From Kaistia defluvii (lineage in GTDB: Bacteria > Pseudomonadota > Alphaproteobacteria > Rhizobiales > Kaistiaceae), in assembly GCF_026343955.1 (NCBI RefSeq), contig NZ_JAPKNI010000013.1, forward strand, positions 1 through 49,192: a DNA stretch of 49,192 nucleotides. Reading direction: 5' to 3'. The number at the start of each line of letters is the position of its first letter. Position 1 is the stretch's first letter. The notes beneath the pieces are model-generated. The model had not been told where the DNA came from, searched no databases, and was given only the letters and a program-made list of their open reading frames with translations. The translations under genes and the position numbers were made by a program. This document shows, piece after piece, positions 1 through 49,192 of the stretch.

Positions 1-315
1 ATTTTGTTCCGCAGTTGAAGATATGCGTCTGCCGGCCGGCAATTTTTACGCCGGCAACTGAAGTCGGGCGGGCAGGGCAGGCCCGCGTGCAGCCTCTTGG
101 CGTGCGAAAGCCGAGGCCGCCATCCCCCGTCTCCGGGCTTTCGCTCCGACGCCGCTTTGCAGCATCGGATATTGCATTGCGGGACTGGAGAATTTTCCCT
201 GCCGTCGATAGTGTATCCTCTCGTTCGAAAGCATCGGCATCGTCGCGTTTGTTTCGTTGTGGCCCTGGTTTGAAATTAGTTCGAATGTAGTTTCGTTTCA
301 GCGAAGAGATGTTAC
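1..315. other. Intergenic left edge, no gene seen
   Basis: No frame here looks like a real protein; the short open frames are GC-driven. A GC-rich stem-loop (TGCCGGC at about 31-37 pairing with GCCGGCA at about 51-57) could be the tail of a terminator for a gene outside the window. The last 60 bases are AT-richer and probably hold the promoter of the gene starting at 316. Confidence 0.4.
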
Positions 316-1287
316 ATGGAAGAGCTGTTCTCCGGTCAGTCCTATCGGGTGTGGGCGGAACTGAAGGACGATGGTCCGGCGGTCGTCTGCTTTGATCCCT
401 GGTACAACCGGCAGGATCCGGATCGTGCGGCGTTCGGCCTGCGCCATTTCTCGAACAACAACATCAATGTCGTGGCCGTGAAATCCCATGGCAACCACTG
501 GTACCAGCATTCCGAGATGGATCCGGTCGTCGACCGGATCAACCAGCGCCTGGGCAGCCGGCGGCGGGTCGGTTACGGCTCGAGCATGGGCGGCTATGGC
601 GCGCTCAATTTTTCCGAGCGCCTGTCGCTGGAGCGCGTGCTGCTGTTCGCGCCGCAGTTTTCGGCCGATATCCGCACCGTGCCGTGGGAGCGGCGCTGGC
701 AGAGCGAGCAGGACATGCTGGCCTGCCGCTATGATGCGGTGGCGCGGATCGCTCCGGTCGGCGGCTACATCTTCTTCGATCCCTACAATCGCAACGACTT
801 GCGGCACGCCGATCTGATCCGGCAGCGCCATCCTCTGACGGCCATCCAGATGCCGTTCTCGGGCCATCATGCGCTCGACTGGTTCAGCCAGAACGGGACC
901 ATCAGCGCGCTGATCCGGTCGCTGGTTTTCGACGGGACGCGCGAGCGCGAGGCGATTCGCGCCCGGCGGCAGGATCGGGCCAAGGTCGCGACCTACTGGC
1001 TCAATCTGTCGGCGCATCTGCGGGCCAAGGGCCGGATGGGGCCGGCGCTGCAGGCGGCCCGGCAGGGCGCGGCCTGCGAGAAGGGCGATCTGATCTTCGC
1101 GCGCCACACCTATGCCATGTGCCTCTATGCCCATGGCGAGGCCGAGGCGGCCGGCGCCATCTGGCAGGCGGCGCTCGCCAATCCCGAGGAAGCGAACCGG
1201 CAGCGCTGGCTGCTGCGCCAGTCGATTGCCGACCATGGCTGGGAGGAACTGCGTAGTGCCTTCCTGGAGCCCGTGACGCCGGCCTAG
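316..1287 (+). CDS. Alpha/beta-hydrolase-like protein with helical (TPR-like) C-terminus
   Basis: A 323-residue cytoplasmic protein with no signal peptide. The N-terminal two thirds carries a nucleophile-elbow motif (GSSMGGYGAL, near residues 93-102), a possible acid in the FFDPYNRND segment and a histidine in SGHHALDW, so a Ser-Asp-His triad is possible. The last 90 residues are Ala/Arg-rich helices resembling one or two TPR units. Similar hydrolase-TPR proteins occur in alphaproteobacteria, often near surface polysaccharide genes, but no substrate can be assigned. The ATG at 316 follows a GAAGAGA ribosome-binding site. The gene stands alone, upstream of tRNA-Leu. The hydrolase fold is fairly sure and the function unknown. 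Confidence 0.75.
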   Translation: MEELFSGQSYRVWAELKDDGPAVVCFDPWYNRQDPDRAAFGLRHFSNNNINVVAVKSHGNHWYQHSEMDPVVDRINQRLGSRRRVGYGSSMGGYGALNFSERLSLERVLLFAPQFSADIRTVPWERRWQSEQDMLACRYDAVARIAPVGGYIFFDPYNRNDLRHADLIRQRHPLTAIQMPFSGHHALDWFSQNGTISALIRSLVFDGTREREAIRARRQDRAKVATYWLNLSAHLRAKGRMGPALQAARQGAACEKGDLIFARHTYAMCLYAHGEAEAAGAIWQAALANPEEANRQRWLLRQSIADHGWEELRSAFLEPVTPA

Positions 1288-1376
1288 GCTGGCCACGCGT
1301 CGCCGCGACGGGCCGCGGAGTTGCACGGCCGGGGCAGGGCGGGTCTCGCCGTTCTACGCGGTTTCGCGACACGATT

Positions 1377-1404
1377 TTGCACAACTGCGTTCGGCGTTGT
1401 GCAA
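1377..1404. promoter_or_regulatory. Perfect 9-bp inverted repeat upstream of tRNA-Leu
   Basis: TTGCACAAC (1377-1385) and GTTGTGCAA (1396-1404) are exact reverse complements separated by 10 bases, ending 44 bases before the tRNA. The same stretch can be read as a weak promoter, TTGCAC, 17 bases, TGCAAT. It could be an operator, a promoter or a hairpin; the sequence does not decide. Confidence 0.4.
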
Positions 1405-1448
1405 TTCCCCTATCCAGCACGCCGCCAAGATGGCAGAAAGCCGCCGCT

Positions 1449-1533
1449 GCGGGCGTGGCGAAACTGGTAGACGCAAGGGACTTAAAATCCCTCGACCTCG
1501 GTCATGCGGGTTCGACCCCCGCCGCCCGCACCA
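1449..1533 (+). tRNA. tRNA-Leu (anticodon UAA)
   Basis: An 85-base cloverleaf with encoded CCA. The acceptor stem GCGGGCG pairs with CGCCCGC. The anticodon loop CTTAAAA sits between GGGA and TCCC and gives anticodon TAA. There is a long variable arm (class II tRNA, as expected for Leu), and the T-loop is GTTCGACC. Confidence 0.97.
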
Positions 1534-1553
1534 CCGCACCAGCGCCGAAGACT

Positions 1554-2231
1554 CTAGATGTCGATGCCCTCTTCGGGGGGCTCGGCGCGGATCTCCGCGA
1601 CGGCGCGCATCAGGATTTCGACGACGCGGTACTGCTCGATCGATGTCGCGCTGATCTTCGAGGCGATCGCCGCCTTCAGCGCCCGCCTCGCGTCGTTCAT
1701 CTCCGGAATGACGCCGGGAATGTCGCGATCGGGCCGGTCGTCGCGCAAGGCGGCCTCGCCGCGCCCGAACCATTCCCGTGCCTGGGCGATGCGGCGGCCG
1801 ATCCGGTCGAGATGGTCGAGGATCACGTCGACCGCGAGGCGGTTCTCAGCCAGATAGGCGGTGCCCATCGCGGAAATCGAATAGACCTTCTTGTTGCCCT
1901 GGCTGCTCGCCGTCGCGTGCCCGGCATCCTCGAGATAGTTGAGGGTCGGATAGATGACGCCCGGGCTCGGGCTGTAGCTGCCGCTGGTCAATTCCTCGAT
2001 GGCCTTGATGATATCGTAGCCATGGCGAGGCAGGTTCGCGAGCAGGGAGAGCACCACCAGACGAAGGTCGCCATCCGCGACCATGCGGCCGACACGGAAT
2101 CCGTCGCCCCCCCGTCCGCCCAGGGGCGCGCGCCCGGATACCGGGCTTTCGGGGCTGTCGCCGCGCCGGGCCATCGACAACAGAGCGCGGCCATGATCGC
2201 CGCGTGGGTTTCCCGGGGGACTGTCAGGCAC
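1554..2231 (-). CDS. PadR-family transcriptional regulator
   Basis: A 225-residue DNA-binding repressor. A basic, Gly-rich N-terminal extension of about 50 residues precedes the PadR winged helix (DLRLVVLSLLANLPRHGYD, then SPSPGVIYPTLNYLEDAG as the recognition region), and a helical C-terminal dimerisation domain follows. PadR proteins usually repress a neighbouring transporter or stress gene and themselves. I chose the GTG at 2231 because CGGAG lies about 6 bases upstream; an ATG at 2174 has no clear ribosome-binding site. Palindromic GATATATC elements lie immediately upstream, so self-repression is likely. It is divergent from the acyl-CoA/ACP-ligase-like gene at 2440. The ligand is unknown. 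Confidence 0.88.
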   Translation of the reverse strand: MPDSPPGNPRGDHGRALLSMARRGDSPESPVSGRAPLGGRGGDGFRVGRMVADGDLRLVVLSLLANLPRHGYDIIKAIEELTSGSYSPSPGVIYPTLNYLEDAGHATASSQGNKKVYSISAMGTAYLAENRLAVDVILDHLDRIGRRIAQAREWFGRGEAALRDDRPDRDIPGVIPEMNDARRALKAAIASKISATSIEQYRVVEILMRAVAEIRAEPPEEGIDI

Positions 2232-2240
2232 GATCGCTCC

Positions 2241-2306
2241 GATATATCGTAAGATACAAATTGGCTAAATCCATCGCGGGGTCGCGTCAAGATATATCTT
2301 ACGACA
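2241..2306. promoter_or_regulatory. Candidate PadR operator: paired palindromes in the divergent promoter
   Basis: GATATATC occurs at 2241-2248 and again at 2291-2298, exactly 50 bases (about five helical turns) apart. TCGTAAGATA (2247-2256) is repeated inverted as TATCTTACGA (2295-2304). Within them, TATC-N4-GATA (2245-2256) and AAGATATATCTT (2289-2300) are palindromic. The first site begins only about ten bases upstream of the padR GTG and close to its ribosome-binding site, which fits autorepression. Binding by this PadR is inferred. Confidence 0.55.
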
Positions 2307-2439
2307 TGTCGCAGTGCGGGCGACTGGCGGCGCGGCGCTCACGCTGAACTCGCTTCTGTGTCGCGCGTCATTGTATGGTGATGGGCCGTTCGGAAGATGC
2401 GCGGCCCTCCTGACCCCGTAGCAGAGCGAACCAGCGCCT

Positions 2440-4023
2440 ATGGACATGCCGACTGCCATTCCCAGCCCCGCCACCCAGGCGATTCCGCTCGACGAGAAGC
2501 GCTGGCGAAAGACACTGTTCGGCATGCTGCTCGATTCGCGCGCCCGCTTCGGCGGCAAGCGCGAGGTGATCGAAGACAACCAGCGCAAGCCCATGACCTT
2601 CGATCGCGTCGTCATCGGCGCCCAGGTCCTGGGTCGGGTCTTCGCCGCACGCACCCGGCGCGGCGAGCGGGTCGGCCTGCTTCTCCCCAACGTGGCCACC
2701 GTGGCGCCGGCCTTTTTTGGCCTCGTGGCGTTCGGCCGGGTGCCGGCCATGCTCAATTTCTCCGCCGGGCCGAAGAACCTGCTCGTCGCCTGCAAGGCGG
2801 CCGACATCAAGCATGTGATCACATCGCGCCGCTTCATCGCCGAGGGCAAGCTGGAGGAACTGGTCGCGGCGCTGCAGGCGCATGTCGAGATCCTGTGGCT
2901 GGAAGACATCGGCAAGACCGTCAGCAAATTCGACAAGCTGCGCGGCGTGGTCTCGTCCTGGCTGGCTCGGCCGCTGCACGCGCTTTCCCGAGTCGGGCCG
3001 GACGACATCGCCGTCCTGCTCTTTACCTCCGGCTCGGAAGGCGCGCCCAAGGGCGTGGCCCTGACGCATGCCAATGTGCTCGCCAATGTCGAGCAGTTCC
3101 TGCGGACGCTGGAGCTGAAATCGGACGATTCGCTGTTCAATCCGCTGCCGGTGTTCCATTCCTTCGGCATGACGGTCGGCCTGATCGCGCCCTTCGCGAT
3201 CGGCATGCGCGTGTTCTTCTATCCGACGCCGCTGCACTACAAGCAGATCCCGGCGCTGGTGCGCGACAGCGGCTCGACCATCCTGATCGGCACCGATACC
3301 TTCGCGGCCGGCTGGGCGCGCATGGCCGAGCCCGAGGATTTCGCCAAGCTGCGGCTTGTGGTGCTGGGCGCGGAGAAGATCAAGCCGGCGACCCGCGCGC
3401 TCTGGCGCGACCGCTTCGGCATCGAACTGTTCGAGGGCTATGGCGCGACCGAGGCGGCTCCCGTCGTCTCGGCCAATACGCCGCTCTATCACCGCGACGG
3501 CACGGTTGGCCGGCTGCTGCCGGGCATGTCCTACCGGATCGAGCCGGTGCCGGGCCTCGAGGAAGGCGGTCGCTTCTGGATCAAGGGGCCCAACGTCATG
3601 CTCGGCTACATGCGCGAGGGCGCGCCGGGCGTGCTGGAACAGACGCCGGATGGCTGGCACGACACCGGCGATATCGTCACGCTCGACGCGGACGGCTACA
3701 TCACCATTCGCGGCCGCGCCAAGCGCTTCGCCAAGATCGGCGGCGAGATGATCTCGCTGGCGGCGGTCGAAGCCTATGCGGCGCAGGTCTGGCCGGACAA
3801 TATCCACGCCGCCGTCTCGGTGCCGGACGAACGCAAGGGTGAGCAGATCGTGCTGGTGACCGATCGGGTCGCGGCGGACCGCAATGCGTTGATCGCTTCC
3901 GCCAAGGTGCATGGCGTGCCGGAAATCATGGTGCCGAAGCGGATCGTCACGATCGAAGCCTTGCCGATGCTGGCGACGGGCAAGACGGACTATCCGGCGA
4001 TCGCGGCGTTGGCGCGGGGTTAG
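2440..4023 (+). CDS. AMP-dependent synthetase/ligase, acyl-ACP synthetase (Aas C-terminal) type
   Basis: A 527-residue adenylate-forming enzyme. It carries the ATP-binding motif LLFTSGSEGAPKGV (about residues 196-209), GYGATEAAP (about 334-342), DTGDI (about 408) and a C-terminal hinge with a catalytic lysine near the end (ATGKTDY). Sequence style, such as NPLPVFHSFGMTVGL, matches the acyl-ACP synthetase half of 2-acyl-glycerophosphoethanolamine acyltransferase (Aas), which activates free fatty acids for lysophospholipid re-acylation. Here the PlsC acyltransferase and transporter domains usually fused to it are absent, so it must act alone or with partners elsewhere. It is divergent from padR and may be its target. 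A general acyl-CoA ligase is the alternative. Confidence 0.82.
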   Translation: MDMPTAIPSPATQAIPLDEKRWRKTLFGMLLDSRARFGGKREVIEDNQRKPMTFDRVVIGAQVLGRVFAARTRRGERVGLLLPNVATVAPAFFGLVAFGRVPAMLNFSAGPKNLLVACKAADIKHVITSRRFIAEGKLEELVAALQAHVEILWLEDIGKTVSKFDKLRGVVSSWLARPLHALSRVGPDDIAVLLFTSGSEGAPKGVALTHANVLANVEQFLRTLELKSDDSLFNPLPVFHSFGMTVGLIAPFAIGMRVFFYPTPLHYKQIPALVRDSGSTILIGTDTFAAGWARMAEPEDFAKLRLVVLGAEKIKPATRALWRDRFGIELFEGYGATEAAPVVSANTPLYHRDGTVGRLLPGMSYRIEPVPGLEEGGRFWIKGPNVMLGYMREGAPGVLEQTPDGWHDTGDIVTLDADGYITIRGRAKRFAKIGGEMISLAAVEAYAAQVWPDNIHAAVSVPDERKGEQIVLVTDRVAADRNALIASAKVHGVPEIMVPKRIVTIEALPMLATGKTDYPAIAALARG

Positions 4024-4146
4024 GATTTTCGTGCGCGATGTCGGACGCCCATTGCGCAGGGTGGCGAGGACGGCTTTCGTGGCTTCCGAGACTGCGTCCT
4101 GCCCCAGTGGATCGGGCCGATCCGCCATGTGGCGACCCAAGCGGGG

Positions 4147-5610
4147 ATGATGAACAGCACCGAGCGCATCCGGGTCATGGCCGACGGGATCCTATCGCGC
4201 CTGGGCCCGATAGTCTGGGTCGCGCTCGTCGTTTTCTGCGCCGCCATGCTCGGCATTGTTACCCGGCCGCTCGGCTTCGTCGCCGCGTTCTGGCCGGCCA
4301 ATGCGATCCTGCTCGGCCTCTTTGTCATCCGTCCCGCCTTGGCGGACCTGTATGGCTGGATCGCGGCGGTGGCGGCGTTCCTCTTTGCGGGCTATCTGAG
4401 CGGCGATCCGATCGTCACCAGCCTGTGGCTGACGGGCGCCAACATACTGGGCGTCGCCTGTGGCGTTGCCCTGTCTCGCGGTCTCCATGCGGAGGACCGG
4501 GCGCTCCGGCATCCCTTGTCCGTGCTCCGCATGCTGCTGATCTGCGTCGCCGCCGCCGGGACCTCGGCCGTGGTGGGGTGCCTGATCGCGCCTGTTCTAT
4601 CGAACTTTCCGCTCCGGGCGGGAATTGCGTTCTGGTTCACCACCGAACTCAGCAATTACGTCGTCATCCTGCCGGTGCTGCTCACCTTGCCGGCCGTGTG
4701 GTCTCTCGGGACGGTTGCGGACTCCCTCGTCAATTTCGAGCCCGATGCCAAGACGACGATGCCCGTCGCGGCGCTCTGCCTGTCGGTGGTGGGGTCGGTG
4801 GCCATTGGCGGGCCCGGCGCGATCGCGTTTCCGGTGCCGGCGCTGCTCTGGTGTTCACTGACCTACGGATTGTGCGCGACGTCCCTGCTCGTGATGATCA
4901 CGAGCCTTGCCATGCTGGGGGCGGAATCGGCCGATCTCTACGCCCTGCCTCCCTCCGATGATCTGCTCGACAGCAAGACCTCCTTCCGTCTCGGCCTGAC
5001 ATTGCTGGCGATGGGGCCCCTGACCGTCGCGACCATCTCGGTCATGCAGAGGAAGCTGCTGGCACGGCTCGATCGCGCTGTCAGCATGGACGGCCTGACC
5101 GACATCCTGGCGCGCCGCGCCTATCTCGAGCGCAGCGCGGAACTGCTTGCCAGGCCGCGCGCCAATCTCTTTTCCGGCGTCGCCGTGCTGATGATCGACA
5201 TCGACCAGTTCAAGCGGGTCAATGACCAGCACGGCCACGCGGCGGGCGACGCGGTCCTGATCGCGGTGACCGATGCGATCGCCGGCGAGCTTCGGCGCCA
5301 TGATCTGTTCGGCCGGGTCGGCGGCGAGGAGTTCGCCATTACCCTGCCGGACATTTCCTGCGACGACGCCCTCGCCATGGCCGAGCGGCTGCGCCACACG
5401 GTCGAGCGCCTGTCTGTCAAGGCCGCTCTCGGGCTCGAAATCCGGGTCAGCATCTCGATCGGTATCGTGCATAGGGTGCGCCACCCGGCAGGCGGCGTGA
5501 TCGAGATGCTGCCGCTCGCCGACGCGGCGCTCTATCAGGCGAAAGAGACGGGGCGGAACCGGATTGTGCTGTACGCGGCGCCGAGCCGTACCGACGCGGC
5601 AGGGCCCTAG
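4147..5610 (+). CDS. Membrane-bound diguanylate cyclase (GGDEF)
   Basis: A protein of about 487 residues. Roughly eight hydrophobic helices fill the first 300 residues in a MASE1-like sensory arrangement, followed by a GGDEF domain. The catalytic loop is GGEEF (codons starting at 5320), and the product-inhibition I-site RRHD lies exactly five residues before it, as in PleD. It should therefore be an active cyclase with feedback control, making cyclic di-GMP from two GTP. Start: a GTG at 4129 and ATGs at 4147 and 4150 are all possible; I took 4147. Its stop codon overlaps that of the convergent monooxygenase gene. The sensed signal is unknown. The PilZ-bearing cellulose synthase in this window is one possible downstream target. 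Confidence 0.9.
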   Translation: MMNSTERIRVMADGILSRLGPIVWVALVVFCAAMLGIVTRPLGFVAAFWPANAILLGLFVIRPALADLYGWIAAVAAFLFAGYLSGDPIVTSLWLTGANILGVACGVALSRGLHAEDRALRHPLSVLRMLLICVAAAGTSAVVGCLIAPVLSNFPLRAGIAFWFTTELSNYVVILPVLLTLPAVWSLGTVADSLVNFEPDAKTTMPVAALCLSVVGSVAIGGPGAIAFPVPALLWCSLTYGLCATSLLVMITSLAMLGAESADLYALPPSDDLLDSKTSFRLGLTLLAMGPLTVATISVMQRKLLARLDRAVSMDGLTDILARRAYLERSAELLARPRANLFSGVAVLMIDIDQFKRVNDQHGHAAGDAVLIAVTDAIAGELRRHDLFGRVGGEEFAITLPDISCDDALAMAERLRHTVERLSVKAALGLEIRVSISIGIVHRVRHPAGGVIEMLPLADAALYQAKETGRNRIVLYAAPSRTDAAGP

Positions 5611-6776
5611 GACGACTGCCAGCCATAGATCCAGTCATAGCGCTGGAGAAGTCTTTCGCCGCCCAGCGCCGTCATGGTGAGGTCGCGCGCGACCGCCATC
5701 GGCCCGCCCAGATGATAGATCTGCCCGGCCTGGCGGGCCGTCTTCCAGACTCGCATCACCCGGGGACGCCGCAGCGCCTGATAGCGTTGCAGGGCGTCGG
5801 CGACGGGCCCATTGGACAGTTCGCGCGCCAGCACGTCCGCATCCTCGATCGCCATCGCCGCGCCTTGCGCCAGGAAGGGCAGCATGGCGTGCGCGGCATC
5901 GCCGATGAGAGCGACGCGGCCCTCGACCCAGACGCCGCTCGGTTCGACTTCCGCCAGGCACCAGCGCGTCCATTGCAGGTCGAGCTTGGTCAAACGGCTG
6001 ATATACCGGGTGCTGTCCTGATCAAAACGCTGCCGAAGAACCTCGGCGGCGCCCGGGCCGCTCCAGGTATCGTCGCCCCAGTCTTCCTCGATCACGACGA
6101 TGATGTTGATCAGGCGGGCGCCGCGCAGCGGATAGATGACGACATGTGCGTCGCGGCACAGCAGCACCGTGGTGCGCTCATGCGGCAGGTCGCGCGGCGC
6201 GACCCCGACGGGAATGGTCGAGCGCCAGGCCGTGCGGCCGCTTGGCCGGGACGGCAGGGCGCCATCGACAGCCTGCTTCAGTTTCGAGCGCACCCCGTCG
6301 GCCACGATCATGGCGTCGAAATCGAGTGTCTCGTCGCCCACCGACAGCGTGACGTTCTCGTGGGTCTGGCGCACCGCCGTCGCTTCCGCGCCGAGCCTCA
6401 GCTCGATCCGCGGATCCGCCTGGACGGCTTCGAGCAGGATGGATTGAAGGTCGGCGCGATGCAGCAGCCGGTAGGGCGCGCCATAGGCCCGGCGCGCGCT
6501 CTCGCCCAGCGGCAGGCTGACGATCGGCTCGCCGGTGCGGCCGGAGCGCATGTCGATCGCTTCCGGCATCACCGCGGCGCGATCCAGTCCCTCGGTGAGG
6601 TCCAGCGATTCCAGGATGCGGCCGGCATTGGGCGAGATCTGCAACCCCGCGCCGACTTCCGACAATTGCGGCGCGCGCTCGACCACGGTCGAGGCGATTC
6701 CCCGCCGTGCCAGCGAGAGGGCGGTGGTCAGGCCCGCAATGCCCGCGCCTGCAATTCCGACGCGGTTCGCCGTCAT
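5607..6776 (-). CDS. FAD-dependent aromatic-ring-type monooxygenase (salicylate hydroxylase-like)
   Basis: A 389-residue class A flavoprotein hydroxylase. The FAD dinucleotide fold opens the protein (GAGIAGL, GxGxxG at residues 10-15). The DG motif lies in the middle (MIVADGVRSKLK) and the GD motif near residue 290 (VALIGDAAHAMLPFLAQG). Relatives use NAD(P)H and O2 to hydroxylate salicylate, 6-hydroxynicotinate or quinone precursors; substrate cannot be read from the sequence. It lies 12 bases downstream of the CHCC zinc-finger gene and is surely co-transcribed with it. The stop codons of this gene and the GGDEF gene share the palindrome CTAG (5607-5610). Confidence 0.87.
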   Translation of the reverse strand: MTANRVGIAGAGIAGLTTALSLARRGIASTVVERAPQLSEVGAGLQISPNAGRILESLDLTEGLDRAAVMPEAIDMRSGRTGEPIVSLPLGESARRAYGAPYRLLHRADLQSILLEAVQADPRIELRLGAEATAVRQTHENVTLSVGDETLDFDAMIVADGVRSKLKQAVDGALPSRPSGRTAWRSTIPVGVAPRDLPHERTTVLLCRDAHVVIYPLRGARLINIIVVIEEDWGDDTWSGPGAAEVLRQRFDQDSTRYISRLTKLDLQWTRWCLAEVEPSGVWVEGRVALIGDAAHAMLPFLAQGAAMAIEDADVLARELSNGPVADALQRYQALRRPRVMRVWKTARQAGQIYHLGGPMAVARDLTMTALGGERLLQRYDWIYGWQSS

Positions 6777-6788
6777 GCCCCGGGACCG

Positions 6789-7037
6789 CTACGCCGCGAT
6801 CGGATCGATGAACAGATGGCCGGGCGGCGACGTCTCCGTGCCGTGCAGGCGGGGATTGTAGCGATAGAGGGTCGAGCAGTAGGAGCAGACCTTCTCGTTG
6901 TCGTCGCCCATGTCGATGAAGATATGCGGGTGGTCGAAAGGCGGCCTGGCGCCGACGCACATGAATTCCTTGACGCCGATCTCGATCGTCACGACACCGG
7001 AATCATTGTGGAAATGTGGAATCACATGTGCGGCCAT
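6789..7037 (-). CDS. CHCC zinc-finger protein (NDUFS6-like)
   Basis: An 82-residue protein starting MAAHVIPHFHND. It has the Cys-His-Cys-Cys zinc site of the zf-CHCC family (C in KEFMCVGA, H in DHPHIF, then CSYC). In mitochondria the homologous domain forms the 13-kDa NDUFS6 subunit of complex I, and alphaproteobacteria carry the stand-alone ancestor. I chose the ATG at 7037 because conservation of this family begins there; longer frames reach 7148. It is the first gene of a two-gene unit with the FAD monooxygenase 12 bases downstream. The role outside complex I is unclear. Confidence 0.85.
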   Translation of the reverse strand: MAAHVIPHFHNDSGVVTIEIGVKEFMCVGARPPFDHPHIFIDMGDDNEKVCSYCSTLYRYNPRLHGTETSPPGHLFIDPIAA

Positions 7038-7191
7038 GGCGTGGGTCCGTCGGTTCGAAGCAACAATTTCACGGACCATAGCGTTGTGATGGCGCGATGA
7101 ACAGGCCGGGCTCCCGTCCGGCGCGGCGACACCTTGGCGCGGCCGCAAGCATCCTTCATAAGTGCGCCGCAGTCATTCTCGGGTTCCCCAC

Positions 7192-7956
7192 ATGCAAACC
7201 TTCCTTTCGAACGGCTACTCCATCGCTTATCTCGATGAGGGCGAGGGGCCGCCGATCCTGCTTATCCACGGTTTCGGATCGAGCGCGCGGGTCAACTGGG
7301 TCAATCCCGGCTGGGTCGATACGCTGGTCAAGGCGGGGCGCCGGGTCATCGCCTTCGACAATCGCGGCCACGGCCACAGCGACAAGCCGCATGACGTGGG
7401 CGCCTATCGGGTCGCCGCGATGGCGGAGGATGCGCGCAACCTGCTCCAGCATCTGGGCATCGCCCGCGCCGACGTGATGGGCTATTCGATGGGTGCGCGG
7501 ATCGCCGCCTTCCTCGCGCTCGGCCATCCCGAGATGGTGAAGTCGATGATCCTCGGCGGCCTCGGATACGGCATCGTCACCGGCATCGGCCCCTGGGGCC
7601 CGGTCGTCGATGCGCTTGAGACGGAGGAGCCGGACGGCATCACCGATCCGATCGGGCAGATGTTCCGCAAGTTCGCCGACCAGACCAGAAGCGACCGCGT
7701 GGCTCTCGCTGCCTGCATGAAGGCGACGCGTCAGCCGATCTCGGCCGACGACCTGGCCACGCTGCGCCTGCCGGTGATGATCGCGGTCGGCGAGCGCGAC
7801 GAACTGGCCGGTTCCGCCGCCGACCTCGCCGCCATCATTCCGAATGCCGAGGTGCTCGATATTCCGAAGCGCGACCACATGCTGGCCGTCGGCGACAAGG
7901 TCTACAAGGCCGGCGTGCTGGCATTCCTCGAAAAGAACGGCCTGCGGGGCGCCTGA
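7192..7956 (+). CDS. Alpha/beta hydrolase
   Basis: A 254-residue single-domain hydrolase. The strand-3 oxyanion motif is LLIHGFGSS (residues 23-31), the nucleophile elbow is GYSMGA with Ser99, the acid is in GERDEL, and the histidine is in KRDHML near residue 226. It lacks a signal peptide, so it is cytoplasmic. Esterase, lactonase or carbon-carbon hydrolase activity are all possible. It is divergent from the zinc-finger/monooxygenase pair and may act in the same aromatic or lactone chemistry, but this is only positional. The ATG at 7192 matches the usual start of the family; an upstream in-frame ATG at 7162 is less likely. Confidence 0.85.
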   Translation: MQTFLSNGYSIAYLDEGEGPPILLIHGFGSSARVNWVNPGWVDTLVKAGRRVIAFDNRGHGHSDKPHDVGAYRVAAMAEDARNLLQHLGIARADVMGYSMGARIAAFLALGHPEMVKSMILGGLGYGIVTGIGPWGPVVDALETEEPDGITDPIGQMFRKFADQTRSDRVALAACMKATRQPISADDLATLRLPVMIAVGERDELAGSAADLAAIIPNAEVLDIPKRDHMLAVGDKVYKAGVLAFLEKNGLRGA

Positions 7957-8254
7957 GGCAAAGGCCTGTTCGGACAGAGGGTTGGCGGCTTCGGCGAAGA
8001 CGCCGATTCAAGCGGAACGACCGGCGGCCGGACGCGTCAGAGCGGCGGAGGGCGCCGAATTGGCTGTGCCGATAATCTGATTTCCGTTGCATTTTCGCCT
8101 CCGGCCGATATGTCTCTCCCCTCGTCCGGAGCGCGCATCGCGGGCACGGACGGCGTAATTTTCAGGCGCGGATGTCTGTTTTGCGGCATCTGGCCCCCAT
8201 GTTAGGGTGCCGCCTGGAAGAAGGCTGCAGATGGATGGCAGCAAGGAGACGTCA

Positions 8255-9079
8255 ATGTCGGCCGTCAATTCCCGCCTCGTCGGCGAGGGTCTCGCCAGCT
8301 TCGATCCGCTCTGGTCCGCGATGCGGGCGCAGGCCGAGGAAATCATGCGGGCCGAACCGGCCCTCGCGAGCTTCATCTACGCGACGGTTTTGAATCATGA
8401 TCGGCTGGAAGATGCGGTCGCGCATCGCATCGCCGAACGGCTGCATCACCGCGATCTCTCGGCCGAGTTCATCCGTCAGGCCTTTGCCGAGGCGTTCATT
8501 TCCGAGCCGGACATCACCAAGGCGATCCGCGTCGATATCCAGGCCGTGTTCGACCGGGATCCGGCCTGCAACCGCGCCATCGAGCCGATCCTCTATTTCA
8601 AGGGCTTTCACGCGATCGAGACCCATCGCCTGGCCAACTGGCTGTGGCGGCAGGGGCGCCGCGATTTCGCCTATTACCTGCAGAGCCGGTCCTCTTCCGT
8701 GTTCCAGGTCGACATCAATCCGGCCGTGCCGATGGGCAAGGGGATCTTCCTCGACCACGCCACCGGCCTCGTGGTCGGCGAGACCGCGGTGATCGAGGAC
8801 GATGTCTCGATTCTGCAAGGCGTGACGCTGGGCGGCACCGGCAAGGAGACGGGCAACCGCCATCCCAAGGTTCGCCACGGCGTCCTGATCGGCGCGGGCG
8901 CCAAGATCCTCGGCAATATCGAGATCGGCCATTGCTCGAGGGTTGCCGCCGGATCCGTCGTGCTGCACGCTGTGCCGCCCAATACGACGGTTGCCGGCGT
9001 TCCGGCCAAGGTGGTCGGCAAGGCGCCCTGTGCGGAGCCGTCGCGAATGATGGACCAGATCCTGCCGGATCAGGCATAA
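8255..9079 (+). CDS. cysE: Serine O-acetyltransferase
   Basis: A 274-residue enzyme that transfers acetyl from acetyl-CoA to L-serine, the first step of cysteine synthesis. The N-terminal helical domain (about 1-140) is followed by the left-handed beta-helix of hexapeptide repeats, with the catalytic region FLDHATGLVVGETAVI and the glycine-rich loop GVTLGGTGKETG. The C-terminal tail after GVPAKVVGKAP is available for the usual complex with cysteine synthase. The ATG at 8255 has an excellent AAGGAGA ribosome-binding site. It is followed closely by the DUF3126 gene, a pairing common in Rhizobiales. Confidence 0.96.
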   Translation: MSAVNSRLVGEGLASFDPLWSAMRAQAEEIMRAEPALASFIYATVLNHDRLEDAVAHRIAERLHHRDLSAEFIRQAFAEAFISEPDITKAIRVDIQAVFDRDPACNRAIEPILYFKGFHAIETHRLANWLWRQGRRDFAYYLQSRSSSVFQVDINPAVPMGKGIFLDHATGLVVGETAVIEDDVSILQGVTLGGTGKETGNRHPKVRHGVLIGAGAKILGNIEIGHCSRVAAGSVVLHAVPPNTTVAGVPAKVVGKAPCAEPSRMMDQILPDQA

Positions 9080-9195
9080 TCGACATAGTTTCAAGGGTTG
9101 TAGCGGCGCCGCTCGGGGCGGTGGTCGCGACGGGCCCCGGCGTTTTCCGCGTCGGGGCGACAGCCGGTCTTTTCCCCGAACCTGAGGAGATCAAA

Positions 9196-9411
9196 TTGGA
9201 TCGAAAAGAGATCCAGAAGCTCGAGAGCTTCTTTCACCGCCGCTTCAACATGAAGGGCATCACCGTTCGTCCGCGCCCCCGCAAGGACGACACCGCGGAA
9301 GTCTATTTCGGCGATGAATTCGTCGGCGTCCTGTTCCGGGACGACGAGGAGGGCGAGCTCTCCTACAACTTCACGATGGCCATCCTCGACATCGACCTCG
9401 AGGAAGCCTGA
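9196..9411 (+). CDS. DUF3126 family protein (TTG start)
   Basis: A 71-residue acidic protein of unknown function, conserved downstream of cysE in Rhizobiales. The family hallmarks are present: [11 protein letters not shown], then [18 protein letters not shown] and the acidic tail [10 protein letters not shown]. No ATG fits; the TTG at 9196 is preceded by TGAGGAG at a good distance and is taken as the start. Upstream sequence in the same frame is not protein-like. Co-transcription with cysE is likely (gap 116 bases). Confidence 0.88.
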
Positions 9412-9454
9412 GACGCGGCGCCCGAGGCGCCTCGACGATCGATACGGAGGTTCC

Positions 9455-10102
9455 ATGATTGGCGCTGGTTCAAGCCAGGCGCCGGTCGTGGGTACCCCGA
9501 GAAGCGGCGACCCTTGCGTCCCCGCCCGCCGGTCCGGCGCGGAGCGCAACTCGCCCCGCAGCCTTGGATCGGAACCCGCTATGCCCCTGCACGCGCTCGA
9601 CGGAATCTGGCCGGACGTTCCCGCCGCGGATCGATTCTGGGTCGCCCCGGACGCGCGCGTGATCGGCAAGGTCACGCTCGGCGACGAAGTCGGTATCTGG
9701 TTCGGCGCCGTGCTGCGCGGCGACAATGAGCGCATCACCCTCGGTGCGCGCTGCAATGTCCAGGAGCATTGCATCCTCCACACCGACATCGGCTATCCGC
9801 TGACGATCGGCGAGGGCTGTACCATCGGCCACCGCGCCATCCTGCATGGCTGCGTCATCGGCGGGAACTGTCTTGTCGGCATGGGCGCCACCATCATGAA
9901 TGGCGCCAGGATCGGCGCGAATTGCGTGATCGGCGCCGGCGCGCTGGTGCCGGAAGGCAAGGAAATCCCGGATGGCTCGCTGGTCGTCGGCGTGCCGGCG
10001 AGGGTGATCCGCGCGCTGGACGAGGCGGCCATCGTCAAGCTGCGGGGCGCCGCCGCGCATTATGTCGCCAACTGGCGTCGCTATGCGGCCGGCTTCGAAT
10101 AG
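9455..10102 (+). CDS. Gamma-class carbonic anhydrase family protein
   Basis: A left-handed beta-helix protein of the gamma-carbonic-anhydrase/PaaY group. Hexapeptide repeats run through the domain, and the metal-binding histidines sit in VQEHCILH and [10 protein letters not shown]. Family members hydrate CO2 or act as CoA-related hydrolases. Two starts compete. The ATG at 9455 has a near-perfect GGAGG site but adds 42 low-complexity residues; the ATG at 9581 (MPLHALDG) matches the usual family start but lacks a good site. I give the longer form because of the ribosome-binding site. The gene follows cysE and DUF3126 on the same strand. Confidence 0.85.
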
Positions 10103-10170
10103 CGGCCTCGGGAATCCGGCCGAAAGACAAGCCCGCCCATCCGGCCGGCTTCGTCTTGGAGCCGATGCGG

Positions 10171-11328
10171 CTACTCGCACTCCTGCCCTGGCTGCAGAGG
10201 CCTGTGGACCTGCTGTCGCAGGACGAAAGGATCCGACGCATTGAAGTTGCCGGCCGGCCGATAGCGGCAGACCCATTGCGTTCCCTGCACGCCGCCGATC
10301 TCGCAGGTGGCACGGCCGCAGCCGAGAAAGCCCGAGTCCTTCCAGACGACCTGGGTGAAATGGCCGTTCACGCGCTGGCAGTTCTGCGTGAAGCCGCCGA
10401 CGATGGCCGGATCGTCGAAATCATAATTGGCGATCTCGCAGTACCAGGTCTGCTCGAACGCGTCGCGGTCGGAAAGGGCAGGCAGCACGGGACTGCCATT
10501 CTCGATATAGGTCGCGTTTGCGATGTTCTCGCCGGTGTTGGGCGCGATGTTGGGGTCGTGCGAGCCGACGATGCATTGGCTGGCATAGACCTGCGCGGAT
10601 TTGGCGAGTGACTCGCACCATTTGAGCTTGGGCGCACAATGCTCCGCCCGCCGCTCATTGTGTGCCTTGAGCATGTCGCTCCATTCCGACGGCACTTCGT
10701 CGCCGCCGTCCGGACAATCGACCACGACCACCTCCGGCGGCGGCTGGATCGTGATCTGCTTGAAGGTGTCGCAGATCAGGCCGAGCGCGTTCACATGACG
10801 TCCGTGACGGATACGGATTCCAACCGCCGCCTCGCCGGCCGGGCAGGACTGGACGATGTTGGGGAAGACGGGCGCGTTGTTGCCGAGGTCAAGATTGTGC
10901 CGGTCGGCGCTGGTGGTGGAAACGCAGTTGAAGATCATCAGCCGCACCTGGCGATCGCCGGGCGTCATGAGCATGCCGACGCCGTGGATGATGAAGCCGG
11001 GCAGGCAGGTGCCACTGGATTCGCCGCCGCCCGATCCGCCGCGCGGCGGCAGGACATCCTTGCTGGCCCCGGTCGCGCCCGTCATATTGTCGACCGGTGC
11101 GCAGGTCAGCGCCATCTGGTCGAGCCAGGCGCCGGAGCGGATCTTAGCCCCGATGAGGTAGGAGCCGTTCGGGCACATGTCGGTGTCGTCATGGTCGCCG
11201 ACGCCGCCAAAGGGCGGAATTGTCGTGAGAGCGTTGGCGGTCTCGACAGGGGCGAGCAGGCCCAGGACCGCGATCAGGCAAAGCGCAGCGATGGCGCTGC
11301 CGTTCCATCTCGGGCGAGCGTTCGACAT
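10171..11328 (-). CDS. Secreted CAP/SCP-domain protein with three Cys-bounded repeats
   Basis: A 385-residue exported protein. A signal peptide (cleavage after about ANA, residue 33) is followed by three similar segments bounded by cysteines (C52-C76, C108-C135, C162-C186; pattern C-x2-G-x4-G then hydrophobic alternation to C). After a Gly/Ser and Pro linker comes a CAP domain (about 212-365) with the AHNERRAEHC start and the conserved signature GHFTQVVWKDSGFLGCG. CAP proteins are extracytoplasmic, and bacterial members have no single agreed activity. The ATG at 11328 has an AGAGGAAG site. It is transcribed alone on the minus strand. Confidence 0.88.
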   Translation of the reverse strand: MSNARPRWNGSAIAALCLIAVLGLLAPVETANALTTIPPFGGVGDHDDTDMCPNGSYLIGAKIRSGAWLDQMALTCAPVDNMTGATGASKDVLPPRGGSGGGESSGTCLPGFIIHGVGMLMTPGDRQVRLMIFNCVSTTSADRHNLDLGNNAPVFPNIVQSCPAGEAAVGIRIRHGRHVNALGLICDTFKQITIQPPPEVVVVDCPDGGDEVPSEWSDMLKAHNERRAEHCAPKLKWCESLAKSAQVYASQCIVGSHDPNIAPNTGENIANATYIENGSPVLPALSDRDAFEQTWYCEIANYDFDDPAIVGGFTQNCQRVNGHFTQVVWKDSGFLGCGRATCEIGGVQGTQWVCRYRPAGNFNASDPFVLRQQVHRPLQPGQECE

Positions 11329-11535
11329 AAACCGCGCTTCCTCTGCTGAAAGGACACGACCGGAATTATGAGGCACAGAGAATAGCGTGGAATTGACGTA
11401 AGGGAAAGCGATCGCCGGCTAGCTGGACAAGCGGGCTTCCGCACCGATCTGGGCGGCGTGGATTTCGGCCCCGGCGTGAGACGCGCCGTGGCGCAAGCCG
11501 GGAGAGCAGGCCGCCCGTGCGGCCCGCTGGCGCGG

Positions 11536-12150
11536 TCAGCGCTGGATGCTGCCGACCAGGGTCGGCCGGTCGTCGTCGATGGAAACCCAGCGACCGCTGT
11601 TCTGGTCGGACTGGCGCTTGACGAACTGGTATTCGGTGTCGCCCCAGAGCTTGATCTTCGGCTCGAGATTGTCGAGCACCAGGTCGCCGCGGTCGGAGCG
11701 GACCGTCAGCACGGCATGGCCTTCGCCATTGGTCTGGCGCACCACGGTGATCAGCAGGGCGCCCGCCGGCCAGCCCTTCTCGATCAGTTCGCGGCGCTTC
11801 AGCAGAGCGAAGTCTTCGCAGTCGCCCTTACCGTCTTCCGGATAGTTCCAGTATTCCTGGCGACCATAGAGTTCTTCGTCGGTTACCGGCTCGATGGCAG
11901 TATTGACGTTGTCGTTGACGGCGATCAGCTCGTTCCAGCGCGTGACCGTCAGATGAACGGGCGCGGCATTGCGCGTGATCTCGTTGCATTCGACCGGCAT
12001 CCGAGAGCAGAGCTCGTAATGGCCGACCGGCTGGCTCGTCTTGCCCGTCACCCGCATGAATGCGGCGTGTTCCTGTGCGGAAGCCCCGGCGATCAGGCCG
12101 AAGAACAACGCAAGCCCGACAATGCAACTCGATACGCGTACAAACGACAT
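11536..12150 (-). CDS. Transglutaminase-like cysteine protease, BTLCP/LapG family (PF06035)
   Basis: A 204-residue periplasmic protein: signal peptide to about ASA-Q (residue 26), then a compact papain-like fold. The catalytic triad is visible as Cys111 (GDCEDFALLKRREL), His145 (GEGHAVLTV) and Asp160 (VLDNLEP). In Pseudomonas, LapG of this family cleaves the N-terminus of a giant adhesin when c-di-GMP is low; short rhizobial members are abundant and mostly unassigned. No LapA-like adhesin or LapD-type receptor is in this window. The ribosome-binding site GAGGAC precedes the ATG at 12150. A TTAA-N7-TTAACC site lies about 120 bases upstream. Confidence 0.88.
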   Translation of the reverse strand: MSFVRVSSCIVGLALFFGLIAGASAQEHAAFMRVTGKTSQPVGHYELCSRMPVECNEITRNAAPVHLTVTRWNELIAVNDNVNTAIEPVTDEELYGRQEYWNYPEDGKGDCEDFALLKRRELIEKGWPAGALLITVVRQTNGEGHAVLTVRSDRGDLVLDNLEPKIKLWGDTEYQFVKRQSDQNSGRWVSIDDDRPTLVGSIQR

Positions 12151-12561
12151 AGAACCCGTCCTCTTGTCCGAGGAAGACTATGCCATATATGCTTTTACTG
12201 GGATCTAAGCCAAGCCCGATGATTCTAATCGACTTCTCTTCAAATTCGCGACGAAGTTTAAGCTTTGGTTTAATGAACGATTAACCAATTACTCTCGCGG
12301 CATTGTCTCTGCTGAGTGGACAATGCGAAGCGCACCGGCAAGCGTTTGTGGCGGAATCGCTGGGTTCCCGAGCTCGCTGTGATGCGGCGGACACATCATG
12401 GTAAGGAAATTGTGAATAGCGCCGCGAGCCGGGCCGAAACCGGGCTCCAGACCCTCATCCGGACGACCGGCTCGGGCGAAATCTGACAGCGGGTGATCGG
12501 AGCCTCAGCGCGAGGGGCACCAAGCCTGATCGGCGCGGGTACCTTCCGCCGCCGGAAGAAG
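12151..12561. other. Intergenic region, AT-rich promoter part and gene-free remainder
   Basis: The stretch 12180-12300 is clearly AT-richer than its surroundings and holds the likely promoter of the BTLCP gene plus a CtrA-like box. From 12300 to 12561, the region downstream of the PAS gene, I see no gene and no clear terminator. Confidence 0.5.
12270..12286 (+). promoter_or_regulatory. Exact match to the CtrA box (TTAA-N7-TTAACC)
   Basis: The sequence TTAATGAACGATTAACC matches the alphaproteobacterial CtrA consensus TTAA-N7-TTAACC at every fixed position. It lies about 120 bases upstream of the minus-strand BTLCP gene in an AT-rich promoter-like stretch. A further TTAA occurs at 12258-12261. 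CtrA control is inferred from the motif alone. Confidence 0.5.
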
Positions 12562-13191
12562 TCAGTCGCGACCGCCATCCAGCACGACGAGATGCTGCCG
12601 GCGACGTCCGGCAGGCTGGGTCGCGACGGCCGGCGAGGTCTCGCGCTGTGTGGGCCGCGGGGTGGCGGGCAGGGGGCGGGCCGGCACGGGCTGACTCTCT
12701 TCGACCGGCAGCCATCGAAGGCCGGTGATCTCCAGCCGGGGGATCGGATGCAGGCCGAGCCAGTAGGGCCGCTCCAGCGGCGCCAGCAGGCCCAGTACGC
12801 GGTCGGGGTTGCGACCGTCCTGGCTGAGCGGCAGCAGCAGCATCTCCATCGCCAGCGTGCTGCCCCGCCCGGTCCGTCCGGCGAGGTCGAGCACGAGCGT
12901 CGCGGCGTCGCGCGTCACGCCGTTCAGGGCCGCCCGGATGGCGTCGCGATCCGCGCCCTGCCACAGCGCCAGGAAGCTCTCGCCCGTCAGCTCCCGACCC
13001 ACGCCCGCGCAAAGGCGGGTGCCGGCGAGGCGGAACGGGAAACTCTCCGTCCGCGACGCATCGAGGATGAAGACATCGCCCAGCAGACCCGCAATGTGCG
13101 CCGGCTCGATGGCGCTGCGCAGCGGGGCGGGCCTGCCGTCGCGCTGGCGCTGCCAATAGGTGTGGAGCTGTCGGGTCGAGGAATGCCGCAT
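12562..13191 (-). CDS. PAS domain-containing protein (PAS_5 type)
   Basis: A 209-residue protein of the alphaproteobacterial PAS_5 family (PF07310). The conserved start (LHTYWQRQRDGRPAPLRSAI, then EPAHIAGLLGDVFILD) leads into a PAS fold with FRLAGTRLCAGVGRELTG near residues 53-70. The last 50 residues are Pro/Arg-rich and disordered. No output domain (kinase, GGDEF or DNA-binding) is present, so it is either a stand-alone sensor or an adaptor. It is flanked on both sides by long non-coding stretches, so it is probably monocistronic. Confidence 0.8.
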   Translation of the reverse strand: MRHSSTRQLHTYWQRQRDGRPAPLRSAIEPAHIAGLLGDVFILDASRTESFPFRLAGTRLCAGVGRELTGESFLALWQGADRDAIRAALNGVTRDAATLVLDLAGRTGRGSTLAMEMLLLPLSQDGRNPDRVLGLLAPLERPYWLGLHPIPRLEITGLRWLPVEESQPVPARPLPATPRPTQRETSPAVATQPAGRRRQHLVVLDGGRD

Positions 13192-13562
13192 CGGGATCGA
13201 AACTCACGGGCGCCCAGGCTGTCCGATGGCATCCGGAAGCGCCGCGCCCCTGCAGTCCGCGCTCCGGAGGAAGCGATGCCGCCACCGATGACGGCGCTCA
13301 TAGCAGATGGCGGACCCGCCGGGGCAAAAGCCGCCGGATAGGGTTACGCACAGGTTGAGGGTAGTTCGATATTGATCTTAAATTTGAAGCATGACAGGTT
13401 ACGTTGCGTTCACGGGGCGTCTTATGCCGGGGGGCTAGACGGGGCGTGACGAAGGCCGTCCGCGCGTGCCCGTCTGAGAAGCGCGCCGGACGGCCGATCC
13501 ATTTTTACGCCCCCGTTCTCACCACGCTTGCGCTGAATTCGTGGGCCGACTATGCCGGATCG
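13192..13562. other. Intergenic region between divergent PAS and rhomboid genes
   Basis: This 371-base stretch holds both promoters. A short AT-rich patch lies at about 13360-13395. Open frames continue upstream of the rhomboid start (an ATG at 13404 is in frame) but the encoded residues are Arg-rich and unlike the family. No RNA gene or repeat was recognised. Confidence 0.4.
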
Positions 13563-14303
13563 ATGAGCCCGAGAAGCGAACGCGCCGAGCGCGAACCGAT
13601 ATTCAACCTCCCTACCGTCATCATTGCCTCTCTGGCCGTGCTGGCGCTTGTGCATGTCCTGCGCGTCTATGTGCTGGACGAGGAGCAGGCGAGCTGGCTG
13701 ATCGCCACCTTCGCCTTCTTCCCGATCCGCCTGACCGGGCCGGCAATCCAGGGCTTCTATTGGCCGGGCGGGGTCGCGGGCGATGTCTGGACCTTCTTCA
13801 GCTATGCCTTCCTGCATGCCGACTGGATGCATTATGGCGTCAACGCGCTGTGGCTCGCCGCCTTCGGCACCCCGCTGGCGCGCCGTTTCGGCGCCTGGCG
13901 TTTCCTGGCCTTCTCGCTGGGCGGCGCAGCGGCCGGCGCGGCGGCGCACCTGCTGCTCTATCCCTCCGGACAGGCGCCGCTGATCGGCGCTTCGGCGGCG
14001 ATCTCGGCCCAGATGGCGGCATCGGCGCGGTTTGCCTTTTCGGCCGGTGGCCGGCTTGGCGGCGGCATGCCGCGCAGCGATGCCGATTTCCGGCCGGCGC
14101 TTTCCTTCATGCAGATGGTGCGCGACCGGCGCATCGTCGCTTTCCTCGGCGTGTGGTTCGTCTTCAACCTGGTCTTCGGCCTGCTGTTCACGCCGCCCGG
14201 CGTAACCAACAGCACCATTGCCTGGGAGGCCCATCTCGGCGGCTTCCTCTTCGGAGTCCTGCTGTTTCCCTGGTTCGACCCGATCGGGCGCCACCGCTCC
14301 TGA
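13563..14303 (+). CDS. Rhomboid-family intramembrane serine protease
   Basis: A 246-residue inner-membrane protein with about six hydrophobic segments. The catalytic dyad is Ser144 in LIGASAAISAQ and His224 in WEAHLGGFLFG, both in the expected membrane helices; the conserved L1-loop and helix-2 positions are represented by the FLHADWMHYGVNALWLA segment. Rhomboids cleave single-pass membrane proteins within or next to the bilayer; substrates in alphaproteobacteria are mostly unknown. I chose the ATG at 13563 because the hydrophilic N-terminus before the first helix fits the family. The CBS-domain gene lies downstream on the same strand. Confidence 0.92.
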   Translation: MSPRSERAEREPIFNLPTVIIASLAVLALVHVLRVYVLDEEQASWLIATFAFFPIRLTGPAIQGFYWPGGVAGDVWTFFSYAFLHADWMHYGVNALWLAAFGTPLARRFGAWRFLAFSLGGAAAGAAAHLLLYPSGQAPLIGASAAISAQMAASARFAFSAGGRLGGGMPRSDADFRPALSFMQMVRDRRIVAFLGVWFVFNLVFGLLFTPPGVTNSTIAWEAHLGGFLFGVLLFPWFDPIGRHRS

Positions 14304-14493
14304 TCGCGATTACCTTGCTTTCGCCCGCGCGCGGTCCCATCATCTCGGCACGGGCACGATGATCGGGGCGCAGAGCCTGGCGTCGTGCCCGGTGGATGAT
14401 CGCAAGGCGATCGTGCCTCCGATCATGGTTGGGGTCCGGACCGGTCCAGGTGAGAGAGCGGCCGGCCCTGTCTGGAACAGGGAGCCGACGCCA

Positions 14494-14922
14494 ATGACGG
14501 TTGCAGCCATTCTTTCCAAGAAGGGACGGGAGGTGGTCACCGTCCCCGTCGATCGCAGCATCGCCGATGTGGTCCAGATCCTGGCCACGCGCCGGATTGG
14601 CGCGGTCGTCGTCACCGACAGCGCGCAGCGCATCCTGGGCATCGTCTCCGAGCGGGACGTGGTCCGCGCCCTGGCGCGCGGCGCCGATGCGCTCGCGGGC
14701 TCGGTGTCGTCGATCATGACGGCGAAGGTCGTGACCTGCACCGACGGCCACACGATCAACGACGTCATGACCCGCATGACCGAGGGGCGTTTCCGCCATC
14801 TCCCGGTGGTCGAGGGCGACCGGCTTGCCGGCATCGTCTCGATCGGCGACGTGGTGAAGGCGCGGATCGAGCAGGTCGAGCGCGAAGCCGACGAGATGCG
14901 CGCCTATATCGCGATGGCCTGA
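14494..14922 (+). CDS. CBS-domain pair protein
   Basis: A 142-residue protein consisting of two tandem CBS motifs (about 8-65 and 72-130) with typical features: VDRSIADVVQILATRRIGAV, IVSERDVVRAL, then RFRHLPVVEGDRLAGIVSIGD. Such Bateman modules bind adenine nucleotides or similar ligands and regulate a partner. Nothing else is attached, so a partner in trans is needed. The ATG at 14494 has GGGAG a few bases upstream. It is convergent with hisI (gap 32 bases). Confidence 0.9.
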   Translation: MTVAAILSKKGREVVTVPVDRSIADVVQILATRRIGAVVVTDSAQRILGIVSERDVVRALARGADALAGSVSSIMTAKVVTCTDGHTINDVMTRMTEGRFRHLPVVEGDRLAGIVSIGDVVKARIEQVEREADEMRAYIAMA

Positions 14923-14954
14923 GCGGCCGGCGCAGGGCGGCGGCGACGCTGCCC

Positions 14955-15431
14955 TCAGCCGTCGCCGTAGACGGCCTTGGGGTCGAAGAGCGGCGCGTCG
15001 CCGGTGAAGGCCAGCTTCAGGTCGGGCGAGAGCGGCTGGCCGACGGGAACCGTGCGGTAGAAGCAGCCCTTGCGGCCGGTATGGCAATTCGCGCCCGTGC
15101 CGGCGGTGCTGACCTTGATCCAGATGGCGTCCTGGTCGCAGTCGACCCGCATCTCGCGGACCGTCTGGGCGTGGCCGCTGGTGGCGCCCTTGTGCCAGAG
15201 CTCCTTGCGCGAGCGGCTCCAGTACCAGCCTTCGCCGGTCTCGATCGTCCTGGCGAGCGCCTCGGCATTCATCCAGGCGAGCATCACGACGTCGCCCGTG
15301 TCGAAGTCGGTGACGACGGCCGCCACCAGACCATCGGCGCCGAAGCGGGGCGTGAGCATGTTGCCTTCCTCGACTTCGGCATGGCTGCCGGGCTTGGCGA
15401 AACGGGGCTGGTCGGCGGCAAGGGTCGTCAT
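14955..15431 (-). CDS. hisI: Phosphoribosyl-AMP cyclohydrolase
   Basis: A 158-residue enzyme catalysing the third step of histidine synthesis: hydrolytic opening of the purine ring of phosphoribosyl-AMP. The family motifs are VVMLAWMNAEAL, YWSRSRKELWHKGATSG, the metal-binding DCDQDA, and the C-terminal zinc-ligand region CHTGRKGCFYR. It is a single-domain HisI without the HisE pyrophosphohydrolase, as usual in alphaproteobacteria. It lies 80 bases downstream of folE on the same strand. A small perfect hairpin (15442-15458) abuts its ribosome-binding site. Confidence 0.96.
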   Translation of the reverse strand: MTTLAADQPRFAKPGSHAEVEEGNMLTPRFGADGLVAAVVTDFDTGDVVMLAWMNAEALARTIETGEGWYWSRSRKELWHKGATSGHAQTVREMRVDCDQDAIWIKVSTAGTGANCHTGRKGCFYRTVPVGQPLSPDLKLAFTGDAPLFDPKAVYGDG

Positions 15432-15441
15432 GGTCTACTCC

Positions 15442-15458
15442 GGCGGTTTGCGACCGCC
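15442..15458 (-). promoter_or_regulatory. Hairpin abutting the hisI ribosome-binding site
   Basis: GGCGGT and ACCGCC (15442-15447 and 15453-15458 on the plus strand) form a perfect 6-bp stem with a 5-base loop. On the hisI transcript it ends directly before the GGAG Shine-Dalgarno element. It could modulate hisI translation or simply separate it from folE. Confidence 0.3.
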
Positions 15459-15511
15459 ATAGCGCCGGAAAGGCGGCGAAGGAAGAAAAAAGGGGTGATG
15501 CGCCTGAAACG

Positions 15512-16138
15512 CTAGCGGTGCTGGACCAGCGACAGGAAGCGGGCGCGCTCGGCCGGGTCCTTGTGGAAGATGCCGGTAAAGCTCGTGGTGATGGTCGAGA
15601 CGCCGGATTTGTGGGCGCCGCGCATCGACACGCAATGATGCTCGGCTTCCAGCATGACGGCGACGCCGCGCGGATCGAGGCCGCTATCGACGGCTTGGGC
15701 GATCTGGTTGGTCAGCCGTTCCTGCATCTGCAGGCGGCGGGCGAAGATGTCGACGACACGGGCCAGCTTCGACAGGCCGACCACGCCGCTCCTCGGATAA
15801 TAGGCGATATGCGCCTTGCCGATGAACGGCACCATGTGGTGCTCGCAATGCGAAAAGAAGGGGATATCGCGCACCAGGACGATGTCGTCATAGCCGCCGG
15901 CCTCGTCGAACACCCGATCCAGCGTTTCGGCGGCGTCTTCGTGATATCCTTTGTAGAACTCGCCGAAGGCCTTGGCGACGCGCTTCGGCGTGTCGATCAG
16001 GCCCTCGCGCGACGGGTCGTCGCCGGCCCAGGCGATCAGCGTGCGGACGGCCGCTTCGGCTTCCTCGCGGCTCGGACGATGGTTCGCCTTTGAAACAGGC
16101 TGCGTCTCGGGCTTCGCCGGGGGGCTCTTGGCGTCCAT
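15512..16138 (-). CDS. folE: GTP cyclohydrolase I
   Basis: A 208-residue enzyme converting GTP to 7,8-dihydroneopterin triphosphate, the entry to folate synthesis. The zinc and catalytic motifs are present: [40 protein letters not shown], and [11 protein letters not shown]. The N-terminal 25 residues are Lys/Pro-rich and disordered. The ATG at 16138 has a GGAG element. It is the first gene of a likely folE-hisI unit and is divergent from the NifU-like scaffold gene. Confidence 0.97.
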
Positions 16139-16267
16139 GGGGGTACTCCGACTGGGCCGGACTCGGGCGGAGGATCCCGAATGGGCCGATGGTGCGACTG
16201 CGTGGCCGCAGTCCTACTATCTGGTCCCTCGGTTGGCGAGTTTCTATATTGGCGTGAGGAGGTCGCA

Positions 16268-16723
16268 ATGATCGACGACATCTACAATGCGAGGATCCTG
16301 GAATTCGCCGCCAATATCTCGCGGCTCGGCCGGCTCGACCAGCCGGACGCCAGCGCCACCGCGCATTCCAGGCTCTGCGGCTCGACCGTGACCGTGCATC
16401 TCAAGATGGATGGCGACGTCGTCAGCGATTTCAGCCATGAGGTGCGCGCCTGCGCGCTGGGCCAGGCTTCGTCCTCGGTTATGGCGCGGCATGTCGTCGG
16501 CACCGACGCGCCGACCTTGCGGGCGCTGCGTGAAACCATGCGGAAGATGCTACAGGAGAATGGCGCGCCGCCGGAGGGTCGCTTCGGCGATCTCAAATTC
16601 CTGGAACCGGTGCGCGACTACAGGGCCCGCCACGCCTCGACCCTCTTGACCTTCGACGCGGTCGTCGATGCGATCGGCCAGATCGAGGCGAAGCGGCAAG
16701 CGCTTGAAATGACGAGCGGTTAG
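16268..16723 (+). CDS. NifU/IscU-like iron-sulfur cluster scaffold protein
   Basis: A 151-residue scaffold of the U-type family. The first conserved cysteine is in SRLCGSTVTVHLKMDGD and the second in HEVRACALGQASSS. The region where canonical IscU has its third cysteine reads LEPVRDYRARHAS, so that cysteine is absent. This altered form is widespread in alphaproteobacteria next to yidD or folE and its exact role is not settled. The ATG at 16268 has a strong GAGGAGG site. It probably heads an operon with the next two genes. Confidence 0.88.
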   Translation: MIDDIYNARILEFAANISRLGRLDQPDASATAHSRLCGSTVTVHLKMDGDVVSDFSHEVRACALGQASSSVMARHVVGTDAPTLRALRETMRKMLQENGAPPEGRFGDLKFLEPVRDYRARHASTLLTFDAVVDAIGQIEAKRQALEMTSG

Positions 16724-16756
16724 TCGAGCCGCCGGAGGGTGGCAGGGAGATGCGCC

Positions 16757-17056
16757 ATGCGGATGCAGGATTCTTTTCGGATTGCACGGGGGGCGGCGGT
16801 TTGCTTCCTCGCCCTGGCGGCAGGCACCAGCGCGGCCTTCGCTCTTTCCAACGATGCCCAGGCCATCGTCGACCGGGTCAAGGCGACGACGCCCCAATTG
16901 CATCCGGTCTGTTCCGACCGGGGCAAGCTCACCCAGGTGGTGACGGCGGCGACGATCGCGCTGGCCGAGGCCAAGAAGATCAATGGCGACCACACGGTCG
17001 CCCGGGCTGCGGGCCAGGAGGCCGGACGCTATCTGTACTTCCACTGCCCATCGTGA
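16757..17056 (+). CDS. Small secreted protein of unknown function
   Basis: A 99-residue protein with a signal peptide (basic MRMQDSFRIAR, a hydrophobic core, and a likely cleavage after AFA). The mature part of about 70 residues is helical with two cysteines (HPVCSDRG and YFHCPS at the extreme C-terminus) that could form one disulfide. I do not recognise the family. The ATG at 16757 with GGGAG upstream is preferred over a GTG at 16739. It lies between the scaffold gene and yidD. Confidence 0.7.
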   Translation: MRMQDSFRIARGAAVCFLALAAGTSAAFALSNDAQAIVDRVKATTPQLHPVCSDRGKLTQVVTAATIALAEAKKINGDHTVARAAGQEAGRYLYFHCPS

Positions 17057-17435
17057 CGGCTGCCGGCATGAAGCGGCACCTCTCGAGTCCTCCGCCGGCC
17101 GGGCAGGGGGCGATTTTTCGCCCGCGCGCTGGCCGGGGTTGTTCGGCATCGGGCTGATCCGCGTCTACAAGCTGACGCTCTCGCCCTTCATCGGCCAGAA
17201 CTGTCGCTATCTGCCAACCTGCTCCAGCTATGGCGAGGAATGCATCCGCCGCTACGGGCTCTGGGCCGGAGGCTGGATGACGCTGGCGCGCTTCCAGCGC
17301 TGCGGTCCTTTCGGCGCCTCCGGCTACGACCCGGTGCCGGAACAATTGCCGCCCGGGGGCCGCTGGTACCGGCCCTGGGCCTATGGCCGATGGACGGGCA
17401 AGCACATCGACCCAAAGACGCGGCTCGACCTCTAG
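16983..17435 (+). CDS. yidD: Membrane protein insertion efficiency factor YidD
   Basis: The YidD signature is unmistakable: RVYKLTLSPFIGQNCRYLPTC followed by SSYGEECIRRYGLWAGGW and the RCGPFGASGYDPVP segment. YidD is a small peripheral membrane protein assisting YidC-dependent insertion. The start is unclear. The only in-frame ATG (16983) lies inside the upstream gene and gives about 50 residues that look like out-of-frame noise; a TTG at 17139 would give a normal-sized protein of about 98 residues. A small frameshift is also possible, since an ATG at 17068 opens a different frame. The C-terminus and stop are sure. Confidence 0.85.
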   Translation: MATTRSPGLRARRPDAICTSTAHRDGCRHEAAPLESSAGRAGGDFSPARWPGLFGIGLIRVYKLTLSPFIGQNCRYLPTCSSYGEECIRRYGLWAGGWMTLARFQRCGPFGASGYDPVPEQLPPGGRWYRPWAYGRWTGKHIDPKTRLDL

Positions 17436-17537
17436 CCGCCGAAATAGCTCGGCCGGTCGAGATCGGCGCATTTTGGCTGGACACGCCAGCTGGACTATCC
17501 ATCAATGAGTGGGCCTCAAGTTTTACGGGTCGTCCAG

Positions 17538-18464
17538 ATGGATCCTCTCAGCGACATCATCACGCTTCTGCGCCCTACCACCGCAATCTCCAAGCCGATT
17601 ACGGGGCGCGGCCGGTGGGGCGTTCGATACGCGGCCCATGACGCTCCCGGCTTCACGATCGTTCTCGAGGGCGATTGCTGGATCACCTTCGAAGGGAGCG
17701 AGCCCCTCCGGCTGGCGAAGGGCGACTTCATACTCATTCCCACCACGCCAGCCTTCTCCCTCAGCAGCGATGTGGGCATCCAGGGTGATCTGCGTGATCC
17801 TACGGACGTGGCCGTCCGCCATGGTGATCCGGATGGTGATCCTGATTTTGTCTCCCTCGGCGGAACGTTCTGCGTCGAGCCTGTCAATTCCGCTCTGTTG
17901 CTGATGCTGCTTCCAAGACTTGTACATATTCCTGCAAGAGAGGGGCGAACGGGTCGCATCGGCACGGTCATCCACTTGATCCAGGAGGAATGCCTGCGGG
18001 ATGATCCTGGCAAGGAAATGATGCTGCAACGCCTGCTTGAGGTCCTGCTGCTGGAGGCGCTGCGTCGGCACGGCGTCGCCTCCGATGCCGCAGGCTTGCT
18101 GAGCGGAATGCGGGATCCGTTCCTCTCGCGCGTCCTGCGCGCCATGCATGCGGATGTCCGGGCCAACTGGACGGTTGAGGGTCTGGCGAGGCTCGCGGGA
18201 CTGTCCCGGTCAGCGTTCGCGGCCCGCTTTGCGATGATCCTCGGATGTGGCCCGATCGAATATCTGGCGCGATGGCGGATGTCGCTTGCCAAGGATGCCC
18301 TGATCCACGGCGCCAAGACGCTCGACACGATAGCCGACGAGATCGGCTACGAGTCGGCAAGCGCTTTCAGCACTGCCTTCCGAAAGCGCGTCGGCTGTGC
18401 GCCGGGCCGGTTTTCTCGAACTGCCGGAGCCCTCGCGCCGCCGGGCGATTTGGACAGTTGGTAA
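17538..18464 (+). CDS. AraC-family transcriptional regulator (cupin_6 type)
   Basis: A 308-residue regulator. The N-terminal cupin (MDPLSDIITLLRP, then GDCWITFEGSEPLRLAKGDF and LIPTTPAFSL) is of the AraC_binding_6 kind. The C-terminal double helix-turn-helix (about 205-300) includes WTVEGLARLAGLSRSAFAAR and IADEIGYESASAFSTAFRKR. Regulators of this type usually sit beside an oxidoreductase they activate, which fits the SDR gene 78 bases downstream on the same strand. The ATG at 17538 matches the usual family start; an ATG at 17505 is in frame. Confidence 0.92.
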   Translation: MDPLSDIITLLRPTTAISKPITGRGRWGVRYAAHDAPGFTIVLEGDCWITFEGSEPLRLAKGDFILIPTTPAFSLSSDVGIQGDLRDPTDVAVRHGDPDGDPDFVSLGGTFCVEPVNSALLLMLLPRLVHIPAREGRTGRIGTVIHLIQEECLRDDPGKEMMLQRLLEVLLLEALRRHGVASDAAGLLSGMRDPFLSRVLRAMHADVRANWTVEGLARLAGLSRSAFAARFAMILGCGPIEYLARWRMSLAKDALIHGAKTLDTIADEIGYESASAFSTAFRKRVGCAPGRFSRTAGALAPPGDLDSW

Positions 18465-18542
18465 TAAAAATCGGACTTAATATTATGTTTCGTCCGGATG
18501 GGCTGGGCTAAAAGACGACCTGCAGACGCGATGGAGGTTGTC

Positions 18543-19286
18543 ATGAAGACCATTTTGATTACGGGCAGTTCGTCCGGCTACGGCCTGGAAACGGCACGCC
18601 ATTTTCTTGCCAGAGGCTGGCACGTCATCGCCACGATGCGGAAGCCGCGCTCCGATATTCTTCCGCCTTCCAGCGCCCTGCGGATCCTGCCGCTCGATGT
18701 TACGAGCGAGCAGAGCATTCGCGTGGCGGTCGAAGCGGCGGGGCCGATCGATGTCCTCGTGAACAATGCCGGCATCGGGGTGGTGGGCGCCTTCGAGGCA
18801 ACGCCGATGTCTCACATCCGCGATGTATTCGAAACCAATACGCTGGGCACGATGGCGACGGCACAGGCCGTCATTCCGCAAATGCGCGAGCGCCGATCTG
18901 GGGCGATCATCAACGTAACCTCAAGCGTCACGCTGGCCGCGATGCCGCTCGCGGCGGCCTACACCGCCAGCAAGCAGGCAATCGAGGGGTTCACCGGTTC
19001 GCTGGCGCATGAACTCGCCTATTTCGGCGTTCGTGCCAAGCTGGTCGAGCCTGGCTATGCGCCGACGACGCGCTTTGCCGCGAACAGTTCGCTCCGCATC
19101 GCCGACCTGATCCCCGAAGACTATGCCGGCTTCGCGGGTCCGATCTTCGAGGGCTTTGCCAAGCCGGCTCTGACGACGCGGGAAAGCGACGTCGCCGAGG
19201 CCGTCTGGGCGGCAGTGCATGACATGACGGGCCGGCTCCATTTTCCGGCAGGCGCCGATGCGGTCGCCCTCGCGGGCGCCGCCTAG
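18543..19286 (+). CDS. Short-chain dehydrogenase/reductase
   Basis: A 247-residue classical SDR. The cofactor loop is TGSSSGYGLE (TGxxxGxG, residues 7-14), followed by NNAGIG, a serine in INVTSSV and the catalytic YTASK. The basic ATMRKPRS after beta-2 suggests NADP preference. The substrate is unknown. The ATG at 18543 has a GGAGG site. It is paired with the AraC regulator upstream, a common arrangement in which the regulator controls the SDR. Confidence 0.92.
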   Translation: MKTILITGSSSGYGLETARHFLARGWHVIATMRKPRSDILPPSSALRILPLDVTSEQSIRVAVEAAGPIDVLVNNAGIGVVGAFEATPMSHIRDVFETNTLGTMATAQAVIPQMRERRSGAIINVTSSVTLAAMPLAAAYTASKQAIEGFTGSLAHELAYFGVRAKLVEPGYAPTTRFAANSSLRIADLIPEDYAGFAGPIFEGFAKPALTTRESDVAEAVWAAVHDMTGRLHFPAGADAVALAGAA

Positions 19287-19311
19287 CGTCGGTGACAAAT
19301 CCGATCGGCGA

Positions 19312-20205
19312 TCAACTGGCCTCGGCAGATTCGGAATAGGGCAGCGAGGCGGCCAGGATCCAGGCCTGGAACGCCCGCATCGCGGGCGTGGGCGCGGAGG
19401 ATTTCAGCCAGGTCAGCCAGTAGCAGCCATGGGTGACAAAGGTCTGGAACGGTTGCTGGATGGCGCCTGCGGCCAACTGGCGCTGGAACATCAGCGGCGG
19501 CGCCAGCGCCACGCCGGCGCCGAGGATGGCGGCCTCCACCATCGTGCGCGACGAGTCGAAGATCGGCCCCTTCACGGTCGGCGCCGCGATGCCGGCGGCG
19601 GCGAACCAGCTTGGCCATTCGTCGGCCCGGTAGGAGCGGAGCAGCGTTTCGCCATGCAGATCCTGCGGCTGCGCCAGCCGCTCGGCGATCTCGGGGATGC
19701 AGAGGACCGACAGAGGAGCGGCGAACAACCGCTCGGCCTCTGTGCTGTGCCAGGCTCCGTCGCCAAAGCGGATGGCGAAATCGAGCCCCTCGGCGGCGAT
19801 ATCGACGCGGTTGTTGTTGGTGGAAAGGCGAAGGTCGATGAACGGGTGCGCGCGCTGGAACGCGGGCAGCCGCTCGATCAGCCACCCCACCGCGAAGGTG
19901 CCGACCACGCCGACATTGAGCACCTCGCGGACATGGCCGCCTTCGAACTGCTCCAGCACGCCCGCGATGCGGTCGAAGGAATCCCGCAGCGCCGGCAGAA
20001 GTGCCTGACCTTCATCGGTCAGCGCCAGTCCGCGCGGCAGGCGGCGGAACAAAGTCGAGCCGAGGCGTTCTTCCAGCGACTTGACCTGGTGACTGACGGC
20101 GGCCTGCGTCACCGCCAGTTCGATCGCCGCGCGTGTGAAGCTCAGGTGGCGGGCGGAGGCCTCGAAGGCCCTGAGCGCGTTCAGAGGCAAATGCGGGCGA
20201 ACCAT
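19312..20205 (-). CDS. ampR: LysR-family regulator, AmpR/GcvA type
   Basis: A 297-residue LysR regulator whose N-terminus (VRPHLPLNALRAFEASARHL, then SFTRAAIELAVTQAAVSHQV) is of the AmpR/GcvA kind. The effector-binding domain follows from about residue 90. AmpR senses murein fragments and activates a divergently transcribed beta-lactamase gene; exactly that layout is present, with a beta-lactamase starting 103 bases away. The symbol is inferred from sequence style and context. GcvA-like regulators share the same motif, so this is likely rather than proven. Confidence 0.82.
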   Translation of the reverse strand: MVRPHLPLNALRAFEASARHLSFTRAAIELAVTQAAVSHQVKSLEERLGSTLFRRLPRGLALTDEGQALLPALRDSFDRIAGVLEQFEGGHVREVLNVGVVGTFAVGWLIERLPAFQRAHPFIDLRLSTNNNRVDIAAEGLDFAIRFGDGAWHSTEAERLFAAPLSVLCIPEIAERLAQPQDLHGETLLRSYRADEWPSWFAAAGIAAPTVKGPIFDSSRTMVEAAILGAGVALAPPLMFQRQLAAGAIQQPFQTFVTHGCYWLTWLKSSAPTPAMRAFQAWILAASLPYSESAEAS

Positions 20206-20222
20206 TTGATCCCCTAGATATT

Positions 20223-20239
20223 CTCATGGCTTTCCAGAG
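20223..20239. promoter_or_regulatory. Candidate LysR/AmpR operator in the ampR-bla divergent region
   Basis: CTC (20223-20225), 11 bases, GAG (20237-20239) forms an interrupted dyad, with a T-N11-A inside it as in LysR boxes. It lies 18 bases from the ampR start and 70 from the beta-lactamase start. The dyad is short, so this is tentative. Confidence 0.3.
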
Positions 20240-20308
20240 TTATCATCGTTTGTCGTGCTTTGGCGAGTGACCTACCAAGGGGCATCCCAAGCAACGGAGA
20301 TGGTGCGA

Positions 20309-21142
20309 ATGATCGACAGGCGGCAGTTTTCCAAGGGTTTTGCGCTGGCGGCGGGAGCAGCCCTTTTGGGCGGTCCCGGCTTCGCCACCGCGGCGCTGGC
20401 ATCAGAGAAATTCGTGTCCACGGTGTTGGTCGACGTCGAGAGCGGCGCCGCGATCCATCGCGAAGGCTCGGCGGAACGTCGTTTCGCGCCCTGTTCGACC
20501 TTCAAATTCCCGCTGGCGGTGATGGGCTTCGATTCCGGCGTGCTGACCGATCCGCACCATCCGAGATGGGAGTACCGGCCAGAATTCCAGACCACGATGG
20601 AACAGCAGAAGAAGGCGACCGACCCGACGATCTGGCTTCGGGATTCGATCGTCTGGTATTCGCAGGAACTGACCCGCAAGCTCGGCGAGGCGCGCTTCCG
20701 CGACTACGTCGCCCGCTTCGGCTATGGCAATGAGGACGTTTCCGGCAATCCCGGCAAGAAGGATGGCTTGACCCAGTCCTGGCTGATGTCGTCGCTGGCG
20801 ATCTCGCCGGACGAGCAGGTCGCCTTCGTGCGCCGCTTCCTCGATCGCAAGCTCGGCGTCTCCGACCATGCCTATGAGGCGACGCTGGCAAGCCTGGCGC
20901 AGTATCCGGCCGAAGGTGGCTGGACGCTGCATGGCAAGACGGGCAGTGGCTTCCTGCGCGACGCGAAGGGCGCGATCGATCGCAGCAAGCCGCTCGGCTG
21001 GTTCGTCGGCTGGGGAGAGAAGGACGGCCGCAGGATCGCCTTCGCGCGCTTCAATCTCGGCAATGAACGGTCCAAGACCTATGGCGGCATGATCGCCCGC
21101 GACGCGATGGTGAAGGATTTCGCCAGGCTGGCCGCGGGCTGA
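20309..21142 (+). CDS. Class D (OXA-type) beta-lactamase with Tat signal
   Basis: A 278-residue serine beta-lactamase. All class D landmarks are present: catalytic Ser63 with Lys66 in PCSTFKFP, the S-x-V element in RDSIVWYSQ, the YGN motif in FGYGNEDVSG, KTG in LHGKTGSGF, and the C-terminal GWFVGWGEKDGR. The N-terminus MIDRRQFSKGF followed by an Ala-rich hydrophobic stretch is a twin-arginine signal, so export folded through Tat is predicted. The ATG at 20309 has ACGGAGA upstream. It is divergent from an AmpR-like gene. The hydrolysis spectrum cannot be read from the sequence. Confidence 0.93.
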   Translation: MIDRRQFSKGFALAAGAALLGGPGFATAALASEKFVSTVLVDVESGAAIHREGSAERRFAPCSTFKFPLAVMGFDSGVLTDPHHPRWEYRPEFQTTMEQQKKATDPTIWLRDSIVWYSQELTRKLGEARFRDYVARFGYGNEDVSGNPGKKDGLTQSWLMSSLAISPDEQVAFVRRFLDRKLGVSDHAYEATLASLAQYPAEGGWTLHGKTGSGFLRDAKGAIDRSKPLGWFVGWGEKDGRRIAFARFNLGNERSKTYGGMIARDAMVKDFARLAAG

Positions 21143-21349
21143 AGAGGGCCAGGATCGGCGGGAAGCGGAATAGCCGCTGGATTTCCGGCGGTTTCCGTCA
21201 CATTTGGGCAGGGCGTCTTGAATGGCGTCCTGCCATCGTATAGCCGTCTCGCACCGGCATTGTCGGCCGGTGGCGGGGTTCCGGATCTCGCCTTCTTTCA
21301 GCCCAACCGCTTACCCGCGTTCGTCTGCGGGAGTGAGCAGGAGACAGAT

Positions 21350-23320
21350 ATGATCAATCTGACATTTCCCGATGGTTCCGTTCGCCAGTTCGAAGCCGGT
21401 GTGACCGGCAAGGCGATCGCCGAAGGCATTTCCAAGTCGCTCGCCAAGAAGTCGGTCGCCATGACCCTCGACGGCGTGCTCTCCGACCTCTCCGACCCGA
21501 TCACCCGCGACGCCAGGCTTGAGATCGTGACGCGCGATGACCCGCGCGCGCTCGAGCTGATCCGCCATGACGCGGCGCATGTGATGGCCGAGGCCGTGCA
21601 GGAGCTGTTCCCCGGCACCCAGTGCACCATCGGCCCGGTTATCGAGAACGGCTTCTTCTACGATTTCGCCCGCAACGAGCCCTTCACGACCGAGGACCTG
21701 CCGAAGATCGAGCAGAAGATGCGCGAAATCATTTCGCGAAATGCTCACTTCACCAAGCAGGTCTGGTCGCGCGATTACGCCAAGAAGGTCTTTTCCGACA
21801 AGGGCGAGGCCTACAAGGTCGAACTGATCGACGCGATCCCCGAAGGGCAGGATCTCAAGATCTACAACCAGGGCGACTGGTTCGATCTCTGCCGCGGCCC
21901 GCACATGGCCTCGACGGGCCAGATCGGCTCCGCCTTCAAGCTGATGAAGGTGGCCGGCGCCTATTGGCGCGGCGACAGCAACAACCCGATGCTGACGCGC
22001 ATCTATGGCACCGCCTGGCATGACCAGGTCCAGCTCGACGCCTATCTCCACATGCTGGAAGAGGCGGAGAAGCGCGACCACCGCAAGCTCGGCCGCGAGA
22101 TGGATCTGTTCCATTTCCAGGAAGAGGGCCCGGGCGTCGTCTTCTGGCACGCCAAGGGCTGGACCATGTTCCAGGAGCTGATCTCCTACATGCGCCGCCG
22201 GCTGCGCCCGCTTGGTTACCAGGAGGTTAACGCGCCGCAGCTGCTCGACAAGTCACTCTGGGAAACGTCGGGCCACTGGGGCTGGTACAAGGAGAACATG
22301 TTCGCGGCGACCTCGGCAGGCGACGACACCGAGGACGAGCGCGTCTTCGCGTTGAAGCCGATGAACTGCCCCGGCCATGTGCAGATCTTCAAGCACGGCC
22401 TGAAGTCCTATCGCGACCTGCCGCTGCGCCTTGCCGAGTTCGGCGCGGTGCATCGCTACGAGCCCTCCGGCGCGCTGCATGGACTGATGCGGGTTCGCGG
22501 GTTTACGCAGGACGACGCGCATATCTTCTGCACCGAAGAGCAGATGGCCGAAGAGTGCCTGAAGATCAACGACCTGATCCTCTCGACCTATGCCGATTTC
22601 GGCTTCGACGAGATCGTCGTGAAGCTTTCGACGCGTCCGGAAAAGCGCGTCGGCTCGGATGAGAACTGGGATCATGCCGAAGAGGTCATGACCAAGGTTC
22701 TGAAGACGATCGAGGAACAGTCGGGCGGCAAGATCAAGACCGGCATCCTCGAGGGCGAGGGCGCGTTCTACGGTCCGAAGTTCGAATATACGCTTCGCGA
22801 CGCGATCGGCCGGGAATGGCAGTGCGGCACGACGCAGGTCGACTTCAACCTGCCGGAACGCTTCGGCGCCTTCTATGTCGATTCCGACAGCAACAAGAAG
22901 ACGCCGGTGATGATCCACCGCGCCATCTGCGGCTCGATGGAACGCTTCCTCGGCATCCTGATCGAGAATTTCGCCGGTCACTTCCCGCTCTGGTTCGCGC
23001 CGCAGCAGGTCGTCGTCACGACGATTACCTCGGATTCGGATGCCTATGCGGAGGAGGTCTGCGCCAAGCTTCGCAAGGCAGGTCTTCGCGCCGAGGTTGA
23101 TCTTCGCAATGAGAAGATCAACTACAAGGTCCGCGAGCATTCGGTCGCCAAGATCCCGGTGATCCTGGTCTGCGGCAAGCGCGAGGCGGAAGAGCAGACG
23201 GTGAACGTGCGTCGCATCGGTTCGCGCGACCAGGTGTCGATGTCGCTGGACGAGGCGATCGCGTCGCTGGTGGCGGAGGCGACGGCGCCGGATCTGGTGC
23301 GGGCTCGCGCCGAGGCCTGA
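21350..23320 (+). CDS. thrS: Threonyl-tRNA synthetase
   Basis: A 656-residue class II synthetase. It has an N-terminal TGS domain (about 1-62), an editing domain with [16 protein letters not shown], a catalytic core with the zinc cysteine in [10 protein letters not shown] and the motif-2 region [17 protein letters not shown], a motif-3 region ([13 protein letters not shown]), and a C-terminal anticodon-binding domain. It is full length. The ATG at 21350 has CAGGAGA. A strong hairpin terminator follows the stop. In many Rhizobiales thrS directly follows yidD; here a four-gene block lies between. Confidence 0.98.
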
Positions 23321-23350
23321 CCGGTCTTCGCCTTGTTGTCGATATAGAAG

Positions 23351-23379
23351 AACGGCCGGGGTTTCCCCCGGCCGTTTTT
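23351..23379 (+). terminator. Rho-independent terminator of thrS
   Basis: ACGGCCGGGG (23352-23361) pairs perfectly with CCCCGGCCGT (23366-23375) across a TTTC loop and runs into a T-tract. It lies 31 bases after the thrS stop. Because it is nearly symmetric (AA before, TTT after), it may also slow minus-strand readthrough. Confidence 0.9.
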
Positions 23380-23422
23380 GCTTGCCGTCCCTGATCCAGG
23401 TCTGCAAGCGCGCAGGAACCTG

Positions 23423-23857
23423 TTACGGGCCCCAAGAGAAGCTGAGACCGCCGGTGCCGGCCGTGCTGCCCTGCGACGAGCCGCCCGAGGTTCCGCCGCC
23501 GCCATGGCCACCGAAGAAGCCGGAGCCGCCGCCACCGCCATGATAGTCGCTGCCAGCGCTGCCCGACGAGCCGCCAATGCCGCCGGCGACGCCGAGCGAA
23601 CCCCAGCTGTTGCTCGAGGATGCGGTCGTGGTGGTGGAGTAGCTGTCGGACGAGCTCGTGCTGGCACCGGTGCCGCCGCCGCCGCCGCTGACGAGACCAC
23701 CCGAGCCGCTGCCGCTGCCAGTCGACGACGTCGAGGACGTGCCGCCTGCCGTCTGCGTGGCGGAGCTGGATGCCTGCCCGGCCATGGCCGAAGCGGACGC
23801 AATTACGAACAATGCGGAAGTAGCAACACCGATGAGAATATTACGGTATGAGGACAT
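23423..23857 (-). CDS. Secreted Ser/Gly/Thr-rich low-complexity protein (cluster gene 4)
   Basis: A 144-residue protein with a signal peptide (MSSYRNILIGVATSALFVI, cleavage near AMA-G). The mature part is almost only Gly, Ser and Thr, with runs of four or five glycines. It ends FSWGP and contains no cysteine. No enzymatic motif is visible, so it is likely an extracellular structural or matrix protein. It is the last of four tandem minus-strand genes of similar make-up. Its ribosome-binding region AAGGGAGTTACACT resembles those of the other three. I do not recognise a family. Confidence 0.7.
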   Translation of the reverse strand: MSSYRNILIGVATSALFVIASASAMAGQASSSATQTAGGTSSTSSTGSGSGSGGLVSGGGGGTGASTSSSDSYSTTTTASSSNSWGSLGVAGGIGGSSGSAGSDYHGGGGGSGFFGGHGGGGTSGGSSQGSTAGTGGLSFSWGP

Positions 23858-24027
23858 AGTGTAACTCCCTTGGTTTAATGCAACATTTCACTTCTTGTTC
23901 TGGCTTCCCGCGCACTAAGCGCAAGTCGCACTTCCTATTATAATGAATAATCAGGTTATTGAAAATAAAGTCTGTTGATATTTCCGTGATGCGCAATTCA
24001 TGTGTCGATTTATATTTATGCAGAGAT

Positions 24028-24609
24028 CTATTTTCTGAACTCGCAATAGTATTGCCATTGCTTTCTTTGATTCCAGGTCCTGGGTTTGAAATTCGCGCAA
24101 TTGATGTCGGAGGACCCGCCACCGCCGCCAAACAGGCGTGCAAGAAAGCCGTTGGGATTGGGCGTCGGCCCGGGTCCTGGGTCAGGCCCCGGGCCCGGAC
24201 CGGGGTCGCCTCCCGGGCCTTGCGTATAGGCCCATGCGAATGTCCCGACCTTGGCCGTTTGCGTCGCTGTCGCCGAGCCACCGTCCCAGCCATTTCCGGT
24301 CGAGTTGGAGCCGCCATAGGCGAGGCCCTGGGCGGTGCCGGTGCCGGAGGTGGAGGCGTTCGCGTTGCTGGTTGAATTGCCGTTGGCGCCGGCGCTGGCC
24401 GATCCGCTGCCACCGCCGCCATTCGAGCTGCCGCTCGAGGTGTTGGAGGCACTGGCCGAGCCGGACGGACCGGATGAGGAAGCGCTCGAATGGCTACCGC
24501 TGCTGCTGGAAGCAGAGCCGGCTGCAATCGAAACATCGCTGAAGGCGAACAACGAAAGAAGGGCAGCAGAGCTTACGAGCGATAGTCTGGTGATGGAACC
24601 GGAACGCAT
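24028..24609 (-). CDS. Secreted Ser/Gly/Asn-rich protein with Pro-Gly stalk and two-Cys tail (cluster gene 3)
   Basis: A 193-residue exported protein. A signal peptide (to about SIA-A) is followed by a Ser/Gly/Asn/Thr-rich stretch of about 100 residues. Then comes a PG/PGPD repeat at about residues 135-153 that should form a stiff stalk, and a final basic-aromatic tail: C, 17 residues, C, ending KQWQYYCEFRK. A similar tail ends the next gene upstream. The ATG at 24609 with GGGGAG is preferred over one at 24636. No known domain is recognised; a surface or matrix role is a guess from composition. Confidence 0.72.
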   Translation of the reverse strand: MRSGSITRLSLVSSAALLSLFAFSDVSIAAGSASSSSGSHSSASSSGPSGSASASNTSSGSSNGGGGSGSASAGANGNSTSNANASTSGTGTAQGLAYGGSNSTGNGWDGGSATATQTAKVGTFAWAYTQGPGGDPGPGPGPDPGPGPTPNPNGFLARLFGGGGGSSDINCANFKPRTWNQRKQWQYYCEFRK

Positions 24610-24705
24610 GATCAAAACTCCCCTAATCGTTCCCATCGAGGAACGGCAATGAATTTGGACGATCGTGTGCAGGTCAGCCGAACCGTTGCCTGGAACGGAC
24701 GGATG

Positions 24706-25041
24706 TCAGGGCTGGGCGGTATCGCAGCGGTACTGCCACTGCCTGAGGTCGCCATTCTCCCGCCTCCACTCGACGACCATGCAGCTTGTAATGTCGCCGG
24801 ATCGAGTGGTCGTGATGGTCATGCCGTGGTCGCCATTGCTCTGGGTCCAGGCCGAGGCGCTGCTCTGAGTGGTCGACCCCGCTCCCGGAGGCAGCGTCTC
24901 CGCGCCGTGCAGCCAGGACGTCGGATCGTCGGCAAGGCCTCGGTTGCTGGCGCCGGCGCTTGCGACGCCGAGGGCCAGAAGGCCGGTGGCGAGACCGATC
25001 GAGAGGCGGGAGATCGAGCGCTTATTGACGATGCTACTCAT
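24706..25041 (-). CDS. Small secreted protein with two-Cys tail (cluster gene 2)
   Basis: A 111-residue exported protein. The signal peptide has a basic N-terminus (NKRSISRLS) and cleavage near ASA-G. The mature part has a short Ser/Thr-rich segment (TTQSSASAWTQSNGD) and ends in a C, 18 residues, C tail with RQWQYRC, very like cluster gene 3. It lacks the long low-complexity region and so may represent the minimal form of the family. The ATG at 25041 has TGGAGTT. It begins 40 bases after the stop of cluster gene 1. Not a recognised family. Confidence 0.72.
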   Translation of the reverse strand: MSSIVNKRSISRLSIGLATGLLALGVASAGASNRGLADDPTSWLHGAETLPPGAGSTTQSSASAWTQSNGDHGMTITTTRSGDITSCMVVEWRRENGDLRQWQYRCDTAQP

Positions 25042-25081
25042 GATGGAACTCCATCCGTTTTCTTGTTCTTGGCGGTGCGCC

Positions 25082-26014
25082 CTAGCGGTTGCGGAAGGAT
25101 TGGCAGAAGAGGGTCTTCTGCTTCTGGCTCCACACGCAGTTGGCAACGCCCTTGTCTCCGCCGAGGCTCGCGATGCGGACGCTCTTCAGGCCGCTCGTGC
25201 TCTTTCCGAAATTGGCGCTGGCGTAGGAACTGCTCTGGGCGCTCGACACGCCATTGGGGGTCTTGCCCTTGGCGGACGCGGTTGCCCGGGCCCATGCCGT
25301 CGCACTCGTCTTGTTGGCCTGGGCGAAGGCCGTGGCCGCCGCCTTGGCCGCCGAATAGACGTCCTTGGCGGTGAACGCGCTGCCCGAGGCGAAGGTGCTC
25401 GACATCGCGGTGGCGCTGACCCGGTTCGAGATGGCGATCGAATAGGTGCCAGTGTCGGTATAGGCGATCGACATCGACCCGCCGCCGCGCAGCTTCCGGT
25501 TCACGACCGTGCCGCCGTTCGCCGACGTCTTGTTGTTCTTGCCGCCAATGGCGGTGGCGCTGGTTTCCGTGCCCGCGGCGGTATAGGCCGTCGGGGTTTC
25601 ACCGGCGGTCGCGACAGCGGTGACGGTTGTTCCGGCCGTCGCCGAGGTGTCGTCCGTGGGGGTCGTTGCCGTGGCGCCTGCCGAACCGGTCGCGGAGGAC
25701 CAAGCCTGCATCGTGCCGCCTTCATTGGAGACGCCAGCGGTGGCGCTGGTGCCGGCCCCGGCACTCGTGGCGGAGCCGCCTTCCGACTGGGAGGTCTGGG
25801 CGCCGCTGCTGCTGGTGCTGGAGGAGGAACCGCCTCCACCGTCATCGGAAGTTCCGGTGCTGGCGGCACTTGGGGAACTGCTGTGGCCGCTGTGACCGGA
25901 ACGTGGGCCCGCGAAAGCTAGCGATGGGGCGACGACCAGCAGAACCGTTGCGAGGGCAATAAACCGCGATGTCTGCCCAACAATATGGGCAAACGCGTCC
26001 ATTCGCCGAAACAT
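25082..26014 (-). CDS. Secreted Ala/Ser/Thr/Gly-rich protein with two-Cys tail (cluster gene 1)
   Basis: A 310-residue exported protein, the first of the four. A hydrophobic signal (IALATVLLVVAPSLAFA) is followed by about 60 Ser/Gly residues. A long Ala/Thr/Ser-rich region follows, with strand-forming alternation and scattered Tyr (for example SMSIAYTDTGTYSIAI), then an Ala/Lys region. The tail has C, 10 residues, C (KQKTLFCQSF), which aligns loosely with the QWQY-C tail of genes 2 and 3. The promoter for the cluster should lie in the 742-base gap upstream. No known domain was recognised. Confidence 0.72.
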   Translation of the reverse strand: MFRRMDAFAHIVGQTSRFIALATVLLVVAPSLAFAGPRSGHSGHSSSPSAASTGTSDDGGGGSSSSTSSSGAQTSQSEGGSATSAGAGTSATAGVSNEGGTMQAWSSATGSAGATATTPTDDTSATAGTTVTAVATAGETPTAYTAAGTETSATAIGGKNNKTSANGGTVVNRKLRGGGSMSIAYTDTGTYSIAISNRVSATAMSSTFASGSAFTAKDVYSAAKAAATAFAQANKTSATAWARATASAKGKTPNGVSSAQSSSYASANFGKSTSGLKSVRIASLGGDKGVANCVWSQKQKTLFCQSFRNR

Positions 26015-26756
26015 GATATGAACCCCTTAGCCAAAATTCAAAATACAAAAGCGATCGAGCGAAGTTCCCTGCCAGATACTCGCTCTACAGCCCGCAAAGT
26101 TACTGCATATCTATCTCGTATTGAAGGGCATGGCGGCTGCGACAATGCTCAAGTATTCATTGAAAACTGGTGCATCTCGCTGGGTCAGGTAAAGAACTGG
26201 TCTGGATGGATGGGTGAAGAATCCCGGGCCGGGTACTGGATTAGTTATGCGCCTTGACCGGATTCTCCATTCGGCGGCGGGCAGACGGCGGGACGGAAAC
26301 TATCGATTGTTTCAAATTTCGTTGGTTCGCCAAATCGGCGGGCGGTCGGCTCTGAAAAGAATTATGTCTAGATTGTGGCGGCTTATTCGTCTGACGAAAT
26401 GACACCCGATAGAGCGCTATGGTTGCGCTGGTGTGTAACGAAGTTGTGAGGAGGTGAGAGACCGCCGGCAAATTCGACGGTCGCTTTACTTCCAGGATCG
26501 GAACAACTGGCGTCTCAGGCGCTTGCCGGAATCCCGGTGCACAGAAAACGCGTGTTTCGCTGGCGATAAGATTGTGAACGAGATCACAGCATGGTGACGC
26601 TACGGCATGTCGGGCGAAAGTAAATCCGAAGACTTGAAGGTAAAGCGAGGCGATGAAGGTCCGGGATCGCCGGGGGATGCGCAAGCCGATGGCGGCCGCT
26701 CTGTGAAGCCGAGTCGCTCCAGACCAGCGGACCCAATCCCGAAGCGAGCCGCCGGC
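26015..26756. other. 742-base gap without a recognised gene
   Basis: The part from 26020 to 26450 is AT-richer than the rest of the window and probably carries the promoter and upstream control of the secreted-protein cluster. Open frames on both strands (up to about 147 codons) have no signal, motif or good ribosome-binding site and look accidental. A small non-coding RNA cannot be ruled out. Confidence 0.45.
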
Positions 26757-27776
26757 CTATTTTGCCAGGACTTCGATTTCGCGGTTGAGACCGGGCTCGA
26801 CCTTGAAATTCCGCTCGTGGATCTGGTTGTCGTGCTTGGCGATCGCCGTATAGTCGCCGATGGCCAGGATCACGTTGGGGAAGGCGCCGGCGCTGTCGAA
26901 TACGGTCTCTCCGGCAGGGGTCATCACCGTCCAGGAGGTGTTGGCGAGAGCCTCGCCGCCACTCTCCGATACCAGCTTCAGCGTGATGCGCGCAGCCTGG
27001 TGGAACATACGCACTTCGGTCAGCTTGCCGGCCTCGACAACGATATCTGCGCGGGCAATCGCGTTGGCGTCGCCATAGCGGCTGACGATGTGGTAGGTGC
27101 CGGCATTGAGGCGGACGATCTGGTCGTCGCGCAAGGCGGGCACGAGCGGGCTGCGCTCCTCGCCCCCGGCACCATCACCCGGAAAGATGTCGAACTTGAC
27201 CAGATTGGGTAGGGGCGCCAGGTCCTTGCCGACCAAGGCGTCGAGCTTGAGCCCCCCCGCATTGAGGACGAGAGTCTCGTATTCGTCACCGCCGGCGACG
27301 TTGATCTGCTTCATGCCGCCGGCGCGCCCATAGGCGGCGTGCACGACATAGTTGCCAGGCTTCAGCGGCATGGTGACCGCGCCGCCCTCGACCTCGCGGA
27401 TGAGCGGCAGCTTGCCGTCCTTGCCGGGCGTCTTCGAGAAGACGCGCCAGACCACACCCTTCGGAATGGTGGGGCCGCCATCGAGCAGCTTGGCTTCCAG
27501 CATCAGGCCGGGCTGTGGCCGGCTCTCGGTCGCGCGCTGGTTGGTCAGGTCGCCCTTGCCGGTCTTGAGCAGCGCGGCGGGATCGATCCTGTCGGGCAGC
27601 AAGGGCGCCAGCAGCAGCGGATCCGCGGGCGCGGCGCCATCGGGAATGTCGGCGGGCGGAATCGGCGGCGCATCCTGGGCCAAGGCGGATGTGGCGGACA
27701 GCGCAAGGGCGAACGCGGCCGCGGTGCCAGCCATCCGGGCCTGCCGCAGCATCCAGTGTGAAGCGTTCGCGCGCAA
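26757..27776 (-). CDS. Periplasmic protein with three beta-repeat units, function unknown
   Basis: A 339-residue exported protein. A signal peptide (AAAFALALSATSALA-Q) is followed by a Pro/Ala-rich linker. Three similar units then open with G-x-Y (PGNYVVHAAYGRAGG; AGTYHIVSRYGDANA; IGDYTAIAKHDNQIH), each followed by a valine-rich strand with a glycine turn. This resembles PEGA or carboxypeptidase-regulatory-like beta-sandwich repeats. Homologues with no assigned function are common in Rhizobiales. The frame opens with a TTG at 27776 that has a GGGGA element; ATGs at 27752 and 27734 are alternatives. It is divergent from the nitroreductase gene. Confidence 0.75.
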   Translation of the reverse strand: MRANASHWMLRQARMAGTAAAFALALSATSALAQDAPPIPPADIPDGAAPADPLLLAPLLPDRIDPAALLKTGKGDLTNQRATESRPQPGLMLEAKLLDGGPTIPKGVVWRVFSKTPGKDGKLPLIREVEGGAVTMPLKPGNYVVHAAYGRAGGMKQINVAGGDEYETLVLNAGGLKLDALVGKDLAPLPNLVKFDIFPGDGAGGEERSPLVPALRDDQIVRLNAGTYHIVSRYGDANAIARADIVVEAGKLTEVRMFHQAARITLKLVSESGGEALANTSWTVMTPAGETVFDSAGAFPNVILAIGDYTAIAKHDNQIHERNFKVEPGLNREIEVLAK

Positions 27777-28010
27777 ATCCAGATCCCCGTCTCGAACGAT
27801 CGTGTCGGTGGATCGTTAGAGCCCGATCAGCATGGCGATTTCAAGACCGGGGGCGGCGAAAGCTGCGCCACGGCAGGGGAAACCGGGCCGTCACGCCGCG
27901 GGGGCGGGGGTTGTATTGAGGGCGGATTCATCCGATGTCTGGGGCAGCCAGACGCGCCTTGCCCGCGGCAAGCCGCCCGCCATTCCCTGTCCTTCCTGTT
28001 CGCGGTCCCC

Positions 28011-28589
28011 ATGACAGATACCCTCTCGCTTCTGAAGACTCGTCGCTCGTTCCCGTCCATGAACCTCGTCGAGCCCGGCCCGACGCCGGAGCAACTGACC
28101 GAACTGCTGACCATTGCCAGCCGCGTCCCCGATCACGGCAAGCTGGCGCCTTGGCGCTTCATCCTGTTCCGCGGCGATGCGCGCGCCGAGGCAGGCGAGG
28201 CGACGGCGGCGGTTCTAAAAAACAATCGGCCCGACATCGACGACAAGTCGCTGGCGCATGAGAAGAACCGCTTCCTGCGTTCGCCGCTTGTGGTCGCCGT
28301 GGTCAGCCGCGCCGCGCCGCATGCCAAGATTCCCGAATGGGAACAGCTGATGTCGGCCGGCGCCGTGGCGATGAACCTGATCGTCGCCGCCAATGCGATG
28401 GGATTCGCCACCCAGTGGCTGACCGAATGGGTCACCTATGACGCCGAAGCGCGCCGCGTGATGGGGCTTGCCGAGACCGAGAAGCTGGTTGGGCTCGTCT
28501 ATGTCGGCACGCCGAACACCGAGCCCTTCGAACGCCCGCGCCCGGCGCTCGCCGATATCGTCAGCGAGTGGACGCCTCCGGCAGTCTGA
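28011..28589 (+). CDS. Nitroreductase-family flavoprotein
   Basis: A 192-residue FMN-dependent oxidoreductase of the YdjA-like subgroup. It has the FMN-binding N-terminus LLKTRRSFPSMNL, the dimer and flavin motif RVPDHGKLAPWRFILF, and SAGAVAMNLIVAANAMGF near residue 115. It likely reduces nitro compounds or quinones with NAD(P)H; the physiological substrate is unknown. No strong Shine-Dalgarno precedes the ATG. It is convergent with nadK, with an inverted repeat between them. Confidence 0.9.
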   Translation: MTDTLSLLKTRRSFPSMNLVEPGPTPEQLTELLTIASRVPDHGKLAPWRFILFRGDARAEAGEATAAVLKNNRPDIDDKSLAHEKNRFLRSPLVVAVVSRAAPHAKIPEWEQLMSAGAVAMNLIVAANAMGFATQWLTEWVTYDAEARRVMGLAETEKLVGLVYVGTPNTEPFERPRPALADIVSEWTPPAV

Positions 28590-28601
28590 TCCCAGGCAAG
28601 A

Positions 28602-28717
28602 CCCTCACCCAACCCTCTCCCGCCTGCGGGCAAGGGCTTTTCCGCCGAGGTGGCGTCGATGGCGAGGCGGAGCTCGATTCGCCTGTCTCGCGCCGGCGGG
28701 AGAGGCTGGGGTGAGGG
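28602..28717. repeat. Long imperfect inverted repeat (REP-like) between convergent genes
   Basis: The arm starting CCCTCACCCAACCCTCTCCC at 28602-28624 is matched in reverse complement by 28695-28717 with 21 of 23 positions identical. Elements with this CCCTCACCC/GGGTGAGGG look are dispersed in many proteobacterial genomes. Here the element separates the convergent nitroreductase and nadK genes and may act as a two-way terminator. Confidence 0.75.
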
Positions 28718-28737
28718 CGCAGACCAAGGCTTCGGCC

Positions 28738-29520
28738 TCAGTACCGGAACTGCTCCGCCAGGATGCGGTCGTCCCAGCTATGGCCGGGGTCGAACAGGAT
28801 CAGGCTCTTGGCGCGGCGGTCCTGCTTGATGGCGATCTTGAGGACGGACTTGATCTCGGTGTGGTCGGCGACGGCATTTACCGGTCGCTTCTCCGGCTCC
28901 AGCACTTCGATCGAGACGGTGACGCGGTCGGGAATCAACGCGCCGCGCCAGTGGCGGGGGCGGAATGCGCTGATCGGCGTCAACGCCAGCAGCGGCGCAT
29001 GGATCGGCAGGATCGGCCCGTGCGCCGACAGGTTGTAGGCGGTCGAGCCGGCCGGGGTCGAAACCAGCACGCCGTCGCCGATCAACTCCTCGAGCCGGAC
29101 CTGCTGGTCGATCGAGATGCGCAATTTCGCGGTCTGGTAGGACTGGCGAAACAGCGAGACCTCGTTGATGGCGTAGGCGCGGTGCTCGTTGCCACTGGCG
29201 TCCTGCGCATCCATGCGTAGCGGATGCAGTTCCGAGGGAACGGCGGCGGCGATCCGTTCGCGGAGGTGATCCTCGCGAAACTCGTTCATCAGGAAACCGA
29301 CCGAGCCGCGATTCATGCCGTAGATCGGCTTGCCGGAATTCATGAAGCGGTGCAGCGTCTGCAGCATGAAGCCGTCGCCGCCCAGCGCCACGATGATATC
29401 GGCCGCCTCCGGGTCGACCGCGTCATAGCGGGTCGACAGCCGCGCATGCGCTTCGGTCGCGTCCGGGGTCGGGCTGGCGATGAAGGCGATCGCCCCTTGC
29501 CGCGCTGGTTCGATCGCCAT
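28738..29520 (-). CDS. nadK: NAD kinase
   Basis: A 260-residue enzyme that phosphorylates NAD to NADP. The family motifs are [10 protein letters not shown] (GGDG near residue 48), the NE motif in [12 protein letters not shown], and the glycine-rich loop [16 protein letters not shown]. Length is normal for the short bacterial form. The ATG at 29520 has a strong GGGAGGAAA site. It is followed by an inverted repeat and is probably monocistronic. Confidence 0.96.
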
Positions 29521-29621
29521 GATTTCCTCCCGGGTGCGACGAGGGTCGCGCCCGCACTGCCTGTTGGACGGGCCCTACCATGCAGCCCGCATCTTGCCAA
29601 ACCGTTGAGGCGGCGGCTGCG

Positions 29622-30314
<693 letters not shown>

Positions 30315-30488
30315 GACGATTTCCTGCGGGCGAGGGGCGCACTGTGTCCCGAGCCCGTGGCGCGGCGCAAGGGTTTCGGGGTTTTCCTTCATGCGACGCA
30401 GTTGTCAGTTGCAGCGCGGCGGCTCGGACGCTAGTGCTGCCGGCCTGCGGAGCCCGGCGCCGCTGCATCCAGATGAGGCCAGTACACC

Positions 30489-31349
30489 ATGTCCGTTGAT
30501 CCCGCGCGTTTCGTGCTCACCCTGTCGTGCGGCGACCGTCGAGGTATTGTCGCGGCCGTGGCCAACTGCATCGCGTCGCAGGGCTGCAACATCGTAGAGA
30601 GCGCCCAGTATGGCGACCCGGACAGCGGCCGCTTCTTCATGCGCGTCTCCTTCTCCGGCCTGGCCGATACCTCGGTCGAGAGCTTTTCGCGCGGCTTCGA
30701 GCCGGTGGCGACGGCCTATGACCTGGACTGGAAGCTGCATGACCTCCTGGTCAAGCCGCGTGTCATGATCCTCGTCTCCAAGATGGGGCACTGCCTGAAC
30801 GATCTGCTCTATCGCAACTCGATCGGCCAGATCCCGATGGATCTCGTCTCCGTGGTGTCGAACCACGAGACCATGCGTCGCCGGGTCGAGGGCGAGGGCC
30901 TGCCCTATCACTACATTCCGATGGACGGCCGCACCAAGGCCGAGCAGGAAGGCGAGATCCTCGCCCTGATCGACGAGCAGAAGATCGATCTCGTCGTGCT
31001 CGCGCGCTACATGCAGGTTTTGTCCGACGACATGTCGGCCCGTCTCGCCGGCCGCGTCATCAACATCCATCACTCCTTCCTGCCGAGCTTCAAGGGCGCC
31101 AAGCCTTATCACCGCGCGCATGAGCGCGGCGTCAAGCTGATCGGCGCGACGGCGCATTACGTCACCGCCGAACTCGACGAAGGCCCGATCATCGAACAGG
31201 ATGTCGGCCGCGTCGATCATTCCATGTCGGCGGAGGCGATGGTCGCCATCGGCCGCGATATCGAGAACACAGTGCTGGCCCGCGCGGTCAAGTTCCACAT
31301 CGAGCATCGGGTCCTTCTCAATGACACACGGACAGTCGTCTTCCGCTGA
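30489..31349 (+). CDS. purU: Formyltetrahydrofolate deformylase
   Basis: A 286-residue enzyme hydrolysing 10-formyl-THF to formate and THF. An N-terminal ACT domain (about 7-85; [20 protein letters not shown]) is joined to a formyltransferase-like catalytic domain. The latter has [16 protein letters not shown], the catalytic histidine in [20 protein letters not shown] and the aspartate region [11 protein letters not shown]. It overlaps folD by 29 bases, so the two are translationally linked and balance the one-carbon pool together. Confidence 0.96.
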
Positions 31350-32250
31350 GGCGAAAGCCACCGTCATAGATGGCAAGGCGGTTGCCGCCGAGATCATCGC
31401 CAAGGTCGCGGTCGAGACCGGTCGCCTGATTGCGGCCGGCGGCGTGGCGCCGGGCCTCGCCGTCGTGCTGGTCGGCGACGATGCCGCCAGCCAGGTCTAT
31501 GTCGGCGCCAAGGGGCGCAAGGCGACCGAGCTGGGCTTCCATTCGGTCCAGCACACGCTGCCGCTCTCGACCAGCGAGGCCGAGGTGCTGGCGATCGTCG
31601 GTGAGCTGAATCGCGATCCGGCAATCCACGGCATCCTCGTCCAACTGCCGCTGCCCCGTCACATCGATACGACCAAGGTCATCGAGGCGATCGACCCGGC
31701 CAAGGATGTCGACGGCTTCCACCCGATCAATGTCGGCCGGCTCGCGATTGGCGAACGCGACCGCGCGCTGGTCTCCTGCACGCCGGCGGGGTGCCTGCTT
31801 CTGATCCAGCGCGTGCTGGGCGATCTCGCCGGCAAGAACGCGCTGGTGATCGGCCGCTCCAACATCGTAGGCAAGCCGATGGCGCAATTGCTGCTGCAGG
31901 AAAGCTGCACGGTGACGGTCGCGCATTCGCGCAGTCGGGACCTGCCCGGCCTCGCGCGCCAGGCGGATATCATCGTCGCCGCCGTCGGTCGGCCGGAGAT
32001 GGTGCGCGGCGACTGGATCAAGCCGGGCGCCGTGATCATCGATGTCGGCATGAACCGCATCCCGGCGCCAGAGCGCGGCCAAGGCAAGACGCGCCTCGTC
32101 GGCGACGTCGCCTATGCCGAAGCGGCAGCTGTCGCTTCCGCGATCACGCCGGTGCCGGGCGGCGTCGGCCCGATGACCATCGCGATGCTGATGGCCAACA
32201 CGCTGACGGCGGCCTGCCGCGCAGCCGGCAAGCCCGAGCCGACGTTTTAG
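31321..32250 (+). CDS. folD: Methylenetetrahydrofolate dehydrogenase/cyclohydrolase
   Basis: A 309-residue bifunctional enzyme interconverting methylene-, methenyl- and 10-formyl-THF. It has the catalytic [13 protein letters not shown] (Tyr and Lys), [16 protein letters not shown]-binding [25 protein letters not shown], and the C-terminal [18 protein letters not shown]. The usual PCTPxG motif reads SCTPAG here, a mild change. It starts within the 3' end of purU (ATG at 31321). A hairpin after the stop separates it from the convergent transporter gene. Confidence 0.95.
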
Positions 32251-32254
32251 GACT

Positions 32255-32283
32255 CTTCACCTCTCTCTGAGGGAGAGGTGAAG
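32255..32283. terminator. Hairpin between convergent folD and EamA transporter genes
   Basis: CTTCACCTCTCT (32255-32266) pairs with GGAGAGGTGAAG (32272-32283) over a short loop. No T-tract follows. It lies 4 bases after the folD stop and 16 before the transporter stop, so a two-way terminator or a small dispersed repeat is likely. Confidence 0.5.
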
Positions 32284-32299
32284 GGGTACATGCCCCGAC

Positions 32300-33199
32300 C
32301 TACCGACCCTGCCGCGCGCGGCGGCGTTCGCGGTGCATGATGTAGAGGCCGCTGGCGATCACGATCGTCGCGCCGAATACCATGATCGGATCGACATGGG
32401 TGCCGAACAGCAGCGCGCCATAGAGGATCGCCCACAGGATCATCGAATACTGCATCGGCGCGATCACCGAGGCCGGCGCCAGGGACAGCGATTTCGCCAC
32501 GAAGAACTGCGCGCTGCCCATCAGCAGGCCGGTGCAGGCGAACAGAGCCATGTCCGGCAGGGTCGGCATGCGGAAGGTGGCGATCATGCCGGGCAGGCCC
32601 ACCGTGATCAGGCCCGTGACCACCGCCAGCACCATGACGGCATGCTGCTCCTCGCGTGCGATCCGGCGCATCACCAGCACGGTGAAGGAGCCGAGGAACG
32701 CGCCCGCCAGCGCGGCCGCATGGCCGGCATTCAGCGTCTCGAAGCCCGGGCGCACCATGATCAGGATGCCGAGGAAGCCGACCAGGACCGCACCCCAGCG
32801 ATGCAGTCCGACCTTTTCGCCAAGGATCGGGATCGACAGCAGCGTGACGAAGAGCGGCGTGCAGAAGGCGATCGAGTAGCTCTCGGCCAGGGGCAGCCGG
32901 GAGAAACTGTAGAATCCGAATACCGTGGCGCTGCCGGCAAGCAGCGCGCGCAGTAGCACCAGCCGCGGATGGCGGACGCGGAGCGCGCGAAACCGGGTCG
33001 TGCGCAGGATCATCACCGTCAGCGGGATCAGCGCAAAAAGCGCCTGGGTGACGATGATCTGGAAGACGGAGTAGCGCGCGGTAAGCAGTTTCACCAGCGC
33101 GTCGCTGGTGGCGAACATGATGTTGCCCGACAGCGCCATCAGGATGCCGGCGACAACGCGCTCGGCCTGATCATTGGTTGTCTGCAGGACGACGGTCAT
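32300..33199 (-). CDS. EamA/DMT-superfamily transporter
   Basis: A 299-residue inner-membrane protein with about ten hydrophobic helices in two EamA halves (about 18-150 and 160-290). The motif PLAESYSIAFCTPLFVTLLS in the first half and SLAPASVIAPMQYSMILWA in the second are typical of S-adenosylmethionine/riboflavin-type or general metabolite exporters of this group. Substrate unknown. The ATG at 33199 follows CAGGAG. It is convergent with folD and divergent from the UDP-glucuronate decarboxylase gene. Confidence 0.9.
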   Translation of the reverse strand: MTVVLQTTNDQAERVVAGILMALSGNIMFATSDALVKLLTARYSVFQIIVTQALFALIPLTVMILRTTRFRALRVRHPRLVLLRALLAGSATVFGFYSFSRLPLAESYSIAFCTPLFVTLLSIPILGEKVGLHRWGAVLVGFLGILIMVRPGFETLNAGHAAALAGAFLGSFTVLVMRRIAREEQHAVMVLAVVTGLITVGLPGMIATFRMPTLPDMALFACTGLLMGSAQFFVAKSLSLAPASVIAPMQYSMILWAILYGALLFGTHVDPIMVFGATIVIASGLYIMHRERRRARQGR

Positions 33200-33521
33200 C
33201 GACGCCCGCTCCTGCGAAGCGGGGTAGTCCAGCGTGCGTCGGCGGCGACGCAGCGCTTCTCGGCAAGGATCGACACGACGGCCTCGGGTGCTGTGCGGTG
33301 ACAGACCGGCTGGCAAGACTCACCAGCCATGGTTGCACCCCGATGCAAGACCTGCCCGGTGACGGAATCAAGGCGTATTCGCGCCGATTCAGGGCCGGTA
33401 TGATGATGTTATGATGTTGTCGGTCGCCTGTGGCGGAAAAGCCCCGCCGAGGGGGCCGCGCCGCATTGGCGGGGGCCTCGCGAGGGGTCAGTATGGCCGC
33501 GCACGAATCGAAGGGGCACCC
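33200..33521. other. Divergent intergenic region, no gene seen
   Basis: This 322-base stretch contains the promoters of the transporter and the UDP-glucuronate decarboxylase. A short TGATG-rich direct repeat lies at about 33400-33418. No RNA gene, riboswitch or terminator was recognised. Confidence 0.4.
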
Positions 33522-34478
33522 ATGCATTCGAACAAGCGAATTCTCGTCACCGGCGGCGCTGGCTTCCTCGGCTCGCATCTTTGCGAACGGCTTCTGGCGC
33601 GCGGCGACGAGGTGCTCTGCGCCGACAATTTCTTCACCGGCTCGCGCCGCAATGTCGAGCATCTGATCGGCCACAAGCGCTTCGAGCTGATGCGCCACGA
33701 CGTGACCTTTCCCCTCTATGTCGAAGTCGACGAGATCTACAATCTCGCCTGTCCGGCCTCGCCGGTGCACTACCAGCACGATCCCGTCGCCACCACCAAG
33801 GTCAGCGTCCATGGCGCGATCAACATGCTGGGCCTTGCGAAGCGGGTGAAGGCGAAGATCCTGCAGGCCTCGACCTCCGAGGTCTATGGCGATCCCTCCG
33901 TGCATCCGCAGACCGAGGACTATTGGGGCAATGTCAATCCGATCGGCATCCGCTCCTGCTATGACGAGGGCAAGCGCTGCGCCGAGACGCTGTTCTTCGA
34001 CTATTGGCGCCAGCACCAGCTGCGCATCAAGGTGATGCGGATCTTCAATACCTATGGACCGCGCATGCATCCGAATGACGGGCGCGTGGTATCGAACTTC
34101 ATCGTCCAGGCGCTGCGCGGCGACGACATCACCATTTATGGCGAGGGCGGGCAGACGCGCTCCTTCTGCTATGTCGACGATCTGATCGACGGCATGATCC
34201 GCCTGATGGATACGCCGGACGATGTGACGGGGCCGATCAACATCGGCAACCCCAACGAGTTCACCATCCGCCAACTGGCCGAGCGCGTCATTGCGCTGAC
34301 CGGTTCGACGTCGAAGCTCGTCTTCAAGCCGCTTCCCTCCGACGACCCGCGCCAGCGCAAGCCGGATATCGGTCTGGCGCAGCGCACGCTGGGCTGGCAG
34401 CCGACGATCGAGCTGGATGAGGGCCTGCGCCACACGATCGGCTATTTCGATCAGCTGATGAAGGACGACGCGGCATGA
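33522..34478 (+). CDS. UDP-glucuronate decarboxylase (UDP-xylose synthase type)
   Basis: A 318-residue extended SDR. It has NAD-binding [16 protein letters not shown] (residues 9-24), the UXS-type [27 protein letters not shown], the catalytic threonine/serine region [10 protein letters not shown] and catalytic YDEGK, followed by [10 protein letters not shown]. This pattern is that of UDP-glucuronate decarboxylase, giving UDP-xylose for surface glycans. A dTDP-glucose dehydratase-like role is the weaker alternative. The ATG at 33522 is preferred. Its TGA overlaps the ATG of the HIT gene (ATGA). Confidence 0.9.
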
Positions 34479-34894
34479 GCGCCGCCTTCGAGGTCGCCGA
34501 GCGCATCGAGGCCGACAGCGTCTGGATTGCCGAGCTGGCGCTTTGCCAGGTGCGGCTGATGGACGATCGCCGCTTTCCCTGGCTGCTGCTCCTGCCGCGC
34601 AAGCCGGGGCTGGAGGAATGGACCGAGCTCGACGACGCCGAACTGGCCACGCTCTCGGTCGAGATCAAGCAGGCCGGCGCGGCGCTTGGCGCCGTTTCCA
34701 CCTTCGACAAGCTGAATGTCGGGGCGCTCGGCAATATCGTCCGGCAAATGCATGTGCATGTCATCGGCCGCTCGGTGGGCGACGCTGCCTGGCCCGGCCC
34801 GGTCTGGGGGCAGGGGACGCGCGAGCCCTATGGCGCGGCGGAGCGCGACGCACTCGCGTTAGGGTTGCAAGCGCGCTTCGCCGGTTCGCGTTAA
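34475..34894 (+). CDS. HIT-domain protein
   Basis: A 139-residue histidine-triad protein. The active-site segment is [11 protein letters not shown]: two of the three triad histidines are present and the first is glutamine, a variant common in alphaproteobacterial members. The N-terminal strands ([16 protein letters not shown]) fit the family. It probably hydrolyses nucleotide phosphoramidates or dinucleotides. It is translationally coupled to the UDP-glucuronate decarboxylase gene by a 4-base overlap. Confidence 0.9.
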
Positions 34895-34988
34895 CCGTGA
34901 TTTCCGGCCTCGTGGTGTGGCGGCCTTCGGCCGCAAGCCCAGCGTGCGCCTGCGCTTTTCTCTGTTGATCCCATACCGCAGTGCAAGA

Positions 34989-35029
34989 TTAACGCCCCTT
35001 AACGATCCCTTGGTAACGCGTTGTTAACC
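34989..35029 (+). promoter_or_regulatory. TTAAC-rich element upstream of bcsN (CtrA-like)
   Basis: TTAAC occurs at 34989, 34999 and 35024. The pair GTAA (35013-35016), 7 bases, TTAACC (35024-35029) matches the CtrA box with one mismatch; the first pair has a 6-base instead of 7-base spacer. It lies about 200 bases before bcsN. Which factor binds, if any, is inferred. Confidence 0.4.
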
Positions 35030-35061
35030 ATGCTCGACCGAGGTTGAGCATGGAGGCCCAA

Positions 35062-35102
35062 GGCTGTTCGCAGTCGGGCTGATCGGCTGTCGCAGTCGGC
35101 TG
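35062..35102 (+). repeat. Near-exact tandem direct repeat in the bcsN upstream region
   Basis: GGCTGTTCGCAGTCGGGCTG (35062-35081) and GGCTGTCGCAGTCGGCTG (35085-35102) are identical apart from two single-base deletions, separated by ATC. It could be a tandem binding site or a structured leader of the operon. Confidence 0.55.
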
Positions 35103-35229
35103 GGTTCCGTTCAGGCCGGACATTGCAATTGCTGGCGCACAGGGGACGATCGATGCGGCGAATTCTGATCAACCGGGTCAACCAGCGGCGCTCCGCGGCG
35201 TCCGGGTTCGCTCGGGGATATGCCGCACC

Positions 35230-36120
35230 ATGACCCCGGCCGTCGCTCGCTCCCCCTTCCAGTGGATCGGCTGCGCCCTGGCGCTGGTGAGCCTCGCGGC
35301 TTGCGGCAGCCTTGGCGGCCGTCCCATCGAATCGGGCTCGATCGCCACCAGCGTGCCGATCGAGAAGGCCTATATCGACATGCCGCCCGGCGGCCCCGGC
35401 GTGGTTGGTGTGATCGAGCGCCGCTTCGCCAATTCGACCACCCAGGAAATCATCCTCTCCAACCGCTCGCACACGCCCGGCCAGAACATGGTGACGGCGA
35501 CGCTGTTCGGGCCGGTGAAGTCGGTCACGGGGCCGGAGAACGTCCAGGCCAATCCGGCCATCAGCCTCAGTGCGATCGGGGCCGAGATGCGCCAGGTGCT
35601 TCCCGGCGTGCCGATGCGCGTGTCGCCCTATTTCGCCCAGAGCCGCTACGGTTCCTTCGGCTATGCCATGGGCGGTTCGGCGCAGGGCGATACCTGCATC
35701 TACGCCTGGCAGCGCATCCGCACCCCCGACCTCGATTCGAACTTCACGATCGGGCAGGGCACGATCACGCTGCGCCTGCGCCTCTGCGAGCCGAACACCA
35801 CCGAGGCCAACCTCCTCGCCGTGATGACGGGCATGACGATCAGTTCCTACTTCATGGCCGCGAACTGGAATCCCTATGGCGGCGCGCCGCCGATCCCCGC
35901 CGATCTCGGCAAGCTCGGAACGACCGTGCTGCCGACCGCGCAGGTGACGCCGCAACTGGCGCCGCAGCCGGCTCCGGTGGCCGTACAGGCCGCCCCGGTC
36001 CGTCGCGTCGTGCGGAAGGCGCCTCCCGTCGAGGCTGCCCCCGTGGCGGCCGACGTGCCGGCGCCCGATACCGCCGGTCGATTCGAAGACTACGCCGCCG
36101 TCCCGCCCCCCCAACTCTGA
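35230..36120 (+). CDS. bcsN: Cellulose biosynthesis protein BcsN
   Basis: A 296-residue exported protein resembling BcsN, known from Agrobacterium-type cellulose operons. A lipoprotein-like signal (LALVSLAAC with Cys near residue 25) suggests outer-membrane anchoring. The central region (RRFANSTTQEIILSNRSHTP; GQNMVTATLFGP; two cysteines in GDTCIYAW and RLRLCEP) is followed by a Pro/Ala/Val-rich tail. Its biochemical role is not established. It is the first gene of the operon, 182 bases before bcsA. A GGGGATA element precedes the ATG. Confidence 0.85.
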   Translation: MTPAVARSPFQWIGCALALVSLAACGSLGGRPIESGSIATSVPIEKAYIDMPPGGPGVVGVIERRFANSTTQEIILSNRSHTPGQNMVTATLFGPVKSVTGPENVQANPAISLSAIGAEMRQVLPGVPMRVSPYFAQSRYGSFGYAMGGSAQGDTCIYAWQRIRTPDLDSNFTIGQGTITLRLRLCEPNTTEANLLAVMTGMTISSYFMAANWNPYGGAPPIPADLGKLGTTVLPTAQVTPQLAPQPAPVAVQAAPVRRVVRKAPPVEAAPVAADVPAPDTAGRFEDYAAVPPPQL

Positions 36121-36302
36121 GCGCATGACATGACGTGCCGCGCCAAGGCGCTTTTCGGTGACAGAGCAGGCCCCCGGGCCCGCGAGACGGCAAGGGCGGT
36201 CCGGTCGGCAACGGCAGGCCGCCTTTTGCAATCCCCGTCGCAGCCTATGCATCGGGTCGAGTTTTCCGGGTCCAGGCCCGAGCATGAAGCAAGGAACGCT
36301 TG

Positions 36303-38507
36303 ATGGGACGCATCGGCATCGCGCTGCTCTGGGCCGTCGCGGCGGTCGTGATGGCCTTCCTCATCACGCTTCCGATCAGCCTGCAGGCTCACCTGATCGC
36401 CGGCACCGCGGTGCTGGGCGCCATGGTCGTGCTGAAGACTTTCACCAGCGGCGGCGTCTGGCGCCAGATCGCGCTCGCGCTCGGCACCTCGATCGTGCTC
36501 CGCTACGCCTATTGGCGCACGACCAGCACGCTGCCGCCGATCAACGAGCTCCAGAACTTCATCCCCGGCTTCCTGGTCTACATCTGTGAAATGTACAGCA
36601 TTTTCATGCTGTTCCTGAGCTTGTTCGTCGTGATGCTTCCGCATCCGTCGCGCAACCTGAAGATCTCGTCCTCGGACCCGGATCTGCCGACGGTCGACGT
36701 GTTCGTACCGACCTATAACGAGGAGCCCGAGCTGCTGGCGACGACGCTCGCCGCCGCCAAGGCGATGGACTATCCGGCCGACAAGCTCACGGTCTGGCTG
36801 CTCGATGATGGCGGCACGGTGCAGAAGCGCAACGCCGAGAACATGCAGGCGGCCCAGGAGGCCGAGGAGCGCTACATCACGCTGCAGAAGCTGGCCGAGG
36901 ACATGGGCTGCCGCTACCTGACGCGCGAGCGCAACGTCCACGCCAAGGCCGGCAACATGAACAACGGCCTGCAGGTCGCCACCGGCGAGCTCGTCGTGGT
37001 GTTCGACGCCGACCATGCGCCGGCGCGCGACTTCCTGCTCTATACGGTCGGCTATTTCAAGGAAGACCCCAAGCTCTTCCTCGTCCAGTCGCCGCACTTC
37101 TTCCTCAACCCCGATCCGGTCGAGCGCAATCTGCGCACCTTCGAGACGATGCCTTCCGAGAACGAGATGTTCTACGGCATCATCCAGCGCGGCCTCGACA
37201 AGTGGGACGCCTCTTTCTTCTGCGGTTCGGCCGCTGTGCTGCGCCGCGCGGCGCTTGACCAGACCGGCGGCTTTTCCGGCGTCTCGATCACCGAGGACGC
37301 CGAGACGGCCCTGGAGCTGCATGCGAGCGGCTGGCACAGCGTCTATGTCGACCGGCCGCTGATCGCCGGCCTGCAGCCCGCGACCTTCGCTTCCTTCATC
37401 GGCCAGCGCAGCCGCTGGGGGCAGGGCATGTACCAGATCCTGAGGTTCCGCTTCCCGCCCGGCAAGCGCGGCCTCTCGATCCCGCAGCGCCTCTGCTACA
37501 TGTCCAGCACGCTGTTCTGGTTCTTCCCGATCACGCGCTGGATCTTCCTGCTCGCGCCGCTCTGCTACCTGTTCTTCAATCTTGAGATCTTCACGGCCTC
37601 GGCCGGCGAGTTCGTCGCCTACAGCGCGACTTACATGATCGTGAACCTGATGATGCAGAACTACCTCTATGGCCGCTTCCGCTGGCCATGGATCTCGGAA
37701 CTGTACGAGTATGTGCAGTCCGTCTATCTGCTGCCGGCGCTGGTCTCGGTCATCCTCAATCCCAGCAAGCCGACCTTCAAGGTGACTTCGAAGAGCGAGT
37801 CGCTCGAGACCGCCCGCGTCTCGGAATTGTCGCGCCCGTTCTTCATCATCTTCGCCGTGCTGGTGGTCGCCGTGTTCATGACGGCCTGGCGCGTCATCAA
37901 CGAGCCCTGGAAGGCCGACGTCGCCCTGGTGGTGGGCGGCTGGAACCTGCTCAACCTGGTCATCGCCGGCTGCGCGCTCGGCGTGGTTTCGGAGCGCCGG
38001 GAAAACCGGGGCAGCCGCCGCGTCGACGTGAAGCGCCGTTGCGAGATCCTCGTCGGCGACAAGGTGTTTCCGGCGACCATCGAGGATGCCTCGGTCGGCG
38101 GCGCGCGGATCAACATGGGCAATGTGAAGGTGCCGGAGATCAGCCGCGACCTCAATTGCGACGTCCGCTTCAAGACCAACGTCCCGATCGCGACGGAAGC
38201 GATGCCGATCAGCGTGCGCAGCATGACCCGGACGCCGGATGGCGTGATGCTCGGCGTGCGCTATGAGCCGACCATCGCCGACCACTACAGGCTGATCTCC
38301 GACCTGGTGTTCGCGAGTTCGGATCTCTGGACCAAATTCCAGTGGTCGCGCCGCACCAATATCGGAATCCTGCGCGGCACCGTCTGGTTCCTCAGCCTGT
38401 CGATCTACCAGACAGGGCGCGGGCTCGCCTATTTCATGAAGTCTTTCCGCCGTCCGACGCCGGAGAAGGCCGCTATCGTCGCGACCGCTGGAAAGCCGAA
38501 CCCATGA
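36303..38507 (+). CDS. bcsA: Cellulose synthase catalytic subunit (UDP-forming)
   Basis: A 734-residue inner-membrane glycosyltransferase that polymerises glucose from UDP-glucose. N-terminal helices lead into the GT2 domain with LLDDGG (about 166-171), DAD at 235-237, TED ending at Asp332 and QRSRW at 368-372. Further membrane helices follow, then a C-terminal PilZ domain with RxxxR (565-569) and DASVGG (595-600), so activation by c-di-GMP is expected. All catalytic and c-di-GMP residues are intact. The ATG at 36303 is chosen; a TTG immediately before is in frame. Its stop overlaps the bcsB start. Confidence 0.98.
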   Translation: MGRIGIALLWAVAAVVMAFLITLPISLQAHLIAGTAVLGAMVVLKTFTSGGVWRQIALALGTSIVLRYAYWRTTSTLPPINELQNFIPGFLVYICEMYSIFMLFLSLFVVMLPHPSRNLKISSSDPDLPTVDVFVPTYNEEPELLATTLAAAKAMDYPADKLTVWLLDDGGTVQKRNAENMQAAQEAEERYITLQKLAEDMGCRYLTRERNVHAKAGNMNNGLQVATGELVVVFDADHAPARDFLLYTVGYFKEDPKLFLVQSPHFFLNPDPVERNLRTFETMPSENEMFYGIIQRGLDKWDASFFCGSAAVLRRAALDQTGGFSGVSITEDAETALELHASGWHSVYVDRPLIAGLQPATFASFIGQRSRWGQGMYQILRFRFPPGKRGLSIPQRLCYMSSTLFWFFPITRWIFLLAPLCYLFFNLEIFTASAGEFVAYSATYMIVNLMMQNYLYGRFRWPWISELYEYVQSVYLLPALVSVILNPSKPTFKVTSKSESLETARVSELSRPFFIIFAVLVVAVFMTAWRVINEPWKADVALVVGGWNLLNLVIAGCALGVVSERRENRGSRRVDVKRRCEILVGDKVFPATIEDASVGGARINMGNVKVPEISRDLNCDVRFKTNVPIATEAMPISVRSMTRTPDGVMLGVRYEPTIADHYRLISDLVFASSDLWTKFQWSRRTNIGILRGTVWFLSLSIYQTGRGLAYFMKSFRRPTPEKAAIVATAGKPNP

Positions 38508-41218
38508 AAGCGCTGATCCGCACCGGCCTCGCCGTTTCCCTGCTCGGCACGGGCGCGCTCTGGGCCATCGCGCAGAGCCCGGCGCCCTTCGACATGTCCG
38601 GAGAGCGGGCCGCGGATCCGGCGCCGGCAGCGATCGCGCCGACTCCGGCCCCCAGCAACCGGCCCGTGGCGCCCTTTCAGTTTGAATCTGCGCCACCCGC
38701 GCCCGCTCCAGTCGCCGTGCCGGCACGACCGCCGGCAGCGGCGCCGGTCCAGGCGCCGATCGCCGATCCCGTGCAGCCGCCCGTGGCGGCCCAGCCTGTG
38801 GCCCCAGCTCCCGCACCTGCAGCGATGCGGCAGATTCCGCTCGCCCCCGCCGCCGAGCCCCAGCCGGTCGAGCCTATCGTCACGGTGCCGCCGGCGCCGT
38901 CGCCCGTCGCCTCGCCGGCAACGGCCCCCGAGTCGATCGCCGCGCCGCAGACCGAGCCGGCTCTGCCAGCCAATCTCGACCGGCGCTATATCGTGCCGTT
39001 CTCGACAATGCGGCTCGAAGGCGAGATGGACCAGCGTGCCTGGGCCATCTATCTGACGGCGGACCAGGCAAGCCAGGCCGCACGCCTCGACGTCTCGTTC
39101 AAGAGCGCCATCGTGGTGATGCCGGAGGCTTCGCGCCTGCGTGTCTCGATCAATAACGAGCCGGTGCTGGAAACGGCGCTGTCGTCCTCGGAATCGTTCC
39201 GCGACGCGATCGCCATGGTGCCGCCCGGCCTGCTGCAGGCGGGCGCCAACACGATCCGCTTCCAGGTCGCGCAGCGGCATAGGACGGATTGCAGCGTTCC
39301 CTCGACCTACGAGCTTTGGACCGAGATCGACCCCGCGGCCACATCGCTCACTTTTGCACGTGGCGACGCGCCGCGCAGCCTGCGCAGCATGGACGATCTG
39401 CCCACGGTCGGCTTCAACGGCAAGGGCGTGACCTCGATCCACGTTATCGCCCCGGCCAGCAACCAGGTGGCGATCGCCCCGCCTCTGCTGAAGCTGGTTC
39501 AGGCCATCATCCTGGCCGGCAACTACCCGAACCCGGTGGTCACGGTGTCGGACAGCGTCACGGCGCCGGATGGCGACGGATCCCTCACCGTCGTGCTCGG
39601 CGTCGCCAGCGAGATCAATACGATCCTGGCCAACGCCCCCGCCGATGCCGGCACGCGGCCGATCGTCGGCTTCGTCGACGACGAAAAGCTCGGGTCGTCC
39701 GTTCTTGTCGTTTCCGGCGCGAACTGGAGCCAGATCGGCACGGCCATCGATTCGATGGCCTCGGGCGTCGATCGTCCGACCAACGTTTCCCGCGCGACGT
39801 TGAATACCGCGCCCTGGCTCTCGCCGGATGTCCGCTTCGTCACGGGCCGGGACAGCTTCCGCATTGCGGATGCGGGCGCTGCGACGCAGGAATTCTCCGG
39901 TCGCCGCTTCCGGGCCGAATTCGCGGTCGGCGTTCCCTCCGACTTCTACGCCCAGGCTTACGGCGAGGCGACGCTGCTGCTCGATGCCGCCTACACTTCC
40001 GCGGTGCGGCCAGCCAGCCATATCGACATCTATGTGAACGACCAGATCGCGGCGACGACCCGCATCACCCGACAGCAGGGTGGCATCTACCGCGAATTCC
40101 CCATCCAGGTGCCGCTCCGCCACTTCAAGCCGGGCGTCAACCGGATCTCGATCAATGCGATGCTCGATACCGCCGAGGACGCGGCTTGCGCGCCGGGCGG
40201 CTCGACGGCCGGCGGCCAGCGTTTCGTGCTGTTCGACACCACCACGTTCGCGATGCCCGCCTTCGCCCGGATCGGCCGTCGCCCCAACCTGGCGGCATTT
40301 GCCGGCACGGGTTTTCCCTACAACCGCCCGGTGGAGCCGAGCGCCCTGGTGATGGGCCGCGCCGATCCGCAGATCTATTCCGCCGCTGCCAGCCTGCTGG
40401 CGCGCATGGCGCAGCAGGCTGGCCGTATCATCCCCCTGGTGCCGACGCCCGCAACCGGGGTTGGCGACCGCTCCGCCATTTTCGTGGGAACGGCGGCGCA
40501 GATTCCGGCGAATGTTCTCAGCCAGGTACGCGTGGCCGAGGGTATTCGCACCAGCTGGCGTGACGAGACGGGAGCCGGCAATCGCGTGCTTCCGGCGGCG
40601 ACGGCGGCCGGTTTCGAGGCGCTGGACGGCGCGCTGCGTCGACCGGGCGCCGAGGTCAGCCAGGCGCCCCTGGCGACGGCAGAAACGGAGAACACCGACG
40701 CGACCTTCAATCGCTGGCGCAACGAGATCGGCGGTGGTGGATTGCAGGGGCAGATGGCCGGTCTGGAAGGCTGGCTGCAGCGCAATTTCGACATCTCGTT
40801 CTCGACCTTCCGCCTGCGCAACACCGAAATGTCCGCCTATGAGCCGCATCCGAAGACCACGCTGATTGTCGCCCAGCAGGCCAGCCCCAATGGCGGCGGC
40901 ACCTGGACCGTTGTGACGGCGCCTTCGGAGGATCGGCTGATCTCGGGTATTCACACGATCACCGGTATCCAGCGCTGGCCGGAACTGAGCGGTCCGCTCA
41001 CCACGTATTCGGCGACGACCGACACGATCGAGAGCCGTCCCCTCTCCAGTTTCGAGTTTGTCTGGACCCAGCCGTTCTCGCTGGTCAACCTGCGCCTGAT
41101 CGCCGCCAACTGGCTGTCCAGCAATATCGTGTTCTATGCGCTTGCCCTGGTGGGGCTGTGCGTCCTGCTGGGCATCGTCACGACAGCGCTGCTGCGTCGC
41201 TTCGGGAGGCGCTCTTGA
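38504..41218 (+). CDS. bcsB: Cellulose synthase regulatory subunit BcsB
   Basis: A 904-residue periplasmic subunit that guides the glucan from BcsA. A signal segment (residues 1-23) is followed by an unusually long Pro/Ala/Val linker (about 30-155). Then come the beta-rich carbohydrate-binding and flavodoxin-like domains, ending in one membrane helix (FYALALVGLCVLLGIV) that packs on BcsA. The start codon overlaps the bcsA stop (ATGA). The conserved RTDCSVPSTYELWTEID and SPDVRFVTGRDSFRI segments support the call. Confidence 0.96.
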   Translation: MKALIRTGLAVSLLGTGALWAIAQSPAPFDMSGERAADPAPAAIAPTPAPSNRPVAPFQFESAPPAPAPVAVPARPPAAAPVQAPIADPVQPPVAAQPVAPAPAPAAMRQIPLAPAAEPQPVEPIVTVPPAPSPVASPATAPESIAAPQTEPALPANLDRRYIVPFSTMRLEGEMDQRAWAIYLTADQASQAARLDVSFKSAIVVMPEASRLRVSINNEPVLETALSSSESFRDAIAMVPPGLLQAGANTIRFQVAQRHRTDCSVPSTYELWTEIDPAATSLTFARGDAPRSLRSMDDLPTVGFNGKGVTSIHVIAPASNQVAIAPPLLKLVQAIILAGNYPNPVVTVSDSVTAPDGDGSLTVVLGVASEINTILANAPADAGTRPIVGFVDDEKLGSSVLVVSGANWSQIGTAIDSMASGVDRPTNVSRATLNTAPWLSPDVRFVTGRDSFRIADAGAATQEFSGRRFRAEFAVGVPSDFYAQAYGEATLLLDAAYTSAVRPASHIDIYVNDQIAATTRITRQQGGIYREFPIQVPLRHFKPGVNRISINAMLDTAEDAACAPGGSTAGGQRFVLFDTTTFAMPAFARIGRRPNLAAFAGTGFPYNRPVEPSALVMGRADPQIYSAAASLLARMAQQAGRIIPLVPTPATGVGDRSAIFVGTAAQIPANVLSQVRVAEGIRTSWRDETGAGNRVLPAATAAGFEALDGALRRPGAEVSQAPLATAETENTDATFNRWRNEIGGGGLQGQMAGLEGWLQRNFDISFSTFRLRNTEMSAYEPHPKTTLIVAQQASPNGGGTWTVVTAPSEDRLISGIHTITGIQRWPELSGPLTTYSATTDTIESRPLSSFEFVWTQPFSLVNLRLIAANWLSSNIVFYALALVGLCVLLGIVTTALLRRFGRRS

Positions 41219-42291
41219 TCGTCTCCTTTCTCCGGTCCGCAGGATTCGCCATCCTGGTTGCCGGTGGCCTGGCATCGACGACAGCTTTGGCCGATGCGGA
41301 GCTGCTGACCATGCGTGGAACCGTCTCCGCAGCTGACTGGCGTGCCTATAGCGACCGCTTCGTCGCCCCCACGGGCCGGGTCATCGACGATGGCAATGGC
41401 GGCATCAGCCATAGCGAAGGGCAGGGCTACGGTCTGCTTCTGGCGTTCGCGGCGGACGACCGGGCTGCCTTCGAGCGGATCTGGAGCTTCACCCGCACCG
41501 AACTGATGCTGCGCGACGACGGCCTGGCCGTCTGGAGCTGGCAGCCGACCGCGCCGCATGTGCGCGACATCAACAATGCCAGCGATGGCGACCTGCTGAT
41601 CGCCTATGCGCTTGCCGAGGCCGGCTGGGCCTGGAACGTGCCGGCCTATGTCGAGGCGGCGACGGCGATCGCCACGGTGCTGGGCAAGAAGACGGTGGTC
41701 GACGATCTCGGCCGCGTGCTGATCCTGCCGGGCGTCGATGGCTTCGGCCGCACGGCGCGGCCCGACGGGCCGGTGATCAATCTTTCCTACTGGATCTTCG
41801 AGGCGCTTCCCGCGATGGCGCAGCTGGCGCCGGCAACCGATTGGCAGGGCTTGGCGAAATCCGGCATGACGCTGGCGCAGCAGGCGCAGTTCGGCGTCGA
41901 GAAGCTGCCGACCGACTGGATCTCGGTCAAGGGCGCGCAGGTCGAGCCGGCCGCCGGCTTCGACCCGGTATTCGGCTATAATGCGATCCGCATTCCGCTC
42001 TATCTGATGCGCGCTGGCATCACCAATCCGGCGCTGCTCGATCCCTACGCGAAGGCCTGGCTCGGGACCGGCAAGCTCGGCCCCGCCATCATCAATGTGA
42101 AAACTAATGCGATCGAGAACCCGCTGAACGAGCCCGGCTATCGCATCCTCGGCGCGGCGCTGGCCTGCGTGCGCGACGGGACGCCGGTACCGGCCGACCT
42201 CAAGAGCTTCGCGCCGACGCTCTACTTCCCGTCGACGCTCCATCTTCTCTCTCTGTCCTTTCTGACGGAAAGGCACGCGGAATGCCTGTGA
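41215..42291 (+). CDS. bcsZ: Endo-1,4-beta-glucanase BcsZ (GH8)
   Basis: A 358-residue exported glycoside hydrolase family 8 enzyme that trims cellulose during synthesis. A signal peptide (cleavage near ALA-D) is followed by the GH8 landmarks: HSEGQGYGLLLAFAADD with the acid Glu, NNASDGDLLIAYALAEAGW with the Asp region, and the C-terminal GYNAIRIPLYLMRAG. It starts with TTG at 41215 in a TTGA overlap with the bcsB stop, preceded by GGGAGG. It overlaps the next gene by 10 bases. Confidence 0.95.
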   Translation: MIVSFLRSAGFAILVAGGLASTTALADAELLTMRGTVSAADWRAYSDRFVAPTGRVIDDGNGGISHSEGQGYGLLLAFAADDRAAFERIWSFTRTELMLRDDGLAVWSWQPTAPHVRDINNASDGDLLIAYALAEAGWAWNVPAYVEAATAIATVLGKKTVVDDLGRVLILPGVDGFGRTARPDGPVINLSYWIFEALPAMAQLAPATDWQGLAKSGMTLAQQAQFGVEKLPTDWISVKGAQVEPAAGFDPVFGYNAIRIPLYLMRAGITNPALLDPYAKAWLGTGKLGPAIINVKTNAIENPLNEPGYRILGAALACVRDGTPVPADLKSFAPTLYFPSTLHLLSLSFLTERHAECL

Positions 42292-44543
42292 AGCAGCAGC
42301 TCCTCATCCTCGGTACGCTCGCCGTCATCGGACTCGAGGGTGCGTATATCCTCGATCAGGCGCTTTCGCCGGCGGAAGCCGGAGTCGAGGTCCGGCAGGC
42401 TCCAGCCCAGCGTCCGGCCGTCTTCGGCAATTTTCTGAACTCGGACAGCGCGAGCCGGCCCGTTTCGGAACGCCGCTTCGCCCAGGGCGAGGCTGCTCCC
42501 GCCGCTCCGGCGCCTGCGCCCGCAGCGACACCGGCGCCCGCGGCCGCCGCCCCAGCGCCGCCAGTCGGACCCGTCGTCGACGAGACCGCGCTCCGCTATT
42601 TCGCCCGCCAGGGCGACGACCGCCGGCTGCAGGCGGAAATCGCCCGGTTGCGCGCGCTCTATCCCGACTGGAACCCGCCGGATGACTTCTCCGCGCCGGC
42701 GCCGATCGCCGATGCGGCGCTCGACCAGATGTGGAAGCTCTATGGCGACGGGCAGTATGCCGCCGTGCGCGCGGCCATCGCCGCCCGGCTGGCGCGCGAG
42801 CCGCAGTGGCAGGCACCGCCCGATCTGCTGGCGCGGCTCGAGATCGGCGAACAGCGCGAAAGGCTGGTCAACGCCTCGAACGCGCAGCAGTGGAACACGG
42901 TCGTCTCGATCGCCGCGGCGACGCCGACGCTGCTGACCTGCGCCGATGTCGACGTGCTCTGGCGCGTTGCCGAGGCGTTCGGCAAATCGTCCCGCACGGG
43001 CCGCGCCCGCGATGTCGGCACCTATATCCTGACCAACTGCCAGGATCCGAAGGAACGGCTCGCCACCATCCAGAAGGCCATGGGCTATCTGGACGATTCG
43101 GAACTGGCCGATCTGCTGAAGCTGGAGCGCATCGGCGCGGACGGGCAGGGCGAGTTCGCGCCGGTCAAGAACGATCTGGCCCGCCGCCGCGTCGCTGCCG
43201 GCGCCAAGGATCCGAGCCTCGCGGTCGCGCCGGAGGATATCGCGCTCGTCGAGCGGCTGGTGCGCGAAGGCACGGGCCCGGATGACGCCGTGCTGCTCGG
43301 CTCGTACTGGTTCCAGCACAACGACCCGACCCGCGCCGCCCAATGGTTCGAGCTCGCCAAGGGGCGCGCCGACAATGCCGAGATCGCGCGTGGCTATGCC
43401 TATGTGCTGAACGCGCTGAAGCGTCCGGCCGAGGCCGAAGAGGCCGCCTACAAGTGGCGTGATGCCAGCAAGGAGAACACCGACGCCTATCTCGTCGTCG
43501 CCACCGCCATGCTGGCGGTCGATCCGCCGGTGAAGATGGATCGCGAGGTCCTCACCCGCACCGCCAAGGCGATCAGCGACGCGAAATATGCGCCCGGCGC
43601 GCAGGAATTCGGATGGTACGCCTACAAGATCGGCCAGACGGCGATCGCGGCCCGCTGGTTCGAGACGGCGCTGTCGCTGATGCCGGAGGACGAGCCGTCC
43701 GCCTATGGCCTGGCGCTCTCAAACCAGAAGCTCAAGGACAAGGCCGGGTTCGACAAGGTCGTTCGGGAGTGGAGCGCGCGTTCGCCGCGCATTGCCGCGC
43801 TCGCCGATCCCAAGGCCCGGCGCAACCTCGTGCCGGCCGCCGAATCGCTTCCAGGACCTGATGGCGAAACCGTGGCCCCGGCACCCCGCGCCGCCCGCGT
43901 CGAGGCGGCGGATGACGAAGAACTGGAGCCCGAGCCCGTGGCTCGACCGGTCCGCCGCCAGGCGGCGCCCCGCGCCGCCGAGCCTTCCGTTGCCCGCGCG
44001 CCGCAGCGCAGCGCCGCCAGGGGTGGGGGGCGCTCGTGCACCGGCGCGGCGCGACCGGCTCTGCTGTCGGCGATGAGCGCGCTCACACGGGGCTGGTGCC
44101 TGATGGAGCTGAACCGTCCGATCGAGGCGGCGGACGCCTTCGACGTGGCCCTTCGCACCAGCTATGGCCAGGTCGCGCAGGACGCCGCCTATGGCAAGAC
44201 GCTCGCCTATCTGCGGGCCGGCCTGACCGACCAGGCGGCCGCTTCGGCCGCCCAGACTTCCCAGGCCGTGCCCCGCGCGATCGAGCTGAAGACGGAGATC
44301 CTGACGCAGCGCGCCATCGGTTCCTACAATGACGGCCGCTATGTCGAGACCCTGCTGATGCTCGACGAACGGTCGCGGATCGCGCCGGAACAGAACGACC
44401 TGATGATGATGCGCGGCTGGTCCTATTTCCACCTGCGCCGCTGGAACGACGCCAAGACGATCTTTGTCGCCGTCGCCGGCACGGGTTCGCGCGAGGCGCA
44501 GCGCGCGCTGGCCACGCTGGCCCAGGAAATGAAGCCGAAATGA
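42282..44543 (+). CDS. bcsK: Cellulose operon TPR protein (BcsK-like)
   Basis: A 753-residue protein with an N-terminal membrane anchor (LLILGTLAVIGLEGAYIL), an Ala/Pro-rich linker (about 65-95) and many TPR-like helical pairs (about 100-510 and 600-750). A Pro/Arg-rich hinge at 530-595 interrupts them. It takes the place of BcsC but lacks the C-terminal outer-membrane beta-barrel, as in the Agrobacterium-type (type III) cellulose operons where this TPR protein is called BcsK. It probably scaffolds the periplasmic complex; export through the outer membrane needs another protein. Last gene of the operon. Confidence 0.82.
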   Translation: MPVKQQLLILGTLAVIGLEGAYILDQALSPAEAGVEVRQAPAQRPAVFGNFLNSDSASRPVSERRFAQGEAAPAAPAPAPAATPAPAAAAPAPPVGPVVDETALRYFARQGDDRRLQAEIARLRALYPDWNPPDDFSAPAPIADAALDQMWKLYGDGQYAAVRAAIAARLAREPQWQAPPDLLARLEIGEQRERLVNASNAQQWNTVVSIAAATPTLLTCADVDVLWRVAEAFGKSSRTGRARDVGTYILTNCQDPKERLATIQKAMGYLDDSELADLLKLERIGADGQGEFAPVKNDLARRRVAAGAKDPSLAVAPEDIALVERLVREGTGPDDAVLLGSYWFQHNDPTRAAQWFELAKGRADNAEIARGYAYVLNALKRPAEAEEAAYKWRDASKENTDAYLVVATAMLAVDPPVKMDREVLTRTAKAISDAKYAPGAQEFGWYAYKIGQTAIAARWFETALSLMPEDEPSAYGLALSNQKLKDKAGFDKVVREWSARSPRIAALADPKARRNLVPAAESLPGPDGETVAPAPRAARVEAADDEELEPEPVARPVRRQAAPRAAEPSVARAPQRSAARGGGRSCTGAARPALLSAMSALTRGWCLMELNRPIEAADAFDVALRTSYGQVAQDAAYGKTLAYLRAGLTDQAAASAAQTSQAVPRAIELKTEILTQRAIGSYNDGRYVETLLMLDERSRIAPEQNDLMMMRGWSYFHLRRWNDAKTIFVAVAGTGSREAQRALATLAQEMKPK

Positions 44544-44582
44544 GTTTCGCGCGTCGCCCAGGCGTCGCGTGAATCACGGCGC

Positions 44583-44882
44583 TCAGCGCATCACGCACCC
44601 CTTGGGATATCCGACGCGCTTGCAATAGACGACGCGCGGCGCCGGCCGCGCGACGCAGCCTTTCACATACACGCCGTTCTGGCAGTAGACGACCGTCCCG
44701 GGCCGCACGACGGGGGCCGGCCGGACAACGCAGCCGACCGGATAGCCGACCCGCTTGCAATAAACCACGGCCTCACTGGGTGTCGTGGCGGCGAGGAGCA
44801 GCCCGATGCCGGCCGTGCCAGCCAGCACCGCTGCGGACAAAACCAGTTTCAACGGCTTGAAGGCCGGAAATTTCACGCGCAT
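44583..44882 (-). CDS. Small secreted protein with three YC-x7/8-GC repeats
   Basis: A 99-residue exported protein with a signal peptide or anchor (LVLSAAVLAGTAGIGLLLAA). The mature part is essentially three tandem copies of a 25-residue unit: VVYCKRVGYPVGCVVRP, VVYCQNGVYVKGCVARP and VVYCKRVGYPKGCVMR. Each has two cysteines that could pair. No function is known to me. The ATG at 44882 with GGGAGG is preferred over the longer frame to 44966. It faces the cellulose operon tail to tail. Confidence 0.8.
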   Translation of the reverse strand: MRVKFPAFKPLKLVLSAAVLAGTAGIGLLLAATTPSEAVVYCKRVGYPVGCVVRPAPVVRPGTVVYCQNGVYVKGCVARPAPRVVYCKRVGYPKGCVMR

Positions 44883-45030
44883 GGTTCCCTCCCTATGGTG
44901 AGGGAGAGCGGGCGCTCGATCCCTCTTCCTCGACTTGATTACCTTGCGGAAGCTTGAGCAAGCCATTTCCGCGTGATCGGCATCCCGGTCCCGCGCGGGG
45001 GATCAGGTGGCGCCGTGATGAAAGAGGCGG

Positions 45031-45687
45031 ATGACCGATCGGTTTCTCTTCGACGGGGCGGAAGACGCGCGGGCGACGATCCTGCTGGCGCATGGCGCCG
45101 GCGCGCCGATGGATTCGGCCTCGATGACGGCGGTGGCCGGCGCGCTGGCGGCGGCCGGCCTGCGCGTCGCGCGTTTCGAATTCGCCTATATGGACGCAAG
45201 GCGTGACGGGACCGGGCGGAAGCCGCCCCCGCGCGCCGACAGGCTGATGCCGGAGTACCGCGCGGCCATCGCGTCGCTCAGCGCCACCACGCCGCTGGTG
45301 ATCGGCGGCAAGTCCATGGGCGGCCGCGTCGCCAGAATGATCGCCGATGAATGCTTCGCCAGGGGCGAGATCGTGGGGCTGCTGTGCCTCGGCTACCCCT
45401 TTCATCCGCCGGCGAAGCCGGACCAGTTGCGCACGGCCCATCTGCTCGAACTCTGCACGCCGACTTTGATCTGCCAGGGCACGCGCGACCCGTTCGGGAC
45501 CAGCGAGGAAGTCGCCGGCTATGCGCTGTCGCCCGCCATCGAGATCCGCTGGCTTGAGGATGGCGACCACGACCTGAAGCCGCGCAAGAGCGTGACGGGC
45601 GTGTCGGCCGCCGATGCGCTGAAGGCGATGGCGGAGGACGTCGGCCGTTGGGTCGACCGGCTGCTGGCGGGCTCGCCGGCGGCCTGA
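45031..45687 (+). CDS. Alpha/beta-fold hydrolase (KANL3/Tex30-like)
   Basis: A 218-residue cytoplasmic protein. It has the N-terminal LLAHGAGAPMDS loop, the nucleophile Ser95 in GGKSMGGR, the acid in QGTRDPFG, and the histidine in LEDGDHDLKPRKS. It belongs to the small alpha/beta family also found as Tex30/KANL3 in eukaryotes, with no settled substrate. The ATG at 45031 has AAGAGGCGG. It is followed 81 bases later by the epimerase gene. Confidence 0.87.
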   Translation: MTDRFLFDGAEDARATILLAHGAGAPMDSASMTAVAGALAAAGLRVARFEFAYMDARRDGTGRKPPPRADRLMPEYRAAIASLSATTPLVIGGKSMGGRVARMIADECFARGEIVGLLCLGYPFHPPAKPDQLRTAHLLELCTPTLICQGTRDPFGTSEEVAGYALSPAIEIRWLEDGDHDLKPRKSVTGVSAADALKAMAEDVGRWVDRLLAGSPAA

Positions 45688-45768
45688 GTCCGTCGCCCAT
45701 TGCCTCGCCATGCCAATGTCTTCCAAGGTGGGCCGCTTGAGTCCCCGCATCCGACAAAGGTTCTTCAG

Positions 45769-46749
45769 ATGGCGCTGAACATTCTCTTCATCGGCGGTAC
45801 CGGCCAGATATCCTATCCCTGTGTCGAGCGTGCCGTGGCGCAGGGGCACCATGTCAGCGTCTTCAATCGCGGCAAGCGCGAAAGCGCGCTGCCGCAGGGC
45901 GTTCAATCGATCGTCGGCGACCTGGCCGGGCCGGAATATGCCGGGCTCGCCGAAAGGAACTTCGACGTCGTGTGCCAGTTCATCGCGTTCACGCCCGATC
46001 AGGTGGAGCGGGATATCGCGATTTTCACCGGCCATTGCGGACAATACGTCTTCATCTCGTCGGCCTCGGTCTATGAAAAGCCGGCCCGGCATTATGTGAT
46101 CACCGAGGCGACGCCGGCGATCAATCCCTACTGGCCCTACAGCCAGGCCAAGATCGAGTGCGAAAAGCGGCTGCAGGATTCGCGGGGACTGGCCTGGACC
46201 ATCGTGCGCCCCAGCCATACGGTTCGCACCGGGCTGCCGATCATGATCGGCGACAGCGATGTCATGGCGCGGCGCATGCTGGATGGCGAACCGACGATTG
46301 TGGCCGGTGATGGTCATACGCCCTGGACGCTGACCCGCTCCGTCGATTTCGCGGTGCCGTTTGTCGGCCTGTTCGGCAAGGAAGCGGCGCTCCACGATAT
46401 CTTCCACATCACCAGCGACCGCGCCCATATCTGGGACGATATCCAGAAGACCATCGCCCGCATGCTCGGGGTCGAGGCCAGGATCGTGCACGTCCCGACC
46501 GATACGCTGGTCCGCTACAACCCCGAATGGATAGGCCCGCTGACCGGGGACAAGGCCTGGACGGCGATCTTCGATAATTCGAAGGTCAAGCGCGTGGCCG
46601 GCGATTTCCGGTGCGCCGAAAGCCTGGAGGAAATCCTGGCCGAGCCGATCCGGCACCTGCAGCAGCGGCTGGCGAAGCAGCGCCCGCCCAAGGGTGACTT
46701 CGACGCCCTGGTCGATCGCATCTGCCGCGAGCAGTCGGCGCTGGGCTAG
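45769..46749 (+). CDS. NAD-dependent epimerase/dehydratase-family protein
   Basis: A 326-residue extended or atypical SDR. It has the nucleotide-binding motif FIGGTGQISYPCVERAV (residues 5-21), SVFNRGKRESALP, VFISSASVYEKP, and the catalytic YSQAK, with a TIVRPSHTVRTG substrate loop. It resembles the epimerase branch that includes plant CSP41-like proteins. Sugar-nucleotide substrate unknown. The ATG at 45769 has a weak AAAGG site. The gene ends 119 bases before the tRNA-Thr on the opposite strand. Confidence 0.86.
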   Translation: MALNILFIGGTGQISYPCVERAVAQGHHVSVFNRGKRESALPQGVQSIVGDLAGPEYAGLAERNFDVVCQFIAFTPDQVERDIAIFTGHCGQYVFISSASVYEKPARHYVITEATPAINPYWPYSQAKIECEKRLQDSRGLAWTIVRPSHTVRTGLPIMIGDSDVMARRMLDGEPTIVAGDGHTPWTLTRSVDFAVPFVGLFGKEAALHDIFHITSDRAHIWDDIQKTIARMLGVEARIVHVPTDTLVRYNPEWIGPLTGDKAWTAIFDNSKVKRVAGDFRCAESLEEILAEPIRHLQQRLAKQRPPKGDFDALVDRICREQSALG

Positions 46750-46867
46750 GTCCGCAGCCGGCCCTGTCGCCGCGTCGGCGCATCGCTGTGCCATTCGCCG
46801 GGATGCCGTCTCGGGCGGAGCCTCGCAGGAGGGGCCGGAGGCCGACGGGCGGGTATTTCAGGGGGGA

Positions 46868-46942
46868 TGGTGCCGGATGAGGGGATTGAACCCCCGACCT
46901 TCGGTTTACAAAACCGCTGCTCTACCGCTGAGCTAATCCGGC
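46868..46942 (-). tRNA. tRNA-Thr (anticodon UGU)
   Basis: A 75-base tRNA with encoded CCA on the minus strand. The acceptor stem GCCGGAT pairs with ATCCGGC, the D-arm is GCTC-GAGC, the anticodon loop TTTGTAA gives TGT, and the T-arm is CGGGG-TTCAATC-CCC. One mismatch (G-A) sits at the top of the anticodon stem. Confidence 0.96.
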
Positions 46943-46952
46943 ACGGAGACGG

Positions 46953-46981
46953 GTGTAGTGAGGACCGCACCCGCCGGTCAA
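46953..46981 (-). promoter_or_regulatory. Candidate promoter of tRNA-Thr
   Basis: On the minus strand TTGACC (46976-46981) is followed by 17 bases and CTACAC (46953-46958), the first lying on a CTTGAC core typical of rhizobial sigma-70 promoters. The tRNA begins 10 bases further on. The -10 match is weak. Confidence 0.4.
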
Positions 46982-47108
46982 GCGCGGATCGTGCAGTTTT
47001 CCGCAATCCGCTGTATTTCGCGTTTCGGCTTCCGCGACGGTGCCCCCGGGTGCGGGCAGGGCGGGACGGGCGAATCACGCGGGACGAGGTGCCGCGTGAT
47101 TCGGTTGG

Positions 47109-47951
47109 TCAGGCCGTGGCCGTTTCGAGATGGCGGTGCGCGAGATAGAGCGACAGCACCGCGGCATTCGAGACGTTGAGGCTCTTGATCGCGCCGGGCA
47201 TGTCGAGCCGGGCGACGACGTCGCAGCGATCGCGGGTCAGCCGGCGCAGGCCCTTGCCCTCGGCGCCGAGGACCAGGGCGATCTTCTCGCCGCGAATGCC
47301 TTCTTCCAGCGGAACCGTGCCCTCGCTGTCGAGGCCGACGCAGGAATATCCCATGTCGCGCAGGTCGGTGAGGGCGGTGGCGAGATTCGGCACCTCGATC
47401 ATCGCGATGTTCTCGAGCGCGCCCGACGCCGATTTGGCGAGCACACCGGTCTCGGCCGGTGCGTGGCGGCCGGTGGTGATCAGCGCATCGGCCCCGAAAG
47501 CCACGGCGGAGCGCAGGATGGCGCCGACATTGTGGGGATCCGTGACCTGGTCGAGCACGACGACGAGGCGGGCATCGCCCAACGCGTCGAGGTCGAGCGG
47601 TTCGAGCGGCGCGACTTCGACCGCGGCGCCCTGGTGCACGGCGTCCGAGCCGAGCAGCCGGTCGAGATCGCGCGGCGAGGTGTCCTTGAGGTCGCCGGGG
47701 AGAGTCGCCCCTTCCTCGACCAGGCGGGCGGCCGCGTTTTGCGTCGCCAGCAGCTGCAGCACCTTGCGTCGCGGATTGCCAAGCACGGCGGCGACGGCAT
47801 GGATGCCATATATCCACAGCTGATCCGGGCGACGTTCGGCCGGGGCGTTGGAGGCGAAGCGGCGGGGTCCATTGTGGCCGGGCTTGCCCTTGCCACCGCG
47901 GAAATGCCCGGGTTGCCGCCGCGATTTGCTCTGTTTGTTTTCGTCGGTCAT
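47109..47951 (-). CDS. rlmB: 23S rRNA (guanosine-2'-O-)-methyltransferase, RlmB/TrmH family
   Basis: A 280-residue SPOUT methyltransferase. A basic, Gly/Lys/Arg-rich disordered N-terminus (about 1-40) precedes the substrate-binding domain (WIYGIHAVAAVLGNPRRKV). The trefoil-knot domain has motif 1 VLDQVTDPHNVGAILRSAVAF, motif 2 ALVLGAEGKGLRRL and motif 3 IPGAIKSLN-type sequence (MPGAIKSLNVSNAAVLSLY). This is the RlmB pattern, methylating G2251 of 23S rRNA. The ATG at 47951 is chosen. It is divergent from the tRNA-tuf unit. Confidence 0.93.
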   Translation of the reverse strand: MTDENKQSKSRRQPGHFRGGKGKPGHNGPRRFASNAPAERRPDQLWIYGIHAVAAVLGNPRRKVLQLLATQNAAARLVEEGATLPGDLKDTSPRDLDRLLGSDAVHQGAAVEVAPLEPLDLDALGDARLVVVLDQVTDPHNVGAILRSAVAFGADALITTGRHAPAETGVLAKSASGALENIAMIEVPNLATALTDLRDMGYSCVGLDSEGTVPLEEGIRGEKIALVLGAEGKGLRRLTRDRCDVVARLDMPGAIKSLNVSNAAVLSLYLAHRHLETATA

Positions 47952-48047
47952 GCCCCGCTTATACGAGGGGCGAGCCAAACCGGCAATCGAACTGCGCGGC
48001 CGTTTTCCAGCCATGCACCGAACGCGGGATAGTTGGTTGGTTAGGCG

Positions 48048-48076
48048 TTGACAGGGCAAGGTCTCCCCGTCATAAG
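48048..48076 (+). promoter_or_regulatory. Promoter of the tRNA-Tyr/tRNA-Gly/tuf unit
   Basis: A consensus -35 TTGACA (48048-48053), a 17-base spacer and CATAAG (48071-48076) lie 75 bases upstream of tRNA-Tyr. The perfect -35 and optimal spacing fit the strong expression expected for tRNA and EF-Tu genes. Confidence 0.65.
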
Positions 48077-48151
48077 AGCCCCCATCGGCGGGGCAGCAAC
48101 GGCTGCTTCCGACGGTAAAGCCTGAACGATGACGCTCTGCCGAAGTGATTT

Positions 48152-48236
48152 GGAGGAGTGCCCGAGTGGTTAAAGGGGACGGACTGTAAATCCGTTGACT
48201 TAGTCTACGTTGGTTCGAATCCAACCTCCTCCACCA
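48152..48236 (+). tRNA. tRNA-Tyr (anticodon GUA)
   Basis: An 85-base class II tRNA with encoded CCA. The acceptor stem GGAGGAG pairs with CTCCTCC, the anticodon loop CTGTAAA gives GTA, there is a long variable arm, and the T-arm is GTTGG-TTCGAAT-CCAAC. Confidence 0.97.
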
Positions 48237-48256
48237 TTTCGACGGAACGTTAGCGT

Positions 48257-48330
48257 GCGGGTGTAGCTCAATGGTAGAGCAGCAGCCTTCCAAGCTGAAT
48301 ACGAGGGTTCGATTCCCTTCACCCGCTCCA
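48257..48330 (+). tRNA. tRNA-Gly (anticodon UCC)
   Basis: A 74-base tRNA ending in encoded CCA. The acceptor stem GCGGGTG pairs with CACCCGC, the D-arm is GCTC-GAGC, and the anticodon loop CTTCCAA gives TCC. It lies 20 bases after tRNA-Tyr and 107 before tuf, the usual alphaproteobacterial order. Confidence 0.97.
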
Positions 48331-48437
48331 TCAACTGAGCCTTGCGCCGTCGCTTGGTTTCTATGCGGTGCGCAGCGGTTGATGGTGCAGTTCGAGCCGT
48401 CCGGCTCGTAGGAACGAGACGACAGGAAGCGACGTCG

Positions 48438-49192
<755 letters not shown>

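Follow-up and report, generated by a model that had tools for sequence, protein, structure and literature searches.

Curli are matrix fibers whose subunits are beta-rich and Sec exported. Silk fibroins and spidroins join an extended chain of alternating Ala, Ser, and Gly to a small disulfide-containing terminal part, and PEP-CTERM and GlyGly-CTERM proteins carry a C-terminal transmembrane segment followed by a basic cluster. Cysteines near the C terminus are also described in parts of a report on Pseudomonas Fap, with a C-terminal Cys-X-X-Cys in FapC of some species and a C-terminal Cys in FapE; intermolecular bonding via the FapC motif is suggested in those parts, not shown (PMC3684753). For the chaplins, a second report describes two Cys in the short members (chaplins D, F, G, and H) that are able to form an intramolecular disulfide; ChpH substitutions showed these Cys to matter in vivo, whereas fibril formation in vitro does not depend on them (PMC5618249).

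Cluster layout and composition

We analyzed a window of 49,192 nucleotides from the soil bacterium Kaistia defluvii (contig NZ_JAPKNI010000013.1, the whole stretch examined). A first-pass annotation of this window had described four consecutive minus-strand genes, each encoding a signal peptide and a Ser/Gly/Thr/Ala-rich body. Both parts of this description held: the four neighboring ORFs were confirmed on the minus strand at 23423..26014, and a hydrophobic, signal-peptide-like N-terminal stretch was present in 24/24 proteins (four genes in six carrier genomes), consistent with the proposed export. The features of the locus are as follows.

21218..23320, plus strand: convergent flank outside the system, which from reading its sequence we take to be thrS; its start is the mechanical ORF start
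23351..23376, minus strand: terminator-like hairpin 3' of gene 4, 11 pairs (9 G-C); consensus match only
23423..23857, minus strand: gene 4, 144 aa, exported, Gly/Ser-rich and Cys-free; terminal SWGP conserved
23937..23965, minus strand: promoter-like site 5' of gene 4, TTTTCA-17-TATAAT, 10/12; consensus match only
24028..24609, minus strand: gene 3, exported Ser/Ala/Gly-rich protein with a Pro-Gly stalk and C-x17-C tail; first-listed ATG at 24636
24043..24099, minus strand: gene 3 tail, C-x17-C, CANFKPRTWNQRKQWQYYC; diverged in K. granuli (G019)
24706..25041, minus strand: gene 2, 111 aa, exported; small predicted C-terminal beta-meander
24724..24783, minus strand: gene 2 tail, C87-x18-C106, CMVVEWRRENGDLRQWQYRC; predicted hairpin around an Asn-Gly turn
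25082..26014, minus strand: gene 1, 310 aa, exported; S/G/T/A 61%, Ala at alternating positions, C-x10-C tail
25103..25138, minus strand: gene 1 tail, C293-x10-C304, CVWSQKQKTLFC; predicted hairpin, low confidence
26757..27776, minus strand: upstream flanking gene outside the system, uncharacterized protein with a signal-like N terminus; marks the site

The probable start of gene 2 is the ATG at 25041, a longer TTG-started ORF being disfavored because orthologues do not support it. The long reading overlaps gene 1, for which reason a crude list of 39 ORFs omits gene 2 and is not usable as a count. Judged from orthologue starts, gene 3 probably begins at the ATG at 24609. In the scanned region, two promoter-like sites were found versus 0.6 expected and four terminator-like hairpins versus 3.3 expected; the stretch around the site 5' of gene 4 is partly conserved among the six carriers.

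Ser, Gly, Thr, and Ala together make up fractions of 0.61, 0.57, and 0.76 of proteins 1, 3, and 4 and 0.45 of protein 2 (calculated on the longer ORF), the least low-complexity of the four. Compared with shuffled sequences, genes 1 and 3 showed an Ala periodicity at lag 2 (mean z of 3.9 and 3.4, respectively), that is, Ala at every second residue, a sequence pattern with beta-strand or silk-like spacing; the same comparison found no such alternation in gene 4. Beyond the signal region, no hydrophobic segment was found (highest 15-residue hydropathy past residue 40, ≤1.14 in 24/24 proteins). This argues against membrane-anchor sorting tails, and the anchoring or sorting role that had been suggested for the tails is at most weakly supported.

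Distribution and selection in Kaistia

Six of the 14 Kaistia genomes, including that of K. adipata, carry all four genes, in unchanged order and flanked by the same pair of genes; these carriers all lie to one side of a branch with full support. Orthologues of gene 1 in the five further genomes are 59 to 77% identical. Ratios of dN to dS, derived from mean pN and pS over 15 pairs, were 0.304, 0.335, 0.260, and 0.335 for genes 1 to 4, supporting purifying selection on all four. Ordered co-occurrence and dN/dS values near 0.3 together indicate that the genes are real.

The upstream flanking gene was present in 14/14 Kaistia genomes. Among the eight noncarriers, the interval between thrS and this gene is nearly empty in three, holds other genes in four, and has no assignment in one. 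In a sister species (G018), this site is occupied by an autotransporter-like ORF, a probable surface protein, and a further genome (G024) has a giant ORF with a composition like that of the cluster proteins. Two additional matches were rejected: a second gene 3 match in G017 (E = 7.8e-5) is a distinct Ser/Gly/Pro-rich ORF lacking the two-Cys tail, and a match in G024 containing six stops overlaps ordinary genes.

Two-cysteine tails

The tails had been reported as C-x10-C, C-x18-C, and C-x17-C, each ending at its last Cys. The spacings were reproduced; the termini were not, since 6, 5, and 4 residues follow the last Cys in genes 1, 2, and 3, respectively. All 18 proteins encoded by genes 1 to 3 of the six carriers have exactly two Cys beyond the signal peptide, and both are among the final 26 residues; further Cys are confined to a signal peptide, that of gene 2 in K. 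adipata, or to ORF starts that are over-long. Gene 4 encodes no Cys in 6/6 carriers.

A QWQY-x-C core shared by genes 2 and 3 was likewise borne out in this genome but not across carriers. The codon pattern for W-Q-Y-x-C-[D/E], picked after the tails had been seen, is present at exactly two places in the 4.9-Mb genome, namely the gene 2 and gene 3 tails (reversed control, 0). WQYRC of gene 2 is kept in 6/6 carriers; the corresponding gene 3 motif reads QWQYYC, EWKYHC, QWQYYC, QLAYQC, and QWEERC in five carriers and is lost in the sixth. The exact WQY-x-C match between the two tails is a strain-level feature and not a conserved one. Tail pN was lower than body pN for gene 1 (0.138 versus 0.229) and gene 2 (0.099 versus 0.323) and higher for gene 3 (0.289 versus 0.211), at least partly owing to divergence in K. 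granuli. Ungapped tail identities were set aside because insertions shift the tails.

In profile comparisons, tails 2 and 3 matched with a probability of 79% (P = 1.6e-5, 12 columns), while tail 1 matched tail 3 at 3.5% and tail 2 at 0.2%. Of the paralogous family of three proposed earlier, a weak likeness between tails 2 and 3 is what these profiles suggest; relatedness of tail 1 to either was not detectable.

As modeled, the gene 2 product consists for the most part of a small beta-domain and is less a low-complexity polymer, with good confidence over residues 71 to 110 (block-mean pLDDT, 79 to 87). Its strands 84-95 and 98-108 would place the Cys as cross-strand partners (87 + 106 = 95 + 98 = 193). 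The gene 1 model has strands 290-296 and 301-306 and again sets its Cys opposite each other (293 + 304 = 296 + 301 = 597), at low confidence (mean pLDDT, 42; tail, <50); part of its Ala-rich body (residues 216 to 248) is modeled as helix, not strand. The Cys pair is thus in cross-strand register in both models, with good confidence for gene 2 and low confidence for gene 1.

Searches beyond Kaistia

None of the four proteins had a Pfam match at E ≤ 1, and no credible match to the cluster proteins was found in Pfam, NCBIfam, or PDB, in keeping with the first-pass statement that no described system is known to have this make-up. Foldseek searches of the gene 1 and gene 2 models against PDB gave no match at E ≤ 0.001. 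An NCBIfam exopolyphosphatase match to gene 1 (E = 0.0041; 16.4 bits against a cutoff of 307) is probably compositional.

Outside Kaistia, neither the gene 1 profile nor the gene 2 tail profile gave a significant match. Besides the clusters, the tail 1 and tail 3 profiles hit 58 weak places (22 and 36; E = 0.001 to 0.1). Of these, 32 were read, 31 of them on the matching strand, and none encodes a secreted protein that is Ser/Gly-rich and ends in a two-Cys tail. Short frames such as L084 (55 aa), L079 (148 aa), and L091 (40 aa) have two or three Cys near the end and look motif-like by eye; their composition is wrong (S+G+T+A, 0.10 to 0.29), and they were treated as chance. So was L072 (67 aa; S+G+T+A, 0.55), the only matching-strand frame above 0.5 among the weak places read, which is Arg/Pro-rich with three Cys near its end. 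Another weak place, in G016, lies in an isocitrate-lyase-like enzyme, named from reading its sequence. Searches of mobile elements covered genes 1 and 2, gene 4 being read at the cluster loci only: plasmids, phages, and viral contigs yielded nothing for gene 1, plasmids nothing for gene 2, and viral contigs nothing for the gene 2 tail.

In the collections searched, the tails had no convincing relative outside Kaistia. The tail is not absent from other genomes, since five further Kaistia genomes have the cluster, and the best reading within these collections is that the cluster is Kaistia specific.

Possible roles of the cluster

By composition, the proteins would best fit a structural or matrix role, and they probably build part of an outer coat or biofilm. 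Our preferred reading, whose functional part we infer and to which we give somewhat less than an even chance, is that the four genes form a Kaistia-specific secreted structural set, silk- or amyloid-like, with disulfide-stapled hairpin caps. After Sec export and oxidation in the periplasm, each tail Cys pair would close an intramolecular disulfide, and the stapled hairpin would be a stable knob at the end of an extended, assembly-prone chain. Packed together at the cell surface or within the matrix, such chains could make up a fiber or a coat, in which the hairpin ends would serve for docking or nucleation and gene 4 would supply a Cys-free filler. That this is a silk-like, multicomponent extracellular material invented in one Kaistia group, with dissimilar chains, convergent stapled hairpins, and no known fiber-export machine, is a more speculative proposal that we consider rather doubtful.

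Two near-C-terminal Cys in three co-encoded proteins, and the FapC/FapE precedent (parts of PMC3684753), could instead point to intermolecular disulfides that cross-link different proteins into a network, in line with the cross-linking role suggested at first pass. We regard this as unlikely: every mature protein has an even number of Cys, and the cross-strand register of the pairs in the predicted hairpins favors an intramolecular bond. About equally unlikely is that the proteins remain periplasmic, perhaps serving in envelope stress or packing, and build no external structure. Only Sec-type signals are evident, the four-gene cluster contains no exporter gene, outer membrane or other, and CsgG (PF03783) was found in 0/14 Kaistia genomes, with positive controls in 4 of 14 named genomes, including Caulobacter and E. 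coli. The long bodies rich in Ser, Gly, Thr, and Ala and the Pro-Gly stalk, however, are of a kind typical of extracellular proteins, and in the sister species this site is taken by a probable surface protein.

Less probable still is a role of the tails in recognition, whereby an outer membrane machine would export the proteins or retain them at the surface. Their C-terminal position and their conservation in genes 1 and 2 would suit such a role, but tail 1 differs in sequence from tails 2 and 3, gene 4 has no tail, there is no membrane segment, and no gene for a machine was seen in the cluster or the neighbors scanned. The difference between the tails and the tail-less gene 4 would also suit four functionally unrelated small exported proteins that are adjacent by chance, as would the variability of the thrS interval among the eight noncarriers. 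This, too, we hold to be quite improbable, given that 6/6 carriers keep all four genes together in the same order and that the proteins share a composition and, in genes 1 to 3, the two-Cys rule.

Under the preferred reading of a secreted structural set, the link to biofilm is circumstantial. For K. adipata, one of the carriers, a published biofilm assay in co-culture already exists. The factor by which Kaistia speeds up Methylobacterium was reported to be a protease-insensitive polysaccharide of 5 to 10 kDa (PMC7226442) and so is not one of the cluster proteins. Because low-complexity matrix proteins evade homology-based annotation, many probably go unrecognized. This cluster is a compact, lineage-bounded set of four genes, and its predicted stapled hairpin offers a clear module for testing; if the cluster forms fibers, it would offer a small model for the origin of a bacterial structural material and for exit without a curli-type exporter.

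Comparison with known systems

Like curli subunits, the cluster proteins would be Sec exported and beta-rich under the preferred reading; unlike them, they have no Pfam match and belong to a genus in which CsgG was found in 0/14 genomes. The cluster resembles Pseudomonas Fap (FapB/FapC/FapE) in encoding several Sec-exported, here putative, fiber components together. Fap repeats, however, are Gln/Asn/Ser-rich, whereas the cluster proteins are Ala/Ser/Thr/Gly-rich without Gln/Asn repeats, and 10 to 18 residues separate the Cys of the cluster tails versus the two of Cys-X-X-Cys in FapC. The Fap operon also has the FapF pore, the FapD protease, and FapA, none of which was seen in the cluster or the neighboring genes scanned. 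PEP-CTERM and GlyGly-CTERM proteins differ in their membrane segment, which the cluster tails lack, and no such NCBIfam match was found. The likeness to silk fibroins and spidroins, which are eukaryotic, is an analogy of design only. Streptomyces chaplins offer a further parallel: they are small secreted paralogues covering the cell, and the short ones have two Cys. No chaplin domain was matched by the four proteins in Pfam or NCBIfam, and chaplins are Gram-positive proteins of other sequence; in the Kaistia cluster, the Cys pair caps long chains.

Locus layout and conservation in Kaistia

The cluster is a real, lineage-restricted, uncharacterized set of putative secreted proteins with an interesting terminal module. 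The window is one entire contig of a 4.9-Mb genome (21 contigs) of the genus Kaistia (Hyphomicrobiales), in which four Ser/Gly/Thr/Ala-rich genes lie in the order 1-2-3-4, all on the minus strand, between thrS and the gene for an uncharacterized protein:

ending at 23320, plus strand: thrS (named from reading of the sequence)
23423-23857, minus strand: gene 4
24028-24609, minus strand: gene 3
24706-25041, minus strand: gene 2
25082-26014, minus strand: gene 1
26757-27776, minus strand: flanking uncharacterized protein with a signal-like N-terminus, the fixed neighbor of a variable site

Genes 1, 2, and 3 were each found in the same 6 of 28 family genomes, all Kaistia (6/14), and reading of the loci placed gene 4 at the same position in all six carriers. 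Whole-protein identity to the five relatives was 59 to 77% for gene 1, 48 to 86% for gene 3, and 64 to 96% for gene 4; gene 2 had 49 to 63% identity in three relatives and, counting the matched segment alone, 54 to 64% in all five. The dN/dS ratios of genes 1 to 4 (0.304, 0.335, 0.260, and 0.335; from pN and pS averaged across 15 pairs) indicate purifying selection on the proteins.

Intergenic distances are 40 nt between genes 1 and 2, ~96 nt between genes 2 and 3 (taking 24609 as the gene 3 start), and 170 nt between genes 3 and 4. Gene 4 has a promoter-like site on its 5' side and an 11-pair terminator-like hairpin on its 3' side, both consensus matches only. An AT-rich stretch at ~23930-24000, upstream of gene 4, overlaps the promoter-like site; its core, ATCAC..AAATATCAACAGA..TTCATTT, is largely common to the six carriers, and the stretch is a possible regulatory element. 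Upstream of gene 1 (~26014-26170), the blocks TTCAATAC, ATG-AGTA, GGCAGGG, and AGGGGTT-A-ATCATG are likewise largely common to the six carriers. The lowest G+C in the table for the window was in the 26001-27000 block (0.56). On the other side of thrS, a LysR-type regulator gene (19312-20205, minus strand) adjoins a divergent gene (20255-21142, plus strand) with a penicillin-binding/transpeptidase match, whose product looks like a class D beta-lactamase, judging by an STFK motif; a similar-looking open reading frame (ORF) adjoins thrS in the sister Kaistia G024 (L109:6675-7589).

Distribution beyond the carriers

Searches were limited in sensitivity by the low-complexity protein bodies; whole gene 3 was searched in the 28 family genomes only, and gene 4 was traced by reading the cluster loci. 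At E ≤ 0.001, the gene 2 tail matched 5 of 397 Hyphomicrobiales genomes and gene 1, scored at no more than 5 candidates per genome among the matches listed, 6 of 397, all Kaistia. The gene 1 matches included G024, where six internal stops make the match probably one of chance; carrier G026 was absent from the matches and evidently lies outside that sample. Gene 1 was found nowhere in a class-wide sample of 279 genomes except in the window's own genome (at most 8 candidates per genome among the matches listed), and a gene 1 search of genome contigs gave three loci, all Kaistia. Plasmids held no match to genes 1 and 2, phages none to gene 1, and viral contigs neither gene 1 nor the gene 2 tail.

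At E ≤ 0.1, matches to the gene 1 tail came from 27 of 397 genomes, five of them the clusters, and matches to the gene 3 tail from 36, four of them clusters; the diverged tail of K. granuli was missed. Among 58 other places for these two tails, from E = 0.0011 upward, none of the 32 that were read looked related. FFARLFGGG, a short stretch preceding the gene 3 tail, recurs with weak E values in three large ORFs of other Hyphomicrobiales (L101, L102, and L104, at 1501-1548 in frames of 558 to 666 amino acids [aa]), by chance or as a shared linker.

The site in Kaistia without the cluster

The flanking protein is present in 14/14 Kaistia genomes and has no Pfam match. Its midpoint-rooted tree, which has 13 rows (G021 was omitted for a contig break inside the gene) and represents one neighboring gene rather than the species, separated the six carriers from the other genomes at a branch supported at 100/100. 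In three of the eight noncarriers the site is nearly empty, with ~16, 474, and 75 bp between tblastn match ends in G015, G016, and G020, and four others hold different genes: a papain-like protein in G025, other ORFs in G022, and a giant Ser/Gly/Thr/Ala-rich ORF in the sister Kaistia G018 (L108/L058) and G024 (L059). The eighth, G021, is a 720-contig draft broken at the site. The giant ORF of G018 (2,776 aa) resembles an autotransporter on reading: its N-terminus is signal-like, and its C-terminus looks like a beta-barrel and closes with RYNW. The 2,681 aa of it that were scanned had no Pfam match. The site is thus variable, and in sister species it holds another probable surface protein.

Protein anatomy and relatedness of the tails

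A hydrophobic stretch lies within the first 45 residues of all 24 proteins, with nothing comparable past residue 40. Past the signal peptide, proteins of genes 1 to 3 contain two Cys and no more, both in the last 26 residues (18/18), and gene 4 is Cys free (6/6). Ala residues in genes 1 and 3 recur two positions apart (lag-2 mean z of 3.9 and 3.4; lags 1 and 3 negative), a sequence pattern that matches the spacing of an extended beta strand in which small residues line one face; the same lag analysis did not detect the alternation in gene 4.

AlphaFold2 models from four-sequence alignments gave gene 2 a four-strand meander at residues 56 to 108 (block means of 79 to 87 over residues 71 to 110; whole-chain mean, 58.9), whose final two strands pair as a hairpin that turns at Asn96-Gly97, with C87 opposite C106 (87 + 106 = 95 + 98). 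The gene 1 model was poor overall (mean pLDDT, 42) and made residues 216 to 248 helical; its last two strands again place C293 opposite C304 (293 + 304 = 296 + 301). Because the Cys register was taken from DSSP strand ends, the pairing is predicted rather than measured as a bond. For the models of genes 1 and 2, no solved structure that Foldseek listed was a convincing relative.

The Cys spacings reported in the first-pass annotation (C-x10-C, C-x18-C, and C-x17-C for genes 1, 2, and 3) were all correct. Its proposal that the three tails are paralogous holds in part: common descent is plausible for tails 2 and 3 (hhalign probability, 78.9%; P = 1.6e-5; 12 columns), and profile comparison found no relatedness of tail 1 to either. 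The codon pattern for WQYxC[D/E], chosen after the fact, occurs in the whole genome only in tails 2 and 3. Because gene 3 tails drift across carriers (QLAYQC and QWEERC, with the motif lost in K. granuli) and tail 1 is unrelated by profile, two Cys closing a terminal hairpin are plausibly a shared design of the tails, with common descent plausible only for genes 2 and 3.

Proposed working and comparison with known systems

What the cluster itself displays are signals, conservation, and sequence patterns; from these we infer a model in which the proteins would be exported by Sec and their two Cys oxidized in the periplasm, leaving each extended, beta-prone chain with a stapled hairpin at its end, and the chains would assemble into a surface or matrix structure. 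The curli-type exporter CsgG was found in 0/14 Kaistia genomes (the control search detected it in 4 of 14 named genomes, including Escherichia coli and Caulobacter), which argues against a curli route.

The openly licensed literature sampled on Kaistia, functional amyloids, and low-complexity proteins yielded no description of the cluster proteins. Published work on Kaistia sp. 32K and K. adipata (PMC7563137 and PMC7226442) deals with biofilm formed in coculture and with a polysaccharide factor; the available parts of both papers make no link to the cluster genes and offer usable strains and assays. By sequence, the cluster proteins belong to neither curli nor chaplins, and their repeat type sets them apart from Fap. 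The nearest described designs are Fap amyloids and chaplins. FapC of several species carries a C-terminal Cys-X-X-Cys (PMC3684753), and genes 1 to 3 resemble it in their C-terminal Cys pair. They resemble chaplins in having two Cys per protein; the chaplin pair is able to form an intramolecular disulfide, and Cys substitution in ChpH compromised assembly in vivo, whereas fibrils in vitro were unaffected by reduction (PMC5618249).
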